DNA of 38,937 nt from Candidatus Woesearchaeota archaeon (lineage in GTDB: Archaea; Nanobdellota; Nanobdellia; Woesearchaeales; GW2011-AR4). Under the pieces are notes generated by a model. The model was not told where the DNA came from and searched no databases. It saw only the letters and a list, made by a program, of their open reading frames with translations. The stretch covers positions 1-38,937 of the forward strand of contig JACPJP010000022.1 of the NCBI GenBank assembly GCA_016187495.1. The letters run 5' to 3'. Below, in pieces: positions 1 through 38,937 of the stretch (position 1 is the first letter of the stretch; each line of letters begins with the position of its first letter). The translations under genes were made by a program, and so were the position numbers.

Positions 1-36
1 CTTAGAAGTGGAAATAACCAAATAGGAGGTTTGAAA

Positions 37-444
37 ATGGAATTAATTGAAAAATATGCAAACAAGGATTATTTCTATTTTGTTTTTAGGGTTTTTGTTG
101 GATTGTTGTTTTTGCAGCATGGCTTGCAAAAATTGTTTGGAATGTTTGGTGGTGTTGGAGGCAACACAGTTCCGTTAATGAGCTTATTTGGGGCAGCAGG
201 GCTTATAGAGATTATTGCTGGAATAGCAATTACCCTCGGCCTGTTTACAAGATTGGCAGCAGTCATATCCGCTATAGAAATGCTTGCGGCATACTTCATA
301 GTGCATGCATCTGGCGGCTTAATACCTTTACTAAATCAAGGAGAGCTGGCATTGCTTTATTTTGCATCATTCCTTATATTAGTGGTGTATGGTGCTGGTA
401 AATGGAATGTTGAAAAAGCGATTTTGAAGAAAGAAACTTTTTAG
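37..444 (+). CDS. DoxX family membrane protein
   Basis: Protein ...FRVFVGLLFLQHGLQKLFGMFGG... matches the DoxX N-terminal pattern; four hydrophobic segments; SD GGAGGT at 25-30 favours ATG at 37 over TTG at 31. Confidence 0.85.
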   Translation: MELIEKYANKDYFYFVFRVFVGLLFLQHGLQKLFGMFGGVGGNTVPLMSLFGAAGLIEIIAGIAITLGLFTRLAAVISAIEMLAAYFIVHASGGLIPLLNQGELALLYFASFLILVVYGAGKWNVEKAILKKETF

Positions 445-538
445 CTGCCAAATTTTTTATTTTTTTAATTCTTGTTAAACTCAATAATTTTTAGTGGCTA
501 AACGACTGATAGGGGGGCATTTCGACGACGAAAAACGA

Positions 539-561
539 GGGGGGTGGGGGTGGGGGTGGGG
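539..561 (+). other. G-quadruplex-forming tract GGGGGGTGGGGGTGGGGGTGGGG
   Basis: Four G-runs of 4 or more separated by single T, read directly from sequence. Confidence 0.85.
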
Positions 562-616
562 CGACGGACAAAACACCTCAACAAACAAAATATTAAAAAG
601 AAAAAATTGGTAAAAG

Positions 617-790
617 ATGAAAGAAAATGAATTATTGGAAAAAATGAAACAGTTTTTTCAAAGAAAGTGGAATAATTTTACATATTGGTTTTCAGATTAT
701 CTTGGTGTTCATAAAAATTGGTTCTTTATTGCAGCTTGTTTTATTTTTCTTTATTTTAAGAAAGGCTTGGCATTTGACTCTAAACCTTAA
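617..790 (+). CDS. Possible small membrane protein (57 aa) overlapping the next ORF out of frame
   Basis: ATG...TAA translates MKENELLEKMKQFFQRKWNNFTYWFSDYLGVHKNWFFIAACFIFLYFKKGLAFDSKP; below the ORF-track length cutoff. Confidence 0.4.
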   Translation: MKENELLEKMKQFFQRKWNNFTYWFSDYLGVHKNWFFIAACFIFLYFKKGLAFDSKP

Positions 791-1361
791 ATATACCTTT
801 CGCGGATTAAATCATGGAACTAAAGCAATAATAGCCATAGCAGTTGTTCTTTTACTTTTCTTTGCTTTCAAAAATCAAGATAAGGTTGTAAATTCAGTAG
901 TAGAATCTTATGAAAGGACAGAATTCCAAACATTTAATCCCATCAATGCTAAAATTAATCTTTCTGTAATTAAATTACCACCAAAAAGCACTTGCCCACA
1001 AATAGATGTTACAATGCAGGAGGATAACTTTTTGGGATTAAATATTAGGGAGAAAACCTATGATGGCTGGACTGTTAAAGGAGATGCAACATGTAGAAAA
1101 GGAACAAAGGAAGGTGAGAATCTAAATAAGTATTATTGTGGGGGATATTCTAGTTTTTTTGGAATAGGTAGTGTCAATGCATATGTTGAAAAAACTATAA
1201 TTTCAAAAGAAGGAGAAATTGGAAAAACATACAAATATGTTATATGGAACATATATGACAAAAATAAAAATTTTGTAGAAACAAAATGTATTGGCGACCC
1301 CGAGGTGTTTGATAAGAAACAAGCAGAACATTTTTATAATGAAATGCTAAAATGGAGATAA
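702..1361 (+). CDS. Hypothetical membrane-anchored protein
   Basis: Open frame of 219 codons; hydrophobic segment KAIIAIAVVLLLFFAF; soluble C-terminal part with several Cys; start uncertain. Confidence 0.6.
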   Translation: MVFIKIGSLLQLVLFFFILRKAWHLTLNLKYTFRGLNHGTKAIIAIAVVLLLFFAFKNQDKVVNSVVESYERTEFQTFNPINAKINLSVIKLPPKSTCPQIDVTMQEDNFLGLNIREKTYDGWTVKGDATCRKGTKEGENLNKYYCGGYSSFFGIGSVNAYVEKTIISKEGEIGKTYKYVIWNIYDKNKNFVETKCIGDPEVFDKKQAEHFYNEMLKWR

Positions 1362-1373
1362 AAGTATAAGTTA

Positions 1374-1787
1374 TTAGTCCTCAGAAAATTTTTCTAATTC
1401 TTTAATGAGCCCAGGAATTTCTTTAATTGCTTCTTTCACAGTTTCAATGTCAATGTCTTCACCATAGTAGTTTATTCCGTTCCTTAACCTTCTGTATCTG
1501 TCAAATTTCATAAACACTGATTGTTCTTTGAGGATGTCTCTTAAAAAATAACCAATTGATTCATGGTCCAGAAATTTATAACCTTTTAAATAGCCTATTG
1601 CCTCACAATATTCTCTCAGTCCTTCATAAAGTTCTCTTAAGATTGATTTTAAAGTATTCTGATTTAATTGTATGGTCTTGGCAGTTTCAATGGCTTGAAT
1701 TGATGATTTAAAGATGCTTGAAGACCTTATCTTATTTGGCACGACTTTTTTCGCTTTTCCATTAACTAAACTATTTTCAAAATTCAT
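1374..1787 (-). CDS. HEPN-like domain protein (putative toxin partner of MNT)
   Basis: Helical small protein with RRLRNGINYYG motif; ATGA overlap with upstream NTase gene. Confidence 0.65.
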   Translation of the reverse strand: MNFENSLVNGKAKKVVPNKIRSSSIFKSSIQAIETAKTIQLNQNTLKSILRELYEGLREYCEAIGYLKGYKFLDHESIGYFLRDILKEQSVFMKFDRYRRLRNGINYYGEDIDIETVKEAIKEIPGLIKELEKFSED

Positions 1788-2314
1788 AAAACCACAAATT
1801 CACCAGATAAGACGATTCCATTACAGATATTATTTATCAGATTGGGATTTGATTTTTTTGCTTTATCCCATGAATCTTTGTTAAACTTATGCAAGCTTAT
1901 CTTCCTATTTAAACTTTTTTCATATTTGTTAGTTTGAAACTCTTTATCAACATTAGAGATTAAACAAATATCTATGTCACTACTAGTATCATCTCTAGCC
2001 AAAGTGTAGCTTCCAAATAGAACAATAACTGGTAAATCGTATGCCTTCTCTAGGTCCTCAATAAGATTTGAATTTCTAATTTTTTCTAGATTGTAATATA
2101 ACTTTAAATTTAGCGCTTTTTTTGATAAAATCAATTGATAAAAAGAATACAATCCTTCTTTTTTTGAAGACAGAAAACCTTCTTTAACTAGCTTATTAAG
2201 ATATTGTCTCACAGTCGTATGATTTATTTTTAAAATTCTAGAAAGCTCCCTGATGCTAAACTTCCTATTTGGGTCTTCAAAAAAGGGTTTCAAGATGGTT
2301 ATTTTTCTTTCCAT
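1784..2314 (-). CDS. wHTH + MNT-type nucleotidyltransferase (putative antitoxin)
   Basis: HTH N-terminus (FSIRELSRILKINHTTVRQYLNKLVKEGFL) followed by VIVLFGSYTLARDDTSSDIDICLIS NTase motif; TATA-like tttataaa about 28 nt upstream of ATG at 2314. Confidence 0.8.
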   Translation of the reverse strand: MERKITILKPFFEDPNRKFSIRELSRILKINHTTVRQYLNKLVKEGFLSSKKEGLYSFYQLILSKKALNLKLYYNLEKIRNSNLIEDLEKAYDLPVIVLFGSYTLARDDTSSDIDICLISNVDKEFQTNKYEKSLNRKISLHKFNKDSWDKAKKSNPNLINNICNGIVLSGEFVVL

Positions 2315-2550
2315 TTGGAAATACATACTTCCACTTGTTTATAAATCTTTCCATTATTTAATATTAAATAACGCCCCCACCCTAATGAACGAAACGACTA
2401 ATCGAAATGTCCCCCTTGATTCTTGTTCTTTATTGCTCACTTTGTTCGCTAGATTGAATACGAGCCATTAAAATACTTTGCTGCCGCAATTTTCCCGAAC
2501 TTCGTAGCGGGAAAAGAGCTTAATAAGGATTCTATAGGTCAGGTTTTTAT

Positions 2551-4380
2551 TCATTCAACCACTACACTTTTGCTTAGATTCCTTGGCTTATCCGGATCCA
2601 AGCCCCTATCCAGAGCAACATAGTAAGCCAATAATTGCAGTGGAACAGCAGTCAATATAGAGCTTAAAATATAAAGGGTTTTTGGAATATAAATTGCGTA
2701 ATCAGCTAATTTACTAACCTCCTCGTCCCCTTCTGTTGCTATAGCAATCACAATACCATTCCTTGCCTTAACTTCATATATATTTCCCAAGACTTTTTTG
2801 TAGGTATAATCATCTTTTGTCGCTATGAACACAACAGGCATGTTTTTGTCTATTAAAGCTATAGGTCCATGTTTCATTTCAGCAGCAGGATAACCCTCTG
2901 CATGCAAATAACTGACTTCCTTCAGCTTTAAAGCGCCTTCAAGGGCAATTGGAAAATTCACGCCTCTTCCTAAAAACAATGAGTTTGTCTTATCTTTGTA
3001 AATTTCCGCTATTTTCTTAATCCTATTTTCCTCGCTCAATAAGGCTTCCATTTGCAGCGGCAGTTTTCTTAATTTTCCCAGCAACTCTGATATTTTTCCA
3101 TAATCCAATGATCTTTTTAGATTAGCCATAAACAATGTAAACAAGTATAAAACAACTAATTGGGTGGTAAAAGCCTTTGTAGAAGCAACCCCTATTTCAG
3201 GTCCTGCATACGTGTATAAAACAGAATCTGATTCGCGGTCAATAGAGCTTCCTTTTGCATTCACTATTGACAATACTTTTGCATCATTCCTTTTTGCTTC
3301 CCTTATTGCAGCTAACGTATCAGCTGTTTCGCCTGACTGGGAAATAGCTATGATGAGGGTGTTATTATTTATTATCGGATGCCTATATCTGAATTCAGAG
3401 GCATATTCAACCTCAACTGGAATTTTTGCAAGCTCCTCCAGCATAAATTCTCCTGCCAAGGCAGAGTGCCATGAGGTCCCGCACGCAATAATTATTATCC
3501 TATTAATATTTTCCAGTTCTTCATCGCTGAAATTCAGCTCTTCTTTGATGCTTACCTTTCCATCTTTTATTCTGCCATTCAGCGTTTCTGTTATTGCTCT
3601 TGGCTGCTCATGTATTTCTTTTAGCATAAAGTGATCATAACCTGATTTTTCTGCCAGTTCGGAATCCCAATCAATATTGTTTATTTTTTTGTTAAGCGAT
3701 ATTCCATCAATGTTTTTGACCTCAAAGCTATTTTTTGTCAAAATCGCAATTTCCTTGTTTTCCAGATAAATAACCCTGTTTGTGTGCTTTAAAATTGCAG
3801 GGACATCAGATGCAATAAAATTCTCTTCTTTGCCAATGCCTAAAATCAATGGGCTTTCGTTTCTTGCCGCTATGAGCTTTTGAGGCTCTTTAGCGCAAAC
3901 AATGCCTAAGGCATAGCTTCCTTCAATCTGCCTTAAAGCAATCCTTGTCGCTTCTTCTATACTTCCATTATAATTATCTTCTATTAGATGCGCAACAACT
4001 TCTGTATCAGTGGAAGACTTAAATGTATGGCCTTTTTCCATCAATTTTTCCTTTAATTCCGAGAAGTTCTCAATAATTCCATTATGCACAATAGAAATCA
4101 TGTTTTTGCAGTCTGTATGAGGATGTGCATTTTCTTTTGTTACGCCTCCGTGTGTCGACCATCTGCAATGGCTTATGCCAATGTTGCCATTAAGGTTGTT
4201 TAAATTAATCTTCTTTTCAACCTCTTGTATCTTGCCAACATCTTTTTGAATTAAGGTTTGGTTGTTGCTTACGGTGCAAAACCCAGCAGAATCATAGCCT
4301 CTGTATTCCAGCTTCTTTAGCCCTTCTATCATTAAAGGAGCTGCTTCTCTGTTTCCTATATAGCCAATAATGCCGCACAT
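2551..4380 (-). CDS. glmS: Glutamine--fructose-6-phosphate aminotransferase (isomerizing)
   Basis: MCGIIGYIGNREAAPLMIEGLKKLEYRGYDSAG N-terminal GATase; SIS domains; C-terminal DKPRNLSKSVVVE. Confidence 0.97.
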   Translation of the reverse strand: MCGIIGYIGNREAAPLMIEGLKKLEYRGYDSAGFCTVSNNQTLIQKDVGKIQEVEKKINLNNLNGNIGISHCRWSTHGGVTKENAHPHTDCKNMISIVHNGIIENFSELKEKLMEKGHTFKSSTDTEVVAHLIEDNYNGSIEEATRIALRQIEGSYALGIVCAKEPQKLIAARNESPLILGIGKEENFIASDVPAILKHTNRVIYLENKEIAILTKNSFEVKNIDGISLNKKINNIDWDSELAEKSGYDHFMLKEIHEQPRAITETLNGRIKDGKVSIKEELNFSDEELENINRIIIIACGTSWHSALAGEFMLEELAKIPVEVEYASEFRYRHPIINNNTLIIAISQSGETADTLAAIREAKRNDAKVLSIVNAKGSSIDRESDSVLYTYAGPEIGVASTKAFTTQLVVLYLFTLFMANLKRSLDYGKISELLGKLRKLPLQMEALLSEENRIKKIAEIYKDKTNSLFLGRGVNFPIALEGALKLKEVSYLHAEGYPAAEMKHGPIALIDKNMPVVFIATKDDYTYKKVLGNIYEVKARNGIVIAIATEGDEEVSKLADYAIYIPKTLYILSSILTAVPLQLLAYYVALDRGLDPDKPRNLSKSVVVE

Positions 4381-4399
4381 TGTTTTTCAGTGTTAAAAA

Positions 4400-4428
4400 C
4401 CAAAATTGCTGCAGATGCAGCATTTTGG
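4400..4428 (-). promoter_or_regulatory. Hairpin in glmS 5' leader
   Basis: CCAAAAT(T)GCTGC-AGAT-GCAGCATTTTGG: 7 bp + 1-nt bulge + 5 bp, tetraloop; about 20 nt upstream of glmS ATG. Confidence 0.6.
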
Positions 4429-4533
4429 TAAAAGAGGTTTAGTTCAAATGGAATTAATTGATATAACAAAGCAAGTATATAAATGTTATTAAAAGAATTG
4501 TATGGCTATTATAAAAATATTTTTAGTATTAGC

Positions 4534-5751
4534 TTAAGATGCTCTTTTTATAGAATATGCAGGAGCATTTTCATAAAGGCGGGTATATACATGGCCAATT
4601 ACACCTAATGCTTCTATGCCTAAACAAACAGTTAGCACAGTTACACCTTCAACAGTACTTATGGCTGGTTTTTCCCCAGGATTCATTGTGACGTGCATTA
4701 ATAGCCTTGCATGCTTTCCTGTTGCATCATCCCTAATAGCAGTTCTCTCACTTGAGCCCAATCTTCTCTCTCCTTGTTCCGTTGTCTCTACTGCCCTATC
4801 CGCAATATGGATTGAGTAGCCTATATCATACAAGGGAAAGCCACTATCAACACGGCTTCTCATGTATTGGGCTGCCAAATACACGCCATTACCCTTATTC
4901 GGCGTCAATAAGTCATTATTTTGAATAGCTACTTTTCTTGAAGGCACATAAATATCTCTTTTAGAGTCATACTCAAATTCAGTTGGCAAGAATGCGTGCG
5001 CTGGCCCAAGGTAAAGCCTTCTATTGGCTGCATTAAGGCTAGCTTTTCCTATTTTGCCTCTAAACCAATCATTTTGTGAAACTGTTGTTTCCAGAGTCCT
5101 TTTGCCGTAGTCCAATAATTGGCTTATCCCACTATGCCCATAATCACCAGCATCAAAATCGGGTACAAAAGTGCGAAGGTCGATACCTGCAGCATTTAGC
5201 CTACCTTCCAATGTTGAATATTTATCTGGAAATGTTAATCCTATTTTTGTATGGAATGGCGTCCTTATTGGAGCGTCACCATCGTTTGCTTGTGTATTAT
5301 TAAGAATAAAATGCATGAAAGGATTATTATCAGGATTAAACATTCCTGGAAGAGCATTCACAGCCTCAACTTCTTCTGCCGGATTTAAAACCACCCGTTC
5401 TACAATTCTAATCCTATTTCCTTTTACATAAAAAATTACATTTCCACCTTCGCCTACAGTTATAGCTCTAGGATTTAAAGAATTGTCTAACGCGTCTAAA
5501 GGCTGAGTAGCATCGTCCTCATTCCCATTAGTATTTCCCACGAAAGTTAAATTATATTTAAGAAGTGTTGTAGTAAATTCTTTTGCTGCCTCATTCATAC
5601 CTGGCAAAAGTTGGAATCTTGCAGTGTCTACCCAAGGCCCTGCAATGTCATTTGAGAGAATTACCCCTAAAGGAAAATGATGCAGGGTTAACAAGCCTTC
5701 GTCTATGAATCTGTCAATCTCGTCTATTACACGTTGATCAATGCTTACCAT
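4534..5751 (-). CDS. Hypothetical protein (405 aa), family not recognised
   Basis: Long uninterrupted ORF, ATG start, TATA-like element upstream in a divergent promoter region. Confidence 0.75.
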   Translation of the reverse strand: MVSIDQRVIDEIDRFIDEGLLTLHHFPLGVILSNDIAGPWVDTARFQLLPGMNEAAKEFTTTLLKYNLTFVGNTNGNEDDATQPLDALDNSLNPRAITVGEGGNVIFYVKGNRIRIVERVVLNPAEEVEAVNALPGMFNPDNNPFMHFILNNTQANDGDAPIRTPFHTKIGLTFPDKYSTLEGRLNAAGIDLRTFVPDFDAGDYGHSGISQLLDYGKRTLETTVSQNDWFRGKIGKASLNAANRRLYLGPAHAFLPTEFEYDSKRDIYVPSRKVAIQNNDLLTPNKGNGVYLAAQYMRSRVDSGFPLYDIGYSIHIADRAVETTEQGERRLGSSERTAIRDDATGKHARLLMHVTMNPGEKPAISTVEGVTVLTVCLGIEALGVIGHVYTRLYENAPAYSIKRAS

Positions 5752-5806
5752 TTTGAAATCACTTTGGAATAGTAAAGTTATATTTAAATATTATGGAAAT
5801 GCTTAA

Positions 5807-5833
5807 ATACTAGTACTACAATACTGTTAGTAT
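5807..5833. promoter_or_regulatory. Cluster of ATACTA/TAGTAT half-sites in divergent promoter
   Basis: ATACTA (5807-5812) and TAGTAT (5828-5833), plus ATACT-gtt-AGTAT (5821-5833). Confidence 0.4.
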
Positions 5834-5862
5834 AACCATTAAAAACTAATTTTTAGTATAAG

Positions 5863-6774
5863 ATGTTCATCATAGAAAAGAACAAAAACGAAATCTTTTC
5901 ATTGCCTGCAAAAGAAATAAAGTTCAATAATTTGAAGAATTTTGGCACTGAACTAGCCCAAAAAATATTGAAGTCCATAGCAGACGAAGCAAAGTATCCG
6001 GCAGACATTGCTAAGGAATTGAAAGTCCATGAGCAAAAGGTATACTATCATATACGAAATCTGGAAAAAGCTGGCGTTATTGAAGTTGTAAAAAAAGAGA
6101 CAAAACAAGGCGCTGTAGCCAACTATTACGCTTTAACAGAGCCTGCTTTTGTCGTTAAGCTTAAAGATTTGGAGCCTACTCAGAAAATATCTCAATTTAA
6201 GAATGAATCGACTTATCTGGAGCCATTTATAAAAAACGGAAAATTAGATGCTTTAATTGTTGTTGGAAGCCCGGATCCACACGGCCCTGATAAAGCAAGG
6301 TCAAGGGACGGCTATTATGGGATTGATTTAGCCCTTTTTCTGGGAACGTTTCTTAACTACGTTCCTGAATTTAATGTTAAACTAGATACGGATGTGAGGG
6401 AAAACGACCTTGACGGGAATTTGATTCTTTTAGGTGGCCCGATAACAAATAAAACAATGGAGAGGTTTAATGACAAACTTCCTATAAAATTTGAAAATGG
6501 AAGCATTAAATCAACAATTACCAATGAGAATTACCCGCATGATGAATGCGGAATGATTGTTAAGGTAAAAAATCCGGTAAATAAAGACAAGGGCATACTT
6601 ATTGTAGCGGGAAAGAGGTTTGCAGGCACCAGGGCAGCTATAATAGCTTTCCTAAAGCATTTTAAAAAAATAACCAACGGAAACGCACATAACAAGAATA
6701 TAATGGCTAATGTTGTTGAAGGAGTTGATCTGGATTCTGACGGGATTGTTGATGATGTTGAGTTTAGGGAGTAA
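5863..6774 (+). CDS. ArsR-like wHTH protein with large C-terminal domain (possibly S-layer-related)
   Basis: ILKSIADEAKYPADIAKELKVHEQKVYYHIRNLEKAGVIEV wHTH; C-terminal VVGSPDPHGPDKARSRDGYYGIDLALFLG and GGPITN, IVAGKRFAGTRAAI. Confidence 0.7.
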   Translation: MFIIEKNKNEIFSLPAKEIKFNNLKNFGTELAQKILKSIADEAKYPADIAKELKVHEQKVYYHIRNLEKAGVIEVVKKETKQGAVANYYALTEPAFVVKLKDLEPTQKISQFKNESTYLEPFIKNGKLDALIVVGSPDPHGPDKARSRDGYYGIDLALFLGTFLNYVPEFNVKLDTDVRENDLDGNLILLGGPITNKTMERFNDKLPIKFENGSIKSTITNENYPHDECGMIVKVKNPVNKDKGILIVAGKRFAGTRAAIIAFLKHFKKITNGNAHNKNIMANVVEGVDLDSDGIVDDVEFRE

Positions 6775-6887
6775 GCAGCATAAACATAAATACTCATAAT
6801 AAATGTCGTAACCACTCTGCAATAATTAACAACGAAAGGTTTAAATGCCAAAACATTTTTCTGTTTCAAACTATCAGCTTAACAAAA

Positions 6888-7712
6888 ATGACATCACAAA
6901 CAGCAAAAAGAACATTAGAAACCCTAGTAGGCCCATTAGCTCAAACTTTTCCACAATTTGAAAGAGATACAATACGTCATTCTGACCAGCTAACAACAGA
7001 AAGAAGGACAAATCCAGAGCTAAGAAACATGTGGTTCTACACAGCAGACGGTCCTATGTACCTAGTTGAAAAAGTAGATGGAATAGATGAAGCATTTCTT
7101 TATTTAGGCAGAGGCGAAACAAATTCTGTTTTCAACAACATTGAGGAAGCAACCCATCAATTAATAAGAACTGGCAATTATATTCTTCCAAAAGAAAAAA
7201 GAGGGGAAATTGATGCGGTTATAAAAGCTGAAGATACTTTAAAAGTTAGGCTTTCTGATTTAAGATTGCAGGGAAATGATTCTCAATGGCGTTATTTTGA
7301 AATTGGCACTGCTAATTATGATAGTTTAAATGAGCATCAAAGGGGAGTTGCAGAGCGTGTTTACGGCAGTGGAGATGATTTTGTCGAAAACATGAAAATG
7401 TTTAATGAAGCTGGAAAAAGAAAACTAAGAGTTTATGTTCTGAATCCAGCTTATGTTAAGCAAAATGTTCCACAAGATGGAGCGCTTGCGCGGGCCTCCT
7501 GGCTTTACAACTTTGAGCTCGATTCTTGGTTCATTGCCAATGATAGCTACGTTGACCTCCACTTTGGCCTGCGTGGGGTACGTAATGTCGCCGAAGGCGA
7601 CGCGCAAAAATTAGCAGGTCCAATAGCTGATGCTTACAAAACCATTTTAGGAAGCCCTGATCAAGCATTGAGAGCAATGACTCCAGAAATTGTGACTGGT
7701 TTTCTGAATTGA
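6888..7712 (+). CDS. Hypothetical protein (274 aa), family not recognised
   Basis: Long ORF with ATG start; TATA-like ggtttaaatg at ~6838. Confidence 0.7.
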   Translation: MTSQTAKRTLETLVGPLAQTFPQFERDTIRHSDQLTTERRTNPELRNMWFYTADGPMYLVEKVDGIDEAFLYLGRGETNSVFNNIEEATHQLIRTGNYILPKEKRGEIDAVIKAEDTLKVRLSDLRLQGNDSQWRYFEIGTANYDSLNEHQRGVAERVYGSGDDFVENMKMFNEAGKRKLRVYVLNPAYVKQNVPQDGALARASWLYNFELDSWFIANDSYVDLHFGLRGVRNVAEGDAQKLAGPIADAYKTILGSPDQALRAMTPEIVTGFLN

Positions 7713-7869
7713 TAAACACCTATTTTGGAAACCAACAACAACAATTTTTTAAAATTCTATTTTTGATTTTTCTTCTTGGTCTATCTAGTTAAGAATAATA
7801 TCTAATTTAGTGGTTATAAATACTATAAAAATAGAAAAGTTTAAATATTACTTAATATAAATACTATAT

Positions 7870-8490
7870 ATTAACCAAGAAGAAACACTCAGAGCAATAG
7901 AAGGTCTGCATACAATAGAAACAGTAGCTGAAGCCCTGAATATAAAAAAACAATCAGCTTTAAACCTGATAAGCAAGCTTAAAAGGCAAGGCTATGTAAC
8001 AACAACGGGAGGCAGGCAGCAGAAAAGGTTCTATAAAATTACAACAAGGAAGCAAAGAAAACGCGATTTTGGTATGTTTGATATAATAAACAAATATTCC
8101 AAAATGAAGCTTGCGCCATGGTACGACCACCAAGTTCATGGGCATTATGGGCCCGAAGAAGCTCTTATAGATGCTATACAGACTCAAAGCTTCAGGGTTA
8201 TACTTGCAAGCATGAATCTTTTTAACCATATAACTGATTGGCCAAAGCTGTATAAATTAGCAAAGGAAAAAGACTGCTGGCAGAAAGTAGGGGCTTTGTA
8301 TGATGTTGCAAGGCTTTATTTTAGACTTAATAAAATGCCATTAAAATACCAAACTAAAAAATTCATTAAAAAACAATACTTGATTAAAAGGTATAGCACA
8401 ACAGAAAAAATATATTATCCAATTAAAAATAAATGGAATGTTGAAATTCCCTTACAAGTGGAGGATATAAGAAAGGTGATTGCATCATGA
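7870..8490 (+). CDS. wHTH regulator, AbiEi-like antitoxin candidate, with non-canonical start
   Basis: Frame is open from 7861 and encodes ETLRAIEGLHTIETVAEALNIKKQSALNLISKLKRQGYVTTTGGRQQKRFYKI before the first ATG (8074); ATGA overlap with next gene; exact start uncertain. Confidence 0.65.
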   Translation: MNQEETLRAIEGLHTIETVAEALNIKKQSALNLISKLKRQGYVTTTGGRQQKRFYKITTRKQRKRDFGMFDIINKYSKMKLAPWYDHQVHGHYGPEEALIDAIQTQSFRVILASMNLFNHITDWPKLYKLAKEKDCWQKVGALYDVARLYFRLNKMPLKYQTKKFIKKQYLIKRYSTTEKIYYPIKNKWNVEIPLQVEDIRKVIAS

Positions 8491-9131
8491 TAACTTATGA
8501 AGACCAGATGGATTTATTCAGGCTTATAAGCATGAATATCAAGCGGGATATTGAATGCTATGCGTTTGGAGGGACAGCTATGATGTTTTATGGCTACAAA
8601 GACGGAACAAAGGACATAGATTTAATGTTTGAGAAAGATGCAGACAGGGACGAATTCATTAATGCATTAAAGGCACTAGGCTTTTCTGAAACAACGCCGC
8701 AGAATGTATACATAACTGAAAAATTAAGGGAAAAAGACATTCCCAGAATGTTCAAAAGAGACGACAGCAGGTTTGATATTTTTTCAAAGAAAATTTTTAA
8801 GACAGTAATAAGCCCTGGAATGAAGGAAGACATTTTTGCTATGCATGAATTTAAGCAAAAAAATAATTTGAAGATAAATGTCTTGAGGAAGGAGCATATT
8901 GTCCTTTTAAAAGCTGTGACTGAAAGAAAAAATGATTTTGACGACATAAGAAGCATAGTTGAAAAAGAAAAAAACTTTGATTGGCAATATTTGATTGATG
9001 AAGTTCTATGGCAGTACAAGCATGGAGACAGCTGGGTTTTGCTGGATGCGGAAAAAATGATAAGGGAGTTGAAAAAATATGTTTTTGTTGAGGAAAAATA
9101 CTTAAAGCAGCTTTATGCAGTGAAGAAATAA
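8487..9131 (+). CDS. Nucleotidyltransferase, AbiEii/DUF6036-like toxin candidate
   Basis: AFGGTAMMFYGYKDGTKDIDLMF motif typical of this NTase superfamily; overlaps upstream wHTH gene by 4 nt. Confidence 0.75.
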   Translation: MITYEDQMDLFRLISMNIKRDIECYAFGGTAMMFYGYKDGTKDIDLMFEKDADRDEFINALKALGFSETTPQNVYITEKLREKDIPRMFKRDDSRFDIFSKKIFKTVISPGMKEDIFAMHEFKQKNNLKINVLRKEHIVLLKAVTERKNDFDDIRSIVEKEKNFDWQYLIDEVLWQYKHGDSWVLLDAEKMIRELKKYVFVEEKYLKQLYAVKK

Positions 9132-9133
9132 AA

Positions 9134-9793
9134 ATGACGAAATATAAACTTGTGTGCTTTGACCTTGATGGGACTTTGATAGAAAATGTCAAATTCTCAT
9201 GGCAAATATTTCATGATTATTTCCAGACAGACGCCCATAGGAGGGAAGATGCCAGAAATAAATTCTTTAACGGTCGTATAAGCTATGCTGAATGGGCTAT
9301 GCACGACATGAGCCTATGGAAAGAAAAGAATGCGAAAAAAGAAGAATTCTTTAAGGCAATAAGCCATTTGAAATTAATGGACGGAGCAATGGAAACACTT
9401 AACGAGCTGAAGAGGAAAGGTTTGAGGCTTGCGATAATCTCAGGCTCAATAAACATTTTATTGGAAAAGGTTATCCCGAACTATGAGGATATCTTTGATG
9501 ACATCTTTTTGAGCAGGATTTATTTCGATAACGAAGGGAATATTTCACAAATGAAAGTCACAGAATATGATGTTGAAAAAAAGGCAGAGGCATTGAAATT
9601 AATAGCGCAGAGGGAGAATATAAGCCTAAAGGAATGCGTTTTTGTCGGAGATTATTTAAATGATATCAAGGTAATGGAAGAAGCAGGATTGGGCATAGCA
9701 TTCAACTGCCAGGAAGAAAAGCTTAAGGAAGTCGCTGATGTTGTTATTGAAAAGAAGGACTTACGGGAAGTTTTGAGGCATATTCTTGATTAA
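9134..9793 (+). CDS. HAD-superfamily phosphatase (SerB-like)
   Basis: FDLDGTLIE motif I, AIISGS motif II, VFVGDYLNDIKVMEEAG motif IV; starts 3 nt after the NTase stop. Confidence 0.88.
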   Translation: MTKYKLVCFDLDGTLIENVKFSWQIFHDYFQTDAHRREDARNKFFNGRISYAEWAMHDMSLWKEKNAKKEEFFKAISHLKLMDGAMETLNELKRKGLRLAIISGSINILLEKVIPNYEDIFDDIFLSRIYFDNEGNISQMKVTEYDVEKKAEALKLIAQRENISLKECVFVGDYLNDIKVMEEAGLGIAFNCQEEKLKEVADVVIEKKDLREVLRHILD

Positions 9794-10519
9794 ATTTTTA
9801 TTAATAATTTTCATCGTCTCCATTAACATTTTTTCATTTTTATAGCCTTTTAAAATATTTCTTAATTTATTTTTATCGGAATTTTTATATCTTCTTATTG
9901 TCTTAATTATTAATGGCACAGCCCTGACGATATTATCAACAATAGTTATCGTAGCTTTTTGAGCCGACCTTGACATTGGATTCAAGTCAACAACAATAAC
10001 CATTTTCCCGTTTTTGACCAATGCTTTTGTCCTGTCGCCGTCCTCCAAAGGCACAAAAACAACATCTGCTTTTAGAATACCACCATTTACATACTTCCTG
10101 TTACTGTCAAGATGCTCTATAATACAGTTTTTTTGCGGCAGTAAAACTTCTTTTGCACCATTTTTTATTAAATGGATTTTTATTTTTATTTCCCTTTGCT
10201 TCGATGGATGAAAAATATTAACTTCTAATTTTGCTGGTATTGCCTTAGATAACTGTACCAATTCCTTACCTGTCAAGGCAGCGGCATTGCCATTGACGGA
10301 AATAACAGGATATTTTGCAAGCAGTAATAAGGCGGCAGCAGCTTCAATAGACCTTTTTGCGCTTTCCATTGTTTTTTCTCCCAATAAATAATCAAAAGCT
10401 TCTCCGCGGCCATGAGCGGTTAAGCCATGCAAAGAAGTAATGCCTTTTTCCACTCCATCCACTATCTTGTCTCTTATTTTCAAAGATACATATCTTGGGT
10501 GCGATTTTGGCACTGTCAT
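9761..10519 (-). CDS. 4-phosphopantoate--beta-alanine ligase (archaeal phosphopantothenate synthetase)
   Basis: IPKSHPRY-type N-terminus (MTVPKSHPRYVSLKIRDKIVDGVEKGITSLHGLTAHGRGEAFDYLLGEKT), SVNGNAAAL, DLNPMSRSAQKATITIVDNIVRA. Confidence 0.92.
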   Translation of the reverse strand: MTVPKSHPRYVSLKIRDKIVDGVEKGITSLHGLTAHGRGEAFDYLLGEKTMESAKRSIEAAAALLLLAKYPVISVNGNAAALTGKELVQLSKAIPAKLEVNIFHPSKQREIKIKIHLIKNGAKEVLLPQKNCIIEHLDSNRKYVNGGILKADVVFVPLEDGDRTKALVKNGKMVIVVDLNPMSRSAQKATITIVDNIVRAVPLIIKTIRRYKNSDKNKLRNILKGYKNEKMLMETMKIINKNLIKNMPQNFP

Positions 10520-10631
10520 TTTTATTATTTCATTTAATCTTAATTGTTTTTATTGTTTATTTTATAAGCTTATCCAATTGAATGCTTTTTATTGAGATTT
10601 TTCCATTGGATTGTTTATTATTCTATAAAAT

Positions 10632-10727
10632 TTACTTATACTCGCGGACAATATTGATTGAACAATAGTTGTCCGTTCGTAATAAGTAAAGGGCATATCT
10701 ATTGCTGAAAGTATAGTGCCCTTTACT
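10632..10727. ncRNA. Nested/competing hairpins in intergenic region (strand unknown)
   Basis: TTACTTAT/ATAAGTAA + CGGACAA/TTGTCCG + TATTG/CAATA (10632-10689), and AGTAAAGGGCA/TGCCCTTTACT (10685-10727), sharing AGTAA. Confidence 0.5.
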
Positions 10728-10736
10728 ATAATGAGC

Positions 10737-11474
10737 CTACTTTTTAATTTTCCTTAATGCACTCTTTTCAGTTACCTTCAACCCAATCTTCCTGAAAAAT
10801 GTACATATATTTTTAACGTCCCTTTCCAAATATTCTTCTGCCTGCGGATGCTTCAATATAGTTGCTTGGGACATATCAATAAAAACTGGCTTTTCATCAA
10901 AATTAAGTATGTTGAAAGCAGACAAGTCAGCATGCACTAACCCTGCTTTGTAAAGTTTCCTTATGTTTTCTACGACCTTATCAAAAAAATCCTTTTTGTT
11001 TTTTGGAATCTTGTCTTTTAGCTTAGGCGCGATATCAGCATTTTTGCCTATAAACTCCAAAACCATGACATTATTCAGAAAAGCTAGCGGTATTGGAACA
11101 TTAACTTGTGCGTCTCTCGAATTCATCAAATTTCTATATTCCCTTTGCACCCATGCAAAAATGACCTTTCTTTTTTTGTCTTTGAGGTTGCCGTACCTTG
11201 GATCGTCCTTAATGTAATTATACATCTTGTTAAAGTCGCATGTTTCCAGCCTATAAATCTTGACTATTACCCTATGCCCATTTTTTGTTATTGCTGAAAA
11301 AACATTGCTTTCCTTGCCTATGCTTATAGGGCTTTCTAATCCTTCAAAATGACCATCTGATATGAGTTTAAATATAGTCCTGTTTGTAAAGTCGTCAAAG
11401 ACCCCATGCATTGTCTTGAATTTTTCAGTATATTCCTTGAATTTCTCCTTCCTTGCTTTTGGCATATAATTCAT
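10737..11474 (-). CDS. RIO1-type serine protein kinase
   Basis: SPISIGKESNVFSAI, VIVKIYRLE, LVHADLSAFNILNF, VFIDMSQA motifs. Confidence 0.93.
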   Translation of the reverse strand: MNYMPKARKEKFKEYTEKFKTMHGVFDDFTNRTIFKLISDGHFEGLESPISIGKESNVFSAITKNGHRVIVKIYRLETCDFNKMYNYIKDDPRYGNLKDKKRKVIFAWVQREYRNLMNSRDAQVNVPIPLAFLNNVMVLEFIGKNADIAPKLKDKIPKNKKDFFDKVVENIRKLYKAGLVHADLSAFNILNFDEKPVFIDMSQATILKHPQAEEYLERDVKNICTFFRKIGLKVTEKSALRKIKK

Positions 11475-11583
11475 GAATGAAAACGAGTTTATAAATTATA
11501 GCCTTGCCATATTATACTACTATAAAGTACTCATAAAACAAAAGATTTAAATACTAGTTCCACTTTAGAGTAGTTAAAACTAT

Positions 11584-11630
11584 CACCTCTTTTCCCTGGC
11601 AATGCCCAAAAGGTGTTGCTGGGGTTTTTA
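11584..11630 (+). ncRNA. H-type pseudoknot candidate followed by T5 tract (leader element or small RNA)
   Basis: S1 CACCT(11584-11588)/AGGTG(11611-11615); S2 CCCTGGCAA(11594-11602)/TTGCTGGGG(11616-11624), two G-U; then TTTTTA; TATA-like tttaaata at ~11546. Confidence 0.5.
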
Positions 11631-11710
11631 TAATCATTTAGGCTTCTGTACTAAATTACGTTTTAATGCTAGAAGAGCTTAAAAATTGATAATTAATTTC
11701 GACTTGAAAA

Positions 11711-12316
11711 ATGGCACGTAAGTATACAGAAGAGGGCAGAATGCAATTAACATTTGATCCTACTTCACGAATTACACAGCTCGTCGAACACTATTTTAAA
11801 CAAGTAGAAGATGCTTATTATCAATTAGCTACAGACGAGGAGTTTGGTTCTATTTGCTTATCTTTTATGGAAGAGTTGGATCCTGAAAATGCCGCAGATA
11901 CAAATTATTGTCCTAACCCAAAAATTCTAACTTCATTAGTTAGGAGTACTATAAACAAATTCTATCCTCAGTTTGCTGATGACGAGGAAGTGCAGGATTT
12001 ATCTGCGGCAGTAGCAAACAGATTAGCTTATAGGCGTGAGGATTTTACAAGTTTGGATGAAGCTAAACTATTTATGGGCTTTGCAATTTCATGTTATTTA
12101 TACAAAAGATTAGAACAATCATCTGAAGCATTGGAGGACGCTGCTCGTGGCTTATCTGTAGGATATCCAAAAATTAGCAAGATTCACAATGCCCAGCAGG
12201 AATTAGAGGCTATAACAGATGGTTTAGAAAGTGCTATTTTGGTTTTTAAGTTGACTAACGGGGCAGTATATACACATGACCGGCAAAAAGAACCAGTATA
12301 TGGTTTACTACATTAA
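11711..12316 (+). CDS. Hypothetical protein (201 aa)
   Basis: Long ORF with ATG start; family not recognised. Confidence 0.7.
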   Translation: MARKYTEEGRMQLTFDPTSRITQLVEHYFKQVEDAYYQLATDEEFGSICLSFMEELDPENAADTNYCPNPKILTSLVRSTINKFYPQFADDEEVQDLSAAVANRLAYRREDFTSLDEAKLFMGFAISCYLYKRLEQSSEALEDAARGLSVGYPKISKIHNAQQELEAITDGLESAILVFKLTNGAVYTHDRQKEPVYGLLH

Positions 12317-12371
12317 TTTTAGGGTTAACACCACTAATTTTTTATATTCTCCAAATTAATCGCTTTATTCT

Positions 12372-13283
12372 ATGTACTCAGCAAAAGCATTCGCTCCAGG
12401 AAATATAAGCTGCATCTTTGTAATAAAAAAAACAAAAAATCCTGCAAAGTCAGGCTCATTGGGCATGGGCTTTACAGTCAATAAAGGTGTTTTGGTTACA
12501 ATAAAAAAATTAACCAATAATCAAAAATTCATTAAAAAAATTAACAATAATATTAAATCCAATAAAAAAATAATTAATAATGATAAAAAAAATCATAAAA
12601 ATATAATCTATTTTAATAATAAAAAAATTGATTTCCCTACTGTAAATTCTGTTATTGAAAAATTGACCAATGAAAAAGTCGCTGTTAGCATTAAGTCAGA
12701 TTTTCCTTTGGGTGTGGGTTTTGGCATTAGCGGTGCAAGCGCATTGGCAACCGCTTACGCATTAAATAACCTACTGAATCTAAAGAGGCCAAAAAAAGAG
12801 CTTGCAATGATTGCGCATATTGCGGAAGTTGAGAATTCTACTGGATTAGGAGATGTTGTAAACCAGTACTTTGGCGGCTTTCTGGCAAAATATGAATCAA
12901 GTTACAAGTTTAAAGCCAATAATATTCCGATAAAAAACAAAGCAGTTTACTGCAAATATTTCAGTCCAATAGAAACAAAAAAAGTAATTTCCAATGAAAA
13001 AATGAAAAATAAAATCAACAAATCTGGCATTAAGTCATTAAATAAATTAAAACTGTTAAATCATAATCGTATAAACCTTAAAAATGTAATAAGAATATCA
13101 AAAGAGTTCTCAATCAACAGCGGGCTACTAAAAAACAAAAAAGTACTTGATGCAATAAAAAACATTGAAAAAAATAATGGAAATGCGTCCATGATAATGC
13201 TTGGCAACGCTGTTTTCAGCGATATTGGGTTTAAGGGAAGCAGAAAATTAATAATCAAAGACAAAGGCGCTTATTTATTGTAA
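12372..13283 (+). CDS. Pantoate kinase (archaeal GHMP kinase)
   Basis: AFAPGNISCIF..SLGMGFTVNKGV, PLGVGFGISGASALATAYALN GHMP motif, GLGDVVNQYFGGF. Confidence 0.9.
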   Translation: MYSAKAFAPGNISCIFVIKKTKNPAKSGSLGMGFTVNKGVLVTIKKLTNNQKFIKKINNNIKSNKKIINNDKKNHKNIIYFNNKKIDFPTVNSVIEKLTNEKVAVSIKSDFPLGVGFGISGASALATAYALNNLLNLKRPKKELAMIAHIAEVENSTGLGDVVNQYFGGFLAKYESSYKFKANNIPIKNKAVYCKYFSPIETKKVISNEKMKNKINKSGIKSLNKLKLLNHNRINLKNVIRISKEFSINSGLLKNKKVLDAIKNIEKNNGNASMIMLGNAVFSDIGFKGSRKLIIKDKGAYLL

Positions 13284-13284
13284 A

Positions 13285-13848
13285 ATGCTAAAAGATGAGA
13301 TAAGGGTAATAGGAATTGACGACAGCCCTTTCAAGAAGTTCAAGAGGGGGCAAGTTTTAGTTGTAGGGACAATATTCAGGGGCGGCAAATATTTTGATGG
13401 CATACTTTCAACTAAAGTAAGCATAGACGGAAATAATGCAACTAAAAAAATATCGGAGATGATAAACAATTGCAAGTTCAAGCCTCAATTGCAGTGCATT
13501 TTTCTTAATGGCATTGCTGTTGGAGGATTCAATGTCATTGATGTCAAAGAATTGAATAAAAAAACTAAGCTGCCCGTAGTTGTAATAATAAGAAAGAAGC
13601 CAAATATTGAAAAAATTAAAGAAACACTAATAAAAATAAATAAAAAAAATAAGATAAAACTGATTGAGAAGGCAGGCTCTGTCATTCCTGTTGGTGAAAT
13701 TTATATGCAGCTGACGGGAATAAGCATTGAGAAGGCAAAAGAGATTCTGAAAATTGTCTGCACCAGGAGCCTGATACCGGAACCAATAAGAATAGCGCAT
13801 TTAATTGCATCTGGAATAACTGATGGGCAGAGCAGGGGGAAAGCTTAA
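13285..13848 (+). CDS. DUF99 family protein (UPF0215)
   Basis: IRVIGIDDSPF, VVGTIFRGGKYFDGILSTKVSIDGNNAT, IFLNGIAVGGFNVID. Confidence 0.88.
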   Translation: MLKDEIRVIGIDDSPFKKFKRGQVLVVGTIFRGGKYFDGILSTKVSIDGNNATKKISEMINNCKFKPQLQCIFLNGIAVGGFNVIDVKELNKKTKLPVVVIIRKKPNIEKIKETLIKINKKNKIKLIEKAGSVIPVGEIYMQLTGISIEKAKEILKIVCTRSLIPEPIRIAHLIASGITDGQSRGKA

Positions 13849-13874
13849 TTTTTTAAATTGTTAGATATTTCTTC

Positions 13875-14678
13875 ATGACTATGGAACGGAAAATCCCAAA
13901 AGCCCTAACAATAGCAGGCTCTGATTCAGGTGGAGGAGCTGGAATACAAGCTGATTTAAAGACATTTTCTGCTTTGGGAGTGCATGGAAGCTCTGTAATA
14001 ACTGCAATTACTGCTCAAAACACAAAAGAGGTTATAGCAGTATATAATGTTCAGTTAGATATACTTGAAAAGCAGATAGATGCAGTTTTGTCTGATATAG
14101 GCGCAGATGCGGCAAAGGTAGGGATGCTTTCAAATTTAGGTATAATCAAAGCGATTGCAAACAAATTGAAGTATTATAAAATTAAAAATATTGTTTTAGA
14201 TCCTGTTATGATTGCAGCTAGTGGAGCTAAACTATTGGAAGACTCTGCAATTAATGCTTTAAAAAAAGATTTGATACCATTGGCTTTAATTACAACCCCC
14301 AATATTCCTGAAGCGGAAGTTTTAATTAATTTTAAAATAAAAACATTGGAAGATGTAAAAAATGCTGCAAAGGAGATTTTGAAGTTAGGCTGTAAATCCG
14401 TCTTGATAAAAGGCGGGCATCTGGACATTAGCAATAATTATGTCATAGATATTTTTTATAATGGCAAAACTTTTATGGAAATAAAAAATAAAAAAATAAA
14501 TAAAATAGGGCACGGGACTGGCTGCACTTTAAGCTCGGCTATTGCCGCAAATATCGCGAAAGGCATGGAATTAAAAGAAGCGGTAAAAAATGCAGTAAGT
14601 TATGTTCATAATGCACTGGAAAAAGGGTATAAGATAAGCTCTAAGAATTATGTTTTGGAGCATTTTTGGCAGAGATAA
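13875..14678 (+). CDS. thiD: Hydroxymethylpyrimidine/phosphomethylpyrimidine kinase
   Basis: [60 protein letters not shown]. Confidence 0.96.
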
Positions 14679-14682
14679 TCTC

Positions 14683-16062
14683 CTAAACCAGCTTCTCCTC
14701 AGCCATATACTTCCTATTCACTAACTTTTTTGCAAATTCTTTAGTCAGCATTCTGTGCTTTATCTCAATGTTCCTTTTTTCTTCATTAAACGTTTTTATG
14801 CCCTCTGTTTTTGAGTACAAGCGCATAGAGCAGAAGTCAGGACCACACATTCCGCAAAAATCAGCATTTAGGGTTAAATCGCTTCTTATTTTTCTTGCAG
14901 TCTCGGGATCAAGGCTTAATGCAAACTGCTTTTCCCAGTCAAATGCAAATCTTGCCTTGCTTAACTCGTCGTCTCTATCACGTGCATTTGGGATTACTTT
15001 TGCAATGTCAGCTGCATGCGCCGCTATTTTATATGCAATAATACCTTCTTTTACCATTTCAGGGGTTGGTAATCCTAAATGCTCTGCAGGAGTTACATAG
15101 CACAAGTAATCAGCTCCGTGCATTCCAGCCACAGCAGCCCCTATCGAGCTTGTTATGTGGTCATAACCCGGCGCTATATCGGTAACCAAAGGGCCCAAAA
15201 CATAAAACGGCGCATTGTGGCAATATTTTTTTTCTAACTCTACATTCAGTTTTATTTCATTTAAAGGTATATGCCCCGGCCCTTCTATCATAACCTGGCA
15301 GTTTCTTTCCCAAGCTTTTAATGTTAGTTCCCCTAAAACTTTTAATTCTCCTATTTGCGCCGCATCTGTAGCGTCATGCAAGCATCCTGGCCTCAAAGAA
15401 TCTCCTAAAGAAAATGTAACATCGTACTTCTCAAAAATATCGCATATCTGCTCAAATTGAGTGTACAATGGGTTTTCCTTGTTATTCGCTTTCATCCATC
15501 TTACTAAAATTGCCCCTCCCCTGCTTACAACTCCGGTTATCCTTCCTTTGAGTAATGGCAAGGTTTTTTGCAATACTCCGGCATGTATCGTCATGTAATC
15601 TACTCCTTGCTTTGCCTGCAGCTCTATAACTTCAAGCCAATCTTCTTCTTTTAAATCGTCAATTGTCTGCTTTTCCTCAACAACTTGGTATGTTGGAACG
15701 GTTCCAATAGGAATTGTCGCTTCGTTAATTATCGCCTCCCTTATCTCGTTTAAGTTGCCGCTAGTGCTTAAATCCATGGCTGTATCTGCGCCATATTTCA
15801 TGCACAGCCTTATTTTTTCCAGCTCTTCATCAATGGAAGCCCTTACTTTTGATGCACCTATATTTGCATTAATTTTTGTTTTTACTCCGTGGCCTATGGC
15901 AATCGGCTTCAAGTTTTTATGATTAACATTCGCGGGTATTATTACTGTGCCTTTTGCTATCTTTTGCCTTAATATATCTGCATCTATATTTTCAACAGCG
16001 GCAACATATTTCATTTCTTCTGTTATCTTTCCTTCCCTTGCATAAGAAAGCTGTGTCGGCAT
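14683..16062 (-). CDS. thiC: Phosphomethylpyrimidine synthase
   Basis: [21 protein letters not shown]-terminal [12 protein letters not shown] Fe-S motif; start moved to [11 protein letters not shown] (16062) because a TATA-like tttataaa lies ~27 nt upstream of it. Confidence 0.96.
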
Positions 16063-16190
16063 AAAAAAACGGAAGAATTGTAGGTTTATAAATTTGTTGA
16101 TTAAAACCAAATTAGCATCAAAAATTGCAATATTGAAATTAAATTAACCTGACGAATAGCTTGTATATGAAAATAATTAGGTATTTAAGC

Positions 16191-16423
16191 AACTGGCATT
16201 TTGCCACTAAAACTTTGAAACAACGGAATTCCACCAATCTATGATTGGTGGAATGAGTAGTGCTCGAAAACCACACCCATTATTGGTGGAATTCCGAGCA
16301 TCAAAAACCACCTGAAAGTGAGGCTACTGAAATCATGCCACCCCGTGAACGCGACGAGCGACTAGCGAGTCGCTCGCAATTCACTGATGGGTGGTTTTTG
16401 ACAATTTAAAGGAGGTGCTTATC
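16191..16423 (+). ncRNA. Structured RNA leader with mutually exclusive helices
   Basis: 16225-16239 pairs perfectly with either 16243-16254 (12 bp) or 16282-16295 (14 bp); TGCTCG/CGAGCA; TCAAAAACCACC/GGTGGTTTTTGA (12 bp); CGAGCGAC/GTCGCTCG; TATA-like tatttaa at 16182. Confidence 0.75.
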
Positions 16424-16483
16424 ATGGCTAAGAAAAAGAAGCAGCTTGAGCAAACTCAGGAATCCCAAGAATCTGCTCAATAG
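16424..16483 (+). CDS. 19-aa Lys/Gln-rich small protein MAKKKKQLEQTQESQESAQ
   Basis: ATG...TAG preceded by GGAGGTG (16411-16417) at 6-nt spacing. Confidence 0.6.
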   Translation: MAKKKKQLEQTQESQESAQ

Positions 16484-16588
16484 CAATTTCTCATATTTTT
16501 GTATTCAACACTTTTTAATTTAATTTATTTTTTATGGGACATAGCCAAAATAAAAACCTTTTAATAATCCGATTAATTTTATCTTTCT

Positions 16589-17215
16589 ATGGACTTTTTG
16601 CAGCAATCAAAGCAAATCTACATAGGGAAAATAAACACTTCAGAGACCGAAATAAGGGATTTGCTTAAGGCGTGGATAGCAGTTTCCATAGCATTTGGAA
16701 TGGTAATGAAGGGACTAGCCGGCTTAGACTTTTACCGAGTTTTTATCGTGGCAGCTATAACTGTAGGAACAGGCTTTTTGCTTCATGAATTGGGCCATAA
16801 ATTAGTAGCCCAGAGATATGGTTGCTTTGCAGAATTCAGGTCTTTTGATCAAATGCTGTTATTGGCAATATTCATGTCATTTTTTGGGTTTGTATTTGCA
16901 GCGCCAGGAGCTGTTATGATACATGGCCCTGTAGGCACAAGAAGAAATGGCATAATAAGCGCAGCAGGGCCTATAGTAAACATAACATTGGCATTATTAT
17001 TTCTCTTGCTTTTATTCCTTTCATATGGGGGATTTATTAGTATTATAGCTTTCTATGGATTTTACATAAACTCTTGGCTGGCTTTATTCAACATGATACC
17101 GATATGGAACCTTGATGGAGCTAAAGTCTTAAAGTGGGACAAAAAAGTTTATGGGATTATTGTGGCAATAGCCTTGTTATTGATGTTTTTGCAAAATTAT
17201 ATAAGATTAAGCTAA
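16589..17215 (+). CDS. M50 family (site-2-protease-like) membrane metalloprotease
   Basis: LLHELGHKLVAQRYG HExxH; C-terminal NMIPIWNLDGAKVL; multiple TM segments. Confidence 0.88.
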   Translation: MDFLQQSKQIYIGKINTSETEIRDLLKAWIAVSIAFGMVMKGLAGLDFYRVFIVAAITVGTGFLLHELGHKLVAQRYGCFAEFRSFDQMLLLAIFMSFFGFVFAAPGAVMIHGPVGTRRNGIISAAGPIVNITLALLFLLLLFLSYGGFISIIAFYGFYINSWLALFNMIPIWNLDGAKVLKWDKKVYGIIVAIALLLMFLQNYIRLS

Positions 17216-17227
17216 AATAAAAATAAA

Positions 17228-18160
17228 ATGGCAAAATTCAACTTGAACCCGGTTAAGGCATTAATAGCTTCAATAATCCTTATTATAGCCATATCTGGGA
17301 GTTTGATTTTTTATTATAACGCTAAAGTTAATGAACTCAATCGGGAAATCTTAACACTAGGTAATAAACTAGACCGGGTAAACGAGAATCTGAAAAGTGA
17401 TATATCTTCCTTAAATCAGAACCTCACATCCGAAATTGATTTAGTAGATAGCGACTTAAGAAACTTCAAAATGCGAAACAAAGAGGAAATAAACACTTTA
17501 ACAGGGCTTATTGATGAGATAGAAAAACAAAGCGAGATACAGCTTGGAGAATTAAGAGATGATCTAAAGAGTATACAGGTTAAGAGCCAGGATTTTACAG
17601 CAATAATTGATGATGTAATACAAAGTGTTGTTAGTGTAGGCACAAATAAAGGTTTGGGATCTGGAGTAGTAATTGACAGCAGGGGATTTATTGTTACAAA
17701 TTACCATGTTGTGGAGGGTGCAAGCATAATAAGGGTTTTGACTTATAGCGAGGATGTTTATAATACAGCTTTAATTGGATATAATGATGTTGCTGATGTT
17801 GCAGTTCTTAAGGTTGATGCATCATTGCCTGCTTTAAGGTTTGGTGATTCAGATGATGTTCGGGTAGGTGAGAAAGTGATAGCTTTAGGAAACCCGGCTG
17901 GCTTGTCATTTACTGTGACAGAAGGCATAATAAGCGCTGTGCATAGAAAAGGCCCAAATGACCTTCCAATATACCTGCAGACAGACGTTCCTATTAATCC
18001 AGGAAACTCAGGAGGACCATTGGTAGATGCAAACTCGGAAATTATTGGCTTGAATAATTTCAAGGTAAGCGGCTTAGAGGGACTTGGATTTGCTGTGGAA
18101 TCAAATACTGTCAAAGATATTGCTGATGATGTAATAGCTCAATATCTACAGTCCCAATAA
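17228..18160 (+). CDS. HtrA/DegP-like trypsin-type serine protease, membrane anchored
   Basis: TNYHVVEG (His), DVADVAVLKVD (Asp), INPGNSGGPLVD (Ser); N-terminal TM + coiled coil; no PDZ evident. Confidence 0.92.
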   Translation: MAKFNLNPVKALIASIILIIAISGSLIFYYNAKVNELNREILTLGNKLDRVNENLKSDISSLNQNLTSEIDLVDSDLRNFKMRNKEEINTLTGLIDEIEKQSEIQLGELRDDLKSIQVKSQDFTAIIDDVIQSVVSVGTNKGLGSGVVIDSRGFIVTNYHVVEGASIIRVLTYSEDVYNTALIGYNDVADVAVLKVDASLPALRFGDSDDVRVGEKVIALGNPAGLSFTVTEGIISAVHRKGPNDLPIYLQTDVPINPGNSGGPLVDANSEIIGLNNFKVSGLEGLGFAVESNTVKDIADDVIAQYLQSQ

Positions 18161-18199
18161 TAGATAAATTTATATTTATAAAATTTAATAATATCCAAA

Positions 18200-18805
18200 A
18201 TGGCAAAAAAGAGAGTGAAAAAAGTTAAGACAAGTTTAGGCCGTAATAAAAAACTACTTGCCAGCAAAAAGGTTGAGCGTAAAAAGCCTGCCCATGCACC
18301 AAAAAAGCAGCCCTTCCTCTCAGGTTTTTTCGAAAAAAAGAAGCCAAGCCCTGCCCAGGAATACAGGAAGAAAGAAGAAGATGACTTAAGAAATATACAG
18401 CATCAGATAAGCTTTTTGGGTTTCGGCGCACAAGAAAAATCAGCAGACAGACATGTTCCTGTGTGGTTCTACACAACCTCTATTTTTGCAGCGTTCCTAT
18501 TTACTGTCTATCTCTCAATCTTTGCAACTATCCATTTTGAAAGCATAGAATATATGAATATGACCACCGTATTTTTGTTTATCTCCATTGTTTCTTATTT
18601 TCTAATTTCAATGGTTTTCTTTGTTTCAGAGAAAAAGAGCATACATTGGATTCCAGCATTCCTTTTCTTTGCTGGAGTTTCAACAATAATGGTCTATGCA
18701 TTCAAGGCAGTAGACACATCTAATTTAGTTAGATTCTCGATAATTTATACGATAATAGTTGCCGCTATATCGTGCTATGTTCTTGCGATAAGAAAAGGTA
18801 CATAA
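18200..18805 (+). CDS. Hypothetical membrane protein with basic N-terminus
   Basis: Lys-rich N-terminus followed by about four TM segments. Confidence 0.7.
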   Translation: MAKKRVKKVKTSLGRNKKLLASKKVERKKPAHAPKKQPFLSGFFEKKKPSPAQEYRKKEEDDLRNIQHQISFLGFGAQEKSADRHVPVWFYTTSIFAAFLFTVYLSIFATIHFESIEYMNMTTVFLFISIVSYFLISMVFFVSEKKSIHWIPAFLFFAGVSTIMVYAFKAVDTSNLVRFSIIYTIIVAAISCYVLAIRKGT

Positions 18806-18874
18806 GGGTAAATATCATAAATTGCGGTCTTGTATTTACAGAGATTTTTTAAATTAAACTGGGTTTCTTTCCTC

Positions 18875-19918
18875 ATGGTTGATGCTGCTGGACTTGAAAG
18901 CATGCTGGATTTTGTCCATGTCAATGGCACTGTGAGATTTGATAAATACATGGGTGAGCACCTCTTCAGCAGCGGAAGAGGATTTTATGACAAAACGGTT
19001 ATTATAAGCGGAAAAAATGGGCATTTTACAACTTATGCAGAACACCCAACCTTTGCCTACATGATTTATCTTGCAGTAAGATCGCAAGGAATGTTGGGCA
19101 AGGATTTCCTAGAAATAGGCGGAGGAAGCGGAAACTTTAAATTATTTTACCTCCAGCATGCTCCTTCTACAAGGTATATTTCTATTGATGCATCCCAAAG
19201 GCTGGCCGTATTTCAGGCTGATGTTGGCAGCGATACTCTAGTAGGAAATGCAGAGAATCTGCCTTTTGCAGATGGGAGTATAAATGGCATTATTTTTGCC
19301 AATGAGCTTCTTGACGAATTAAGCTGCAGAGTCTTTAAAATCAGCAATGAGGGCAAACATGTGCATATTGGCAGTGAAGGATATGTCCTAGAAAAGAATG
19401 GTCGTCTAGCATTTACTTATCTTCCTGCCGAGAGGAATGATTTTCTTTTGCTTTACGAATCTTTCTTACAGCGCTTCAGGCCTAATATAATAAATGGCAG
19501 CGTAGTTTGCGTCTCTCCAACATTGCCTAAGGCTGTATCGGAAATGGCGAGAGTTCTTGGCAGAGGAAAAATTATATTGATGGACTATGGATTTTGGGAT
19601 GATCCAAGCCATGCAAACCGTAAGTTTTACAATGATCTACCTTTTTTTAATTTAGGCGGCTCCCGCTATACTCTGGATGAGGCTTTGAAGAATCCTTATG
19701 AAACAGACATAACTCATCGAATAGATTTTGAGTTTGCAAAATGGATTGCGGAAGGAATGGGATTTCCAGCCAGATTGTTTAACATTGGCGATTATTTCGA
19801 AAATTTTGCTAAATTAACTGGGGGAGATGAGAGAGTATGGCAGAGACCTAGTATATCGCAGGGCATTTGGGAGTTTACCGCCTCGATATCAGAAGTCGTA
19901 CTTGAAATAACGAAGTAA
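18875..19918 (+). CDS. SAM-dependent methyltransferase, MidA/NDUFAF7-like
   Basis: DFLEIGGGSGNFKLFYL motif I; IIFANELLDELSCRVF; ILMDYGF; start moved to internal ATG (MVDAAGLES). Confidence 0.6.
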   Translation: MVDAAGLESMLDFVHVNGTVRFDKYMGEHLFSSGRGFYDKTVIISGKNGHFTTYAEHPTFAYMIYLAVRSQGMLGKDFLEIGGGSGNFKLFYLQHAPSTRYISIDASQRLAVFQADVGSDTLVGNAENLPFADGSINGIIFANELLDELSCRVFKISNEGKHVHIGSEGYVLEKNGRLAFTYLPAERNDFLLLYESFLQRFRPNIINGSVVCVSPTLPKAVSEMARVLGRGKIILMDYGFWDDPSHANRKFYNDLPFFNLGGSRYTLDEALKNPYETDITHRIDFEFAKWIAEGMGFPARLFNIGDYFENFAKLTGGDERVWQRPSISQGIWEFTASISEVVLEITK

Positions 19919-19961
19919 ATATCATTAGAACGGAAAAATAAAAGAAATCAAAAAAGGGAAT

Positions 19962-21593
19962 TTACATCCCCATTCCTTCCATGCCGCCCATTCCTCCGGG
20001 GGGCATTTGCGGGCCTTTGTCTTTTGAGCCGCTTGATGCGATTACATCATCTATCCTTAATATCATTGTTGCAACTTCAGCAGCGCTTGAAACTGCTTGG
20101 GTCTTTATCTTCAAAGGCTCTATGACGCCTTTCTTCCATGCGTCCATTACTTTACCGCTGAAGACATCAATGCCAGCCCATTTCTGCTTCTTTGAATGTG
20201 CTGCCTTTAAGTCTGTCATCGCATCAATTGGGTCTAATCCAGCATTCTCTATTAATGTTCTTGGTATAACTTCCATTGCATCAGCGAAAGCTTCTACTGC
20301 CAATTGCTCCCTTCCTGATAAAGTTTCTGCATATTTTCTTAAGCCCATTGCAAGCTCAATTTCCGGAGCGCCAGCGCCTGCAACTACCATGCCATCTTTA
20401 AGCGAAGCAGCAACGTCTCCAATTGCATCTGTCATTGCCCTTTCTATTTCATTGGTAACATGCTCTGTGCCACCCCTTATCAGCAAAGTCACTGCCTTGG
20501 GATTTTTGCATTCCATTATATATGTAAACTCATCATCTCCGACTTTTCTTTCTTCCACAATGCCTGCAAATCCCAAATCATCTTTACTTAAGTCCTTTAA
20601 GTTGCTTGCAATCTTAGCCCCTGTTGCCTTTGCTATTTTTTTCATATCGCTTTCCGATACTCTCCTTACTGCATATGCTCCTTTCTTTGCCAGGTAATGC
20701 ACTGCCACATCGTCTACTCCCTTTTGGCATAAAACAACATTTGCTCCGGTTACAGTTATCTTTTCAACCATATCCCTTAGCATGTTTTCTTCCTGATCCA
20801 GGAATGCCTGTATCTGATCCGGGGTTTTTATCTGTATGTTTGCCTCAAACTCTGTTTTCTTTATCTCTATTTCCTTGTCTATTAGCGCTATCCTTGCATT
20901 TTTAACAACCCTTGGCATGCTCGCGCTTAATCTTTCCTTGTCAATTACAATGCCCTTGATTAATTCAGAGTCTTCAATACTGCCTCCGTTTCTTTTTTCG
21001 AGCTTGATGTTGTCCTTGTCAACATAATTATTGTCTTCTATGACCATCTGGACAGCTTTTACTGCCAATGTTGCCAAAGTGTCTTTTGAATATTCAGCGC
21101 CTTTTCCAGTCATTGCTGTCTGAGCAATTTTCTTTAAGGCATCTTCATCGCTTGAGGTTATTTTTTCTCCCATTTGGCTAAGAATTTCCTGGGCTTTTGA
21201 TTCCGCTAATCTGTAGCCTCTTGCTATCACTGCAGGATGCACTTCTTTGTCAAGAAGCTCTTCCGCATTTTTCAAAAGTTCGCCTGCAATTACAACTGCA
21301 GTTGTAGTTCCATCTCCAATCTCGTCTTCTTGGGTTTTTGCAACTTCAACAATCATTTTTGCAGCAGGGTGCTCAATGCTCATTTCCTCAAGAATTGTAA
21401 CCCCGTCATTTGTGACCGTAACATCTCCTAAAGAATCAACGATCATCTTATCCATTCCCTTCGGGCCCAAAGTAGTCCTTACGGTTTCAGCAACTGCCCT
21501 TGCAGCCATAATATTATTCCTTTGCGCATCTCTGCCCAAAGTCCTTTGTGTGCCTTCCGGCAAAATAAATATTGGTTGTACTGTTTGTGCCAT
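19962..21593 (-). CDS. Thermosome subunit (group II chaperonin)
   Basis: [37 protein letters not shown]-terminal [18 protein letters not shown] upstream. Confidence 0.97.
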
Positions 21594-21799
21594 TTTAAAA
21601 CCTCCCCATAACCTATTTTTTATTAAAATTATAATGCCAGAAACTCAATTTGGGCATTATTTCATTGAAAAAAGTAAATGAGCAGTACTATATAAAGCTT
21701 ATGGTTTTATAGAACTCTGCCAATGTTAGGGGCAATAAAGCTTATAAATTGCGGTTTTAAAAGAAAAGGAATAAAACATAATGTTTATTTTGATTAGCT

Positions 21800-22003
21800 A
21801 TGGAAGAAATTTGGGTTATCATAAGAAAGCACCCAAAAACGTATATAATAATGATAGCATTGATTGCAACCATCGTAATAATCAACGAAACATTGGAATT
21901 TGCAGAAAGAATAAGCAACAATATTTTATTAACCGTTTTAAGCTTAATCATATTTTACTTTTTTGCGAGAATTATTATTGAGGAAAAAATAAAAAATGGT
22001 TAA
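21800..22003 (+). CDS. Small two-TM protein (67 aa)
   Basis: MEEIWVIIRKHPKTYIIMIALIATIVIINETLEFAERISNNILLTVLSLIIFYFFARIIIEEKIKNG; hydrophobic segments. Confidence 0.55.
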   Translation: MEEIWVIIRKHPKTYIIMIALIATIVIINETLEFAERISNNILLTVLSLIIFYFFARIIIEEKIKNG

Positions 22004-22091
22004 AAACAAAAAAGGCATTAGCCAGATTCTCTTATTTGTGATAATAGTAATCCTGCTCCTGATAATCGGTAAATATTTAGAGTGGTTTTAG
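21996..22091 (+). CDS. Single-TM microprotein (31 aa) overlapping the previous gene
   Basis: ATG...TAG encodes MVKNKKGISQILLFVIIVILLLIIGKYLEWF; 8-nt overlap with 21800..22003. Confidence 0.45.
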   Translation: MVKNKKGISQILLFVIIVILLLIIGKYLEWF

Positions 22092-22152
22092 TTTTTATCA
22101 TTTTAACAAACCTTAACTAAAATTTTTAAACGAGGAAGGTACTTAAAATAGC

Positions 22153-22647
22153 ATGGTCAGACAAAAAACCCAACTTGCAACCTTTGCAGCAGGATGCTTC
22201 TGGCACGTTGAAGAGTCTTTTAGGCAGATGAATGGTGTAGTAAAAACAACAGTTGGCTATATCGGCGGGCATATGGAAAATCCAACCTATAAGAATGTAT
22301 GTAGCGATGAAACGGGCTATGCGGAAGCAGTTCAAGTAGAATTTGACCCAAAGCAGATATCTTATGAAGAATTATTGGGCAAATTTTGGGAAATCCATGA
22401 TCCGACATCCTACCACAAGCAGGGCCCTGACGTGGGCTCGCAATACAGGGCAGCAATTTTTTACCACGATGAAAAGCAAAAGCAGGCAGCAATGAAATCA
22501 AAAAATAAATTGTCAAAATCTGAGAAATATAAAAATAAAAAAATTGTGACGGAAATTGTAAAAGCATCTAAATTCTATCCTGCGGAAGAATATCATCAAA
22601 AGTATTTTCAGAAGCATAAACTACAAAAATTCTTTGCATGCCAATAG
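22153..22647 (+). CDS. msrA: Peptide methionine sulfoxide reductase MsrA
   Basis: TFAAGCFWHVEESFRQMNGVVKTTVGYIGG; EIHDPTSYHKQGPDVGSQYRAAIFYH. Confidence 0.96.
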   Translation: MVRQKTQLATFAAGCFWHVEESFRQMNGVVKTTVGYIGGHMENPTYKNVCSDETGYAEAVQVEFDPKQISYEELLGKFWEIHDPTSYHKQGPDVGSQYRAAIFYHDEKQKQAAMKSKNKLSKSEKYKNKKIVTEIVKASKFYPAEEYHQKYFQKHKLQKFFACQ

Positions 22648-22675
22648 ATAAATTAAATCTCTAATTCTTAAACGG

Positions 22676-24049
22676 CTAAAAATTGCCTAATCTTTGGTCT
22701 AGGACATTAGGCCCATGATTTTGAAGATACCCTTCAAGATCAACTCCCGGGAAAATAGTGCTTCCTCTTATATTGTAGCCAGCAGGTACGAAAATATCAG
22801 GGCCTAAAAATGATCTTACTATCCTTGTTCCCGGTTGTTCATTAGAATCTCTTTCATCTTTTTTTGGATAAGCTACAACAACTCCTAACCCAAGTGTGCT
22901 TCTATCAATGTGCGCACCATCACCCACAAAACCATAAGGAGTCAAAATGCTATGGAAAATTTCAGCATCACGCACATGGCAATCTTTCTCAATTGCGCTA
23001 TATTCAATATGCGCGCCAGGCTCAATTGCAACACGTCTAGCAATAAATGTATTTGGCCCTAATGTAACCGCGCCTTCTTTAACAAGTTGCTCTAAACTTT
23101 TTCCATTTTCTCGTTTCCAAGTCTCTGGCTGTACCCACACATTTTCTTCTAAGCGAATATAGCCTCTTTCTCGCAAAATCCTTAATACGGATGGAAATTG
23201 CCCCGCAAGAGCCCTTTGAACAGAACTTAAATAGTTAGTATTAGTGCCCAAGTCTCCCCAACTGTCAATGGTAAATCCGTATACTGGAATTCCATGTTCA
23301 ATGCAACCTTTTATAAGGTCCCCTGCCATATCATAGACAGCACCTTCGGTAGCGCTTGCATATTCTCTGCCTTGCTTGACCCACCCTTCTTTTGCTAATT
23401 TTGCCAACACAACATTATCCACAATGTAACCGCCCGTGTTTACCGGAACATCTTCAATTTTATCCAGTTCCTCAACAGTTTTTATGCCTAAAGCTTTCAT
23501 TAACTCTGTTTCCGTTTTCGGTTTTTCAATTATTCCCACTACAGTATCATTGCCATTTGTGTCTAATAAACCATAACTGCGTATTGTTTCTCTTGGCTTG
23601 ATATATGTTACAAGAACTGTAATTGCGGCTTTATTCCTTTTATGAAACTCTATCGCTCTTTGCCAGTCCGCTTCATATAGATTATCATTAGCTAAAACAA
23701 TACTATGGCCTAACGGATCTCTATTTTCTATAAATCTAAGAAGGCCATCTCCGCTACCTCTGTCTTGAATTCCTTCAAGAGTAGTCGCATAATCTATATG
23801 GATATTATACCAGCTACCATCTCTAAACCGATCAGCTAATGGATTTTTATTCGGAGTGCCGACAGTGAGGAAGTGATAGTTTCTAATGCCAGCAGATTTA
23901 AGCTCTTCTATCTGTATTTCTGCAATAGGAATGCCCATTACTCTCATTAACCCTTTAGGATAATACATTCCTAGACCTAACAAATTGACAGGCCAATTCC
24001 TACTTCCCTTCCCACCTGATGTCAATACAGCATTTACATTTGAATCCAT
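22676..24049 (-). CDS. Nucleotidyltransferase-fold sugar-nucleotide pyrophosphorylase-like protein with hexapeptide-like C-terminus
   Basis: NAVLTSGGKGSRNWPVNLLGLGMYYPKGLMRVMGIPIAEIQIEELKSAGI; SIVLANDNLYEADW; left-handed beta-helix-like repeats toward C-terminus. Confidence 0.8.
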   Translation of the reverse strand: MDSNVNAVLTSGGKGSRNWPVNLLGLGMYYPKGLMRVMGIPIAEIQIEELKSAGIRNYHFLTVGTPNKNPLADRFRDGSWYNIHIDYATTLEGIQDRGSGDGLLRFIENRDPLGHSIVLANDNLYEADWQRAIEFHKRNKAAITVLVTYIKPRETIRSYGLLDTNGNDTVVGIIEKPKTETELMKALGIKTVEELDKIEDVPVNTGGYIVDNVVLAKLAKEGWVKQGREYASATEGAVYDMAGDLIKGCIEHGIPVYGFTIDSWGDLGTNTNYLSSVQRALAGQFPSVLRILRERGYIRLEENVWVQPETWKRENGKSLEQLVKEGAVTLGPNTFIARRVAIEPGAHIEYSAIEKDCHVRDAEIFHSILTPYGFVGDGAHIDRSTLGLGVVVAYPKKDERDSNEQPGTRIVRSFLGPDIFVPAGYNIRGSTIFPGVDLEGYLQNHGPNVLDQRLGNF

Positions 24050-24100
24050 TTTAGATTATAATAATTTTTTATCACTATTGGGAGAGGACATTTATATATA

Positions 24101-24145
24101 AACCTATTGGTAAACTTGTGGATAAAGTTAACCTATATGTAAACT
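24101..24145. repeat. Direct repeat AACCTATNNGTAAACT x2 (operator-like)
   Basis: AACCTATTGGTAAACT at 24101-24116 and AACCTATATGTAAACT at 24130-24145. Confidence 0.6.
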
Positions 24146-24200
24146 ACCGCTTAGGAAACTTATTAAATCCAATCTCATAACCTAAACTTTGTGTGGATTA

Positions 24201-25202
24201 ATGACAAAAAACTTACTCCCATTCGAAAAAATAAAAAGAGAAATACTTGTAAAAAAGGAAGCAAAAACTAATCCAGAATTAGGCTGCGCTCCATCAGAAA
24301 GGAAAACAGAAGAGATAATTAATTATGGCGTTGTGAACATAAACAAGCCCCAAGGCCCAACAAGCCATCAGGTAAGCGATTACGTGCAGAAAATTTTGCA
24401 TATCAGCAAATCCGGGCATTCTGGGACTCTTGATCCTCATGTTCATGGCGTTCTTCCGGTAGCATTAGGCAGGGCCACAAAAGTTGTGCAGGGTTTGCTT
24501 AAATCGGGAAAAGAATATGTCGGGATAATGCACTTGCACAGGGAGGTAGATGAGGTGAAATTAAAAGAAACAATCCAAAAACATTTCACAGGCAAAATAA
24601 GCCAGCTTCCTCCGATAAAAAGCTCGGTAAAAAGGCAGCAAAGGACAAGGGAAATCTATTATTTTGAAATTTTGGAAAAAAATGAAAAAGATGCTTTGTT
24701 TATTGTAGGATGCCAGGCTGGGACTTACATAAGGAAATTAATTCATGACCTAGGCCAAAAATTAAGAGTAGGAGCGCATATGCAGGAATTAAGGAGAACG
24801 AAAGCAGGACCATTTGATGAAAGCAGCTTATTCACATTGCAGGATTTATCCGATGCATTTTATTTCTATGAAAAAGAAAACAATGATAAATTCATCAGAA
24901 AAATAATACAGCCAGTTGAGAATGCGGTAAAGCATTTGCCAAAAATATGGGTTTTTGATACTACTGTTGATACTTTATGCCACGGCGCAAACTTAAACAT
25001 TCCAGGAATAAGCAAATTGAATGATGGAATAAGTGAAAATGATACTGTTGCAATCATGACACTAAAAGATCAATTAATTGCTTTGGGAAGCGCAAAATTG
25101 AAATCCAAGGATATAATAGTGCTGGAAAAGGGCTTGGCAGTAAAAACTGAGAAAGTGTTTATGGTGCCAGGGACTTATAAAAACCGACAGAAACAATTAT
25201 AA
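24201..25202 (+). CDS. cbf5: H/ACA RNP / tRNA pseudouridine synthase Cbf5 (TruB family)
   Basis: INKPQGPTSHQVSDYV, SGHSGTLDPHVHGVLPVALGRATKV catalytic Asp, GTYIRKLIHDLG, C-terminal PUA domain. Confidence 0.95.
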   Translation: MTKNLLPFEKIKREILVKKEAKTNPELGCAPSERKTEEIINYGVVNINKPQGPTSHQVSDYVQKILHISKSGHSGTLDPHVHGVLPVALGRATKVVQGLLKSGKEYVGIMHLHREVDEVKLKETIQKHFTGKISQLPPIKSSVKRQQRTREIYYFEILEKNEKDALFIVGCQAGTYIRKLIHDLGQKLRVGAHMQELRRTKAGPFDESSLFTLQDLSDAFYFYEKENNDKFIRKIIQPVENAVKHLPKIWVFDTTVDTLCHGANLNIPGISKLNDGISENDTVAIMTLKDQLIALGSAKLKSKDIIVLEKGLAVKTEKVFMVPGTYKNRQKQL

Positions 25203-25230
25203 ATAACGGCAATAAAAGTAAAATGAGAAA

Positions 25231-25821
25231 ATGCCTCTGGAATTCGCAGTATCGGAATTTTTGAAAGCTTTCTTAGCAATATTCATTGCTATGGACGCTA
25301 TCGGAAACCTGCCGATTTTATATTTGCTTACAAAAAAATTATCTGTTAAGGAAAGAAATAAAAACGTCGATAAGGCAATATTTATTGCGACAATTTTGTT
25401 ATTGGTTTTCTTGCTTTTTGGGATAGGCATATTGGGATATTTTGGCATAAGTTTTAACAGCTTTAGGGTTGCAGGCGGAATTGTTTTACTAATTATGGGG
25501 CTTAGAATTGTGCTTGGTTTAAGGCTGATGGAAGAAGGGGCAAAAAAATATGAGCTTTCAGCAGTGCCTCTGGCAACCCCATTAATAGTGGGGCCGGCAG
25601 TAATCACTGTAACAATCTTATTGGTAAATGAATCTGGATTTTTAATCACATTAATAGCAGCAGCAGCAAATTTGATTGCGTCGTGGATAATCCTACATCA
25701 GACTGAATTGCTGTTTAAAATCCTTGGAAGGCAGGGCAGCGAGGTAATAGCGAGGATAATGGGCTTAATTTTGACGGCTTTAGCAGTAGAATTTATAAAA
25801 ATAGGTTGGGTTGGCCTATAA
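25231..25821 (+). CDS. MarC family integral membrane protein
   Basis: EFLKAFLAIFIAMDAIGNLPI..., LIMGLRIVLG, VPLATPLIVGPAVITVTILL. Confidence 0.9.
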   Translation: MPLEFAVSEFLKAFLAIFIAMDAIGNLPILYLLTKKLSVKERNKNVDKAIFIATILLLVFLLFGIGILGYFGISFNSFRVAGGIVLLIMGLRIVLGLRLMEEGAKKYELSAVPLATPLIVGPAVITVTILLVNESGFLITLIAAAANLIASWIILHQTELLFKILGRQGSEVIARIMGLILTALAVEFIKIGWVGL

Positions 25822-25958
25822 TATTTAACCTATATATTATAGTACAACCGTAAACTAGTATACAAAAACGTAACATTTATATACTGGCTCTTTTCTTATA
25901 ATGCAATACGGTATTTAAAAAATATATTTAGAACTCCAGGGAAAAAGAGGTGATTAGA

Positions 25959-27029
25959 TTGGATTTCATCGTACAAGAGGCTGTTAAACAGCAGCAAAAC
26001 GTAAACTATGACAGTTTGGTAGGTCAGGCAAATATTAAGGTTTTGGGCGTAGGAGGTGCAGGCTCTAACATGGTTTCCTGGCTCTATAAAAAGGGCATTA
26101 AGGGAGCTGAAATTATTGCGTGCAATACTGATAAGCAGCATTTGGATATTTCCAGCGCTGATAAGAAGTTTTTGATAGGAAGAGATATAACAAGAGGACT
26201 TGGATGCGGAGGATTTCCAAACAAGGGAGCGGAAGCTGCGCAAGAGTCAATGCAGCAGATAAAAGATGTAACAAAATCAACAGACATGGCTTTTGTTTGT
26301 GCAGGAATGGGCGGAGGAACGGGAACAGGAGCAGCTCCTGTAATTGCGCAGGTTGTAAAAGATTCAGGAGCTATTGTGATAGGGACTGTAACAATGCCTT
26401 TTAACATAGAAAGAGCAAGAATAGACAAGGCAGAATTTGGGCTGCAGCAATTAAGGCAGGTTTCTGATACGGTAATTGTAATAGATAACAATAGGCTTGT
26501 GCAGATAGCTGGCAACTTGCCAGTGCAGCAGGCTTTTGCAGTTGCTAATGAGCTAATTGCTACCATGATAAGGGGAATAGTAGAAACAATTGCAGTTCCA
26601 TCATTGGTAAACTTAGATTATGCAGATGTTAAGGCAATTATGTCAAATGGCGGAGTTGCAGCTATCGGTGTTGGCGCATCGGACACAACAAATAAAGTAG
26701 AGGAAGCTGTAAAAGGCGCTTTAAGCAATCCTTTATTGGAAATAAGCTATAAAGGAGCAACAGGCGCTTTAATTCACATTGAAGGCGGACCTGACATGAC
26801 TTTGGACGAGGTAAGCAGAGTAGGCGAACTTGTGACCGAGAGCCTTGACCCCGATGCAAATGTAATCTGGGGAGCAAGAGTTTCAGACGAGATGAAAGGA
26901 AAGCTTACTGTAATGACTATAGTTACAGGTGTAAGAAGCCCCTGGATTTTAGGCAAAATGGACGAAAAAACAAGGGTGCGGGAAGAAGCGGCTTTCAGCA
27001 GCGAGCTTGGAATAGATTTTGCGCATTGA
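25959..27029 (+). CDS. ftsZ: Cell division protein FtsZ
   Basis: VLGVGGAGSNMVSWL; AGMGGGTGTGAAPVIAQ; NLDYADVKAIM. TTG start at 25959 preferred because of upstream GAGGTGA. Confidence 0.96.
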   Translation: MDFIVQEAVKQQQNVNYDSLVGQANIKVLGVGGAGSNMVSWLYKKGIKGAEIIACNTDKQHLDISSADKKFLIGRDITRGLGCGGFPNKGAEAAQESMQQIKDVTKSTDMAFVCAGMGGGTGTGAAPVIAQVVKDSGAIVIGTVTMPFNIERARIDKAEFGLQQLRQVSDTVIVIDNNRLVQIAGNLPVQQAFAVANELIATMIRGIVETIAVPSLVNLDYADVKAIMSNGGVAAIGVGASDTTNKVEEAVKGALSNPLLEISYKGATGALIHIEGGPDMTLDEVSRVGELVTESLDPDANVIWGARVSDEMKGKLTVMTIVTGVRSPWILGKMDEKTRVREEAAFSSELGIDFAH

Positions 27030-27071
27030 ATCTGCTTATTTACTTTTATTTTTAATTCCCTTCATTGGAAA

Positions 27072-27356
27072 TTATTTCTTTTTTTCTTTTACATATCTAT
27101 TTTCTTCAAATAATCCTATACTCTTTCCAGCATCTAACCATCCAAAAGCGTAATTTAAAGCTCCGAAAGCGCTTGCTTTGTCGCCTTTATCCCGAAAGAA
27201 TTTAGCGTCCTCATAATACCTTCTGGCTGTATCAGCAAAATGCAGGGCTTTTTCATAATTTTTGTCGTTCTTACCGATAATTATCTTTAGCCCTTTCAAT
27301 GCTTTTTCAGTGACTTTGAATTCTCTTTCTAAGCGCTCTTCAGTTAAGGAATCCAT
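27072..27356 (-). CDS. DUF357 family protein
   Basis: ALHFADTARRYYEDAKFFRDKGDKASAFGALNYAFGWLDAGKSIGLF. Confidence 0.85.
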   Translation of the reverse strand: MDSLTEERLEREFKVTEKALKGLKIIIGKNDKNYEKALHFADTARRYYEDAKFFRDKGDKASAFGALNYAFGWLDAGKSIGLFEENRYVKEKKK

Positions 27357-27390
27357 TTTTTGGCTGTATTTTTGTTATTCTTAGATATTT

Positions 27391-27894
27391 TTAATATCCC
27401 ATTTCTTTCAAAAACACAAAATTAGCTGCTTCAACTTCACTTCTCTTCCAATTGTTTTTTTCAATAATACCATCAAAAGTTTTCCATATATCATTGACTT
27501 GTTTTTTCTTAAATAATATATGGACAATAAATGAAAAGCCAACAATTTCTATATCTTTTAGTATCTTATCTTCCAGCATATATTTTTGCCTCAAAAGCTT
27601 TCTGTCGTCGCAAACAATGTAACCTGTTCTTAATTTTTGGGCTAAAACAAGGCATTCAGCTTCTCCCCTGCCAAAACCTTTGCTGACTAATGACTTAGCT
27701 TTTTTTATTGATCTGCCTTTTAGGTTTTCTATCCTGATAGCTTTTTGATCAGTCTTGCCAACTTCCAATGAAACAACCTTTGGAGCAATTACCTTAAAGT
27801 CCAGATATTTCAATTTGCCTAGAAGATTAGCCCTTTCCAAAGCAATCAGGCTGGAACTGTCAATAACCGAGATTTTTTGCAATTTTTGCCGCAT
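27391..27894 (-). CDS. PIN-domain toxin (DUF3368-like)
   Basis: ISVIDSSSLIALERANLL; GRGEAECLVLAQKL; YIVCDDRKL. Confidence 0.8.
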   Translation of the reverse strand: MRQKLQKISVIDSSSLIALERANLLGKLKYLDFKVIAPKVVSLEVGKTDQKAIRIENLKGRSIKKAKSLVSKGFGRGEAECLVLAQKLRTGYIVCDDRKLLRQKYMLEDKILKDIEIVGFSFIVHILFKKKQVNDIWKTFDGIIEKNNWKRSEVEAANFVFLKEMGY

Positions 27895-28147
27895 CTTTGC
27901 CTACTTTTGCTCCAATAATCATGGCCTCGGCATCTTTCCTAGGCAACAGGATAAAAAGCATATCCTTATTTATTGCCCCTTCCCTATACAAGTCAATAAA
28001 AAATCTGAAGTTTTCCCTTGCCCTTTTTTCTTTTAGATACAAGTCCCTGACAGCTTCCCTGACTATTTCTGACCTGCTTTTGTCATCAATTTTACGAAGC
28101 GCATTTAGTTCTTCGTCTGTTTCCTTATCTAAAACTAGGTTTGCCAT
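27860..28147 (-). CDS. Ribbon-helix-helix-like antitoxin
   Basis: ANLVLDKETDEELNALRKIDDKSRSEIVREAVRDLYLKEK; overlaps PIN gene by ~35 nt. Confidence 0.75.
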   Translation of the reverse strand: MANLVLDKETDEELNALRKIDDKSRSEIVREAVRDLYLKEKRARENFRFFIDLYREGAINKDMLFILLPRKDAEAMIIGAKVGKDAAKIAKNLGY

Positions 28148-28219
28148 ATTGCACATAATTATACTTTAACTATTTAAATGTTTCTCTTTTTATAGTATAA
28201 CCTAATTTAAGAAATATTG

Positions 28220-28993
28220 CTACTTAACAAGTTTTCTCAATTCCTTACCCTTCTCAATCCCAATATCAACCATCTTGGCAATGTCTTCGGATGTCAATGG
28301 ATAGTCTCCGCCTTTTTGCAAAGCGCAAAGGGTTCCGTCGCTTAATGAAGCTACTGTCAAGCGCGTATCAATAGCTTTCTCTTCATCAGAATCAGGATCG
28401 ACTAAAAATTTGTCCCCGATTTTTATCACAGTAACTGAAAGAGGAATATCTTTTAGCTCAAGCTTTTTGTTGGTTTTTTTCTTGTAATCAATCTTATCAT
28501 CCTTATATTCCGGGAATGTTGTGTTCCTTAATGAGGCTATTGCAGCCAAGGACGATGCGTCAAGCAGGTTTCCAGCATCATTAATTGTGCATATATCTAC
28601 AACTATCATCCATGCTTTTTCCCCTTCCTTGATGTATAACTTCTTGAAGTCCAAGCACTTGCTTTCTCTAATGCCCCTGTCAACAACCCTTGCTAATTCA
28701 ATCGCTTTCTGGCCTGGAGGCCCCAGTTCAAATTCAGCGCTTGATAAGGGCAATAATTCCGCGCCTACCATTATGCTGCCTTCATCTGGGGTGTCAGGAT
28801 AAGGCTCCATAACCTCAACTTTAACTCCTGCAATCACATCTGTTTTTCCAATCATAACTCTAGCAGAGCCTTCTGCAGTATTTGTTACATTGACCTCTAC
28901 CTTAACAGGCCTGTAATCGGTAAATTTCCTTCCATCAAGCCTTATATTTGACTCAAAAAGCCTAATCAAATGCTCCCTTAGCTCGTTGCTCAT
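28220..28993 (-). CDS. rrp42: Exosome complex component Rrp42
   Basis: RNase PH fold; LDGRKFTDYRPVKVEVNVTNTAEGSARVMIGKTDVIAGVKVE; overlaps rrp41 by 4 nt. Confidence 0.95.
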   Translation of the reverse strand: MSNELREHLIRLFESNIRLDGRKFTDYRPVKVEVNVTNTAEGSARVMIGKTDVIAGVKVEVMEPYPDTPDEGSIMVGAELLPLSSAEFELGPPGQKAIELARVVDRGIRESKCLDFKKLYIKEGEKAWMIVVDICTINDAGNLLDASSLAAIASLRNTTFPEYKDDKIDYKKKTNKKLELKDIPLSVTVIKIGDKFLVDPDSDEEKAIDTRLTVASLSDGTLCALQKGGDYPLTSEDIAKMVDIGIEKGKELRKLVK

Positions 28994-29700
28994 TTTGCTT
29001 CTCTCTTGTATTTGTCCTTTAATGCCTTTTTTTGTATCTCGTAAATATCCTTGCAGACTTTTTTCCCCATCTCCAAAAGGTTTTTTAGCTCGTCTTTTGA
29101 TACTAACCCGTCCATCTGCAACAAAGTTATTTTATTGCTGTTAGGCATTATAGCGATAGGTATGTCAGCTACGGGTCCGTTTTCATAAGACTCTTCTGAA
29201 TAGTCCAAATCGACAAGGAGCTTGTCGTCTACTCTTCCAACGGAGACAGCGCAAACTAAGTCCTTCATCGTCAATCCAGCGTCAGCAAGAGCCATTGAAG
29301 CGGCGCATATGCCCGCGCATCTTGAGCCCGCTTCTGTCTGCGGCAGTTCAATAAAAACATCAACAACTGAATTGGGATATTCATTCAAATCAAGCACAGG
29401 CAGCAATGCCTTTTCTGTCACCAAAGAAATTTCCTTTGACCTTCTGCTTCCCCCTGGCCTTACTCTTTCCCCTGAGCTTGAAAAAGGCATCATATTGTAG
29501 TTGCACCTTAAAATGCCTTTTGACGGATCCTGCAAAAACTTCGGATGCAAATTCCTTGGGCCATAAACAGCTGCATAGGCCCATGTGTTCCCTATCTTGA
29601 AATATGAAGAGCCGTCAGCATTTGGAATTACACCTACCTTAGCTTCTATTTTCCTTGTTTCATCGAATTTTCTTTTTTCAAGCCTTTCTTTGTATGGCAT
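28990..29700 (-). CDS. rrp41: Exosome complex exonuclease Rrp41
   Basis: ADGSSYFKIGNTWAYAAVYGPRNLHPK; MMPFSSSGERVRPGGSRRSKEISLVTEKAL; SRCAGICAASMALADAG. Confidence 0.96.
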   Translation of the reverse strand: MPYKERLEKRKFDETRKIEAKVGVIPNADGSSYFKIGNTWAYAAVYGPRNLHPKFLQDPSKGILRCNYNMMPFSSSGERVRPGGSRRSKEISLVTEKALLPVLDLNEYPNSVVDVFIELPQTEAGSRCAGICAASMALADAGLTMKDLVCAVSVGRVDDKLLVDLDYSEESYENGPVADIPIAIMPNSNKITLLQMDGLVSKDELKNLLEMGKKVCKDIYEIQKKALKDKYKREAK

Positions 29701-29864
29701 TTTAGTACATTACTTTTATTAAACTTTTATCTTATCAACACAACTATTTGCACTTTCATTAGTTTATTTTAACTATACCATTTATTTCACTGAAATTAAT
29801 ATTAATAATAGGAAAATTTTCCCATTTGCTTAGGTGAGGAAAATTTCGTCTCCTGTTATTTGTG

Positions 29865-29958
29865 CACAACTACATCGGATTGTTTTTTGCCTTTGCAATA
29901 CAAGCGAGCAAAAAATCCTCTTATTATTTTTTATTTAATGCTTGATGTTATAGTTGTG
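29865..29958. ncRNA. Structured intergenic element between rrp4 and rrp41
   Basis: CACAACTACATC/GATG(tta)TAGTTGTG closing helix; inner GGAT(tg)TTTTTTGC/GCAAAAAATCC helix. Confidence 0.45.
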
Positions 29959-30019
29959 AATCTTCAAATATATTTTAACTTTTAAGTATAAACTCGGTTG
30001 TGCGATTTATTGTATTTTC

Positions 30020-30718
30020 TTATTTTACTATGCTTTTGTTTTTCTGTTCCAAAAACTCCTTGATTTTATCGGTTAGCCCTGATAAGTGGCTTTCTTCCTC
30101 TATCTTCCTTATGGCTTCAACAGCGAGAAGCTCGCCTTCAGGAGTTCCGCTTATCCATACAAGCCCGTTTTGACCTACCATCATGTTGCATTTAGTCGCA
30201 TCCTTAATCATGGAAATCATGCTTCCCTCCTTCCCTACGATTCTTGGAACTTTGTTGCTTGCAGCCTGTATTACCCTGCCGCCTCTCAGCTTTCTTAATC
30301 CCATCCCTTTCATTGTAACATCAACAAGCTTTTGGCTGGTGACATTTATCACCTTGCATGAGACATAATCCCCAATATCATAAAATTTTGTAAGGTCCGC
30401 GCCTCTTGCAATGAATTGCGAAGTAGCCTCTTTCATGGAGAGCATTGCAGAATAGGGGCTATTAGTGTCCAATCGCCAGCCGTTCATATTTACATCAACC
30501 ACCTTTCCTATTATAGTATCATAATTTTTTGGTATGTATCTCCCAGATAACGGGATAAGCTTTATGGTCCTTCCATCCAATTGCACTAAACCAAGCCTTG
30601 ATGCAATGATGTTATCGCCCTCTCTATATGACCCTGCTCCTGGAAAATTGTCCATTCCTACTGCCAAAACCTCTCCCGGAATTACAATATCCTTGTCGTT
30701 TACATTTATCTTGCTCAT
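30020..30718 (-). CDS. rrp4: Exosome RNA-binding protein Rrp4
   Basis: VIPGEVLA; S1 domain; KVPRIVGKEGSMISMIKDATKCNMMVGQNGLVWISG KH domain. Confidence 0.95.
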   Translation of the reverse strand: MSKINVNDKDIVIPGEVLAVGMDNFPGAGSYREGDNIIASRLGLVQLDGRTIKLIPLSGRYIPKNYDTIIGKVVDVNMNGWRLDTNSPYSAMLSMKEATSQFIARGADLTKFYDIGDYVSCKVINVTSQKLVDVTMKGMGLRKLRGGRVIQAASNKVPRIVGKEGSMISMIKDATKCNMMVGQNGLVWISGTPEGELLAVEAIRKIEEESHLSGLTDKIKEFLEQKNKSIVK

Positions 30719-31422
30719 TTTGTCTTTAGCACAGTGGCCTCTGCTTCTCCATGGCAGACTTCATTTATCTTATCATAAAACTCGCTTTCCATTCCTCCCG
30801 GCATTTCGACAATAGCGACATAATAGCCGTTATTCTGCCAGTCCTCCCTCAAAATCGTCCCATATCTTTTTACAACAGGGTAAGCTTTTACTGCATACTG
30901 CGGCCCTATCTTGACTGCTATTTCCTTCACCTCAAGCTTTATCGGTATTATTGGCCTCATCCTTTTCAAAGCATCCTGCAACTGCTCTTCAACAGATAAA
31001 AATTCATCAACATGGAATTTTGCTTCCCGCATTGCATTTTCAATTCTTTGGATTGGATGCGGAGCATGCGTTTTGGGATCAACACCATTTCTGTGGATTA
31101 TATTTACAATTTGTTTCCTTTTAATTTCCCTCAAATTCTCGCGATATTCAGCAGTAAGCTGTATCTCTCCATTTTTTATTATCTGCCTTGCAACTTCCTC
31201 AACATCCGAGCTTTCGAACGCCTGCTTCATTGCGCTTTCAGACGCCACAAGCCCTTTTTTTGAATCCGTAAATATCTTCATTGCAGCAAGGACATCTTTC
31301 ATTCCGATATTTTTGCCCCCTTTTAATGCAATTGCATTATTGCAGTCCACAAGAATCTCAAAATTTTGGCCATGTGTTTTCAAGCGTGCAATAACAGCAT
31401 CCTCTACCCTAACCATACTCAA
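30715..31422 (-). CDS. SBDS family ribosome assembly protein
   Basis: VRVEDAVIARLKTHGQNFEILVDCNNAIALK; IIKNGEIQLTAEYRE; 4-nt overlap with rrp4. Confidence 0.95.
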   Translation of the reverse strand: MSMVRVEDAVIARLKTHGQNFEILVDCNNAIALKGGKNIGMKDVLAAMKIFTDSKKGLVASESAMKQAFESSDVEEVARQIIKNGEIQLTAEYRENLREIKRKQIVNIIHRNGVDPKTHAPHPIQRIENAMREAKFHVDEFLSVEEQLQDALKRMRPIIPIKLEVKEIAVKIGPQYAVKAYPVVKRYGTILREDWQNNGYYVAIVEMPGGMESEFYDKINEVCHGEAEATVLKTK

Positions 31423-31457
31423 AAATTTCCTCCATAAATTTTTGGTGCCATCTGCAT

Positions 31458-32216
31458 TTACTTCTTTTTCTTTTCTTTGCTCTCTGCAGCAGATGTTTTC
31501 TCTATTTTTTCCTTAGAAAACTTTTTAAATTTCTTGTCCTCTGTCTTAATATAAGCTGCATCTATTCGTCCTATCTTAAAATTCTCCCCTAAAACTTTCT
31601 TCAATGCCTTTAGAGATAATTGAAGCCCGTCCTCAATTGCCATTTCCTCATTGTACTCTTTATGGAGTATTTCCTCCACTTCTACCTCTCCTTCTCCTAT
31701 TGCAGTTGCTTTGTATTGGAAGAAGATTCCTGTTGGGTCTGTTTCGTAAAGCCTTGGAATGTGGTTATCGATGCCAGCCACAAGAATAGAGACTCCGAAA
31801 GGCCTTAAGCCACCACTTTGCGTGCATACCTGCTTTAGGTCACATATATCTTTTACTATGGTTAATGTGTCTATGGGGCTGTCATAAGTTATACGGTGCT
31901 GCTGCGCCTTTAATTGCGCCCTTTCGATAAGCACCCTCGCATCTGATAAAATACCTGATGCGGTTGCTCCAACATGGTCATCTATCTGCCATATCTTCTC
32001 AACAGCTTCCGGAACTATTAATGTGTCAATAATCCTCTTGTCAGTTACGAATAATAATCCGTCGGAGCAGACCATTGCTATCGCTGTTGAGCCCTGCCTT
32101 ACTGTCTTCTTTGCATATTCTACCTGCAATAAACGCCCATCAGGGCTGAACATTGTTATTGCCCTGTCATAGCCCATCATTTGATGCATGGGCTGCAAAT
32201 TTTCGCTTTTTACCAT
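31458..32216 (-). CDS. psmA: Proteasome subunit alpha
   Basis: MGYDRAITMFSPDGRLLQVEYAKKTVRQGSTAIAM; GGLRPFGVSILVAGID. Confidence 0.97.
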   Translation of the reverse strand: MVKSENLQPMHQMMGYDRAITMFSPDGRLLQVEYAKKTVRQGSTAIAMVCSDGLLFVTDKRIIDTLIVPEAVEKIWQIDDHVGATASGILSDARVLIERAQLKAQQHRITYDSPIDTLTIVKDICDLKQVCTQSGGLRPFGVSILVAGIDNHIPRLYETDPTGIFFQYKATAIGEGEVEVEEILHKEYNEEMAIEDGLQLSLKALKKVLGENFKIGRIDAAYIKTEDKKFKKFSKEKIEKTSAAESKEKKKK

Positions 32217-32228
32217 TTTTTCTACCTC

Positions 32229-32597
32229 TTATTTTGCAGTATATAAATATTTTTGCTTTGCCTTTTTCAATATGCCAGAGGCCCCTACGCTCCTGACAAC
32301 GGCTTCTTTGCCGTCAATGCTTCCAGCAAAAACCAATGAGGCTTTTAGATCATCAACGTGCTTGTTGTTAACTCTTATTATTCCTCTTTGCGTATCTGCA
32401 TTCCACTGGTCGCTCATTGGTATAATGCCTGCTTTTGCCATTCCCAAGTTTCCTAAAAATTCTTTTGAAGCATCTAAGACAGCTTTATTAACATGAATAG
32501 CATCATTAAACCTGCTTTTGGATATTACCTCATAAACCAGGTAACGCTTCTTTTCCCTCAAGCTTGGCAATAATGGTTTTATTTTGGCTTTTGCCAT
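32229..32597 (-). CDS. rnp2: RNase P protein component 2 (Pop5 homolog)
   Basis: LPSLREKKRYLVYEVIS...AKAGIIPMSDQWNADTQRGIIRVNNKHVDDLKASLVF; conserved position upstream of psmA. Confidence 0.85.
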   Translation of the reverse strand: MAKAKIKPLLPSLREKKRYLVYEVISKSRFNDAIHVNKAVLDASKEFLGNLGMAKAGIIPMSDQWNADTQRGIIRVNNKHVDDLKASLVFAGSIDGKEAVVRSVGASGILKKAKQKYLYTAK

Positions 32598-32834
32598 TCT
32601 AATTCATTCAAGAAGAATAACTTTTTGGTTTCTCCTTTTCTCTCTGCAAAATAGAATGATTAAATAGTATTTAAAAGTATCGAAAAATTTTTTTAAATGT
32701 GTTATCCAGAAACTATTTCCCTACGGTGAATTTCTTCCAGATATGAAACTCACAAAGCACAACTTAATAGAAACAGTAAGGAAAAAGAATTGAGGATGGA
32801 CAACATACCAGGCAAGGAAAATAGTTAATAAACC

Positions 32835-33337
32835 GGCTTCATCCAAAAAATAAATTAACCGACTAATTCTATGAATAAATATGGGTAAGCCGAATATTCG
32901 GCTCAACCCACAAATAGACTCTATTCGCAATAGAGTTCTATTGCAAAAGTGGACAGAGATTCTTCTCTCAATTGCCCTTTTACTTCCGCCACCAACTCAA
33001 AAAAGTGATTCATGAGAAGAAGAGAAATGGCTATGCGGTTTATTGCCTATAATATACGAATTATTATAGGCATACAGATAGCAAGAGAGAAGAACATTCC
33101 TTTGTGGGTTAGAGCCTAATTCTGGAAATTTGTAAAGAAATGTTGGGGTGGAGTAGCTTTAGCTCTATGATTTTATAGCTATGAAACCGCTCCTCGCCCC
33201 GTAATGCAGGGCGAGTTCTACACGTTTACATACCAATAGATGCCGAGCAATTGGCTTGGCCTAGAATTTGCGGAGCAGATTGAATTATTTTTGATAGCCT
33301 TTATTTTTATGAATATATAGAATTATTGGATGAAGCC
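32835..33337. ncRNA. ~500-nt structured element with complementary termini (strand unknown)
   Basis: GGCTTCATCCAA(32835-32846)/TTGGATGAAGCC(33326-33337); TAATTCTAT(32865-32873)/ATAGAATTA(33317-33325); GGCTCAACCCACAAA(32900-32914)/TTTGTGGGTT(A)GAGCC(33102-33117); TTCTTCTCTC..TTGC/GCAAGAGAGAAGAA; local hairpins. Confidence 0.75.
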
Positions 33338-33427
33338 CCAAAAATTTTACCATAATCGCAGCAGTTGGTTTTATTATTTTACATCCTTATTTCTCCTTGC
33401 TTGATTTATTATATAGCTTATATAAAT

Positions 33428-33436
33428 TATAAGCTA
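33428..33436. repeat. Right arm of 9-bp inverted repeat TAGCTTATA-taaat-TATAAGCTA (left arm 33414-33422)
   Basis: Perfect 9-bp complement with 5-nt spacer. Confidence 0.5.
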
Positions 33437-33710
33437 AATTCTTATATGGGCTATAGAAGATATAAACCTAATTTGAGATAATTAGCATTATAAAAATAGT
33501 AAATTCAATATTTTCATTTTTATCATTTACCCCTTTAGAGTAACAATAAAATCAAAAGATTTATATATTCCAGCATCAAAAAAGCATACAAAATCCATTT
33601 TTTAGTTAGAGGTGAGAATTAAAAGTCATAGGAATAATCTACAGTAAATAATTTGCGATGATGAGCCAGTGATTATTTGGATCCTTTCATTCGGGTGATA
33701 GTTTAAAGTT

Positions 33711-35330
33711 ATGCCTGATGCGGATCATATGCAAGCTGCACAAAATAATCGGGATAATGGCGATGAAAGCCTCATAGACCATCTGGGTCTAGATCCACTC
33801 GAGCATGTTCATAATAGCAGGAGTGATACACGTTCTGATAACATTTTTTTGGGAGTTGGAAAAACCCTTGATAATGTTGTTAATTATGTCGGGCATAAAA
33901 TTGGGAATGCCATGCAGCAAATTGGCAATGCAGGACATTATCTAGTTGATGGCATAACCATCTTTAAGCATCCCCACAGAATGATTTTAGTTGGAACTTT
34001 AGCTGCGGTTATCGCAGTAAATAGTAATAGTTTGCCTATTCCAGCAAATGTTCGCTACCAGCCGCAGCAAACTGTAACACAGATTGTTGCTAGAAAAGGG
34101 CTCGAAGGAAGGATAGCGCAATCTATATCAGCAATTACTGATTTAGATATACGTTTAGGCAATGTTGCATATGCAGATTCATCTGCGGCTCTTGACTGGG
34201 ATATGCCAAACGGCCATGTATATATGCAGGCTAACGGCCAAGGCGGTTTAGGCAACACTGGATTTATTGTTAAAAATGATGCAAACGGAAATTTCTGGAC
34301 AGAGTTCAAAAGGCTTGGAGGAGTTCAGTCAGTAGGCTACCCAATATCCCAGCCTTTTGAATGGAAAGGGTTTAAAGTTCAGGCATTCCAAAAATTAATT
34401 CTGCAATGGCGCCCTGAGCTAGGGGTTGCTTATGCAGTCAATACTTTTGATGAGATGTCAAATGCAGACAAAGATTCATGGCTATATACTGTAAGGATGA
34501 CTCCTCCTTCTCAGGATTGGAGTTCTGATGCAGGAAAGCCATGGCCCGAAATTGAGCAGGCTCATCTTAGGCTGCTTGAGCAGAATCCAAATATAAAGGC
34601 AGCTTACTATTCAGCTGCTGATCCAATAAATGTATTTGGCCTTCCAATGGGTTATGCTAAGGTTGGAGATGCGTATGTGTTAAGAGCCCAGCGTGCAGTT
34701 TTCCAGCAATGGCTGATTGATGTTCCATGGGCAAGAGCTGGACAGGTTGTAATAGCTAATGGAGGGGATATTGCAAAAGAATCAGGAGTTATTTCAGGAG
34801 CTTACCTAAATCCTTTAGTTGTCCAAGGCCAGCAGCCCCAGCCAACACCGCAGCCAACTCCCTCACCTGTTGCATCAACAGGCATAGAAATAACAGGGCC
34901 TCCAGACTTCGTGCAATATATTAATGATGCTTTGAACTTCTTAAAAACAGGCGATGGAAACTGGTATAGGTATGTTGATGAAGTGTTTTTGGGAATAACA
35001 TATAGCAAAAGCATTGATACTAGTAGGGGTGGTATTTACCTTAAACACTCTAAACCCCCAACTAAAGGAAGTACGGAGCTTCTTTACTCCTCTAAAGGAT
35101 ATAGGTATGTTATTAGTCCTGAATCTGGAGTCAACAAGAATGTTTCACCATATCACGCAGCAAGAATACTAGTCCACGAAGCAGAGCATGAACATGCAGG
35201 TTTTGCACATAAACCTGACAGCGAAGACCAGGCAGATGCAATTGCTAAACAAGCTGTCTGTGAAATAGCATCTATAAACCGTAATCAAGAAGCTCTTTCT
35301 TACTTCAAATGCTCCTCTTCTCAGAAATAA
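33711..35330 (+). CDS. Membrane-anchored protein with LGFP-like/Chloroflexi-type repeat region and C-terminal HEXXH zincin-like domain
   Basis: TM HPHRMILVGTLAAVIAV; FWTEFKRLGGVQSVGYPISQPFEWKGFKVQAFQKLILQWRPE; Pro-rich linker QPQPTPQPTPSP; ARILVHEAEHEHAGF. Confidence 0.7.
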   Translation: MPDADHMQAAQNNRDNGDESLIDHLGLDPLEHVHNSRSDTRSDNIFLGVGKTLDNVVNYVGHKIGNAMQQIGNAGHYLVDGITIFKHPHRMILVGTLAAVIAVNSNSLPIPANVRYQPQQTVTQIVARKGLEGRIAQSISAITDLDIRLGNVAYADSSAALDWDMPNGHVYMQANGQGGLGNTGFIVKNDANGNFWTEFKRLGGVQSVGYPISQPFEWKGFKVQAFQKLILQWRPELGVAYAVNTFDEMSNADKDSWLYTVRMTPPSQDWSSDAGKPWPEIEQAHLRLLEQNPNIKAAYYSAADPINVFGLPMGYAKVGDAYVLRAQRAVFQQWLIDVPWARAGQVVIANGGDIAKESGVISGAYLNPLVVQGQQPQPTPQPTPSPVASTGIEITGPPDFVQYINDALNFLKTGDGNWYRYVDEVFLGITYSKSIDTSRGGIYLKHSKPPTKGSTELLYSSKGYRYVISPESGVNKNVSPYHAARILVHEAEHEHAGFAHKPDSEDQADAIAKQAVCEIASINRNQEALSYFKCSSSQK

Positions 35331-35403
35331 TTATCATGTAAAAATATAACCACTTTTAAATTTATACGTAAATTTATATACTTCTTAATTTGGAATTGCA
35401 TAC

Positions 35404-35910
35404 ATGAATGAATTTAATCCAAATTCAGCTTCTTTTAACCATATCACCTTATTTGGATTTATGGTTATTTTTATCCTAAGCGTTTTAGCAGGTGTTTTAA
35501 TATCAATAATGCTGAAAACCACAGCAGCTTACTTAATGCCTGAAAAATATACTTTGCCTGTTTCGCAGGAGCTTCTGCAGAATCCTCTTTTTTCTAGATG
35601 GTCAGCTCATGTAAGCGGAAGGGTTATTGCCAAAACTGATAGCACATTTACAATTTCTCATATAATCGAAGAATTTGGAAATGGAACATATACAATTAAA
35701 GATGCTAATGATGGAAAACAAATGGAAATAATGTATGTTTCCGGAATTACTGTTTTTAGAAAAAGGACTCAGACAGAGAGCGAGCAGTTCGCATTTGATA
35801 ATGTCTCATTAAAGGATTTTTCTATTGGTTCGGTTGTTAACGGCAATGTAAAGATTTTGCAGTCAGACGGCCAAATGAAAATCAAAGGAGGGGTGTTTAT
35901 TGTTAAGTGA
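35404..35910 (+). CDS. Hypothetical single-TM protein (paralog A)
   Basis: N-terminal TM then LPVSQELLQNPLFSRWSAHVSGRVIAKTDSTFTI. Confidence 0.65.
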   Translation: MNEFNPNSASFNHITLFGFMVIFILSVLAGVLISIMLKTTAAYLMPEKYTLPVSQELLQNPLFSRWSAHVSGRVIAKTDSTFTISHIIEEFGNGTYTIKDANDGKQMEIMYVSGITVFRKRTQTESEQFAFDNVSLKDFSIGSVVNGNVKILQSDGQMKIKGGVFIVK

Positions 35911-36325
35911 GAATATAAAACGATCTTTGCTTATTGCAATAATAGTTGTTATAGGGCTTGCTGTAGGATTTATAATTGAGCGCCAAATATCTGAAAAGAA
36001 TCCGCTTCCTTTAGAGTTTCTTGCAAATCCAATTGTTGACAAGCTTTATGCAAATGCCGAAGGAACAGTAGTGGCAAAAACAGAAGATTCTATGACCTTA
36101 GAAAAAAATGGTAGGCAAATAACCATGTTTATAGAAGAAAGGGTTGGTCTTACAACCTTTTTTTTGGAGCAGAACCAAAGCATACAGATATCTTTTAATG
36201 AAGTAAATGTAGGTGATAATCTTGTAGGTGGAGTGAGTATTGTTCTCTCTCCTCAAGGAGCAATAGGACTGCCAAACAGAAATATTGGCGATGTGATTGC
36301 TCATAGGTTTAGTGTTTCGAGGTAG
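35900..36325 (+). CDS. Hypothetical single-TM protein (paralog B)
   Basis: N-terminal TM then LPLEFLANPIVDKLYANAEGTVVAKTEDSMTLEKNGRQ; similar layout to preceding gene; TTG start with upstream GGAGGGGTG. Confidence 0.65.
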   Translation: MLSENIKRSLLIAIIVVIGLAVGFIIERQISEKNPLPLEFLANPIVDKLYANAEGTVVAKTEDSMTLEKNGRQITMFIEERVGLTTFFLEQNQSIQISFNEVNVGDNLVGGVSIVLSPQGAIGLPNRNIGDVIAHRFSVSR

Positions 36326-36328
36326 TAT

Positions 36329-38937
36329 ATGAAGCGTTCATTAATAAAAATAATTTTTATTGTTTTATTTACTTTTGTAACGATTCTATTTGCAGGTATG
36401 GTGCAAGCACATAATACCTGTTCTGGAGATTGTGGTCATGGACTAAATGACTGGATTAGTTGCTGTGGTTGTAACTATTGTTCTGGTACTAATGTGGTTA
36501 ATGATTGCGAAATATGTTGGATAGATGGAGATGGGGGTCACTCTAGTTGTTACGACTCAGGAACTGACCCCCATCAAACATGTGATGGCTGTTCTGGCGG
36601 TAGTTGTTGTGTTGAAACATGGACGTGCTCTGATGACACACATAAACGTCATACGACAACCAGTTGCGGTACAGACTATTTTGAATGTGTAGGGCAATAC
36701 TGTATAGATTATGGTAGCAATGATGTAAGATGTATAGGATGCAGGCCTAATTGCGCAGGTAAAGTATGCGGTGGCGACGGATGTACTGGCTCTTGCGGCA
36801 CCTGCTCAACGGGTTATACGTGCAGCAATGGGCAGTGTGTTAGCAGTGGTTGCACTAATGGAGCAACGCAAGATTGCGGAGGCGGAAATTGTGGTTCAAA
36901 AACATGTTCAAGTGGATCATGGGGTAATTGCAACCTGAAATCAGGAAATGCATGTTACAGTGGCGACACAACCACTTCCGGATGCTCGGGCGGACAGTTC
37001 AAAACATGCTCAAGTTGCCAGTGGGGTTCATGTGTTTCATGCATAAGTGCTCCAACACTCTCTAGCCCTAGCAATGGCGCTTACCTACCAGGGACGCAGG
37101 TAACCCTTTCATGGAATGCTGTTGCAGGCGCTACATCATACAATGTGAGAGTTGATGATGGAAATTCCGCTGCTGATACAAGCGATATTGTCGGAGGCAC
37201 TGCAAACAATTGCGGTGCCGGTGTTACGCATGATGTTTGCTATAATGGGTGGACATCAACAAGCATGACAGTTACGGTTCAGGCAGGCAGTTCATACTCA
37301 TGGTGGGTGCATGCGACAAAGAGTTGCGGGACAAGCAGCGCAAGCAGCATCTGGTCGTTTACTGTTGATCGAAAGCCGATTGGCTATCTCTCAGGTGCAG
37401 ATTGCAGCACGCTCACAGGCTGGGCGTGCGATAAGGATTCACCAGATTCAGCACTGCAGGTTGATTTTTATGAAGGTTCGACATATCTGGGATTGGCAAG
37501 AACTGGCACTGTATGGGGCGGCACTGCTGCTGCTTGCGGCAGTTCAAATAATAATCATGGTTATTCTTTTGCTGTTCCAGGAAATCTCACTAATGATGCA
37601 AGCCACAGCATTGGTGCATATGGTATCAATATCGACAATTCAGGTGCACGTTATAATGCTGGCGGACATACAACCCTTACCGGCAGCCCGAAAAGCATAA
37701 CATGTCCTAATAATGCACCGACTGCCTCAATTACAGGACCTACAAGCTTTTTTATTTCATCAGGTTCAGCAAGCGGCTCATATACAGCAACAGCTTCTGA
37801 CGCCAATGGCAATCTGAACAAAATAGGAATTTATATGACGCCTATAAACACGCAGACATGGCCAACGCAACTGGAAACAACAGATGTATCAACTGGCTCA
37901 TATACAAATACTGTAACATTTAATGCAGCAGGCACCTATTGGGTTGTTACCAATGCGTATGATGCAGGAGGCAAAAAATGCACAGGCAATCCAGGATGCA
38001 CCGTTAATGGCGGGGCGTTGACCTGTTCAGGTTGGTCTGACTGCGGCTCGAACGACGCGCTTACTGTTACAGTTACGTCTGACACAACACTTCCACAATC
38101 TGGTATAATTATCAACAGCGGCGACTCAAAAACAGCATCATCTTCTGTCACGCTTACATTAACATATTCAGATGCTGGTTCAGGCATTAAAGACTGCAGA
38201 TACAGTAATGATGCTTCAACATGGAGCGCCTGGGAATCATGCTCAGCAACAAAGGCATGGACGCTTTCCTCAGGCGATGGCACAAAAACAGTTTATTATG
38301 AAGTTAGAGACAATACAAATAATGTAAGGCAGACAAATGATGGCATAGAAAAGGTTACATGTTCTGGCTATACTGTTGGCAGCGTGTGTGATACTGTTTG
38401 CGGAGCAAATTTAGCATGCCAGGGGAAAGCTCCCGATTCAGATTTTTTATCTTGTAATGTTGCAGGGCAGACATATTACCAAGATAAATGCTCCTCAACC
38501 TGCCAGCCAATTGATCGTGACAGTGTTTGCCGTAGTAGCGCTTACTATTCCACATGCACAGCTGTAAGCGATTGCAATGGATATTCATCAAGCAGCTGTA
38601 CGGGCTCTGGCTTTTGCAGCTCATCTTGCCAATATACTGCTAATGCAGACAATACAAACAACTGCGATAATACATATGCCAATGGTTGTGCAAGAAGCAC
38701 AGGCTCGTATAATTCATGTGATTTGAGCACTGATATATCATGTGGGACAGAAACTGCATGCAGTGATGTTAAAGATAATGATTGCGACAGCCTAACAGAC
38801 TGCGCAGATCCTGATTGCGCAGGCTTATCTGGCCCTAGCGGAGTTACTTGCTGCCAGACAGCAACACTAGATTCCAATTGCGGGAATGATGACTGCAAGA
38901 TAGAAAGCTGCACAAGCAATAATTGTGTTATTACAAA
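36329..38937 (+). CDS. Giant secreted Cys-rich multidomain protein, truncated by window end (869 codons visible)
   Basis: ATG at 36329, frame manually checked open to the window end; signal peptide MKRSLIKIIFIVLFTFVTILFAGMVQA; CRPNCAGKVCGGDGCTGSCGTC module; FN3/Ig-like regions; CSDVKDNDCDSLTDCADPDCAG (MopE-like) motif. Confidence 0.85.
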   Translation, partial: MKRSLIKIIFIVLFTFVTILFAGMVQAHNTCSGDCGHGLNDWISCCGCNYCSGTNVVNDCEICWIDGDGGHSSCYDSGTDPHQTCDGCSGGSCCVETWTCSDDTHKRHTTTSCGTDYFECVGQYCIDYGSNDVRCIGCRPNCAGKVCGGDGCTGSCGTCSTGYTCSNGQCVSSGCTNGATQDCGGGNCGSKTCSSGSWGNCNLKSGNACYSGDTTTSGCSGGQFKTCSSCQWGSCVSCISAPTLSSPSNGAYLPGTQVTLSWNAVAGATSYNVRVDDGNSAADTSDIVGGTANNCGAGVTHDVCYNGWTSTSMTVTVQAGSSYSWWVHATKSCGTSSASSIWSFTVDRKPIGYLSGADCSTLTGWACDKDSPDSALQVDFYEGSTYLGLARTGTVWGGTAAACGSSNNNHGYSFAVPGNLTNDASHSIGAYGINIDNSGARYNAGGHTTLTGSPKSITCPNNAPTASITGPTSFFISSGSASGSYTATASDANGNLNKIGIYMTPINTQTWPTQLETTDVSTGSYTNTVTFNAAGTYWVVTNAYDAGGKKCTGNPGCTVNGGALTCSGWSDCGSNDALTVTVTSDTTLPQSGIIINSGDSKTASSSVTLTLTYSDAGSGIKDCRYSNDASTWSAWESCSATKAWTLSSGDGTKTVYYEVRDNTNNVRQTNDGIEKVTCSGYTVGSVCDTVCGANLACQGKAPDSDFLSCNVAGQTYYQDKCSSTCQPIDRDSVCRSSAYYSTCTAVSDCNGYSSSSCTGSGFCSSSCQYTANADNTNNCDNTYANGCARSTGSYNSCDLSTDISCGTETACSDVKDNDCDSLTDCADPDCAGLSGPSGVTCCQTATLDSNCGNDDCKIESCTSNNCVIT

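Follow-up and report, generated by a model that had tools for sequence, protein, structure and literature searches.

MITEs, the internally deleted and non-autonomous insertion sequences of bacteria and archaea, keep both ends and have lost the transposase core through a single internal deletion. The REPs of bacteria are intergenic hairpins with stems of 5-13 bp and a GTAG tag, often arranged as inverted pairs; the hosts named for them belong to bacterial phyla only, and they are thought to be mobilised by RAYTs (PMC3733652). For Archaea, only TnpA of the IS200 type is recorded (PMC6006769). The locus described here has something of both kinds of element. It occupies positions 32835-33337 (503 nt) of a 38,937-nt contig of a Candidatus Woesearchaeota archaeon, the whole of which is referred to as the window. 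Judged by its alignment to related copies, this stretch is almost certainly what is left of an insertion sequence of IS5 type, non-autonomous and with a MITE-like internal deletion, and its 3′ untranslated region carries one copy of an independent, dispersed palindromic repeat.

A DNA search of 60 relatives found a near-complete copy of the insertion sequence, L009 (G000:C28), in the binned genome itself. The element (plus strand) matches L009 in two BLASTN pieces, over L009 positions 35-207 at 90% identity and 926-1237 at 78%, with about 718 bp (L009 208-925) absent between them; the matches cover the first 171 and the last 325 nt of the element, and start and stop at its complementary ends. 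The end points of the two pieces place the deletion junction at 33006-33012. To its left is a remnant of transposase codons 1-43 (32881-33009, plus strand), with a translated match 88% identical to residues 1-43 of a 316-aa transposase; to its right is a remnant of the C-terminal coding region with its stop codon (33012-33119, plus strand), at 78% DNA identity to L009 from 926 onwards. A protein match to the transposase over 32916-33116 needs read-through of two stops. What survives in the window copy is therefore some 43 codons of the N terminus, the end of the coding sequence for the C terminus, the part 3′ of the gene and both termini of the element; the deletion took out the catalytic core of the transposase. 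Such a copy could still be moved in trans by an intact enzyme. It is the single internally deleted copy known here, no second one with the same deletion having been found in the 60 relatives; in this, in being longer than is typical and in having no visible target duplication, it departs from described MITEs.

The ends themselves are GGCTTCATCCAA (32835-32846), which in other copies borders 9-bp target duplications, and TTGGATGAAGCC (33326-33337), read in the sequence; a second end pairing, TAATTCTAT with ATAGAATTA, is also present. Complementarity over 12 bp is by itself within chance, 55 of 500 dinucleotide-shuffled versions of the intergenic 1.1 kb containing a distant inverted repeat at least as long, so that homologous copies are needed to judge the ends. 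In the light of these, the complementary ends are the terminal inverted repeats of an insertion sequence, sites of transposase binding and cleavage and not the closing stem of an RNA. The preliminary description had favoured RNA readings and had named a non-autonomous element bounded by terminal inverted repeats as its last alternative; this last proves correct, and the readings it preferred do not (see below).

In L009 the extra middle DNA completes an intact open reading frame of 316 aa (L009 83-1033). The protein is a DDE transposase of the IS4/IS5 superfamily (PF01609, DDE_Tnp_1; E 1.1e-19, 71.4 bits against a cut-off of 23), and its best NCBIfam model is that of the IS5 family (transpos_IS5_2; E 5.7e-26, 91.7 bits, which is below the curated cut-off of 140). 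The insertion sequence resembles those of the IS5 family in its DDE transposase (about 316 aa), in its short terminal inverted repeats, which begin with GGCT, and in its 9-bp target duplication, a length that fits the IS903 group of that family. It differs from them in falling short of the NCBIfam cut-off and in the variable, hairpin-bearing 3′ untranslated part (roughly 70-220 nt) found in this lineage. As a separate observation, the region after the transposase stop codon varies in length among L009, L102, L150 and L167, up to about 200 nt, and holds unrelated, hairpin-rich sequences, as a site for cargo might; G251, very similar in its 5′ part, has just ~70 nt after the stop codon.

The same ends also occur in G024, G126, G085 (left end), G251 and L150, the last being a copy in a named Candidatus Woesearchaeota MAG, bounded by GGCTCC/GGAGCC. 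The transposases of G126 and G085 show 78-79% protein identity, G126 (79%) belonging to another family of the same order. Any similarity to the transposase, down to E 1e-10, was found in 41 of 292 genomes of the order; no viral copies were found.

Evidence of past mobility comes from these relatives. Terminal inverted repeats GGCTTCATCC/GGATGAAGCC, or close variants, are present in the window and in L009-L015, L102, L150, L156 and L167, and in three insertions the element is flanked by 9-bp target duplications: GTTTGCCGC (L010/L012) and TACAAATGC (L009/L014), both obtained by pairing left with right flanks, and TACAGCTTT (L102). The duplication TACAGCTTT is that of the complete G126 copy, which is bounded by inverted repeats GGCTCCATCCA/TGGATGGAGCC. 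In G024 the ends of the insertion sequence meet a number of different flanks, for the most part at the edges of contigs, which is the usual behaviour of a repeat in an assembly. At the window copy, with flanks ...AATAAACC and CCAAAAATT..., no target duplication is recognisable by eye, which suggests that the copy is old or that one flank has been lost or rearranged. L009 itself is a 1.4-kb contig (G000:C28, 1-1444) in which the left flank of one insertion appears to be joined to the right flank of another, and which is identical to pieces of G024. It is probably a collapsed repeat contig, and possibly a mis-binned one; given the joined flanks and the identity to G024, the sole complete copy attributed to the window's own genome may belong elsewhere.

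Every helix of the preliminary description that was checked is in the sequence and in its place. A 15-bp helix with a bulged A pairs approximately 32900-32914 with 33102-33117, and there are further hairpins ACTCTATT/AATAGAGT (32918-32936), CTCGCCC/GGGCGAG (33193-33215) and TGCCTATAATA/TATTATAGGCA; that of TGCCTATAATA is not kept in L102, the relative compared by eye. The partners of the 15-bp helix are the first and last transposase codons, which are ~900 nt apart in complete copies. Relatives with intact genes have for the most part preserved this complementarity, which may be either a coincidence of conserved codons or a regulatory pairing.

Two local hairpins lie in the 5′ coding end of the transposase. 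The first (GGGT A AGCCGA / TCGGCT CA ACCC, 32883-32909, plus strand) covers the start codon region; in the relatives' alignment 88.6% of its cells are paired (7 distinct relatives), but just a single compensatory change is seen, and 6 of its 10 pairs do not vary at all. The second (ACTCTATT-CGC-AATAGAGT, 32918-32936, plus strand), in codons 13-19, becomes AATCGGTT-CGT-AACCGAAT in relatives, with two pairs changed on both sides and 80% of cells paired. Across both hairpins and 8 relatives (7 distinct), 84.9% of pairs are kept, compared with 78.9% in shuffled and at most 45% in slid alignments. These figures, with three pairs changed on both sides, argue modestly that the hairpins are kept as structures, in which case they might damp translation of the transposase or act as DNA sites.

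The dispersed repeat, at 33193-33265 (plus strand), is a double hairpin: hairpin 1 (33193-33199/33209-33215), a linker, hairpin 2 (33242-33248/33254-33260) and a CTAGA tail. A covariance model (R1) was built from three sequences, copies were found with it in the family, and 29 were aligned; a second covariance model is referred to as R2. Among the 29 copies, 11 of the 14 pairs have changed on both sides, and the covariation score is 0.366, compared with 0.083 for shuffled and at most 0.048 for slid alignments, figures that lean towards the model used for the alignment. Hairpin 2 has been swapped wholesale between the window (GCCGAGC/GCTTGGC) and L009 (GCGACGC/GCGTCGC), most likely by compensated change since the two diverged. 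G-U makes up just 5 of 335 standard pairs (~1.5%), and G.A or A.G accounts for 39 of 45 non-standard cells, the majority of them at the centre of hairpin 2.

R2 has matches in 8 of the order's 292 genomes and in 3 of 285 from the phylum. Every one of these genomes belongs to the family of the window, and none has more than 13 matches. One copy stands alone in the window's own genome (L157, C22:35248-35321), ~37 nt past the stop codon of a 235-aa open reading frame. The copies are intergenic, with mixed gene orientation. Longer, four-hairpin forms occur in G009 and G016, and compact inverted pairs in G014 (L051, L066, L097 and L100; e.g., TAGGCGGCCCCATTG...GCGGCGCCTAA); forms similar to these pairs are found in G006 and G012, while the window copy is not of this kind. 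Within ~130 nt upstream of one copy (L077, G013:C140), CCCCTGCACTTAAGAGCGGAAGGTG occurs twice in ~100 nt and is perhaps another short repeat family. Outside the family, related insertion sequences (G251, G126 and L150) lack the repeat, and G126 and L150 have other sequences in its place; by this comparison its entry into the insertion sequence most likely predates the split between the window copy and L009.

These properties recall REPs and REPINs (PMC3733652, PMC6006769): short intergenic hairpins with stems of 5-7 bp, variable in sequence while remaining complementary; an unpaired tag at the foot; singletons, inverted pairs and clusters; and several copies per genome. The differences are in the host, which is archaeal, in the loops, which contain AATG or ATTG, and in the tag, which is CTAGA/CTAAA in place of GTAG. 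The foot of the repeat reads GCCTAGA/GCCTAAA (TCTAGGC/TTTAGGC on the opposite strand), without a GTAG or GT[AG]G tag. A search for a RAYT/TnpAREP gene flanked by repeats found no convincing repeat near any of 30 Y1-transposase loci (best E 0.025). Of the 36 family genomes, 19 have Y1 genes, the repeat-rich G013 having none, and all 12 Y1 proteins inspected have DHxH, as in IS200-type enzymes. A RAYT or other Y1 transposase was accordingly dropped as the mobiliser. Certain IS200-type Y1 transposases (DHLH; L122, L142, L125, L123 and L141, in G014, G022 and G007) are encoded by open frames of 190-241 aa and so exceed the median length reported for IS200 TnpA, which is 152 aa. Identity of the repeat with an integron attC site was also rejected, GTTRRRY/RYYYAAC boxes being absent as judged by eye.

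Having the layout of a REP without its tag or a RAYT, the repeat would be REP-like in its working at most, and is not classed here as a REP. It is real and probably undescribed, nothing relevant to such a repeat in DPANN archaea having been found in the literature. In our main reading it would behave as a REP-type DNA palindrome that hitch-hikes on this insertion sequence. A bolder and less probable possibility is that the 73-nt double hairpin represents a new, mobile family of palindromic repeats, the archaeal equivalent of REPs and REPINs within one Woesearchaeota-related family, spread without a RAYT by some other enzyme and now carried along by the IS5-type insertion sequence that it entered. 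While the relic is, with very high confidence, ordinary in itself, the repeat is of moderate interest and is where the value of the locus lies: it is a palindrome family of a DPANN-type lineage, multi-copy and covarying, for which neither an Rfam entry nor an evident mobilising enzyme was found, and it could help to test for repeated origins of REP-like elements.

A somewhat unlikely alternative is that 33193-33265 is not a REP-like DNA repeat and instead encodes a small structured RNA, either a regulatory RNA or a 3′ untranslated element. Its covarying stems and conserved unpaired linker, CACGTTTACATACCAATAnATGC, would suit such a role, as would the U-rich stretch downstream of many copies. 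The gene upstream is co-oriented in 16 of 29 copies, and in several lies 32-70 nt before the element; the remaining 13 are in the opposite orientation, a mixture that argues against an RNA and that led to a strict 3′ untranslated element being dropped. The scarcity of G-U pairs is likewise not in its favour, nor is the lack of any Rfam match to 33193-33265. The palindromic inverted pairs in G014, and the multi-hairpin forms with different flanks in G009 and G016, also fit an RNA poorly.

The near-absence of G-U intermediates and the replacement of whole stems might instead reflect template switching in quasi-palindromes at replication, which would keep the stems perfect without selection on either RNA or protein-bound DNA structure. 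Against this explanation, which we consider unlikely, the linker and tail are conserved as well, and the G.A mismatches, retained in many copies, have not been corrected.

A ~500-nt undescribed, structured non-coding RNA, proposed in the preliminary description, is very improbable for the element as a whole, although covarying structure does exist within it, in the form of the 73-nt dispersed repeat. The fold of 32820-33350 is certainly stabler than chance (z -6.2 on the plus strand and -7.2 on the minus strand, with none of 100 shuffles as stable), and several of the hairpins covary. Folding equally well on both strands favours inverted repeats in DNA over one RNA strand, however, and much of the element is transposase coding remnant and inverted repeats. 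Complete relatives have ~0.7 kb more inside the supposed fold, and the covarying hairpins are separate modules. The candidate large RNA gives way to a transposon relic, and the case illustrates how a nested RNA fold can be imitated by a combination of inverted repeats, hairpins in coding sequence and palindromic repeats.

That the element is a divergent RNase P or SRP RNA gene has next to no probability: the adjoining gene is indeed Pop5 (PF01900), the ends pair, and neither RNA was found in the incomplete genome, but an Rfam search of the window gave no family at threshold, other genomes of the family have an ordinary RNase P RNA, and what lies here is an insertion sequence that has suffered a deletion and has copies in other places. 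The Rfam matches in the region at E<=5 were weak and at chance level, with nothing convincing among them. The model for archaeal RNase P RNA (RF00373) detects this RNA in 32 of the 36 family genomes, including the same-genus G001, G003, G004 and G005, with E values of 1e-21 or better bar one fragment. The window's own genome (67% complete) gave no RNase P RNA match, and SRP RNA (RF01857) was found neither in the window nor in that genome; missing sequence is the simplest explanation. With these searches of window, genome and family, both identities were dropped. The position beside Pop5 is incidental, since three orthologous Pop5 loci of the same genus carry no copy of the element.

Beside the IS5-type relic, and outside it, 32698-32828 (plus strand) is a remnant of another insertion sequence, one whose transposase is of the rve type; it consists of the left end and the first ~28 codons with an in-frame TGA. 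It is 87-88% identical to several copies in G003, with near copies also in G005, and a complete copy of this insertion sequence (L092) encodes a 287-aa integrase-core protein. With this truncated neighbour next to the relic, the intergenic region is a small graveyard of mobile elements.
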